31,555 bases of DNA from a virus. The notes below the pieces were generated by a model. It was given only the letters and a program-made list of their open reading frames with translations. It had not been told where the DNA came from and ran no database searches. The position numbers and the translations under genes were made by a program. The stretch spans positions 1 to 31,555 of IMG/VR virus record IMGVR_UViG_3300007735_000606. One strand, written 5' to 3'. Shown here piece after piece: positions 1 to 31,555 of the stretch. Each line of letters begins with the position of its first letter. Within the stretch, counting starts at the first letter, position 1.

Positions 1-523
1 TTTCAGGAGCATATTGCTCCAGGATCTCTATTGCATACTTCACTTTATCCTCCACTCGTTGACCAGCGGGTTGTCCTTTAGACCACAACTCTAGGTTTTC
101 TATTCTATTATCCATTCTGTTTCCGTTCTTATGATGGACAGATTCATCGGCTGTTAATAATCTACCTAAGTGATCTGACATTACTAATCTATGTTCGTAA
201 ACATTTCCATTACCAGTAGCTAATGGGTGGTTAGGTATATGAAGAACTATGTATCCTGCCCCATCTTTAGCGTATCCAGATGCAGATACATTTTCTGGAT
301 GCCCATACATTTTCCATCTGCGATAGTGCATTTGGCAATAGCCTTTTGCTCTATGTTTTTTATCGCAGCTTTCTATAGTGCATACTGGGTTCTTAGCAAA
401 GTTACCTTTAGGTGTAACAAAGTCTAGGTCTTTATGTCTAAGCCATCTCATATAGTGCATATTGCAAAGACCGCGAGTACTACGTTCCTTACTGCACTCT
501 CCTACTGAACAGGTATCTGTCAT
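1..523 (-). CDS. HNH endonuclease, C-terminus cut by the window edge
   Basis: Reading down from the ATG at 521-523 gives an open frame of 174 residues that leaves the window. Two Cys/His units come first (C5, C10, C20, H23 and C48, C53, C63, H66, the second pair in CxMHYxRW context) and look like small zinc-binding or DNA-binding modules. An HNH_3-type core follows: EHR at 110-112, HHKNGNRMDNR at 130-140 and LELW at 144-147. Proteins of this type are DNA-nicking or cutting enzymes, common in phages as free-standing homing endonucleases. It lies downstream of the tail genes on the same strand. Whether it is a homing enzyme or serves packaging cannot be told from here. Family call is firm, role is inferred. 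Confidence 0.9.
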   Translation of the reverse strand, partial: MTDTCSVGECSKERSTRGLCNMHYMRWLRHKDLDFVTPKGNFAKNPVCTIESCDKKHRAKGYCQMHYRRWKMYGHPENVSASGYAKDGAGYIVLHIPNHPLATGNGNVYEHRLVMSDHLGRLLTADESVHHKNGNRMDNRIENLELWSKGQPAGQRVEDKVKYAIEILEQYAPE

Positions 524-537
524 AGATTTAGTATAGG

Positions 538-1041
538 TCAAGCCCGAAGTATTCCGTAGAGGGTGGCGGTTGTGCCGATTGAAAAGTTGTTTCCATTTTC
601 AGGATAAATTTTAATACTGTTTATTGCAGATGTGCTGCGCCATAAACCGACATCAACAGCAGTTAAACCCGAACCGTTTGAATCTCCTGCATAAGTTGTT
701 AATACAGTTTTATTTGTTGAACCAGCATAGGAAAATATATCTGCTGTTGCCATCATTGGTATTGTAGTACTCCAACCGCCAAACGCAGAAAACTGCAATC
801 GGCTGTATGATGTATTTCTGCTTGATGCTGCAGCAGTTCCATTACCTCTTAATTCAGTATTGGAATAATTTGTTCCAGTATCAGAATTAAATTGCATAGC
901 AGGATTATCACCAGCAACGCTAACTGTTCCAATAACAACAAGTCTTAAATCCGTATAAGCAGAACTGATACTACTAAATGTGATATTATTTGCCGCACTA
1001 CTTAATGTAGTCGTAGCAATTTTTTCATAAGTGGCTGGCAT
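538..1041 (-). CDS. Tail-region beta-rich protein, paralogue 1 of 5 (short type)
   Basis: A 167-residue Ser/Thr/Ala-rich protein, last of five tandem relatives. Family landmarks: an N-terminal TTLSSAANNITFSSI strand, AYTDLRLVV, MQFNSDTGTNYSNTELRGNGTAA near the middle, GLWRSTSAINSIKI, and a C-terminal TLYGILRA. The composition and regular short strands suggest an all-beta virion surface or tail protein; no catalytic motif or signal peptide is visible. It starts 3 bases after the stop of the next paralogue, so they are probably co-translated. I do not recognise a named family; receptor binding or fibre decoration is inference from tail-end position. Confidence 0.85.
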   Translation of the reverse strand: MPATYEKIATTTLSSAANNITFSSISSAYTDLRLVVIGTVSVAGDNPAMQFNSDTGTNYSNTELRGNGTAAASSRNTSYSRLQFSAFGGWSTTIPMMATADIFSYAGSTNKTVLTTYAGDSNGSGLTAVDVGLWRSTSAINSIKIYPENGNNFSIGTTATLYGILRA

Positions 1042-1044
1042 TAT

Positions 1045-1635
1045 TTACCCCTTTATCCCATACAAAGCGAAGGTTGATGTAGTTGTAAAGTTTGCCCCAA
1101 CGCTCGTCAAAGTAAGTGAAGTAATTGCAGATGTGCTCTGCCACAAACCTGAACATAACCATACATTGCCATTAGTATTGTCATCATAACCCATTATAGT
1201 TCTTGTCGTTTTGTATTTAGAGGTTGATGCGTAATCAATTATGTCGGTGATTGTTGGTGCTATTGTAGCGGCAGTTCCCGAAACAACACCACCATAAGTT
1301 ATGGCGGTTTGAGTGGCTGCACCTGACGCACTTGCCGCAGTACCATTTCCTCTTAAAAAGTGTATAGAATAATTGCTGGCAGTGTCACTATTAAAGTTCA
1401 AAGAAACTAAAGCGTGAGTCGCTGCAGTATTATCCCTCGCAATCATCCTAATTTGTAAATGTTTATATGTGCTAGGTATAGAACTAAAAGTAATTACTGT
1501 ACTTGCACCTGTGCCCGTAGCACTAGCAATAGATTCGTATGAAGGTGGAATGTAAGCTGAGTTCGGGCCAAGGAAGTCATTGTACTTCACCAGGTTGGTA
1601 AAGGATGACCCCGTCTTTATACTAGTTATTGCCAT
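1045..1635 (-). CDS. Tail-region beta-rich protein, paralogue 2 of 5 (long type)
   Basis: 196 residues. It carries the same core as its neighbours (VITFSSIPSTYKHLQI, LNFNSDTASNYSIHFLRGN, CSGLWQSTSAITSLTL, FALYGIKG) but has about 30 extra N-terminal residues (MAITSIKTGSSFTNL...FLGPNSAY). The same kind of extension is seen in the paralogue at 2682-3287, so the array holds two subtypes. The extension could be a virion-attachment segment and the core the exposed part; this is inference. No enzymatic motif seen. Confidence 0.85.
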   Translation of the reverse strand: MAITSIKTGSSFTNLVKYNDFLGPNSAYIPPSYESIASATGTGASTVITFSSIPSTYKHLQIRMIARDNTAATHALVSLNFNSDTASNYSIHFLRGNGTAASASGAATQTAITYGGVVSGTAATIAPTITDIIDYASTSKYKTTRTIMGYDDNTNGNVWLCSGLWQSTSAITSLTLTSVGANFTTTSTFALYGIKG

Positions 1636-1643
1636 TATGCTCC

Positions 1644-2159
1644 TTAGCTATTCTTCAAACCGTATAGATAAAATGATGAGCCTGCTACGAAGTTAGCACC
1701 TGAATCTGCATTTATGTCTATTGATGTTATGGCAGATGTATTAGAAAATAATCCTGCTATTGATGCAAGGTAAGCGGTTGTAGTATTATCTTCATTTGCG
1801 CTAAATACTGAAAGTGGTTTATTTTGACTTGCGGTATATGATGGCACATATATTTCTACATTTGAAAATGTGTTTGCAGTAGTGGCAGAACTTTCAGAAG
1901 CAAATGCCATTCCTATATTTGCCCCTGATGATGCTCTTGATGAAGAAGCAGTTGCACCATTTCCTGATAACCTAGTTCTTGAATAAGAAGTACCACTAAC
2001 TGAGTTAAAAGTCATAGTCATTGAGTCGCCAGTTGTGCTACTTCTTGCACTAATTCTCAACACCAAATCCGTATAGGTAGCAGGAATACTACTGAAGGTT
2101 ACTGAAGCAGCAGAGGAGCCTAATGTTTGTGAGCTAATCAAAAATCTACTTGATGCCAT
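1644..2159 (-). CDS. Tail-region beta-rich protein, paralogue 3 of 5 (short type)
   Basis: 171 residues with the family core: QTLGSSAASVTFSSIPATYTDLVLRI, TFNSVSGTSYSRTRLSGNGATASSSR, IAGLFSNTSAITSIDI and a C-terminal FYLYGLKNS. It is the most divergent of the short types: the usual FNSDT is FNSVS, and the GLWRSTSAI motif is GLFSNTSAI. Ribosome-binding sequence AAGGAGAACTG lies just upstream of the ATG. Function unknown; structural tail or surface role is inferred from position and composition. Confidence 0.83.
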   Translation of the reverse strand: MASSRFLISSQTLGSSAASVTFSSIPATYTDLVLRISARSSTTGDSMTMTFNSVSGTSYSRTRLSGNGATASSSRASSGANIGMAFASESSATTANTFSNVEIYVPSYTASQNKPLSVFSANEDNTTTAYLASIAGLFSNTSAITSIDINADSGANFVAGSSFYLYGLKNS

Positions 2160-2168
2160 CAGTTCTCC

Positions 2169-2678
2169 TTAAAGTATTCCGTAGATAGTAACAGTACTAC
2201 CTATTGCAAAAGTATCACCAGCACCAACAATATCAATTCTATTTATTGCTGAGGTGCTACGCCATAAACCAACTTTTTGAGTAACTTTAGAAGAAGTATT
2301 ATTTGTGTTTGCATCATAAGTTCCTTCAACTAACATTGTTTTAAAGGTACTTCCAGCATAAGAAAATATATCAATTTTAGTCATAAGAAAAGTACTACTT
2401 GCTGCACCTGATTCTATATCAATTGATGTTGCCCCTGTTGACCTAAAAGAGGAGGCTGCAGTACCATTACCTCGCAAAGCCGTTTCTGAATAATTTGTTG
2501 CGCTATCATTATTCACCCTAAAATACTCACCAACTACAGTTCCAGGATTAGTCACTTTAAGCATAGCCACAATTCTTAAATCTGTATAAGTGGAAGGAAT
2601 ACTGGATAAAGTAATAGTACTTGCAGCACTACTTAGTGTGGTTGTAGCGAGTGCTACCTCGGTTGATACATCTGGCAT
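2169..2678 (-). CDS. Tail-region beta-rich protein, paralogue 4 of 5 (short type)
   Basis: 169 residues. Core motifs: TTLSSAASTITLSSIPSTYTDLRI, FRVNNDSATNYSETALRGNGTAASSFR, KIDIFSYAGSTFKT, KVGLWRSTSAINRIDI and VTIYGIL. It is closest to paralogue 1, with which it shares the DIFSYAGSTxKT segment, suggesting a duplication separate from the long subtype. No membrane or catalytic motif. Unknown tail or virion surface protein. Confidence 0.85.
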   Translation of the reverse strand: MPDVSTEVALATTTLSSAASTITLSSIPSTYTDLRIVAMLKVTNPGTVVGEYFRVNNDSATNYSETALRGNGTAASSFRSTGATSIDIESGAASSTFLMTKIDIFSYAGSTFKTMLVEGTYDANTNNTSSKVTQKVGLWRSTSAINRIDIVGAGDTFAIGSTVTIYGIL

Positions 2679-2681
2679 TGG

Positions 2682-3287
2682 TTAACCTACCATTCCGTAA
2701 AGTGCTATTGTTGTTCCTGCTAAAAAATTAGCACTAGATGCAGGAAATAAATTAATGCTAGTTACAGCACCTGTGTTAATCCATAAATTTGAACGCAATC
2801 CAATTAATCCAGTTGTTGTATTTGTATCATATCCATAAAAACTTCTTACAGTTTTATTTTTAGAAGTAGAACTATAGTCAATAATATCAGTTATTACCAC
2901 ACCAAATATATTTGTATTAGTAATTGAAGTTCCTGGCGCACGACCAATATCTGCTACAGTTTGTGTTATAGAAGCAGAAGCAGAAGCAGTTGCGCCATCA
3001 CCGCCTAATTCGTGAAATGTATAATTAGTCCCAGTATCAGAATTAAACTGCATACGGATATTAGCATCTGCTGCTACACGAGTGGAACGGGCTAAAATTC
3101 TTAATTGTAAATGTTTATAGGTTTGTGGAATACTACTAAAAGTTATTGTTGCAGTGTTGCTGGTTAATGTAGTTCTTTGAATTAACCAAGTAGCTGCAGG
3201 ATCATAAGCGGTGTTTCCCGCAAGCAAAGATCTACTCTTTGGGAAACCCTGAAGTACAGATGATTTTGTTATGCGGGAAACGGCCAT
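2682..3287 (-). CDS. Tail-region beta-rich protein, paralogue 5 of 5 (long type)
   Basis: 201 residues, first-transcribed member of the array. The N-terminal extension (MAVSRITKSSVLQGFPKSR..LAGNTAYDP) parallels that at 1045-1635; the core follows with TITFSSIPQTYKHLQLRI, MQFNSDTGTNYTFHELGGDGATA, VVITDIIDYSSTSKNKT and IALYGMVG. Shared long-type words such as TYKHLQ and TDIIDYxSTSK support a common ancestor of the two long copies. Unknown function, probably virion-associated. Confidence 0.85.
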   Translation of the reverse strand: MAVSRITKSSVLQGFPKSRSLLAGNTAYDPAATWLIQRTTLTSNTATITFSSIPQTYKHLQLRILARSTRVAADANIRMQFNSDTGTNYTFHELGGDGATASASASITQTVADIGRAPGTSITNTNIFGVVITDIIDYSSTSKNKTVRSFYGYDTNTTTGLIGLRSNLWINTGAVTSINLFPASSANFLAGTTIALYGMVG

Positions 3288-3291
3288 AGTA

Positions 3292-3621
3292 TTAAGCTAT
3301 CTCACTTCCGAAAGCGGTGAATGAAAGGTTTGCAGTAGATCCGTATACAGTGATTACATCAGTAGCACCAAGTGTAATACCTAGTGTTAGTGCTGTTGAA
3401 TCAGATGCACCTACTGTAATGTCATAGGCAACATACATAGCGTTAGTCTGCGCTGCACCAGCAGGGCGAACTGAGATACGAAATGTTGCAGCAGTTGATG
3501 TTAGGTTAGCAATTACGATTGTTGATACAACCGCCTGTGTTGAAGCTGGTACTGTGTATAGAGTTGTTGCAGTTGTTGCGCTTGGGTTGCTTTGACCAAG
3601 CACCTTATAGGTTGTTGCCAT
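3292..3621 (-). CDS. Small beta-rich tail-region protein
   Basis: 109 residues, Thr/Ala/Val-rich. It opens MATTYKVLGQSNPSATTATTLYTVP, then VVSTIVIANLTSTAATFRISVRP and ITVGASDSTALTLGITLGATDVITVYGS. It looks like a compact beta-sandwich of the kind often found beside tail fibres; this is inference, as I know no named family. The ATG is preceded by AAGGAG in the 24-base gap to the next gene. Confidence 0.8.
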   Translation of the reverse strand: MATTYKVLGQSNPSATTATTLYTVPASTQAVVSTIVIANLTSTAATFRISVRPAGAAQTNAMYVAYDITVGASDSTALTLGITLGATDVITVYGSTANLSFTAFGSEIA

Positions 3622-3645
3622 TTATTTTTTCTCCTTAGTGTTTGG

Positions 3646-4182
3646 TTAAGCACCCATCAGCATAAATACTGTTGCTGTTGGATCTGTATCTGGGACTGTA
3701 ACAGTTGCCCATTTAACGCCAGCGGCCTGTGTGCTATCGGCTTGTAGGTATTGACCGTTATTTCCTACGCCTACTCTTGTAACTGTAGCTGATGCTGTTG
3801 CAGCAATTAAATCACCCTTAGTAGTAACTGTTGATTTAGGAACTGCAGCATTAGCAGTAGTTACGCCATTTCTAAAAAAGTCTAGATCAGCACTTGTTAA
3901 GACGTGCTTAACTGTTGCACCGCTTAGATGGGATACCGCAGAGCTACCAGCCTGTGCTCTAGTAATTGTAAAGGTATCACCAGAACTGGCGGTGATATAA
4001 CAAATCTCTTCGTTCTGTGTGTCAGGATCAATTGCAATAGTGAAGATATCACCATTAACAAACCCTGCTCCTTGTATTAAAGGTGCTCCGCCACCAGAGG
4101 TAACTACCATACTGGTACCTATGTTTGTCAGAGCAGAAGCCAGAGTAGTTGCTACGCTGGTTGAGGAATATACTCTTGCCAT
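3646..4182 (-). CDS. Tail/fibre-associated structural protein
   Basis: 178 residues. Residues about 35-95 contain a phage virion motif (NEEICYITASSGDTFTITRA then GSSAVSHLSGATVKHVLT), the pattern of an acidic residue, a strand, R-A-x-x-G and H-x-x-G-A-x-V that recurs in phage tail or adaptor proteins. The C-terminal half (TVTTKGDLIAATASATVTRVGVGNNGQYLQADS) is typical of fibre tip or attachment segments. A related motif appears in the neighbour at 4192-5094. AAGGAAGG upstream of the ATG supports the start. Confidence 0.78.
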   Translation of the reverse strand: MARVYSSTSVATTLASALTNIGTSMVVTSGGGAPLIQGAGFVNGDIFTIAIDPDTQNEEICYITASSGDTFTITRAQAGSSAVSHLSGATVKHVLTSADLDFFRNGVTTANAAVPKSTVTTKGDLIAATASATVTRVGVGNNGQYLQADSTQAAGVKWATVTVPDTDPTATVFMLMGA

Positions 4183-4191
4183 TTACCTTCC

Positions 4192-5094
4192 TTACTTTGT
4201 GTAGTGAACACGTATAGGAAAACGATCTTGCAACTTCACTGATTCTTCTGCAAGGCGTTGTTGGAACAAAGCGAAAACATATTTAGATGCTGAGGCACCA
4301 GATGTTGATGGTAGCTTGGTATCTGCTAGATCTGCTTCAGCGCTGGTAAGGTTAATTCTACCGGTATCAAGGTAAGACAATAATCTGTATGCAGCACCAA
4401 GAGTAGCGACATCTCTCGTCGACTCCGGCAAGCCTGATACGACAGCATAGTCATCAGTACTGTTAGTAAGGTTATTTGGTAGAGCGGAATAATAGACTTG
4501 GACCGTACGACCAGGCATAATCTTGTCATAAATATTCACCGTCTTTGTTGTATTAAATGCTGCTACGTTCGCCATTCTATCAATACGCCATCTGTTAACT
4601 GGTAGCCATTCTTTAGATGGACCAACAGTTTGCCACGATACAAAGAGCACATCTCGTGCATCATCTGGTAGTGGGTATGCAACCTGTGCTGCATTAAATG
4701 TAAAGGTAGTTGAATAAATAGCAAATAGTTTTGGATAGAAAGAGTTAATAGTGTCGTTAATTGCTTGCTTAATAGTTGTTCTAGGAAAGGTGGGGGTCAT
4801 AGTGATCTGGGCATTTTGTGCGTGAGGAGATGGAGTAGTTCCTTGGTATCCTCGTCCGAATCCTGGTATTACATTAAGTGTGAGATTACTGCGGTCAAAG
4901 GAGTTAATCCACATAAGCTCATCATCAATTTCAATAATACCTTTAGCTAGGTTATCTGCTGATCCAATCTGAATAGTCAGGTCAGTAGCGGTGATGCCAC
5001 CAGAGTTGGCTAGGTTAGTAATACGATCTTGACGCAGCGTATAGCCTGCAAGATTTGATCTAACCTCAGAGATCATTTGACTAAGTGTTGGCAT
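4192..5094 (-). CDS. Head-tail adaptor or tail structural protein
   Basis: 300 residues. It opens MPTLSQMISEVRSNLAGYTL; near residues 50-95 it has IIEIDDELMWINSFDRSNLTL then GFGRGYQGTTPSPH, the same acidic-strand then G-x-x-G-T-x-x-x-x-H pattern as in the protein at 3646-4182. The second half contains FYPKLFAIY, YPLPDDARDVLFVSW and AAYRLLSYLD, resembling adaptor or connector proteins that follow capsid genes. Its start overlaps the end of the glycosyltransferase gene by 14 bases, with AAGGTGGG upstream of the ATG. Structural role is likely; the exact one is unknown. Confidence 0.75.
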   Translation of the reverse strand: MPTLSQMISEVRSNLAGYTLRQDRITNLANSGGITATDLTIQIGSADNLAKGIIEIDDELMWINSFDRSNLTLNVIPGFGRGYQGTTPSPHAQNAQITMTPTFPRTTIKQAINDTINSFYPKLFAIYSTTFTFNAAQVAYPLPDDARDVLFVSWQTVGPSKEWLPVNRWRIDRMANVAAFNTTKTVNIYDKIMPGRTVQVYYSALPNNLTNSTDDYAVVSGLPESTRDVATLGAAYRLLSYLDTGRINLTSAEADLADTKLPSTSGASASKYVFALFQQRLAEESVKLQDRFPIRVHYTK

Positions 5095-6139
5095 TGCCCA
5101 CCTTTTCTTTGTAGAACTTTAAGTTTGTTTGCAATCTTTCATCTGTTGGTGTTATCTCTACTGCTCTCTTACCGTACTCATATGCCTCTTGCCAGTTCTG
5201 CAAGTTCCAAGCGGATACTGCAATCAGATCATCTGCCATATGAGACCAAGCCCAATCTTCTGATAAGAACTCATTTGTTCTAACAGTTTGTTCTAGGCTT
5301 ATCTTGGCCACCTTATTACATTCTTTCCACTTCTTTTGGTGGTAGTAATAGTTAGCCAAAGCTAATATAGATTCCCTACTTTGATAAACCTCAGTTGCTT
5401 TTATCAAATACTCTTCTGCATTATCGGAATCTGTCTTAGATAATATCCGTAGCGCATAAGATTTTTCCGCGGGAAATATACTGACATCTAAATACTTCTT
5501 TAGAGTCGCTGTTGATTGCGGAAACTGCTGTTGGTAAAAGTATTCTCTTCCTAGATAGTACAAGTTTCTACTATCAGGGTTTTCTTTTGCTGCTAACTCC
5601 AGCATAGGTAGGTAATTACCTCTGGACTTATCACCATCTGGTAGATGCCAAGACTCTATGTCATACTCTTTAGATGTTTCGTTCTCACGATCATAACCTT
5701 GCGGTACTTCGTGGATCCGATAAGACCATCTAACATTAGATCTAGTATGGATTCTAAATCCTAAGAAAGATGCTTTAGGAGTTCCATCAGGATTAAAGTC
5801 TGTTACAAATCTATAGCGAGGTTTATGTATACCTTCAGCGTGAGCCTTCTCTAACTCTGGCCGCCAGCCTGGAAGCATAATCTCATCCATATCCATTGCG
5901 ATACAGTAATCAGCATCGGCTGGTACTAAAGCAAGGGATGCGTTCCTAGCATCATCAAATCTAAATGGTTTGATACTAATTGTATGAACTATTATTCCAA
6001 GTTCTTTAGCAATCTTAACAGTATCATCTGTTGAACCAGTATCAGCTATAACGTGATAATCAGCTTCTTTGGTTGACTCATACCATCTCTTGACGTGCTT
6101 TGCTTCGTTTAAGGCTATTGAATATACGGCAACTTTCAT
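5081..6139 (-). CDS. GT2-family glycosyltransferase with C-terminal TPR-like repeats
   Basis: 352 residues. The N-terminal GT-A domain shows the early NE (residues 11-12), the nucleotide-sugar loop IADTGSTDDT (31-40) and a metal-binding MDMDE (82-86, D83 and D85). From about residue 190 helical repeats follow (ELAAKENPDSRNLYYLGREYF, ALANYYYHQKKWKECNKVA, EYGKRAVEITP), typical of SPOT/TPR-tailed glycosyltransferases. The reaction would be transfer of a sugar from a nucleotide-sugar to a protein or glycan. It sits directly downstream of the collagen-like gene, so a Thr-rich virion protein is a plausible acceptor; modification of host surface glycans is the alternative. Family is firm, acceptor is inference. 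Confidence 0.9.
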   Translation of the reverse strand: MKVAVYSIALNEAKHVKRWYESTKEADYHVIADTGSTDDTVKIAKELGIIVHTISIKPFRFDDARNASLALVPADADYCIAMDMDEIMLPGWRPELEKAHAEGIHKPRYRFVTDFNPDGTPKASFLGFRIHTRSNVRWSYRIHEVPQGYDRENETSKEYDIESWHLPDGDKSRGNYLPMLELAAKENPDSRNLYYLGREYFYQQQFPQSTATLKKYLDVSIFPAEKSYALRILSKTDSDNAEEYLIKATEVYQSRESILALANYYYHQKKWKECNKVAKISLEQTVRTNEFLSEDWAWSHMADDLIAVSAWNLQNWQEAYEYGKRAVEITPTDERLQTNLKFYKEKVGNANT

Positions 6140-6148
6140 AAAGAAAGT

Positions 6149-7625
<1,477 letters not shown>

Positions 7626-7629
<4 letters not shown>

Positions 7630-7916
7630 TTAGCCACCTCACGCAATGCTGCGGCAGGCTCTAGTCCAGTAGTACCAGCAATAAGATTACAGATACCAGC
7701 AATATCTAACATATTAGGACGGCTAGTAATACCGCCGATATAGTTAATAACTCCAACTGTATCTGTCACTTTACCTGTAGATACGCTCTTAGCAACAGCC
7801 CAAGCCCTAGCTGCAGCAGCAGTATCTTTGTAATCTGCTCTAGGAGGATAGGTGCCACCGTTGGCTAGACGATTTAATTCATCTACAAGGGTTGAACCAA
7901 AATAACCGTATGACAC
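7626..7916 (-). CDS. Hypothetical tail-module protein
   Basis: 96 residues, opening MSYGYFGSTLVDELNRLANGG, with DYKDTAAAARAWAVAK in the middle and an Ala-rich C-terminus (LEPAAALREVAN). It looks small, soluble and largely helical, with no membrane or metal motif. It overlaps the following gene by 4 bases, in a coupled set leading to the collagen-like fibre. Function not recognised. Confidence 0.75.
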
Positions 7917-7924
7917 CTTCTACC

Positions 7925-8086
7925 TCACTTCTTTTTCTTTTTAGCTACCGCTGCGTTATCTACTAAGTTTGGATAAGGCCTACCTGCTGCCTTTGCTCTT
8001 GCCTTTGCTGCACTCTTTTGTTTTGGTGATAATTTCTTTGATGTTTTCTTAGGATTCTTTGTATCCCAAAATGCTTTTTTCTTCAT
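7925..8086 (-). CDS. Tiny Lys-rich protein
   Basis: 53 residues starting MKKKAFWDTKNPKKTSKKLS and ending in five lysines. A central block (SAAKARAKAAGRPYPNLVDNA) resembles C-terminal segments of small phage proteins of capsid neighbourhoods. The ATG overlaps the stop of the upstream gene by 4 bases (ATGA), a strong sign that it is translated. It is very basic, so nucleic-acid contact is possible, but no family is recognised. Confidence 0.7.
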   Translation of the reverse strand: MKKKAFWDTKNPKKTSKKLSPKQKSAAKARAKAAGRPYPNLVDNAAVAKKKKK

Positions 8087-8358
8087 CCGCATTTACAATC
8101 CCAAGCCCGTAAAGACTTGTTTATTCTAGAGTTTGGATCTCTTGCTGTCTTAGCAGAGGTCAACTTTGACTTCATTCCACACATACGACCACAGAAAGAT
8201 TTACGGCGACCTGCGGCCTTTGGCGATTTCTTAGCCTCAGCTTTTTTAACTGGAGGTTTAAGATTCATACCCTGCGCTTTGGCAGATGCTCTGCCCTTAG
8301 CGTTTAATCCGCCTTTAGGATTCTTACCTTCTTTGCGTTGCCAGGCTGCTGATGCCAT
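8083..8358 (-). CDS. DUF6321-like small basic protein
   Basis: 91 residues: MASAAWQRKEGKNPKGGLNAKGRASA at the start, SPKAAGRRKSFCGRMCGMKSKLTS centrally and ARDPNSRINKSLRAWDCKCG at the end. This arrangement matches a family of small conserved phage proteins (DUF6321 by my recollection) found near capsid genes. Four cysteines in two pairs (CGRMC and CKC) could hold a metal. Role unknown; starts one base into the preceding stop, so it belongs to a coupled chain of tiny genes. Confidence 0.8.
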   Translation of the reverse strand: MASAAWQRKEGKNPKGGLNAKGRASAKAQGMNLKPPVKKAEAKKSPKAAGRRKSFCGRMCGMKSKLTSAKTARDPNSRINKSLRAWDCKCG

Positions 8359-8477
8359 TACTTCTTCTTGGCCTTCTTAGCTTCGGATAAAGCAATAGCA
8401 ATCGCTTGCTTACGGGACTTAACTACTGGTCCCTTTTTGCTACCGGAATGTAGAGTTCCTCTTTTGAACTCACCCAT
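8358..8477 (-). CDS. DUF6496-like tiny protein
   Basis: 39 residues: MGEFKRGTLHSGSKKGPVVK followed by SRKQAIAIALSEAKKAKKK. The KxFKxGxLxSGSxK and SRKQAIAIALSEA blocks fit a family of very short conserved proteins (DUF6496 by recollection), present in both phages and bacteria with no established function. Its stop overlaps the next start by one base. Confidence 0.78.
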   Translation of the reverse strand: MGEFKRGTLHSGSKKGPVVKSRKQAIAIALSEAKKAKKK

Positions 8478-8481
8478 TACT

Positions 8482-8709
8482 TTAGCCTCTTTTGTTTTTA
8501 CTTTTGCCTTTGCCTTTTTTGCCATTAGGTTTCGCCTTAATCTTCTTGATGATCTGTTTATCTATTTTAGTATCTTCACTCTGATACTTAACCTTGCGGT
8601 GTTTCTCATCTGCCTTTTCAAACGCTCTGCGTTGAGCAGGGGTCAACCGCTTCATTAACTTGGCATCAACCTTCTTATCACCTTTTTCGGTGTAAAGTTG
8701 ACGGGCCAT
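8482..8709 (-). CDS. Small highly basic hypothetical protein
   Basis: 75 residues, dominated by Lys, Asp, Glu and Arg. It contains LMKRLTPAQRRAFEKADEKHRK and a Lys/Gly-rich C-terminus (KPNGKKGKGKSKNKRG). Probably helical with a disordered tail; DNA binding in the capsid is a guess. Its ATG overlaps the stop of the 28-residue Cys protein by one base. Confidence 0.65.
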   Translation of the reverse strand: MARQLYTEKGDKKVDAKLMKRLTPAQRRAFEKADEKHRKVKYQSEDTKIDKQIIKKIKAKPNGKKGKGKSKNKRG

Positions 8710-8795
8710 TAGTTTTGGCTTGGGGCTTCTTTAGCAGGAGCACCGGTTTCAATATCGTCGTAGCTAGCGTATCCGCATCCACATACAGCGCACAT
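8709..8795 (-). CDS. Mini Cys-rich protein, 28 residues
   Basis: Reads MCAVCGCGYASYDDIETGAP then AKEAPSQN. The N-terminal CxxCGCG knuckle is the recognisable part. It lies exactly between two tiny genes with a one-base stop/start overlap, which supports translation despite the length. No function is recognised; the paired Cys suggest metal binding or a disulfide. Confidence 0.6.
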   Translation of the reverse strand: MCAVCGCGYASYDDIETGAPAKEAPSQN

Positions 8796-8796
8796 A

Positions 8797-8961
8797 TTAT
8801 TTACCTACCTTTTTCTTACCGCCAGCGAACTTAGCTTTGTTGCCTTTGGTCTTGGCTGGAGATACCATCATTGTTGACTTAGTAACTCCCTTAGAACTTC
8901 CTTTGCGGAAGCCTGTGTCATTGGTGGATTGAGCGCCACCAGATGATTTCATTTTCTTCAT
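8797..8961 (-). CDS. Tiny Lys/Gly/Ser-rich protein
   Basis: 54 residues: MKKMKSSGGAQSTNDTGFRK, then GSSKGVTKST and a basic C-terminus (NKAKFAGGKKKVGK). AGGAGC upstream of the ATG supports translation. It resembles the other mini basic proteins beside the capsid gene and the one at 18527-18667 in style (low complexity, Lys-rich). Function unknown. Confidence 0.62.
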   Translation of the reverse strand: MKKMKSSGGAQSTNDTGFRKGSSKGVTKSTMMVSPAKTKGNKAKFAGGKKKVGK

Positions 8962-8990
8962 AGTTGCTCCTATTTTCTATTTAGTGACGC

Positions 8991-9272
8991 TTAGTCTCTA
9001 AATCCCATTGTGTTGCCATCAAAGGCTTTGCCTACTTCATTAGATATCTTCATAGCATTATCTATATCTTTTTGCTTTGTAGATACCGGCTCTACTCCCT
9101 GCTTTAATGCAGACCAGTAGGAATCTAATTCCCTGTTATCTTTATTCTCTTTGTCTTTATCCCAACCTTGTCTAGTTGGAAAACATCCTGCAAACATTGG
9201 TGAGTTTTGTTTAAGACATTCACCGTATGACTGGTGGTCTTGGGTCTTGCAGCTTGATGTGCAGTTACTCAT
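8991..9272 (-). CDS. Small Cys-containing conserved-type phage protein
   Basis: 93 residues. The N-terminus MSNCTSSCKTQDHQSYGECL has three Cys plus C29, then a charged middle (DKDKENKDNRELDSYW) and NTMGFRD at the end. The pattern CTSxCxTxxHxSYGECL is one I associate with small proteins next to capsid genes in actinobacterial and metagenomic phages; function not established. Its start overlaps the stop of the next upstream gene by 4 bases. Confidence 0.72.
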   Translation of the reverse strand: MSNCTSSCKTQDHQSYGECLKQNSPMFAGCFPTRQGWDKDKENKDNRELDSYWSALKQGVEPVSTKQKDIDNAMKISNEVGKAFDGNTMGFRD

Positions 9273-9619
9273 TGCTCCTCATAAATTGGTGTTAGGTAAT
9301 CGCCATATCCTTTGGATGCCATAAAGTCACCCTGGGCAATACTAATGCTATAGACGTGACCACCGAGGAAGTAATAGTCAGCATCTGCTAAAGTGTTTTG
9401 ATACGGATATAAGGTTTCTTCAACCTCTCCGTTGTTTACAATTAAAGTTACGCCACGAGCAATATCAGTTAGGAACGGGTTAATAGGACCAGTTAATGTG
9501 CCACCTGTGATTGGTCTACCAGCAAGACGTGAGTATTTATCAGGCCAAGGTTGACCTGCTCCCCACGTTTGGTATTGCCAAGGTGTGGTTATTGTGTAAC
9601 CAACTAATACTTGTGCCAT
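9269..9619 (-). CDS. Small virion-region protein following the capsid gene
   Basis: 116 residues starting MAQVLVGYTITTPWQYQTWG. I chose the ATG at 9619, which has AAGGGAAG just upstream; the open frame continues further but would run into the capsid gene. Contains PITGGTLTGPINPFLTDIARGVTLIVNNGEVEETLYPYQNT in pieces suggestive of a beta-rich capsid-associated or decoration protein, ending LTPIYEEQ. Its position directly after the major capsid protein fits a head-completion or decoration role; inference only. Confidence 0.75.
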   Translation of the reverse strand: MAQVLVGYTITTPWQYQTWGAGQPWPDKYSRLAGRPITGGTLTGPINPFLTDIARGVTLIVNNGEVEETLYPYQNTLADADYYFLGGHVYSISIAQGDFMASKGYGDYLTPIYEEQ

Positions 9620-9640
9620 AACTTCCCTTCTAAGTGATGA

Positions 9641-9660
9641 GAGGCGGTTTGACCCGCCTC
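9641..9660 (-). terminator. Hairpin after the capsid gene
   Basis: GAGGCGG and CCGCCTC form a perfect 7-bp GC-rich stem with a six-base loop in the 58-base gap after the capsid gene. There is no T-run, so it may be a weak terminator or an mRNA 3'-end stabiliser that sets capsid mRNA abundance. Confidence 0.55.
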
Positions 9661-9677
9661 CCACCGAAACGGATTTA

Positions 9678-10604
9678 TTAGCCGTTTGTTGCAGCAGATT
9701 CCACACGGTATAGCGCTGCTTGACGAAGGATGTTCCATCCGCCGAAGTAGTACCAACCGATTGTGTGGTAACGACGCAAAGCATCGATTTGAGGTCCGAT
9801 AATCGTTGAGATATCTTGACCTTGCGCTTCTGCAAGCGCTTCACGTCCGGCAATTACTGCCTTGTAGACGTTAGTTGTTCCGTTTGTTGCAAAAGGAACA
9901 CGAGGTGTTTCAACAATGAACGCACCTTCAATTACGCCAACAGCACCAGCGACAAATGGTGTGCGATCAACGTACTTAGTCAAGTCCTGGAATCCACCAG
10001 TTCCTGTCTCGGCACGAAGGTCAGCAGTTTGACGTGGGTGTAGGTATCCTGCATATAACTCGCCAATACGAGGCAGAGCCTTGTTTGTGCGTAGCTCAGT
10101 TACTGCCTGACGGATGTCAGAAACAGTGATTAGCTGATCAGCCTTGATACCTGCTGTGTTGGTTGCTGTGCCTGCATAGATTGCGTTTGAGCCTGATGTT
10201 AGAACAGAGGCTACAACAGCATCGATAGAGTCTGCAGCGTTGTAAGCAATGATGTCGGCAAGTGCTGCGTCAACATCGTTGAATGAAGTTAGGTTTAACT
10301 TCTTAGTTGTTGTTACGGCTGAGCCGTACTCTTGTAGTGTTACGGTAATCTGGTTTGGATTACCTAGAGCAATGGATGAAACATCTAGTGATTCTGTCAA
10401 AGTTGAAGTAGCTTGTGCTAAATCAGAATAGATTGAGAATACAACTGATGATCCTGGCATTGCCTGTTGAACAGGTTTGACATCTGCAAGCGCTCTCATT
10501 ACTGGAATGGAACGTAGTGCCATACGAACGTATTGATCATACGCGGTCTGGACTAAATTGCTGATGGCAGAGGTACCTGTTAACGTACCTTGTGGTAGTG
10601 CCAT
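9678..10604 (-). CDS. Major capsid protein, N4-gp56-like HK97 fold
   Basis: 308 residues. Opens MALPQGTLTGTSAISNLVQT; contains VTLQEYGSAVTTTKKLNLTS, NAADSIDAVVASVLTSGSNAIY, the YAGYLHPRQTADLR segment and GQDISTIIGPQIDALRRYHTIGWYYFGGW near the C-terminus. These segments, the length and the order after a scaffold-like gene fit the N4-gp56 family of major capsid proteins, which build the icosahedral shell. Flanked by an upstream acidic coiled-coil scaffold candidate and a downstream small protein. Assignment is confident; the precise family name is from memory. Confidence 0.88.
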   Translation of the reverse strand: MALPQGTLTGTSAISNLVQTAYDQYVRMALRSIPVMRALADVKPVQQAMPGSSVVFSIYSDLAQATSTLTESLDVSSIALGNPNQITVTLQEYGSAVTTTKKLNLTSFNDVDAALADIIAYNAADSIDAVVASVLTSGSNAIYAGTATNTAGIKADQLITVSDIRQAVTELRTNKALPRIGELYAGYLHPRQTADLRAETGTGGFQDLTKYVDRTPFVAGAVGVIEGAFIVETPRVPFATNGTTNVYKAVIAGREALAEAQGQDISTIIGPQIDALRRYHTIGWYYFGGWNILRQAALYRVESAATNG

Positions 10605-10630
10605 TTAGGAATTAACCTTTCGGATAGAAG

Positions 10631-11101
10631 TTATAAACCAGATTGGCGTATGACTTCGTCCAACTCTTCCTTGCTGGTTGTATTAAGAATTTTCTTTAGA
10701 ATATCATCTGAAGAATCTGGAGTTAATCCAGAGTCAACAGCGGTATTCATTTTCTTATACGCAGCCGCTTGAGCTGGGTCTACGACATTCTGTGTTGGTT
10801 CAGCGGTTACTCCAAATACGTCACCGTATTCGTTTAACCACTTAGACAAAGACTCCTCAGTTGGGTCTATGTCCGAAGGAATGAAAGAAGCAATTTTCTT
10901 ATTCACTCCACGAGCTTCGAGGACATCTTTAATAGCTCGTTCTCTTTGAGCTTTGGAAAGTCCGTCAAACTGTGCTTTTAGCTCAGCTAACTCTTTTTCC
11001 TTTTGCTTATTTGCTTTACGCAATTGTTTAACGAGATCATTATTCTGACTCTGATCCTGTGTAGTATCGTCGTCTTCATCCTCGTAGTCGAAATTGGACA
11101 T
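10631..11101 (-). CDS. Scaffold-like acidic protein
   Basis: 156 residues starting MSNFDYEDEDDDTTQDQSQN. I place the start at 11101 because GGAGATGG lies just before it; the start five codons earlier has no such site. An acidic N-terminus, a charged coiled-coil (LVKQLRKANKQKEKELAELK) and a helical C-terminus (TTSKEELDEVIRQSGL) with Asp/Glu excess are the usual signature of phage scaffolding proteins, placed immediately upstream of the capsid gene in transcription order. It would guide procapsid assembly and leave before DNA packaging. Inferred from composition and position. Confidence 0.75.
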   Translation of the reverse strand: MSNFDYEDEDDDTTQDQSQNNDLVKQLRKANKQKEKELAELKAQFDGLSKAQRERAIKDVLEARGVNKKIASFIPSDIDPTEESLSKWLNEYGDVFGVTAEPTQNVVDPAQAAAYKKMNTAVDSGLTPDSSDDILKKILNTTSKEELDEVIRQSGL

Positions 11102-11231
11102 TAGTCCATCTCCCATTCTGTTGTAGTTGCGTAGACCTCATATAAAATCGGGGGTTTCTATATGGCTTCTACTCCTGGTATTTAGTGTTTCTCTCTAACG
11201 GACCAGTAGTCCCGTTAGCAGGCCTAGTTGT
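11102..11231 (-). promoter_or_regulatory. 130-base gap with a strong stem-loop, before the scaffold-capsid genes
   Basis: A hairpin at 11195-11218 pairs CTAACG-GAC with GTC-CCGTTAG (nine pairs, one bulge, five-base loop CAGTA). It lies right after the 385-residue gene and before the scaffold and capsid genes. There is no T-run. The gap is the longest within the virion operon, so a terminator, processing site or internal capsid promoter is plausible. A TATAT stretch near 11138-11145 on the minus strand is a possible promoter component, but no convincing -35 is seen. Confidence 0.45.
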
Positions 11232-12389
11232 TTAGTAAGAACCAGCTCCAAATGTCTGGCTACCTAATGCACGATCTCTACTTAACGCTCCAGTTGACAT
11301 ACCAGCAGAACCGCTAAATGATCCTCGCTCTAGTTCAGATAAGCGCTTGCGCTTCTTAGCAGCGGAGGCAGAATCTGCAAGATTAAATATCTCTTGTTCT
11401 GCTTGTGTTTGAGTATATGGAGACTCTTGATAAATTTGTGAAAGTTTCTCACCGGTAGGTAAGAACTCAGCAATAGCACTATAACCTTGTTGTGCTTGTT
11501 GCTTGGTTACGCCATAACCTGCTAATCCTTCAGCAGCTAATTGGCTTGTAGCAAGTCCTGCACCAAGGGCTGCGCCACCAATTTCAGCAGCAGTTACCTT
11601 ACGTTTAATATCAGTTAATGCCTTAGTTGGATCAAGGGTATAAGCCAAGATATCGCCATCTGTAATATCAGGATAGAAGGCTCTCAGTGCTTGTTTAACC
11701 TCAGGGTTAGCATTAACAACTCTGTTCTTTGCTGTAGAAATACGATCCTCTAATTCAGTAGCAGATACATCGTTAGCAAGGAGTTGATTAAAACCAGGTT
11801 GAGTACCCATAGAATCTTTAGCGTAATAAGTATTAGGTAATCCGTAGTTACGCATAACATTCTGGTATTGGTCCTCTAAAGCAATATATTCAGCAGGGCT
11901 TAATGCAGCCAAGCCTTTTGCTATACGATCAGCGTTAGCGGAGAACCGTTTCTTATAAGCATCAGTTTGTTGCAAGCGTAATGAAAACTCTGATGGGGAT
12001 ACATTCTGTTGAACTAAATCTTTAAGTGGTTCTACTAGGGCACCAAGACCATATTGAGAAAATTGTTCCATTAACAAGTCATAGGCAGATTGGCGATTAG
12101 CCAATGCCGCTGCTGCTTGTGCCTCTTGTTGTTGCTTAAGCAGTGCTGCTTGTTGTGCATTTTGTTGTGCTAATTGTTGTAAGGCTAATTGTGCTGCTAT
12201 CTGTTCTGCTGTAAGCCCAGTAGGTGCAGTAGGAAGTGGAGCAGCAGGAATTGGTGCAAGCTTTGGAGGTGTAGATGTTTTTGTAGTAGTTGTTTTTTGT
12301 GTAGGTGCTGGTGTAGGAGCGGTTGGCTTAGGCACTGCCGTTGCAACTCTTCTAGCTTCTCTAGCGGTTTCTGCGTCAATTGCCATCAT
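11232..12389 (-). CDS. Pro/Ala/Gln-rich virion protein, possibly internal
   Basis: 385 residues. The N-terminal 90 residues are low complexity: Thr/Pro-rich (KPTAPTPAPTQKTTTTK) then Gln/Ala-rich (LQQLAQQNAQQAALLKQQQE). A helical domain follows (YDLLMEQFSQYGLGALVEPLK, FSLRLQQTDAYKKRFSANAD, LAALSPAEYIALEDQYQNVM), then a C-terminus with SAAKKRKRLSELERGSFSGS. The start overlaps the preceding stop (TAATGATG; first or second ATG cannot be separated). Segments of the YKKRF...L.PAEYI type occur in phage proteins encoded near giant internal virion proteins. Likely ejected or structural; function unproven. Confidence 0.72.
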   Translation of the reverse strand: MMAIDAETAREARRVATAVPKPTAPTPAPTQKTTTTKTSTPPKLAPIPAAPLPTAPTGLTAEQIAAQLALQQLAQQNAQQAALLKQQQEAQAAAALANRQSAYDLLMEQFSQYGLGALVEPLKDLVQQNVSPSEFSLRLQQTDAYKKRFSANADRIAKGLAALSPAEYIALEDQYQNVMRNYGLPNTYYAKDSMGTQPGFNQLLANDVSATELEDRISTAKNRVVNANPEVKQALRAFYPDITDGDILAYTLDPTKALTDIKRKVTAAEIGGAALGAGLATSQLAAEGLAGYGVTKQQAQQGYSAIAEFLPTGEKLSQIYQESPYTQTQAEQEIFNLADSASAAKKRKRLSELERGSFSGSAGMSTGALSRDRALGSQTFGAGSY

Positions 12390-13267
12390 TACCCCATAAA
12401 TCCAAAGTCTTTAAGGACTTTTGTAACTGAGTTTGATACTGCTTCTTTAGCGTTATTTGTATACTGCCAGCGAGGATCTTGGCGTAGTTCTCTTTCAAAA
12501 TCATAAATTGATTTAGTTCCAACTTTGCCATCAGGAAGAGTGTAGGCAAGAGCACCTCTAATTTTAGGATCAAACAAATCAACCGCTGTATAAGGTATCT
12601 CAAGGATATTGCTCATAGATTGAATATAAGGATCTGCCAAAGTCTTTAGGTCAATACCAGCCTTGATCTTCTCTGCTAATTGAGGGAAGGCAGATGCTGC
12701 GCTTTCTCTAATGGTATTAGATGCAGTATCAATATCTAGAACACCTGCTACGATTTTATTAGCATAGTCAGTTGCTGCTTCATCGGATAACATAATTCCG
12801 TTTTTAGCAGCTAGGTTCTTAATCTCAGTAAAGTACTTACCAGAAGGACCCTCTGGAATTGCTAACTTATTTACCTCTTGCTTACCAGCAAGTAGGTTAG
12901 TTTTAATCTGGTCAGTAAGCCATAACTTAGGATCAAGGTTATCGGCTGTAAGGTAATCACTGCTTACTAATTGACCGTTGCGATAGGTCTCTCTAACAGT
13001 AGTCTTAGACTTACCATCTGGACCTTTATACTTGTTCTTAAGTTGAGGAAGCCAAATAGCCAATTCATTTTGGTTAGCATCTCTTCCATAGAATTGTTGA
13101 AATACTTGATTTATCTTTTGCTCTAAAGCAAGGTCATCTGGAACGTTAGATGAATACTGGGTTCTTGTATAAGTACCAGATTTTTTAGTATCTGAACCAC
13201 CAACAGGTATATTACTTGTATTAATACCTAGACTTTTGGCTAAATCAGCAAGTGTTGTATCTGCCAT
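12389..13267 (-). CDS. Virion-associated protein of unknown function
   Basis: 292 residues opening MADTTLADLAKSLGINTSNI. The middle holds FQQFYGRDANQNELAIWLPQL, a small helical motif (FYGRxAxxxEL) found in phage structural proteins and lysin-adjacent regions, then a long helical part (LAAKNGIMLSDEAATDYANK, VAGVLDIDTASNTIRESAASAFPQLAEKI) and a C-terminal LRQDPRWQYTNNAKE. It lies between the 1535-residue protein and the 385-residue protein with one-base overlaps at both ends, so the three are probably made together. The RWQYT ending recalls phage ejectosome partners; function is inference. Confidence 0.72.
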   Translation of the reverse strand: MADTTLADLAKSLGINTSNIPVGGSDTKKSGTYTRTQYSSNVPDDLALEQKINQVFQQFYGRDANQNELAIWLPQLKNKYKGPDGKSKTTVRETYRNGQLVSSDYLTADNLDPKLWLTDQIKTNLLAGKQEVNKLAIPEGPSGKYFTEIKNLAAKNGIMLSDEAATDYANKIVAGVLDIDTASNTIRESAASAFPQLAEKIKAGIDLKTLADPYIQSMSNILEIPYTAVDLFDPKIRGALAYTLPDGKVGTKSIYDFERELRQDPRWQYTNNAKEAVSNSVTKVLKDFGFMG

Positions 13268-16200
13268 TATTTAACCTCTTTCGGTGTTAAGTACTTGTCG
13301 TATACAAGATCTTGAGAAAGAAATCTCTCGTATAAATATGAGAATCCAAGTTTGTCATCTTGTTTCAATTTATTTACCATTCCGTCGTAGATGAATTTCA
13401 AATCAACATTTGCTTTAGCATCTATAGATTTTACTTCTCTTTTAGCAAGTTCTGCCGCTATTGCTTTTCTGAAATCAAGATAAACAGATACTGACTTCCA
13501 AGTTGTATTTTTCTTGTTATCCTTCATAAACTTGTCATCATTAAGGATTTTGCCAAGACCTGCTATTACTCGGTTTGTCTTAGATCCATCTGAATCAAGA
13601 TAATCATCATACCAAGCTGTTCTAGCGTAATCACCAGTTTTAGAATCATATATTGGCTTACCTTCAGTATCTGTTTGAACAGATAACTTTAAGATAGCCT
13701 GTTCTTTAATATACTTTAGATCCTCAGCACCGGTTTGTTGAACTGAAGAAAGACCTCGTTTTTGAAGTTCATTATCTATAGCATCAGAAAATTGGTTGTA
13801 AACAATCCAACCCTTTTCTGCCTCATTCTTACGTTGTGCTTCAGCAGGGCTTTGTGATGATAGGAACTTCTGTGGTGAATCTGGTGAGATTCTCTTACCG
13901 TATAGGTAATCATATGATGCCTGAGAGAAGTCATAGCCAGAAGGGTTGTTAGCAATTAAACCAACTAACTTAGGTTCAATCTTTGCTAGTTCACCTACAA
14001 GGCCACCATATTTCTTGATGCTATCAACTGCTTGCACTGAAGACTGGATACCAGTTGGGTTAGATGAAAGACTTGCTGAGAATGAAAAGAAGTCAGGATA
14101 GTCATTTAAGAACTTAGCATCTGCTTCAAGACCGTAAACTCTCTTATACTCACGAGACTTCTCAAGATAGAATCGGTATGGGCTATCAAATCTTGGAGCA
14201 AAAGGCATAATTAAGTTAGCGGCAGTACGCATATTCCAGTAATCCTTGGTCATATTAAGAACCTTGTTTGGATCTACTGGAGGTAATCCGTTGCGCTTTG
14301 CTTTTTGTTGTTCTGTATTCCAGATTAGCTGATAACTACGAGCAAATGCTGGATCATCTAATCCCGCTGCTCTAGTTTGCAGTCTTTGGAACCAAGTTGG
14401 TAAGAATCCTGAAGCAGCATCTTTAGAAGGACCAAAAGGAAGTGCCCATCTAAACGCATCTTCTAATGAAGGTTGACGCTTTACTACTTCTGACACTGGA
14501 ACTGCTACATAAGGTCCAACTGGGAAGATGTCACTGAAAACATTTGGGTTGCCCTTCATATAAAGGACATCCATTCCACCTTGGAACAAGATATCTAAAG
14601 ATCCCTTTGGAATACCAAGTTCAGTTAGTGACTGTAGACCAGGAATCTTTGTAATTCCCTTTGGTAATCCTATCCAAATAACGTCATTACCAGATGTTTG
14701 ACCTGCTGGTACTTCGTTTCCGTCTTGATCAGTTACAAGACCTGCTTTATTTGGTGAGTTCCATACAAGATATCCACGATTAATAATTTGTGGGTTAGCT
14801 ACTGCCATATTAAGCCAAGTTTTGTAAGAGTTTTCTTGAGCTGAAAAGAATGGGCTGATGTATTTCATAGCAGAAGCTAGGTTAGACTTACGTTCAATAT
14901 TAAAAAGAACGCCCTTCATCTCCCGCAAAGCGGTTTTGTGAGCAGCCTTCATAATTTCTTGTTGATCAGCAAAGGATAATTTATCACCTTTAAGACCAGC
15001 TACTACATCAACTCGGCGTTTAGCCTCTTGACGATAGAAATGTACATATAGCGGATTACGTGCCCAAGTATCTTCAGGTAAAGTTCCTAAGAAATGAAAT
15101 AAAGTGTTGATTATTTCTCTACCTTTAATACGTGATGTATTGAAAAGGCTCTCTTCAAGTAGGTGTCCGTGGATAACAGGTAATTCTCTTGGATCTTTAA
15201 AGGCAGATCTCAAGTCATTGGCAGTTATCTCACCTAATTTACCTCTAAGGTTAGATGATGCAGGTAGGTATTGGTCTAAAAACCCATTTACTTTTGTAAC
15301 ATAATCTGCTGCTTCATCAGAAGTAACTGCAAGTCTGCGTCGTAGATCTCTTCCATCTGGTGAGTTTCTAAGCCAACGAGCAATATCATCAACAGATTCA
15401 CCCTTAATAATTTTTTTAACTACTGCTGAGTTGCCAAATTGTTGACGTAATGTCTGTGCCCATTGTTCAAAGTAAGCAGGATCTGTTGGTCGTATTTGAG
15501 CAATACCTTTAGATGTTAGCTTACGCATATACATATCGGTATTACTATCAACCATACGCTCAAATGAGTTACCGGATGAGGCGATCTTACGGAACATATC
15601 TCCTAGTGGACCACCAAAAGCATCGTGAAGGGTGTATTTATCACCATCAGATGTGGTTACTTCAAATGAACCAGTGCCAATACGTTTCTTAGGTTCAGCA
15701 CCTTTAAATCTATTTAATACCTCTGAGTAATGGTTATATACCGCTAGTTTTTCTTTTTCTAACTCTTTAAGGGTATTAACTTTACCAGCAAGATCTAAAT
15801 CCTCTGGCTTTAAAGATAACTTTGCTTCAGCCTCAGAAATAGATTTTTTAAGTTCTTCAAGTTTTTTAATAACTGTAGTATTTGCTTGTTGAACTTCTTT
15901 AATAGTCATACCAGCATCTATAGGGCGGTATCTATCTACTAACCGTGCTGGAACAGCAATGCTATTATTGATAATGTTCTTAATGCCAGGTCCTAGATGA
16001 CGCAATGTGGCAAAAGAACCTACCGCTGCAGCAATACGAAGTTGAGAATCTATTGCGTTACGTTGAGTATAACCAAGACGAAGCAATGCTCCTGCTTTAA
16101 AAGCATCTTGTAGTACATCTGCTATGTGTAAGGTTGTATCAACTGTTACACCTTTGAATGAGTTAAGCACTGAACTGTTGCGCTTAAGCAAATCATCCAT

Positions 16201-17874
16201 TAATTTAAAATCCATTAACGGTAGGTAATCAGCAGTTTGAGATTCTAGTTGAGGTACTTTAAGGATTGATCCATCAGTATCAACCATAAAGCCTTTGTCT
16301 TTAACAGACTTCAAGGCTGATGTTCTAGCACCGTTATAGTTGTTATAAATCTTATTTGCTATATCTTCATCAATATTATATTTAGCAGCTATAGCCCGAA
16401 GTGCTTTGCCTTCTAAATTTAATGCTGCTACATATCTAGCCTCTGGTGTAGAGGCGGCAATATAACTATCTAATACACCTTTAGATTGTTCTGGCGTTAA
16501 GCCAATAACTTTCTCAAGAGTATTGATATTAGCAATTACTTCTTTGTAAGAATCAGGATCGTTAAAATCTACTAAACCTGCTGGACGTTCTCCTAGGCCC
16601 CAAGAAAACTTTTGATATAAACGGTGAAATGGAGTTGGTTGAAATACCTCTACCTTGGGATTGCCAACTGTTTTATCGTAGAACTTAAGAGCACGGGATT
16701 TAGCAATAAAATCTTCAGCACCCTGTAAGCCTCTACCAGTAGTGCGAGTAAGAGCACCACCTGCTTCTCCTAATTGCATTAGATCTGCAAAGTATTTATC
16801 GTTTGCTGCTAATGATCTGTAGTTAGCTAAGGCTTCTTCAGTAACCGCTGGGTTATCGTTTAGGAATGGTAACATTCCCATTTCATCTGGAGCTGAGAAT
16901 ATTTTAAATTCATCTACTGCTGATATCTTGCCACGAGCAGTTTCTAGTGCATCAGAAATGTAGGCTCTTTGTAAGCGTAGTTCATCCATAGCAGCAGGAT
17001 CACCCAAAGAGGATCTTAATATAAGGGCTGTTTCATCTCGGTCTACTGAATCACCTAATAGGTGTGCAAGTAATCCTGGGTTATTTGATGACTTAACCAT
17101 AGGATGAGAAATGGCATAAGCGGAATTGTTTGCGGTAAAATCATCTATTACTTTAGAGAAACGGTTATTGACTCCGTATTGAGCTTTAGTAATATCCTCG
17201 GCTGCTTTAGCCACAGCATCAGCATTAGTAAGTTTACCTACACCTAACTCACTTGCTTTAAGAACTTTAAGTCCTTTACCTGCAGCAAGGGTTACATCTC
17301 CGAAGAGTTGTGCTGCAAGATCTAGACCACCTGAAGTAGCCTTACCCCAAGCACTATCTTTAAATGCTTTTTCACGTTGACGAGGGTCGTAGATGTCAAA
17401 CTTTGGGTCATAGATAGATCTGTATTTAGATAAAAATGCTTGACCAAAGGAAATTTCCTGTGCGCCTTTGTACGCTTTTCGCCAGTCGTTAGGATTAAAA
17501 AAACTTGCTTCGCCTTTATTTACATCACCTTGAACTAACTCAAAGGTGGTAAGCGGTTCTCTAATGTACTCTTGGTTGATTTTGTTAATACGCTCAAGTG
17601 CTGGTTGAACACCAGGAACTTTCATAATAGCGCCACCGGCAGATGCCAACGGTTTAATTACATCTTTAGTTGCACCAGAAGCAGCACTCTTAAATGGTTG
17701 AATAAATCCGTTATATTCTTCGGCATCATTCCAAGGTGCTGTACCAATATCCCAAGCAAATTTTGCAGGTGAAGTAATAGCTCCTGCTACTTCTCCACCA
17801 AACTTAAAAAGATCTTTTGCAGCGGTTGTAGCTACATCACCAATTCTGTTCCATACACTCACAACATATCCCAT
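13267..17874 (-). CDS. Giant virion protein (probable internal/ejection protein)
   Basis: 1535 residues, by far the largest gene. It is mainly helical with long Lys/Glu/Leu stretches (a coiled-coil near residue 700, in VQQANTTVIKKLEELKKSI then LKELEKEKLAVY), amphipathic Ala/Gly parts at the N-terminus (FGGEVAGAITSPAKFAWDIG) and repeated WxxW-like tail blocks (WNTEQQKAKRNGLP). No lysozyme, protease or polymerase signature is visible to me. In podoviruses such giants sit inside the head and form the channel delivering DNA; location between portal and capsid genes supports this. No good Shine-Dalgarno precedes the ATG, which overlaps the upstream gene by 16 bases, implying coupling. Confidence 0.75.
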   Translation of the reverse strand: MGYVVSVWNRIGDVATTAAKDLFKFGGEVAGAITSPAKFAWDIGTAPWNDAEEYNGFIQPFKSAASGATKDVIKPLASAGGAIMKVPGVQPALERINKINQEYIREPLTTFELVQGDVNKGEASFFNPNDWRKAYKGAQEISFGQAFLSKYRSIYDPKFDIYDPRQREKAFKDSAWGKATSGGLDLAAQLFGDVTLAAGKGLKVLKASELGVGKLTNADAVAKAAEDITKAQYGVNNRFSKVIDDFTANNSAYAISHPMVKSSNNPGLLAHLLGDSVDRDETALILRSSLGDPAAMDELRLQRAYISDALETARGKISAVDEFKIFSAPDEMGMLPFLNDNPAVTEEALANYRSLAANDKYFADLMQLGEAGGALTRTTGRGLQGAEDFIAKSRALKFYDKTVGNPKVEVFQPTPFHRLYQKFSWGLGERPAGLVDFNDPDSYKEVIANINTLEKVIGLTPEQSKGVLDSYIAASTPEARYVAALNLEGKALRAIAAKYNIDEDIANKIYNNYNGARTSALKSVKDKGFMVDTDGSILKVPQLESQTADYLPLMDFKLMDDLLKRNSSVLNSFKGVTVDTTLHIADVLQDAFKAGALLRLGYTQRNAIDSQLRIAAAVGSFATLRHLGPGIKNIINNSIAVPARLVDRYRPIDAGMTIKEVQQANTTVIKKLEELKKSISEAEAKLSLKPEDLDLAGKVNTLKELEKEKLAVYNHYSEVLNRFKGAEPKKRIGTGSFEVTTSDGDKYTLHDAFGGPLGDMFRKIASSGNSFERMVDSNTDMYMRKLTSKGIAQIRPTDPAYFEQWAQTLRQQFGNSAVVKKIIKGESVDDIARWLRNSPDGRDLRRRLAVTSDEAADYVTKVNGFLDQYLPASSNLRGKLGEITANDLRSAFKDPRELPVIHGHLLEESLFNTSRIKGREIINTLFHFLGTLPEDTWARNPLYVHFYRQEAKRRVDVVAGLKGDKLSFADQQEIMKAAHKTALREMKGVLFNIERKSNLASAMKYISPFFSAQENSYKTWLNMAVANPQIINRGYLVWNSPNKAGLVTDQDGNEVPAGQTSGNDVIWIGLPKGITKIPGLQSLTELGIPKGSLDILFQGGMDVLYMKGNPNVFSDIFPVGPYVAVPVSEVVKRQPSLEDAFRWALPFGPSKDAASGFLPTWFQRLQTRAAGLDDPAFARSYQLIWNTEQQKAKRNGLPPVDPNKVLNMTKDYWNMRTAANLIMPFAPRFDSPYRFYLEKSREYKRVYGLEADAKFLNDYPDFFSFSASLSSNPTGIQSSVQAVDSIKKYGGLVGELAKIEPKLVGLIANNPSGYDFSQASYDYLYGKRISPDSPQKFLSSQSPAEAQRKNEAEKGWIVYNQFSDAIDNELQKRGLSSVQQTGAEDLKYIKEQAILKLSVQTDTEGKPIYDSKTGDYARTAWYDDYLDSDGSKTNRVIAGLGKILNDDKFMKDNKKNTTWKSVSVYLDFRKAIAAELAKREVKSIDAKANVDLKFIYDGMVNKLKQDDKLGFSYLYERFLSQDLVYDKYLTPKEVK

Positions 17875-18287
17875 AACTGCCGAATAGCCTGACGGGTTTC
17901 TGGCGAAGTATTAGGTAAATCTGAAATGTAATTAAGTACTGGCTTGTATGATGCAATAGCTGATCTAAAGTTAGTGTCATCTGGTTGACGCATAGCAAGT
18001 GCTTCTGAACCAGCACCAGCACCAATATTAACGCCGTTAGTAACTGGTTCTTGTGGGCGTTCTGTTGGAGCAAATAATGGAGTTACTTGTGCAGATTGTG
18101 CTGCTTGCTTTACCTGTGAAGCAGGTGCTGGGCGAACATCTGGAGTTCTAGCCAACGGAGCACCTGACGCTAATTGCGCTGTTTCTGTTGTATCGCCATA
18201 CGCATTTGATGGCATACGATCAATTCTCTTTGCATACTTACCAGGACCTGATACGCCTTTAATTGGATTTGAATCTTCAAGCGCCAT
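17859..18287 (-). CDS. Hypothetical virion-module protein
   Basis: 142 residues, low complexity in the centre (Pro/Ala/Gln rich: DVRPAPASQVKQAAQSAQ), with a short helical C-terminus (TNFRSAIASYKPVLNYISDL ... RQAIRQLWDML). AGGAGG at the right distance supports the ATG at 18287. It overlaps the giant virion gene by 16 bases and the next upstream gene by 11. Likely a small structural or assembly factor; not recognised. Confidence 0.72.
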   Translation of the reverse strand: MALEDSNPIKGVSGPGKYAKRIDRMPSNAYGDTTETAQLASGAPLARTPDVRPAPASQVKQAAQSAQVTPLFAPTERPQEPVTNGVNIGAGAGSEALAMRQPDDTNFRSAIASYKPVLNYISDLPNTSPETRQAIRQLWDML

Positions 18288-18501
18288 CTTGGTCCTCCTG
18301 TATCTTCTCTAAATCGTTGGCAAAGTCTTCCCAAACTTTCTTAACTTTGCTCTCTCTATTTGCGTTATATACTGTTAACTCTAAAAATTCTTCTGTTAAT
18401 AAATTTATGCTTTGTGCTATGTTGTTAAAAAACCCTGCAAGTACAACTAATATATCTGCAAGATGGATTGGGCGTGGTACGAAATCTTTATTGTCGTCCA
18501 C
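18277..18501 (-). CDS. Small helical hypothetical protein, non-ATG start
   Basis: 74 residues from a GTG at 18501 that has AGGTGG five bases upstream; a TTG two codons earlier is the alternative. One hydrophobic helix (LADILVVLAGFFNNIAQSINLL) is followed by an acidic/basic helix (LELTVYNANRESKVKKVWEDF). It could be a peripheral or single-span membrane protein. Sits between portal-side and giant-protein-side genes. Function unknown. Confidence 0.6.
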   Translation of the reverse strand: MDDNKDFVPRPIHLADILVVLAGFFNNIAQSINLLTEEFLELTVYNANRESKVKKVWEDFANDLEKIQEDQDGA

Positions 18502-18526
18502 ACCCAACCACCTATCTAATATTTGA

Positions 18527-18667
18527 TTAGCCCTTTTTTACTTTGTTTCCTTTACGAGCTGCTGCAGTGTAGCCGAAATATGTCTTTCCGCCTGCTGGCT
18601 TAGAAGTATCCTTCTTGCCCTCAACTGGCTTTGACATAGGAGCTGATGCTCTTGATCCTTTGTTCAT
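18527..18667 (-). CDS. Tiny Lys-rich protein next to the portal gene
   Basis: 46 residues: MNKGSRASAPMSKPVEGKKD, then TSKPAGGKTYFGYTAAARKG and NKVKKG. GGGG lies close upstream of the ATG. It resembles the small basic proteins downstream of the capsid gene. Short, but placed cleanly in the gap between the portal and the 74-residue gene. No function recognised. Confidence 0.6.
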   Translation of the reverse strand: MNKGSRASAPMSKPVEGKKDTSKPAGGKTYFGYTAAARKGNKVKKG

Positions 18668-18684
18668 TGTTCACCCCCTTTTCT

Positions 18685-20433
18685 TTAAGCTGCGCCGCCG
18701 ATTGAGGCGAGCAATGATGCAATGTCAGGTTTACCTTGTGATTGTTGGCCAGGAGCAGGGGCCACACCGCCAGTTTGTACTGGAGTAGGCTGCGAGGCAG
18801 GAGCGGGGGCCGCACCTGCTACCGGCATCTGAGGCATCGGGGTTGCCTGAGGTTGTGGTTCAGGCGCAAACGCCTTTTCCACAATGGTTTCGATCTGCAT
18901 ACCTTTTTGCCGTCCTTGAATTACTTCGGCAATACGGTTAATGATCTGTGAAGGATCCTGTCCTTGTGCAGCAAGTGATGGAATTGCTTGAGCATATTGT
19001 GCTACAGCTACTCTTAACGCATCACGCATTTCTTCAATATCAACTTTTTGTTCTTCTTGGGTAACGTTAATTTCAACTGGAATCTCACGTCGTACATAAT
19101 CACGGGATACAAGTTTGTCGCTACGCATTTGTAGTAATGCAATAACAGCACGGTTAGGATCCATACCTGACATAATTCCGTAGCGAACATCTACAGTGTA
19201 ATCACCATTGATAGCACGGCTTGGAACATACTTCATTGTGTATGGAGTACCGTCATCAATTCCACGGATCTCTTTTACTTTGCTGCCAAAAATCTTCTCA
19301 TCTGCCTCAAAGCAGATACCAACTAACTCAGTAAAGACTCTAGCAAATTGTGCTTGTGCTGCTTTGATCTGTGTATCAAATCCAGCTTGTAATGCTTGTA
19401 CGCCACGTCCTGTTACAACGGATGCGTCAATATTTCCTGAACGAGATTCTGGATAACGAGCACCCATACGAAGTTCACGCTCTAGAACATTGGACTCAGC
19501 AAATACACCTTGAGGAAGTTCTAATGGAACGCGGCGGATTGCTTGAGGGTTAGCAGAGCGCATAATTGAATCTGGTCCCAAAGCAAGTTCTTGCACATCT
19601 TGTGGAATAGCAATAGGTGCTTGGATAGATTTCTCAGCGGCTTGGATTTGCAATACTGCAAAGCGAGCACGAGCTAATTGAACTGCTAGTACATCATCAA
19701 ACTGTCCACGGGCTTCACCATCGATAGATGGACGGAAAGCAACACGAGCCATACATTTACCAACAATGTTTGGTGTACGGGCTAGAACTAAATCTTTACG
19801 CTCTGGTACGTAAATTACATCTTGATCTTTGTCGTGGTAGCGAACTAAAGATAGATATGGGGAGCCTGGTGTATATGTGTTCTTATTTAAAATCTGATCA
19901 GCAAATTCTGGATATAGTGATGCCAAAGTCTGTGCATCCATACCAACAATCTGTGTTAGAGATAGGCAACGACCAAAGCGGTCAATCTCTGGGTATGAAC
20001 CAAATGGGTTAACAAGTTTAATTGTTGGCTCGTTGTTTTCATAATCTAACTCAACGGTACCAATCATCATTCCGTAGGTGTTGTACCAGTCAGCACCGGT
20101 ATACATTTGAACCTGTAGTTCGGAACGGTCAATATAATAATTTGCAATACGAGCACGAATGTCTGCTGCTTTACGGGCGGCATCAGAAACCATATTAGAA
20201 GCAGAGCAACTAAATGTAGGTAGAGGTGCCATTGCCTCCGCTAGATCACGAGCGGAAACGTCAATAAGGTTGGCGATGAGAGGTTTTGGATACTCCTCAG
20301 AAAACATCGACGGATAAACTTTAGATATATCGCCTTGACGAACTGATAGCACATCACGCATACGTCCATCACGCTGTGCATATTTAGTTTGTAGACGAGA
20401 TACCTTAGCAGTGATCTCTCTTATATTTAACAA
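18685..20433 (-). CDS. Portal protein
   Basis: 582 residues. The start is TTG at 20433 with AAGGGTGA upstream, since the first in-frame ATG is 24 codons in. Features of portal proteins: an early segment SVRQGDISKVYPSMF..., DWYNTYGMMIGTVELDYENN (about 110-135), KLVNPFGSYPEIDRFGRC, YHDKDQDVIYVPER, and a long helix (AGFDTQIKAAQAQFARVFTEL) before the crown. The C-terminus is a Pro/Ala/Gln-rich tail. The portal is the dodecameric ring at the capsid vertex through which terminase packs DNA. Position two small genes from the terminase is the classical arrangement. Confidence 0.86.
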   Translation of the reverse strand: MLNIREITAKVSRLQTKYAQRDGRMRDVLSVRQGDISKVYPSMFSEEYPKPLIANLIDVSARDLAEAMAPLPTFSCSASNMVSDAARKAADIRARIANYYIDRSELQVQMYTGADWYNTYGMMIGTVELDYENNEPTIKLVNPFGSYPEIDRFGRCLSLTQIVGMDAQTLASLYPEFADQILNKNTYTPGSPYLSLVRYHDKDQDVIYVPERKDLVLARTPNIVGKCMARVAFRPSIDGEARGQFDDVLAVQLARARFAVLQIQAAEKSIQAPIAIPQDVQELALGPDSIMRSANPQAIRRVPLELPQGVFAESNVLERELRMGARYPESRSGNIDASVVTGRGVQALQAGFDTQIKAAQAQFARVFTELVGICFEADEKIFGSKVKEIRGIDDGTPYTMKYVPSRAINGDYTVDVRYGIMSGMDPNRAVIALLQMRSDKLVSRDYVRREIPVEINVTQEEQKVDIEEMRDALRVAVAQYAQAIPSLAAQGQDPSQIINRIAEVIQGRQKGMQIETIVEKAFAPEPQPQATPMPQMPVAGAAPAPASQPTPVQTGGVAPAPGQQSQGKPDIASLLASIGGAA

Positions 20434-20943
20434 TTAGTCACCCTTAACTTTTTTAGCTTTTTCTCCAGCTCGACGTGCTATACTTCCTGCACCATCAGTA
20501 ATTTTATATGGTTTAGTGCTGGATGATTTAACTCTTATAACATCTGGGTTTGCAACAACTTTTTTGTAGAAAGTATTACCTGCTTCTACTTCTTTTGCTG
20601 CAGTTTTAGCATTTTCACCAGACTTCATTCTTCTTAATGTTGAATTTTGAAATTCATTAAGTTTAGCATTTGAAGGATTGCTTTTATTTGCTGGCGTAAC
20701 TTTAACACTATTTTTTGCTATTTCTTCTGTTCTAGATACTGCCTTAGTTATTTTTCCAGCAACTTCTGCAATAGCTTTGCCTGCTTTAGCTGGTGTAATT
20801 ATTTCACCGCTTTTTATTTTGCCTTCTTTTTTGGCTTTTTCGTAATTAGCACGCATTTCTTCTTTAGTTGGCTTATTTGATGCAACTGTTTTTACAGAAT
20901 CTTTTTTGCCAGTAACGTAATGATCTTTTTGTGTGCCAGCCAT
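20434..20943 (-). CDS. Lys-rich hypothetical protein between portal and terminase
   Basis: 169 residues from the ATG at 20943 (an upstream start would overlap the preceding gene and has no better site). Reads MAGTQKDHYVTGKKDSVKTV, then KPTKEEMRANYEKAKKEGKI and many Lys/Ala residues; C-terminus AGSIARRAGEKAKKVKGD. Very basic and largely disordered or helical. Could bind DNA or act as a packaging accessory, but no terminase small-subunit fold is evident. Stop is followed directly by the portal's TTG. Confidence 0.68.
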   Translation of the reverse strand: MAGTQKDHYVTGKKDSVKTVASNKPTKEEMRANYEKAKKEGKIKSGEIITPAKAGKAIAEVAGKITKAVSRTEEIAKNSVKVTPANKSNPSNAKLNEFQNSTLRRMKSGENAKTAAKEVEAGNTFYKKVVANPDVIRVKSSSTKPYKITDGAGSIARRAGEKAKKVKGD

Positions 20944-20945
20944 AA

Positions 20946-21134
20946 TTAGATACCTTGGTTCTCTTGACCGTGAACCATTGTTGGCCACTCTACATAATCA
21001 TCCATATCTGCTTTAATTTCAGCAGCCTTAAGCTTTGCTTGTGCCATTGTGTTAGGCGTAGGCATTGTAATAGCGCCTTTGTCTACGTACTCTTGCTCGC
21101 CTTCAGCGTTGGTAATCCAACTTGTTTGTCCCAT
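20946..21134 (-). CDS. Small hypothetical protein
   Basis: 62 residues starting MGQTSWITNAEGEQEYVDKG; the ATG at 21134 has AAGGAG upstream, so a longer reading is rejected. A helical middle (NTMAQAKLKAAEIKADMDDY) and HGQENQGI at the end. Sits directly after the terminase gene. Unknown. Confidence 0.68.
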   Translation of the reverse strand: MGQTSWITNAEGEQEYVDKGAITMPTPNTMAQAKLKAAEIKADMDDYVEWPTMVHGQENQGI

Positions 21135-21144
21135 TTGTTTCTCC

Positions 21145-23007
21145 TTAGATGAACTGTCTTTCCTTCTCTGCAAGTAGTTCATCGATATTGACTACTACTC
21201 GTTTGTTCTTTTCATAGTTTGATAGGAATGGATTCTTCATATGATGCTGTGCGTACTGTCCGTAGTTAAGCATCTCTCGTGCTCTGATCTCACAGAACCA
21301 CAAAGCCATTACCATATCGGTCTTACCCTTAGTAGTCGGAGACCAAGTTATCAACTGCTCAATAAGAGCTTTGACATTCTCAGTTTGATCACTAGGTAAA
21401 TGTATTAAGTTGTCTCGATGGTGTTTACCATCAGCTAATTGCTTTGTACCAAATAGGGTGGACATAGATGCCACACCGAAACCTGAATCCCATTTATTAG
21501 AACCGGTATGGTGTTCTTTTAAAACTACACCACGAGATGCTAGGTGCATCTTGATATTCTCGTCTTGGGTTAAGAAAGCTTGGAAGGCGTTCTTTTCAAC
21601 GATCCATTCACTAGGCTTGTAAAGATCCGTCCAGTCAAAAATGAGTTGCCTAATTTGTGCCGGAGTAGGTCGAGTAATCTTATGGACGTCCACAATATAA
21701 CGCTTGTGGCTGCTGCGATCAATAGCATAACAAACAACAGCAGTGTCACCAACCATAGCAGGATCAAGGCCACAAATGAAAGTGAATCCATTAAGGCTCT
21801 TAGGATGACCCGGATAGCTTGCATTTAATGGTCCTGCCTTTCGCATACCATCAATAGATCCTCTTACACATACCGGATCAAATATGGCATCATCTGAAAT
21901 ATCTTGTTGCTGGTAGATCAAAGCCCAAGTCGATGCGTCCATAGATTGACGTTCGTTAAATAGGTTGCGACCATTCCATCTTGGGTATAGGCCGTCTTCG
22001 TTCTTTTGATCTTCACCTTGTCCGTCAAATGGTTGATCGGATGCTGGCCAGAGCGTGACCCACTTTTCGGGGTTCTCATCTGTCTCAAGTAATGCTGGCA
22101 TAGCTAGATACTTCCAAGGGACTAGGCCGCCTGGATATCTATCGGGGTTACGCAACTCTCGATATAGATCAACTGATGCTACACGGGTTCCGATTACGAT
22201 TAACTTACCTGTTGGGTTAAGACGGGACCGGACATCTTGGGTTAGCCACTTAATTTGACGCTCAAAGTCGTTTGCGTTGCTTAGGGTAACTGCGTCATCG
22301 ATAATGATCATATCTGCACGTTTACCGTAGATCTGACCGCCGATACCTACCGCTTCAATATTGGGATCCTTCTCAGAGGATTCACGAAGCTCATCACCGA
22401 AGGTAATACGGGTGGCTTGCCAGGAAGCGGACTTGCTATTAAAACCTACGCCAGCAGCGTATGCTTGCTGCAGATTCTCATACATCGGATGAGTTAATCG
22501 TTGTTTGATGGCGTATAGAAAGTCTGCTGCAAGACGCTGGGTCTGAGAGACGATCAACACTCTAAAGTTAGGATTGCGGGCTACCTGCCAAGTTACGTAG
22601 TCAACGGTTATCGTAATTGACTTGGCGTGGTTTGGCGGGATGTTAATTAAAATTCTATTATCAGCTAGACCAGGTTCCCACTTCATAGCGGGGTGTAGCC
22701 AAGAAGGTTCCTTACCCTCAATTACATCTACCAGGTTCTGCTGGTGGGGGAAGGTCTTTTGGTTTAGGAACCGCTCACGGAACTCAGCGAAGGAGATATC
22801 GTGAACATCACCGGATGCGAAGGCTTTGTCTTTTAAACCTAATCTAGTTCGGTCTACCTTATCGGAGAATACCTTGTCGGTGCGACGGTAGTACTCATAG
22901 GTCTTCATCGATTTGCCGGCGGAGCCGCAGGCTTGTTCAATGGTCATACCTTGCGCTACCGCAGCGAGGATTACTCGCTTGGCGATATCTGCTGAATTTT
23001 CGGACAT
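21145..23007 (-). CDS. terL: Terminase large subunit (packaging ATPase-nuclease)
   Basis: 620 residues from the ATG at 23007 with GAGGAGAG just upstream; an earlier in-frame GTG lacks one. An N-terminal helix-turn-helix-like part (EQACGSAGKSMKTYEYYRRT) precedes the ATPase: a Walker-A variant PPNHAKS at 124-130, Walker B MIIIDD at 233-238 and the coupling motif VIGTR at 271-275. The RNase-H-like nuclease carries D415 (GLDP), E471 (VEKNAF) and D564 (TDMVMAL). It moves DNA into the procapsid through the portal and cuts it. The fused helix-turn-helix segment may replace a separate small terminase, which I do not find. Confidence 0.95.
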   Translation of the reverse strand: MSENSADIAKRVILAAVAQGMTIEQACGSAGKSMKTYEYYRRTDKVFSDKVDRTRLGLKDKAFASGDVHDISFAEFRERFLNQKTFPHQQNLVDVIEGKEPSWLHPAMKWEPGLADNRILINIPPNHAKSITITVDYVTWQVARNPNFRVLIVSQTQRLAADFLYAIKQRLTHPMYENLQQAYAAGVGFNSKSASWQATRITFGDELRESSEKDPNIEAVGIGGQIYGKRADMIIIDDAVTLSNANDFERQIKWLTQDVRSRLNPTGKLIVIGTRVASVDLYRELRNPDRYPGGLVPWKYLAMPALLETDENPEKWVTLWPASDQPFDGQGEDQKNEDGLYPRWNGRNLFNERQSMDASTWALIYQQQDISDDAIFDPVCVRGSIDGMRKAGPLNASYPGHPKSLNGFTFICGLDPAMVGDTAVVCYAIDRSSHKRYIVDVHKITRPTPAQIRQLIFDWTDLYKPSEWIVEKNAFQAFLTQDENIKMHLASRGVVLKEHHTGSNKWDSGFGVASMSTLFGTKQLADGKHHRDNLIHLPSDQTENVKALIEQLITWSPTTKGKTDMVMALWFCEIRAREMLNYGQYAQHHMKNPFLSNYEKNKRVVVNIDELLAEKERQFI

Positions 23008-23087
23008 AACTCTCCTCACCGTTTGTATGTTAACTAGCGGGGATTATGTTAACCAAATTAAAAACCTAATACACCTGCCGCGAAGCG

Positions 23088-23127
23088 TGTAGCTCTTTAA
23101 CGGGCTTGAGCGCCCGAGCGAGCTACA
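23088..23127 (-). promoter_or_regulatory. Two-tier stem-loop in the terminase leader
   Basis: TGTAGCTC (23088-23095) pairs with GAGCTACA (23120-23127), enclosing an inner CGGGC/GCCCG stem (23101-23105 with 23112-23116). It lies about 80 bases upstream of the terminase start. Possible attenuator or leader element; also could be a weak terminator. Confidence 0.5.
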
Positions 23128-23170
23128 GCGAAGTGAGGGGTAGAATGGTACTCATCCCTATAGGATGCTA

Positions 23171-23235
23171 CCTAGGAGCGGAGTCTTCGACGCAGCGACT
23201 CCTTAGGTCGTAAAACTCATAACAGTCCGTTTTAC
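23171..23235 (-). promoter_or_regulatory. Two further stem-loops in the terminase leader
   Basis: First: GGAGTC (23180-23185) with GACTCC (23197-23202), extended by CCTA (23171-23174) with TAGG (23204-23207). Second: GTAAAAC (23210-23216) with GTTTTAC (23229-23235), 12-base loop. With the element at 23088-23127 they make three consecutive structures ahead of the virion operon. Confidence 0.45.
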
Positions 23236-23303
23236 TCCCCTACTATATATAAGGCAGGAAATCTGGTCGATTTCCCGCTTACTGGTAAAAAACTTTATAT
23301 GAT

Positions 23304-23317
23304 GTGACGTAAGTCAC
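23304..23317. promoter_or_regulatory. Operator-like inverted repeat
   Basis: GTGAC-GTAA-GTCAC, a perfect five-base inverted repeat in AT-rich DNA next to a TATAT-rich stretch. Its size suits a dimeric repressor or activator. Binding is inference. Confidence 0.35.
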
Positions 23318-23442
23318 TATATATAGCTATATTGGTACCCAAAATATTGACTTTAGGAAAAATATTTGTAATGGGTATATACCCCCTTGCGAATCAGAAT
23401 TAAGCAATGGGGGGTCTTGTTTTGCGCCTAGACCCTTCCCGA

Positions 23443-23480
23443 ACGCCCTAAAGGGCGTGAGATATTGCCCTAGCGGGCAA
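23443..23480. promoter_or_regulatory. Two adjacent short hairpins
   Basis: ACGCCCT/AGGGCGT (23443-23458) and TTGCCC/GGGCAA with loop TAGC (23465-23480), six bases apart. No T-run on either side. Could be bidirectional RNA ends or protein-binding sites. Confidence 0.4.
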
Positions 23481-23778
23481 GGATTAAGCGGATAGGGGAT
23501 TATAATAAAGGTCTTGGATTACTAACCATTCGGCAACTATCTGCCCCCCCAAATTGCCTCATCTAATCGCTAACGCTCACCGCTAACCATCACCGCCAAC
23601 TGATCAACCGCCACCAGTTGCTAACCGATCTCGTGCCCTTGATTCGCCCTACCTCTTACCCCTACCCCTTCCACTAATCGGCCTTATAGGCCAACCTCGC
23701 CCCTCTTTTTTCCGCCCTTCTTCCCCTTTTCGGTGGCTCTATGCGTAAAGCTCGCCCTTGTTGCCTTGCCCTGATTTG

Positions 23779-23866
23779 TAGCTGAAGACCGGTCTCCTGG
23801 TTTGCGGAGCTGAAGATTTACGCTCAAAAGCCCCGAGCTGGACTCAGTAGCAAACCTCGAGCTGAA
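23779..23866 (+). repeat. Four AGCTG direct repeats at 28/28/24-base spacing
   Basis: Repeats start at 23779 (TAGCTGAAGA), 23807 (GAGCTGAAGA), 23835 (GAGCTGGA) and 23859 (GAGCTGAA). The near-constant spacing is unusual for chance and places sites on a similar helical phase (about 2.5 turns apart). They lie just before the first plus-strand gene, so regulator sites or origin iterons are both possible. Confidence 0.4.
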
Positions 23867-23892
23867 CAAAAGAAACACCTCAAACCTATGAT
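23862..23892 (+). promoter_or_regulatory. Weak candidate promoter for the plus-strand arm
   Basis: A good -10 (TATGAT, 23887-23892) lies 67 bases before the first plus-strand ATG, but the -35 region (around CTGAAC, 23862-23867) is poor and spacing is long, so an activator or phage sigma may be needed. Tentative. Confidence 0.25.
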
Positions 23893-23958
23893 AGACACCT
23901 CTACCTTTTGTGCTACCCTAAAGCCATTGGGGAAACGCCTCAATAAGGAAGGCAACAA

Positions 23959-24156
23959 ATGAAAACCGATTCATTCTCACCGCTTAGCGATAAAAAGAAA
24001 ATTAAAGTTGGATCTAATTGGTTTCTTTTTAAGTTTTTCGCAGATGGCACAATTGAAAAATCTTGTTGGTCATTTGAACAACACCAAATAAATGTTTCAT
24101 TTGATACTAAAAAAAACGCTTGCTCTCTATGCGATTTTGTTCAGGAGGAGATCTAA
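23959..24156 (+). CDS. Small hypothetical protein, first gene of the plus-strand arm
   Basis: 65 residues: MKTDSFSPLSDKKKIKVGSN then WFLFKFFADGTIEKSCWSFE. AAGGAAGG upstream of the ATG. Two Cys near the C-terminus (CSLCDF) form a single CxxC. Probably a short beta-fold protein. Its TAA overlaps the next ATG by one base. No family recognised. Confidence 0.7.
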   Translation: MKTDSFSPLSDKKKIKVGSNWFLFKFFADGTIEKSCWSFEQHQINVSFDTKKNACSLCDFVQEEI

Positions 24157-24332
24157 TGAATAAAACAATGCAACAAAGAGAAGAAATTCATTTGGCAATG
24201 CAAGAAGATATCGGCAACATCATCTCCAAGCATTTACCAAATTTTGACAACAATATAAAAAACGAGACTTGGTCTCTGCTTTGCCTTTTTCTAGATGAGA
24301 CCATCTACCAATTATCTACATTAGAAAACTAG
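24156..24332 (+). CDS. Small helical hypothetical protein
   Basis: 58 residues from the ATG at 24156, which has the strong AGGAGGAG just before it; the frame is open further upstream but that part lies in the preceding gene. Sequence MNKTMQQREEIHLAMQEDIG continues helical to LDETIYQLSTLEN. One-base overlap with the upstream stop implies coupled translation. Function unknown. Confidence 0.7.
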   Translation: MNKTMQQREEIHLAMQEDIGNIISKHLPNFDNNIKNETWSLLCLFLDETIYQLSTLEN

Positions 24333-24383
24333 ACCGAAACCCCTTCGGGGGTCTTGCCGTAATTCGGCAACTGACGAGGTCAG
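24331..24383 (+). promoter_or_regulatory. Three consecutive hairpins before the SprT-like gene
   Basis: ACCCC-TTCG-GGGGT (24339-24352, a stable UUCG tetraloop), TTGCCG/CGGCAA (24354-24370, loop TAATT) and CTGAC-GAG-GTCAG (24371-24383), followed by AAAAAAGACAGGAG and the ATG. GACC (24332-24335) could also pair with GGTC (24378-24381), enclosing the first two hairpins much like the three leaders downstream. The first hairpin may act as a terminator of the two small genes; no T-run follows. Confidence 0.55.
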
Positions 24384-24402
24384 AAAAAAGACAGGAGAAA
24401 AA

Positions 24403-25098
24403 ATGAAAACCGCAACAAAAACCGCAACAAAAACAAAAACCGCTGGAGATATTTTCCAAGCACCAAAAACCGAAAACCTTTCGGTTATTGTAAAAGCACT
24501 TGAAGAGGCTCACGCCTTAATCCAAAAAGAAACCGACGCCCCAAGGGCGGTTATTTCAATTGGACGCTCTTCAAAAGTCCACGGACATTTCACACCTTGG
24601 ACACCTTGGGGAACAAATGAAAAAGACGGCGAGAAATTTCACGAGATTTTTATTTCTGCCTCATCTTTTGACCGTGGCGCAGAAGCAATCCTTGGCACAC
24701 TTTTGCACGAGACTGCCCACTCTTTAGATGTTAAGGCTGGAAGAAATGGCGTCAGCCAAGAGGGCTATCACAACAAAACTTTCAAGGCCACCGCAGAAAG
24801 TTTAGGCCTAGAAATTGAGCAGGCCAAGCGGATTGGCTGGAGCACCACTAAAGTCCCTGCCAGTTGCATCAAAAGATGGGAGCAGGCATTTGGAATTATT
24901 GCTGAGGCTTTAAAGTTAGTTGCGGTCAATGATAGCGAAAAGCCAAAAGGCAGAAATAAGAATAATAAAGTGGCCGTATGCCAATGCGGAGAGAAAATCC
25001 GCTTAAGTCTTAAGACATACAATCTCACCCGACCAGTTTGCCAAAACTGCGAGAGTGAATTCAAACTAGAGGACGAGGAGGGAAACGGGGACGAATAG
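24403..25098 (+). CDS. SprT-like zinc metallopeptidase with C-terminal zinc ribbon
   Basis: 231 residues. The zinc motif HETAH is at 102-106 inside LGTLLHETAHSLDV, with a further His at 123 (GYHNKTF) as likely third ligand, matching SprT/Spartan-type peptidases. A C-terminal ribbon has C193/C195 and C213/C216 (CQCG ... CQNC), as in SprT proteins. The N-terminus is a repeated KTATKTATKTKTA stretch from a short DNA repeat. In eukaryotes such enzymes cleave DNA-protein crosslinks; the bacterial and phage role is not settled. The start has AGACAGGAG, the arm's standard site, preceded by three hairpins. Confidence 0.85.
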   Translation: MKTATKTATKTKTAGDIFQAPKTENLSVIVKALEEAHALIQKETDAPRAVISIGRSSKVHGHFTPWTPWGTNEKDGEKFHEIFISASSFDRGAEAILGTLLHETAHSLDVKAGRNGVSQEGYHNKTFKATAESLGLEIEQAKRIGWSTTKVPASCIKRWEQAFGIIAEALKLVAVNDSEKPKGRNKNNKVAVCQCGEKIRLSLKTYNLTRPVCQNCESEFKLEDEEGNGDE

Positions 25099-25120
25099 TC
25101 CCCCTGCCCTATTGACAACA

Positions 25121-25195
25121 GCCCGCCAAGGTGGAAAAATCCGAGGTGCAAATCCTCAGACGGGCACAAGTAAGGAAAGAAATTCTTTCCTACTT
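25121..25195 (+). promoter_or_regulatory. Structured RNA leader, copy 1 (before the gene at 25211)
   Basis: Outer stem GCCCG/CGGGC (25121-25125 with 25161-25165) encloses CCA-TGG (25126-25128/25132-25134) and GAGG-CCTC (25143-25146/25154-25157, loop TGCAAAT). After the linker AC comes AAGTA-GGAAAG pairing with CTTTCC-TACTT (25168-25195, one bulged A, five-base loop). Then AAGACAGGAG, five A and the ATG at 25211. A TTGACA at 25113-25118 sits just before the element but a matching -10 would lie inside it. Same architecture as copies 2 and 3. Confidence 0.75.
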
Positions 25196-25210
25196 AAGAC
25201 AGGAGAAAAA

Positions 25211-25348
25211 ATGAAAACGACCACTTACAACGGAAAAGAAATTAACGTTGTCTTTAATTATGGCGGATTAGCCTATGCTTATTTCGTGGGATATTCAAAT
25301 AAAGATATATTTGCAATCTCTCCCGAATTATTGGAGGCGGTAAAGTAA
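25211..25348 (+). CDS. 45-residue hypothetical protein
   Basis: MKTTTYNGKEINVVFNYGGL then AYAYFVGYSNKDIFAISPEL, LEAVK. The ATG at 25211 follows the AAGACAGGAG site; the open frame upstream is the leader RNA. Beta-rich, with aromatic residues and no Cys. I do not recognise a family. The elaborate leader suggests controlled expression. Confidence 0.7.
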   Translation: MKTTTYNGKEINVVFNYGGLAYAYFVGYSNKDIFAISPELLEAVK

Positions 25349-25355
25349 TTTAATA

Positions 25356-25431
25356 GCCCCCCACCCTTAACCAGAGGGCGAAGGTTCACGACCTAGCGGG
25401 GCACGGGTTGGAGGGAAATTCCTTCCTACTT
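25356..25431 (+). promoter_or_regulatory. Structured RNA leader, copy 2 (before the gene at 25455)
   Basis: Outer stem GCCCC/GGGGC (25356-25360 with 25398-25402) encloses CCCT-AGGG (25364-25367/25375-25378) and AGGT-ACCT (25382-25385/25391-25394, loop TCACG). Linker AC (25403-25404), then a 27-base hairpin 25405-25431: GGGT.GGAGGG with CCTTCC.ACTT, loop AAATT, several G.U pairs and one mismatch. Then AAGACAG, eight extra bases (AACGACAG) and GAGAAAAA before the ATG; this copy alone has the ACAG duplicated, giving a longer spacer. Confidence 0.75.
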
Positions 25432-25454
25432 AAGACAGAACGACAGGAGAAAAA

Positions 25455-25706
25455 ATGCTGGTAAGAATAGCAACGACAAACGACGCAAGCGGAAACCCAA
25501 GACGGGGCTGGTTAAGACTAACCGCAGGCGGTCAGGTTATAGGCTGGACAGAGGAGGGCTATCTTGGGCGTGGTGCAATTGAAGGATACGACGACGGAGA
25601 AAGCCCTACGATTTACGTCAAGCCTTCAGAGTATAAGCGGTTCAAAAAATGGGGCGAGACAATTCAAGAAAACTTTACAGAAGAGGAATTAGGTCTTAAG
25701 GCGTAA
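25455..25706 (+). CDS. 83-residue hypothetical protein
   Basis: MLVRIATTNDASGNPRRGWL then RLTAGGQVIGWTEEGYLGRG; later DDGESPTIYVKPSEYKRFKK and an acidic end ENFTEEELGLKA. Looks like a compact beta domain with a charged helix at the end. ATG follows CAGGAG. CTTAAG occurs near its 3' end. No family recognised. Confidence 0.75.
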   Translation: MLVRIATTNDASGNPRRGWLRLTAGGQVIGWTEEGYLGRGAIEGYDDGESPTIYVKPSEYKRFKKWGETIQENFTEEELGLKA

Positions 25707-25715
25707 AGAAAGACA

Positions 25716-25789
25716 GCCCTCCGCCCATAAGATGGCGACGGTTCAAGACCGACGGAGGGCACAAGTTGGAAGGAGATACTTTCCGACTT
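25716..25789 (+). promoter_or_regulatory. Structured RNA leader, copy 3 (before the gene at 25805)
   Basis: The best-formed copy: outer stem GCCCTCCG/CGGAGGGC, eight perfect pairs (25716-25723 with 25753-25760), enclosing CCAT-ATGG (25725-25728/25732-25735, loop AAG) and CGGT-ACCG (25739-25742/25748-25751, loop TCAAG). Linker AC, then a 27-base, 11-pair hairpin 25763-25789 (AAGTTGGAAGG with CTTTCCGACTT, loop AGATA, two G.U pairs). AAGACAGGAGACAAA then leads to the ATG at 25805. Confidence 0.78.
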
Positions 25790-25804
25790 AAGACAGGAGA
25801 CAAA

Positions 25805-25939
25805 ATGAAAAGAGAAAAAAGGTTATGTGTTGTATGTAATCAAAAATCAATTGTGTTTGAAATTGATTACAAAGAAAACAGAGCAGAGGCTTGCTCTAAT
25901 TGTATTACTGAAAACCTGTTAACGGGCTGGAGTAAATAA
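25805..25939 (+). CDS. 44-residue zinc-finger-like protein
   Basis: MKREKRLCVVCNQKSIVFEI then DYKENRAEACSNCITENLLT, GWSK. Two CxxC pairs (C8/C11 and C30/C33) spaced as in a zinc ribbon. The start has the standard AAGACAGGAG site. Probably a small metal-bound DNA-, RNA- or protein-contact module; no named family. Confidence 0.72.
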   Translation: MKREKRLCVVCNQKSIVFEIDYKENRAEACSNCITENLLTGWSK

Positions 25940-25941
25940 AA

Positions 25942-26097
25942 GTGAATAAAAAAACAGCGTTAGAAACCTTGGGTGCGCTTCAAATGATGGAGCCACTAAT
26001 TAAATCAAGTAAAGACAAATTGGCAATTGACGCATTTTGTTTTATATGGAATACAGTTGCAAATTACGCAGAAGAAAGAGAGGAGTCAAATGTCTAA
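25942..26097 (+). CDS. 51-residue helical protein, GTG start
   Basis: From GTG at 25942: MNKKTALETLGALQMMEPLI then KSSKDKLAIDAFCFIWNTVA, NYAEEREESNV. GGAG lies 11 bases upstream. It begins right after the previous stop and overlaps the next gene by 8 bases. Helical throughout. Short and without a known family, but the packing supports it. Confidence 0.6.
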   Translation: MNKKTALETLGALQMMEPLIKSSKDKLAIDAFCFIWNTVANYAEEREESNV

Positions 26098-26266
26098 CGA
26101 CTTAAGACATAAAAGTAAAAACTATTTTATAGTTCGTAAGGTGGTGCGCCTTATATTCTGGGGCGCATTACTGGCTGGCGTCTATTATATAGCGACGCAT
26201 TTAAATTGGGTTGGAGATGGCTACTGCTGGGGAACAATGGACAAGTGCTACTTAGGAGGTAAGTAA
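26090..26266 (+). CDS. 58-residue single-span membrane protein
   Basis: MSNDLRHKSKNYFIVRKVVR is a basic N-terminus, then a hydrophobic span (LIFWGALLAGVYYIATHLNW, residues 21-40) and a short outer tail with two Cys (YCWGTMDKCYLGG). By the positive-inside rule the N-terminus is cytoplasmic. Start ATG at 26090 has AGAGGAG before it. The DNA for NDLRHK is GACTTAAGACATAAA, the arm's motif, and the next gene begins with nearly the same words. A holin or superinfection role is possible but unsupported. Confidence 0.75.
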   Translation: MSNDLRHKSKNYFIVRKVVRLIFWGALLAGVYYIATHLNWVGDGYCWGTMDKCYLGGK

Positions 26267-26364
26267 TGACTGACGACTTAAGACATAAAGATAAAGAAAT
26301 GGAATTAGTTGTGTGCGGTGATTGTCTTTATCCAATTAGTAAGTGCGGAGGTTGTGCGTCTTAA
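26266..26364 (+). CDS. 32-residue mini zinc-knuckle protein
   Basis: MTDDLRHKDKEMELVVCGDC then LYPISKCGGCAS. Two CxxC pairs. AGGAGG lies before the ATG at 26266, which overlaps the previous stop by one base (TAATG). The first eight residues nearly copy those of the preceding gene. The stop codon itself lies inside the 12-base palindrome CGTCTTAAGACG. Confidence 0.62.
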   Translation: MTDDLRHKDKEMELVVCGDCLYPISKCGGCAS

Positions 26365-26368
26365 GACG
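26357..26368. promoter_or_regulatory. Perfect 12-base palindrome CGTCTTAAGACG
   Basis: The longest perfect version of the CTTAAG motif in the arm. It covers the end of the 32-residue gene and lies about 30 bases before a promoter-like sequence at 26396. An operator for a dimeric protein is a reasonable guess. Confidence 0.4.
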
Positions 26369-26395
26369 TGAGGCGAACAACACAAACAAGTTCAC

Positions 26396-26423
26396 TTGAC
26401 ACAATGGACAGTTATGCTATGGT
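26396..26423 (+). promoter_or_regulatory. Sigma70-like promoter
   Basis: TTGACA (26396-26401), 16-base spacer, TATGGT (26418-26423), 28 bases before the ATG at 26452, in the only sizeable gap (87 bases) of this stretch. A perfect -35 and a fair -10; the host or a phage sigma could use it. Confidence 0.5.
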
Positions 26424-26451
26424 TCTACTAAGCAACAGACAGGAGAAAAAA

Positions 26452-26829
26452 ATGGATACAAGTTCGACGCTAACAGTAAGCAAATCGTTTACAGTTGGCG
26501 AATTATGGGAAGCGGTATGGGGTTGCGACGGTGCTGGTATGTATTACTGGTGCAGGAAACTACGCAAACCAAACTACCAAGGTATAGACCTATGGAAAAG
26601 AGTGGACGGCAAGATTACGCCAAACCCACAGCCCGTAAGAGTTTATGACAGCATAGAAGAAAAGTCTTATGTGGTTGAGGTTGACGACTTAAGACGAGGT
26701 TATGAATTAGCAATCAAGGCGGGACAAACCCACTGCGGTGGCTATGCATTAGATACAGAAGACTATGACGCTTGCTTTGGAGATTTCATAGTGCAGTATG
26801 CAATCTTTGGCAAGTTAATCTACGGTTAA
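26452..26829 (+). CDS. 125-residue hypothetical protein
   Basis: Starts MDTSSTLTVSKSFTVGELWE at 26452 after AGACAGGAG; an earlier in-frame start would swallow the promoter. Contains WGCDGAGMYYWCRKLRKPNY, VRVYDSIEEKSYVVEVDDLR, AIKAGQTHCGGYALDTEDYD and QYAIFGKLIYG. The pattern (FTVGELWEAVWGCDGAGMxYW...) resembles small phage proteins of unknown role seen in several phage groups, which often end near an aromatic box. GACTTAAGAC encodes its DDLRR. No function recognised. Confidence 0.75.
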   Translation: MDTSSTLTVSKSFTVGELWEAVWGCDGAGMYYWCRKLRKPNYQGIDLWKRVDGKITPNPQPVRVYDSIEEKSYVVEVDDLRRGYELAIKAGQTHCGGYALDTEDYDACFGDFIVQYAIFGKLIYG

Positions 26830-26855
26830 TTACTACTTAAGACAGGAGAAATATA
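26812..26855 (+). promoter_or_regulatory. Start-associated element before the gene at 26856
   Basis: AAGT-TAAT pairs with ATTA-(CT)-ACTT across 26812-26838 (27 bases, the same length as the hairpins of leaders 2 and 3), then AAGACAGGAG and a short A/T spacer to the ATG. Its 5' strand lies inside the end of the upstream gene. Confidence 0.5.
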
Positions 26856-27215
26856 ATGGGAGCAAGAACAAACTTTCACTTTAAGCAAGGGGATAATTAC
26901 TTAACTCTTTATTCCCACTGGGGTGGAGATAATAAAATGCAAGACTTAGCCTACGCAATTTCTATGGCTGAGCCAAGATGGGAAGACATTGGATACGCTA
27001 CCCGAATTATGGTTAGCGTGTTAATCGGTGATAACTGGACAGGTGAAACTGGCTACGGATTATATGCCGACGCAATCGGTGGTGAGGAAAGTTATGAGCA
27101 CACCATCATTGACCTAGATAATAAACTTGTGATAGTTGATGGAGAACCCAAACCTTTCAAGGACTTTATCTCTTATCACTCAAATACACTTCACGTTGGT
27201 GAGATGGTTAACTAA
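26856..27215 (+). CDS. 119-residue hypothetical protein
   Basis: MGARTNFHFKQGDNYLTLYS then HWGGDNKMQDLAYAISMAEP, RWEDIGYATRIMVSVLIGDN, GETGYGLYADAIGGEESYEH and TIIDLDNKLVIVDGEPKPFK. The arrangement (GARTxF, a WGGDN centre, IDL..KxV) is familiar from small conserved phage proteins of unknown function. Strong CAGGAG at the start. Soluble alpha/beta protein. Confidence 0.75.
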   Translation: MGARTNFHFKQGDNYLTLYSHWGGDNKMQDLAYAISMAEPRWEDIGYATRIMVSVLIGDNWTGETGYGLYADAIGGEESYEHTIIDLDNKLVIVDGEPKPFKDFISYHSNTLHVGEMVN

Positions 27216-27237
27216 CGACTTAAGACAGGAGAAAAAA
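27194..27237 (+). promoter_or_regulatory. Start-associated element before the gene at 27238
   Basis: CGTTGGT (27194-27200) can pair with ACTAACG (27211-27217), seven pairs including one G.U, directly followed by ACTTAAGACAGGAG and seven A before ATG. Again a hairpin sits immediately before the motif. Confidence 0.45.
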
Positions 27238-27474
27238 ATGAGCAGACAATATCACTACATCATTATGTTTGATGATGAAACTAATGAGTGGAACCTAGAT
27301 GTAGATGGTGAAGAAAGTGCATTTCCCAACGGCACCATTTATAATGATGAAATAAATACTTGGGAGTATGGTTATGCTGGTGATGGAAATTTTGTTGGCA
27401 TAGAAGATACACTATCAACGCAATTAAGTAAGCAACTAGATAAGTGGAACTTACTACTTAAGACAGGAGAGTAA
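27238..27474 (+). CDS. 78-residue acidic hypothetical protein
   Basis: MSRQYHYIIMFDDETNEWNL then DVDGEESAFPNGTIYNDEIN, TWEYGYAGDGNFVGIEDTLS, ending LDKWNLLLKTGE. The last seven residues are the translation of the next gene's start-associated motif (CTACTTAAGACAGGAGAG), i.e. the C-terminus is set by a regulatory element. Acidic, Asp/Glu/Trp/Tyr-rich, DNA-mimic-like in composition, but no family known. Confidence 0.72.
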   Translation: MSRQYHYIIMFDDETNEWNLDVDGEESAFPNGTIYNDEINTWEYGYAGDGNFVGIEDTLSTQLSKQLDKWNLLLKTGE

Positions 27475-27475
27475 T
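27441..27475 (+). promoter_or_regulatory. Start-associated element before the gene at 27476
   Basis: TAAGT-GGA-ACTTA hairpin (27441-27453) lies just before CTACTTAAGACAGGAG, which lies inside the coding sequence of the upstream gene. Stop and next ATG are one base apart. Confidence 0.45.
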
Positions 27476-27757
27476 ATGGATACAATGCAAGATATAAAAA
27501 TAACTGGAGTAAGGCACGAAGAAACTGCGTGGAAAAGATATATTTATTTTAAATATAAAAATGTAGAATACAGTGTCTTATTATTTTGGGACGAGTTTAA
27601 TGGTTATGAACTATACTGGAAAAATGAAGATAGTGCTCTTATAAATTCTCGCAAAACCCCTGAGTGGGCGGTTGAGTGGAACGAAGATGGGCACGATTTT
27701 ATGACACTGGAGCACTACTTAGATGAGTTAACTTACGACAAACAGGAGGCAAAGTAA
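27476..27757 (+). CDS. 93-residue acidic hypothetical protein
   Basis: MDTMQDIKITGVRHEETAWK then RYIYFKYKNVEYSVLLFWDE, FNGYELYWKNEDSALINSRK, TPEWAVEWNEDGHDFMTLEH, ending YLDELTYDKQEAK. Beta-rich and aromatic, acidic at the C-terminus. CAGGAG precedes the ATG. No known family; overlaps in character with the protein at 27238. Confidence 0.75.
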   Translation: MDTMQDIKITGVRHEETAWKRYIYFKYKNVEYSVLLFWDEFNGYELYWKNEDSALINSRKTPEWAVEWNEDGHDFMTLEHYLDELTYDKQEAK

Positions 27758-27979
27758 ATGGGAGCAAGTCCTAAATGGAAAGTGTATGACGCAAGTAATC
27801 AATATGTGGCAAGCGTAAGGGATACAGAGGGCGCAAGTCTTTTGATGAGCCTTTACGGAACTGGTGCAACAATTCGACTAGACCATAGAAGAATTGTGTG
27901 GACAGAGGGCAAAGATGGAAACGCCTCAGAAAGTTATGACCAAACAGCAATCAAAATCCAAGAACGATTGATGTCTTAA
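27758..27979 (+). CDS. 73-residue hypothetical protein
   Basis: MGASPKWKVYDASNQYVASV then RDTEGASLLMSLYGTGATIR, LDHRRIVWTEGKDGNASESY, ending QTAIKIQERLMS. The pattern (W-K-V-Y-D-x-x-x-Y-V-A, then G-A-T-I-R and V-W-x-E-G) is known among small actinophage proteins of unknown function. Starts right after the previous stop with CAGGAGG upstream. Its stop TAA lies inside GTCTTAAGAC. Confidence 0.75.
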   Translation: MGASPKWKVYDASNQYVASVRDTEGASLLMSLYGTGATIRLDHRRIVWTEGKDGNASESYDQTAIKIQERLMS

Positions 27980-27993
27980 GACAGGACAATCAA
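27973..27993 (+). promoter_or_regulatory. Start-associated element before the gene at 27994
   Basis: GTCTTAAGAC (27973-27982), a full ten-base palindrome, followed by AGGACAATCAA and the ATG. The Shine-Dalgarno here is AGGA. The palindrome overlaps the previous stop codon. Confidence 0.5.
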
Positions 27994-28113
27994 ATGAGTT
28001 ATGGTAAATGCTGGGTGTGTGGCTGTGTGATGAGTGGCGACAGCCAGACAATTGATGGTAAAGTAAAGTGCGATAGATGTGGGTGGAATTCCCACAAGGA
28101 CGGGAGTTATTGA
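27994..28113 (+). CDS. 39-residue zinc-ribbon mini-protein
   Basis: MSYGKCWVCGCVMSGDSQTI then DGKVKCDRCGWNSHKDGSY. Two pairs, CWVC (6/9) and CDRC (26/29), match a tiny treble-clef or ribbon. ATG is 11 bases after the palindrome. The stop TGA overlaps the next ATG. Metal binding likely; target unknown. Confidence 0.7.
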   Translation: MSYGKCWVCGCVMSGDSQTIDGKVKCDRCGWNSHKDGSY

Positions 28114-28205
28114 TGGAAGAGTTAGAACTAGAGGGCTTAGATATATTTCAAAGCCTTACACTATTAGCCGAACGGTTAGTAGAACTGACAGGAGAAAACA
28201 AATGA
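28113..28205 (+). CDS. 30-residue acidic helical peptide
   Basis: MEELELEGLDIFQSLTLLAE then RLVELTGENK. It is a leucine-rich amphipathic helix. Start overlaps the previous stop (TGATG), and its stop overlaps the next ATG (ATGA); such tight chaining argues it is translated, though it could merely be a coupling peptide for the next gene. Confidence 0.5.
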   Translation: MEELELEGLDIFQSLTLLAERLVELTGENK

Positions 28206-28345
28206 CAAAGGAAATCTGCCAATACTGTGGCTGGGAAGTGCCTAACCCTGATTGGTATAACTACTATAATCAATCACCAATATGTGATGACTGCAATATG
28301 GATATGATGATTGAGAGACAGCGAGAACTGGAGAACAGCAAGTGA
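28202..28345 (+). CDS. 47-residue zinc-finger-like protein
   Basis: MTKEICQYCGWEVPNPDWYN then YYNQSPICDDCNMDMMIERQ, RELENSK. CQYC (6/9) and CDDC (28/31) are spaced as a ribbon, with an acidic/basic helix at the end. ACAGGAG precedes the ATG at 28202, reading over the 30-residue peptide. Likely metal-binding, role unknown. Confidence 0.72.
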   Translation: MTKEICQYCGWEVPNPDWYNYYNQSPICDDCNMDMMIERQRELENSK

Positions 28346-28530
28346 GCGACTACAAAGATTATGAAGTAAGGGTTAGTTATGATGGTGGTATCTATGTCTC
28401 TGCCCTCAATGAAGCAGAGGCAATAGAGATAGCCAAGAACATTATGCTGGAAGAAACTAATCCCGATATGGCTAAGTATCTAACCTATCAAGTAGAGGAA
28501 ACTATATTAAGGCAGGTGCAAAATGCCTGA
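28342..28530 (+). CDS. 62-residue hypothetical protein, GTG start
   Basis: From GTG: MSDYKDYEVRVSYDGGIYVS then ALNEAEAIEIAKNIMLEETN, ending EETILRQVQNA. A pattern of strand, AxxExEAIEIAK helix and strand is common in small phage proteins (the A-LNEAEAIEIAK segment resembles a ubiquitous DUF-type fold). GTGA overlaps the previous stop. No function. Confidence 0.72.
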   Translation: MSDYKDYEVRVSYDGGIYVSALNEAEAIEIAKNIMLEETNPDMAKYLTYQVEETILRQVQNA

Positions 28531-28687
28531 GCCACGCTATTTAATGGGAGATGATTACGCCTTAAGTGGAATAGAGTTAGACATAGTTAAATGTAAAGAG
28601 TGTAAATGTGAGTATGACTATAGCGAGTATCACTCCTATACCTGCTCAGATTGCGAAGATAAAATGATTGCGAGGTTAAAGAAGTGA
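28523..28687 (+). CDS. 54-residue Cys-rich protein
   Basis: MPEPRYLMGDDYALSGIELD then IVKCKECKCEYDYSEYHSYT, CSDCEDKMIARLKK. CKEC/KC and CSDC form a small zinc ribbon. It overlaps the previous gene by 8 bases and the next GTG by four. CTTAAG lies at its codons for ALS. Metal-binding module, function unknown. Confidence 0.68.
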   Translation: MPEPRYLMGDDYALSGIELDIVKCKECKCEYDYSEYHSYTCSDCEDKMIARLKK

Positions 28688-28911
28688 AACAATTCTCTGT
28701 GATTTATAATGTCAAGGGCACAAAGATTGTGGACATATACCTACCCGACGGTATCGAATTGCCTGAAGATTGGGAGAGCCTTACTGTTGAGGAGCAAGAT
28801 GAATTCTTGTATGCTAACCAATCTCATTCTGTCTTAAGAACAGAAGACCTAGACTATGGCAAAGTCTTTGAGATATGGGAGAACAAAGATGTTTTAAGGT
28901 TGGTTAAATGA
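28684..28911 (+). CDS. 75-residue hypothetical protein, GTG start
   Basis: From GTG: MKQFSVIYNVKGTKIVDIYL then PDGIELPEDWESLTVEEQDE, ending EIWENKDVLRLVK. A strand-rich start and acidic middle. GTGA overlaps the preceding stop; its own stop overlaps the WhiB start (ATGA). GTCTTAAGAACAG occurs inside. No family recognised. Confidence 0.7.
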   Translation: MKQFSVIYNVKGTKIVDIYLPDGIELPEDWESLTVEEQDEFLYANQSHSVLRTEDLDYGKVFEIWENKDVLRLVK

Positions 28912-29150
28912 GCCTAGACATAGGCTTGTTGCCACCTGACTGGACTAAAGAAGCCTTGTGTGCTGAGGTTGACCCAGTAATTTTCTTTCCTGAAGCAGGC
29001 GAGAAAACTGCGGACGCAAAAAGAATATGCAGGGCTTGTAATGTTAAGACCCAATGCCTTGAATATTCCATAACCAACAACGAAAGGTTTGGCATATGGG
29101 GCGGACTAACAGAGTTCGACAGACGAAGGCTCAGAAGAGAAGCAAGTTAA
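28908..29150 (+). CDS. WhiB-family Fe-S transcriptional regulator
   Basis: 80 residues. Four cysteines in WhiB order, C18, C41, C44 and C50 (the CxxCxxxxxC in CRACNVKTQC), for a [4Fe-4S] cluster; the G(V/I)WGG turn is GIWGG at 62-66, and a basic C-terminal tail (FDRRRLRREAS) is the usual DNA-contact part. WhiB proteins are restricted to actinobacteria and their phages; phage WhiB regulators can bind the host primary sigma factor and shift transcription or block superinfection. Starts by ATGA overlap with the previous gene, so it is expressed with the small-gene operon. Confidence 0.95.
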   Translation: MSLDIGLLPPDWTKEALCAEVDPVIFFPEAGEKTADAKRICRACNVKTQCLEYSITNNERFGIWGGLTEFDRRRLRREAS

Positions 29151-29554
29151 TAAGAAAACGGGTGGTGGCTACGGCCTTGTTAGTCATCACCCTAATCTTT
29201 TTCCCTATACAGAAACTAACAGCACCACAGAAATCCCCCACTCCTGAGCCTATCAAGGCTACAATGGAGCAGAAGAAAGCCAACAAAGCCTTGGCTAAGA
29301 AGATTGCTTGGGCTGGCTATGGGTGGAAAGATAAAGAGTGGACTTGTCTTGATAAAATATTTTATAAGGAGGCGAAGTATGACCATCTTGCAAAGAACCA
29401 ATCAGGTTCAACCGCATTTGGAATTGGTCAACGTCTTAAGGAGAAAAGCAAAGACCCTATGACACAGTTGCTACATACTTATAAATATATCCAACACAGA
29501 TATAAAACTCCGTGCTCCGCTTGGCGGTTTCATATTAAGAATAACCACTACTGA
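29096..29554 (+). CDS. Membrane-anchored lytic transglycosylase-like protein
   Basis: 152 residues from the ATG at 29096 (AAAGG eight bases before), overlapping the WhiB gene by 55 bases; a later GTG at about 29161 is the alternative. A basic start is followed by a hydrophobic span (VVATALLVITLIFF), then a Lys-rich linker and a compact domain: KEWTCLDKIFYKEAKYD (putative catalytic Glu in KEAKYD), GSTAFGIGQRLK, and YKYIQHRYKTPCSAWRFH..NNHY. This is the pattern of small actinobacterial soluble lytic transglycosylases (W.C...E....NP.S.A.GI.Q and Y.S.C.AW). It likely cuts peptidoglycan; no other lysin is visible here. Confidence 0.82.
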   Translation: MGRTNRVRQTKAQKRSKLIRKRVVATALLVITLIFFPIQKLTAPQKSPTPEPIKATMEQKKANKALAKKIAWAGYGWKDKEWTCLDKIFYKEAKYDHLAKNQSGSTAFGIGQRLKEKSKDPMTQLLHTYKYIQHRYKTPCSAWRFHIKNNHY

Positions 29555-29730
29555 TGTTCGACTTAAGAGGAGAACCTACATTTGTATGTGTATGTGGTTC
29601 AAAGATGTGGAACATAAAAGTAATGTGGGATATTGAGACAAGACAAGTGGGAATGTATTTGTTAGACCAAGTGTGTGAAGAGTGTGGGGCGGTGGCTACT
29701 GCTCCAACCGAGATAGATGGGTGCGAGTAA
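29554..29730 (+). CDS. 58-residue Cys-rich protein
   Basis: MFDLRGEPTFVCVCGSKMWN then IKVMWDIETRQVGMYLLDQV, CEECGAVATAPTEIDGCE. CVCG and CEEC make a zinc ribbon around a beta hairpin. The ATG overlaps the preceding stop (TGATG), and its first codons contain CTTAAGAGGAG, a variant of the start-associated motif. The pattern FVCVCG...CEECG...TA recurs in small actinophage proteins. Function unknown. Confidence 0.72.
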   Translation: MFDLRGEPTFVCVCGSKMWNIKVMWDIETRQVGMYLLDQVCEECGAVATAPTEIDGCE

Positions 29731-29906
29731 TGCCAACATACGAATACAGATGTAATAAATGTCAAGCAGTTTATGTCTTAAGTAGAAGTGTAGATGAACG
29801 AAGCCACGAAGTTAATTGTGTGTGTGGCAACAAAGCAGAAAGAGTTTTTAATTCTGTTTCAGTTCAATTCAGGGGCACAGGTTTCTATAAGACGGATAAC
29901 AAATGA
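29730..29906 (+). CDS. FmdB-type zinc ribbon protein
   Basis: 58 residues: MPTYEYRCNKCQAVYVLSRS then VDERSHEVNCVCGNKAERVF, NSVSVQFRGTGFYKTDNK. The MPTYEYRCxxC...CxCGxxAxRVF...FxGxGFYxTD order is the signature of the FmdB family, tiny zinc ribbons thought to act in regulation. Starts by one-base overlap with the previous stop. Last gene of the plus-strand arm; it ends five bases from a convergent gene. Confidence 0.9.
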   Translation: MPTYEYRCNKCQAVYVLSRSVDERSHEVNCVCGNKAERVFNSVSVQFRGTGFYKTDNK

Positions 29907-29911
29907 AAGAC

Positions 29912-30595
29912 TTACTCAGTTTTACTTTTAGTTTTAGTAGGTTGTTCTTCACTGTCGTTATGATTTTCATTATGCTTTTCTAGGTCAACGTCATTGTAAG
30001 GTTTAAATCCACCAAGCCTACGGATTAATCTATTAAGTGCACGACGTTGCCTCATACGAGCAGTATCTTCTGAACCTAATTCAAGAGTGTCAGCAATCAA
30101 CTTATAATCTAATGACTCTGCGTGTCTTAAGAATAAAATCTTTCTATCCTCTTTAGATAGTTTCCAATAAGCATAATCAATCTCTATCATCATAGCCATA
30201 AGATTGCCACCCTCAGCAGGAGCAGAGGTTCCTCTGACACCACCTAAATCTAATTTGTGTCCAACATTTATCTCACCTCTTAAGACAGAAGGTAGTAAAG
30301 CCTCGACCAAACCCGCCTCATAGTAGTATAAATCACTGGTTTCATAGCCACTTGTGTTGGCTTTCCACTCTTGACAATAGTCTAAAGCGTGATTACGGAG
30401 GGAACGATAGATTAAATTCTTTGCATCTTTCTCACCAATCTTTTCCCATTCCTCTACCTTATTCGGGTGTTCATAAAACCATTGATATAAAGATTGTTTA
30501 ATATCTTTTAGTTCAACCATTTGAAATTTCTTGTGATACTCAGAAGCAACAGCGTCTATCACATAATTCCATTCTTTAATTTTTTCCCAATCCAT
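29912..30595 (-). CDS. Sigma-70-like factor
   Basis: 227 residues from ATG 30595 (a GTG one codon earlier is possible; the ATG overlaps the previous stop as TGATG). Residues about 28-76 (LKDIKQSLYQWFYEHP then AKNLIYRSLRNHALDYCQEW) look like a sigma region 2 core. Residues about 146-195 (LSKEDRKILFLRHAESLDYK, LIADTLELGSEDTARMRQRR, ALNRLIRRLGG) fit the region 4 helix-turn-helix that contacts -35 DNA. An acidic/basic tail ends the protein. It may direct RNA polymerase to phage promoters; alternatively a sigma-like DNA-binding regulator. Confidence 0.8.
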   Translation of the reverse strand: MDWEKIKEWNYVIDAVASEYHKKFQMVELKDIKQSLYQWFYEHPNKVEEWEKIGEKDAKNLIYRSLRNHALDYCQEWKANTSGYETSDLYYYEAGLVEALLPSVLRGEINVGHKLDLGGVRGTSAPAEGGNLMAMMIEIDYAYWKLSKEDRKILFLRHAESLDYKLIADTLELGSEDTARMRQRRALNRLIRRLGGFKPYNDVDLEKHNENHNDSEEQPTKTKSKTE

Positions 30596-30984
30596 CACGA
30601 TAACTTTACGCCTAACTCTAGTGGTAAAAAAGTAACTAACTTTGTTGTCTTAGATTTATCTTGAAATTCAGTGGTAGTAGGTAGCCACTTCTCAACCCAT
30701 TCTAAACCTTGGACTACTGTCTTAAGCGGAAAAGACCAGACACCAAGAGGCGTTGAGTTTATATACCAAGGTGTATAACCAAGAACATCTGCAGTCAATA
30801 CTAGAAAATCAAACTTCTTTCTTTCCAGTAGCAAGGTATCATAATGAGTATTCCTAGACTTAAGTTCAATAAACATTTTGTAATGACTGCTTGTGCAATC
30901 AAAACCATCATACTCTTTACTAGATTTTTCTAGGTCAGAGTAATGACCAGTCTTTAACCAATCAAATAATTCTTGTTCTTTCAT
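30595..30984 (-). CDS. PD-(D/E)XK-like nuclease domain protein
   Basis: 129 residues: MKEQELFDWLKTGHYSDLEK then a D..FDC...HYKMFIELKSR block (about residues 25-44) that fits the D-x(n)-E-x-K core of restriction-type nucleases, followed by FDFLVLTADVLGYTPWYINS and VEKWLPTTTEF. Overlaps both neighbours by 3-4 bases. A resolvase- or Vsr-like DNA-cleaving role is possible; the core is short and catalysis is unproven. Confidence 0.6.
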   Translation of the reverse strand: MKEQELFDWLKTGHYSDLEKSSKEYDGFDCTSSHYKMFIELKSRNTHYDTLLLERKKFDFLVLTADVLGYTPWYINSTPLGVWSFPLKTVVQGLEWVEKWLPTTTEFQDKSKTTKLVTFLPLELGVKLS

Positions 30985-31367
30985 TCTTTGCTATCCCATT
31001 GTTGTCTTAAGACTAAAAGCGCAATGATGGAGTAGTTAGCCATATCTTTGAACGAGTCTTCAAGAGACTCGTGTTGTGGGTTTCTGCTGTTGTCAACAAG
31101 GTTATTAATTCTTGCAAGTTTATCGTGCATACGTACTCGCAATCCATTGATAGGTCCACCAGGCGATTCGCTGATGTTCTTCGGACCGTAATCAAGGTGC
31201 TTGCTGAGGAGCAATTCTTTGAGTTCATTAAAGGTATCCTCTACATCTTTCTTGAATTGTTTGTTAAGAGCAGGGGAATCTTCAAAGTTAACAGCAAGGT
31301 GTTTTGGTAAATCTCTTTCGAGTAAACTTGGAAGCCTTGTTTTTCCAAGTGGGTTATAATCTGCCAT
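30981..31367 (-). CDS. DUF1599 / Nmad1-like nucleotide-modification domain protein
   Basis: 128 residues. After a basic N-terminus the domain reads FNELKELLLSKHLDYGPKNI, then PGGPINGLRVRMHDKLARIN, and ESLEDSFKDMANYSIIALLV. The K..DYG..NI, GL..R..DKL.R..NL and E.....D..NY..I.L order is the DUF1599/Nmad1 pattern linked to modified nucleotides in phages. It may act in making or using a modified base, or be a small nucleotide-binding protein. GTCTTAAGAC lies near its 3' end. Confidence 0.72.
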   Translation of the reverse strand: MADYNPLGKTRLPSLLERDLPKHLAVNFEDSPALNKQFKKDVEDTFNELKELLLSKHLDYGPKNISESPGGPINGLRVRMHDKLARINNLVDNSRNPQHESLEDSFKDMANYSIIALLVLRQQWDSKE

Positions 31368-31373
31368 ATTTCT

Positions 31374-31555
31374 TCACTCTCCACTTTCATTGGTAGGTTT
31401 TTCCTGTTCTAATAATGTCTTAAGACTATCATCAAAATCCTTTAATGCTGACTTAACCACCATATCTTCTATCAATTCTTCAATTGGTTCATAGCCATTC
31501 TCTGAAGCAAATAAAGTCACATAAGTAGACTGGGTAATCAACTTGATTTGGTCAG
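31374..31555 (-). CDS. C-terminal fragment of an unknown gene (runs off the right edge)
   Basis: Fifty-nine residues are visible before the stop at 31374: DQIKLITQSTYVTLFASENG, then YEPIEELIEDMVVKSALKDF, DDSLKTLLEQEKPTNESGE. Acidic and helical, with GTCTTAAGAC at 31417-31426 encoding part of SLKT. The start lies outside the window. Six bases separate it from the next ATG, whose ribosome site GGAGAG is inside this gene. Not recognised. Confidence 0.6.
   Translation of the reverse strand, partial: DQIKLITQSTYVTLFASENGYEPIEELIEDMVVKSALKDFDDSLKTLLEQEKPTNESGE

Follow-up and report, generated by a model that had tools for sequence, protein, structure and literature searches.

Three consecutive small genes in the window, the whole 31,555-base stretch of DNA that we analyzed, are each preceded by one copy of a folded RNA element that recurs throughout a group of freshwater actinophages. 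The element is probably a cis-acting intercistronic RNA cleavage element and the functional counterpart of the type-II hammerheads of the same phages. It consists of a three-way junction, formed by a closing stem P1 of 5 to 8 bp and the hairpins P2 and P3, followed by the invariant dinucleotide AC and then by P4, a hairpin of its own. From 5' to 3', the order is P1, P2, P3 (with a 7-nt loop), a linker beginning with A, P1', AC, P4, and the ribosome site.

As a virus record, the window carries genes for a terminase, a sigma factor, and a glycosyltransferase, together with an ORF that we read as whiB-like. This gene set resembles that of the family of LanE43AprE7 and LanE43AprF5, isolated phages of "Ca. 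Planktophila," an abundant freshwater actinobacterium (PMC10202952). The features around the three copies are as follows.

24332 to 24381, plus strand: predicted type-II hammerhead (sequence; Rfam Hammerhead_II) in the leader of the SprT-like gene, where the preceding ORF ends (stop codon at 24330 to 24332)
24403 to 25098, plus strand: gene for a SprT-like protein (ORF), between the hammerhead and copy 1 of the element
25112 to 25140, plus strand: promoter-like TTGACA-N17-AAAAAT (sequence), overlapping copy 1 and kept in close relatives; possibly an extra promoter at this copy
25121 to 25167, plus strand: junction of copy 1 (structural scan and fold), with P1 at 25121 to 25125 and 25161 to 25165, P3 loop TGCAAAT, and AC at 25166 to 25167
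25168 to 25195, plus strand: P4 of copy 1 (z = -4.2), directly 5' of AAGACAGGAG
25211 to 25348, plus strand: small gene 1 (ORF, 45 aa), belonging to no family
25356 to 25404, plus strand: junction of copy 2, with P1 GCCCC/GGGGC, P2 CCCT/AGGG, P3 loop TTCACGA, and AC at 25403 to 25404
25405 to 25431, plus strand: P4 of copy 2 (z = -2.3)
25455 to 25706, plus strand: small gene 2 (ORF, 83 aa), a member of cluster 4
25716 to 25762, plus strand: junction of copy 3, with P1 GCCCTCCG/CGGAGGGC (8 bp), P2 CCAT/ATGG, P3 loop TTCAAGA, and AC at 25761 to 25762
25763 to 25789, plus strand: P4 of copy 3 (z = -5.4)
25805 to 25939, plus strand: small gene 3 (ORF, 44 aa)

The product of the SprT-like gene belongs to PHROG 6361 (E = 1e-36), a family of unknown function; its SprT-like annotation comes from distant matches, and it has 46 relatives in IMG/VR. 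A stretch of about 0.9 kb (23020 to 23958) that separates the late genes, which run leftward, from the rightward small-gene region has no convincing genes and is possibly an origin or regulatory region.

All three leaders (25121 to 25195, 25356 to 25431, and 25716 to 25789) share one fold, and every pairing that a sequence-only reading of this DNA had proposed for them was found in place. P2, P3, the AC linker, and the P4 hairpin were as that reading described them, as was the compensatory change at the fifth pair of P1 (GCCCG/CGGGC in copy 1 and, in the other two, the stems listed above), and P1 of copy 3 does extend to eight pairs. That reading gave P4 11 pairs and a loop of five bases throughout, which holds only approximately: copy 1 has a one-base bulge, and the minimum free energy loops span 3 to 5 nt. 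The sequence ACTT followed by AAGACAG is present at the 3' end of P4, but it belongs to a widespread CTTAAGAC motif repeated throughout these genomes and is therefore not specific to the element. When the leaders were folded with RNAfold, the z-scores were -3.0, -1.5, and -5.7 for copies 1, 2, and 3; by this value and that of its P4, copy 2 alone is unexceptional. The covariance model matched copy 2 with 35.9 bits (E = 2e-4 over 880 kb) and copy 3 with 32.1 bits (E = 1.4e-3 over 880 kb). Copy 1 is absent from the covariance-model listings and is conserved in close relatives. Copy 2 begins 7 nt 3' of the upstream stop codon.

The initial view of the leaders as a local triplication had to be abandoned. 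We gathered related contigs in two ways, by the ribosome-binding site (RBS) motif ACTTAAGACAGGAGA and by the SprT-like protein encoded upstream of copy 1, and detected the element with a structural scan and the covariance models R1 and R2. The covariance models placed about 170 occurrences in about 100 freshwater actinophage contigs; the fetched related loci held 158 matches (structural scan and R1/R2). The element was present in 25 of 29 long contigs, with at most four copies per phage, and it was flagged in 19 of the 25 members of cluster 4, the cluster of small gene 2, whose orthologues in other phages mostly come after an element as well. The isolated Planktophila phage LanE43AprE7 (OX376640.1) carries three copies, each just 3' of a stop codon and 5' of a GACAGGAG site. 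The fold is restricted to the sense strand: among 652 distinct leaders preceding GACAGGAG-type ribosome sites, a structural scan without a trained model, requiring G/C-C-C at the start of P1, found it in 77 in the sense direction, in 2 in the antisense direction, and in none in each of ten dinucleotide shuffles. An earlier structural scan lacking the G/C-C-C filter yielded no convincing copies with another P1 start. For bacteria we obtained two weak negatives, 0 loci in genome_contigs for one specific 28-nt pattern and 0 of 198 genomes of Cryobacterium's class with R2 at an E of ≤0.001 (a search whose filters lose weak matches and that had no positive control). A looser pattern of a CRP site plus GCC occurred at 39 genome_contigs loci, which come from many different phyla and seem to be chance matches.

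Covariation strongly supports selection on RNA structure, which the sequence-only reading had thought likely from three copies, and it holds in a larger alignment. In the R2 alignment of 103 distinct sequences, for which seeds were picked by structure and the alignment was fitted to structure, 92.5% of cells pair, compared to 71.3% after shuffling. Two-sided changes were found in 301 cells, against 87.5 ± 8.4 in shuffled alignments and at most 44 when the partners were slid by 1 to 3 columns, and both sides change in 12 of the 14 pairs. The A2 seed alignment gave the same picture. Covariation was again visible in the leaders of orthologues of the 83-aa gene, picked by protein similarity only, where P1 reads GCCCC/GGGGC in the window, GCCTTGC/GCAAGGC in L043, GCCTCCG/CGGAGGC in L051, and GCCCCAA/TTGGGGC in L076. 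The paired fraction in the R2 alignment was 98.9% for P1 and 99.0% for P3; that of P2 was 75%, which we count against the cleavage reading.

Within this variable framework, a few positions do not change. Among 36 sequences of less than 85% identity, the outer P1 pairs GCC/GGC (two G-U pairs excepted), the AC after P1, and positions 3 (C) and 6 (G) of the P3 loop are invariant, whereas P1 pairs 4 to 7 and P3 vary freely. The wider set has rare exceptions at P1 position 1 and at the P3-loop G. Such fixed bases amid free helix variation are as expected for a sequence-specific cut site. The P3 loop, usually closed by a G-C pair, has the form (U/A)(U/G)C(A/G)N(G/A)N, its length of 7 nt having been required by the structural scan. 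In 88 of 108 copies, the P3 loop and the end of P1 are 12 nt apart, and in the other 20 they are 11 nt apart, in a scan that permitted other helix-length sums as well. P4 starts 0 to 2 nt past the AC in most copies and has a median folding z-score of -2.6.

The case for cleavage starts from the gene just upstream. The leader of the SprT-like gene contains the predicted hammerhead at 24332 to 24381 (GACC-GAAA-CCCCTTCGGGG-GTC^TTGCCGTAATTCGGCAA-CTGACGA-GGTC), which has the type II layout, with the core residues, loop-closed stems I and III, and an open stem II. Against Rfam Hammerhead_II (RF02276), its score of 26.9 bits (E = 6e-4 for 121 nt) stays under the gathering threshold of 37; with the same model, two hammerheads in L083 score 41.5 and 35.1, one of them above gathering. 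Cleavage is predicted after C24353 and would leave the stem I hairpin (24354 to 24370) at the mRNA 5' end. A pattern scan revealed about a dozen further hammerheads in related contigs, nearly all directly 5' of a AAGACAGGAG-type site. Some unrelated viral contigs (L269, L273, and L290) contain five or six type-II hammerhead patterns within 6 to 14 kb.

Hammerhead and element exchange for one another in the slots of four orthologous gene families. The SprT slot holds a hammerhead in the window, L068, L083, and L095 and the element in L051 (in most other phages, it holds a promoter-like leader with a 5' hairpin). Hammerhead and element alternate likewise at cluster 18 (hammerhead in L045 and L107, element in L078), cluster 22 (L095 and L114, against L107), and cluster 27 (L083, against L046). 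Both RNAs occupy a slot between cotranscribed genes and share a layout of stable fold, 2-nt linker, hairpin, and RBS. They differ in secondary structure and in the CUGANGA/GAAA core: Rfam hammerhead models do not match the element, and the core CUGANGA...GAAA...NUH is absent from its alignment. In prophages, hammerheads flanking single genes have been proposed to process long transcripts into mRNAs of gene length, and the multi-hammerhead examples that were tested cleaved (PMC3088659). The slot exchange, the common layout, and this precedent make cleavage the simplest reading of the element. Counted against it is the finding that type-II hammerheads in other phages mostly occur without the element (both in 2 of 79 loci).

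Under the cleavage reading, transcripts running through several small genes would carry the element just behind a stop codon. There it would fold as the P1/P2/P3 junction, and the cut would fall at the invariant AC that separates P1 from P4 or immediately beside it. One product, the upstream mRNA, would end in the folded junction, which may protect its 3' end; the other, the downstream mRNA, would open with the P4 hairpin, which may protect its 5' end, and continue into the ribosome site AAGACAGGAG. About 40% of copies seem to be overlapped by a promoter, with a CRP-like site abutting P1 and, in most, a -35-like hexamer within P2; at these copies, initiation and cleavage would yield similar 5' ends.

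The position of the element relative to genes is nearly constant, in that, with two exceptions among the 114 copies for which an upstream open frame was found, this frame ends 6 to 42 nt 5' of P1. What surrounds it falls into three contexts. In 44 of 115 distinct copies, a CRP-like TGTGA-N6-TCACA abuts P1, in most of them together with a TTGACA-like hexamer inside P2, an arrangement that resembles a promoter lying across the element. Since a probable promoter overlaps some 40% of copies, the conservation of sequence (TTGACA in P2 and TCACA upstream) is partly at the DNA level. Another 44 of the 115 have neither a CRP site nor a -35 motif there, and the RBS of the next gene stands directly behind P4; a CRP-like site is found further downstream in 3 of these 44, and 41 have none. 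In about 20 copies, the hairpin is followed by a CRP-type promoter instead of an RBS, and a palindromic CRP site often occupies the place of P4. TGTGA-N6-TCACA also recurs where these phages have promoters, a -35-like hexamer lying 10 to 11 nt downstream of it (e.g., L065, L094, and L148), and the CRP-type pattern occurs in 76 stretches in viral_contigs.

These contexts bear on the functions that the sequence-only reading had offered. mRNA processing is favored by the hammerhead exchange, the position behind stop codons, and the roughly 40% of copies without a promoter motif. A ligand switch finds no support, since the copies in a phage, up to four, precede unrelated small genes, and neither does a standby site alone, because a promoter rather than an RBS follows about 20 copies. 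The same 20 copies indicate that providing a 5' end for the next gene is not the only role of the element. A phage or host protein might instead bind the element and control translation or decay of the neighboring small genes without any cutting. Several copies per phage before different genes would suit such a posttranscriptional regulon, as would the invariant loop and stem residues. It would, however, leave unexplained the exchange with hammerheads at the same genes, the constant post-stop position, and the copies that precede a new promoter, and we regard it as quite improbable.

A boundary between transcription units, at which the fold ends the upstream transcript and the overlapping or following promoter starts the next, is in our view very unlikely. 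The element does always lie at gene ends, and the promoter-like contexts (44 of 115 copies abutted by a CRP-like site, mostly with the hexamer in P2, and some 20 more ahead of a CRP-type promoter) would agree with it. Yet no U tract follows P1 or P4: an intrinsic terminator, a G+C-rich hairpin with a U tract, was looked for at both, and what comes next is AC(N)AG after P1 and CTTAAGAC or a promoter after P4. At the 44 promoterless copies directly before an RBS, termination would silence the gene, and promoter constraints do not explain why P1 and P3 covary.

Comparison with known RNAs yielded no Rfam 15 family above the gathering threshold (the whole window was searched at gathering, and 1.7 kb of it plus 64 kb from relatives that bear copies were searched at an E-value threshold). 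Subthreshold matches to Plastid-ycf2 and NsiR4 were judged to be chance. The Mu-gpT-DE and freshwater-2 RNAs resemble the element as phage or freshwater RNAs with hairpins 5' of an RBS, but their weak subthreshold matches fall mainly on the RBS, score far under gathering, and share no junction with it. Twister-sister and the other small self-cleaving Rfam classes are likewise small junction RNAs with a few invariant unpaired bases; none matches the element, and its P1 is continuous, without the catalytic internal loop of twister-sister (PMC11620745). The motif is unreported in the searchable papers, whose coverage is incomplete. With neither an Rfam match nor a literature report, the RNA family appears to be undescribed.

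A likeness to tRNA and tRNA-like RNAs (RF00005) raises an alternative that keeps the processing role. The element could be a reduced tRNA mimic that has acceptor, D-like, and T-like arms but lacks the anticodon arm; host RNase P would cut it at the 5' side and/or host RNase Z behind a discriminator-like A. Its acceptor-like stem has about 7 bp, its T-like P3 loop has 7 nt and is usually G-C closed, and (A/G)C comes right after the stem. Despite the variable length of P1, the distance of 12 or 11 nt from the P3 loop to the P1 end equals the tRNA ruler from T loop to acceptor end; 11 to 12 nt is also about one turn of an A-form helix. Furthermore, a tRNA-Arg(ACG)-like gene with an A1.G72 mismatch lies directly 5' of another gene's RBS, only a few bases away and in the manner of a leader, in two loci (L043, 3087 to 3158, minus strand; L051, 6618 to 6689, plus strand). 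We nevertheless consider a mimic unlikely, as neither the Rfam tRNA covariance model nor ARAGORN matches the element. The U54-A58 pair of the T loop is not kept (P3-loop position 5 varies, leaving the A58 equivalent unconserved), the letters in the place of a 3' CCA vary, and the D-loop GG is absent. Enzymes that read shape would also not require the invariant GCC/GGC. A weak tRNA-model match in another sequence (G005) reads as ordinary coding-like sequence.

For the cleavage reading, we tentatively favor the RNA itself as the catalyst, making it a candidate new self-cleaving class; the exchange with a ribozyme, the sequence-specific end of P1, and the invariant unpaired bases point this way. 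It is conceivable, though short of probable, that freshwater Nanopelagicales phages use a new small ribozyme, interchangeable with hammerheads, that cuts polycistronic transcripts into single-gene mRNAs at the AC. To our knowledge, the known classes of self-cleaving ribozymes are few, and for most of them the natural role in bacteria and phages has yet to be settled. An apparently undescribed RNA family that takes the place of a known ribozyme in front of the same genes suggests a concrete role, the dividing of phage mRNAs. The role we propose is of a known kind, ribozyme-like division of phage mRNA, and the RNA family appears to be new. Self-cleavage, if true, would add a ribozyme class; cutting by tRNA-processing enzymes would make the element a phage counterpart of mitochondrial tRNA punctuation. 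LanE43AprE7 was isolated as a lysing phage of the cultured "Ca. Planktophila" strain LanE-43 (PMC10202952), and its three copies of the element, together with the cultured host, make in vivo end mapping feasible.

Across 1.38 Mb of related loci, the CTTAAGAC motif at the end of P4 is found in about 1,600 distinct contexts. In the window, the palindrome GTCTTAAGAC (core CTTAAG) is strongly enriched, having 14 sites with at most one mismatch, where 1.1 are expected, both within and between genes (e.g., at 25007, 26358, 27973, 31004, and 31417). The palindrome may be a dispersed DNA-binding site.
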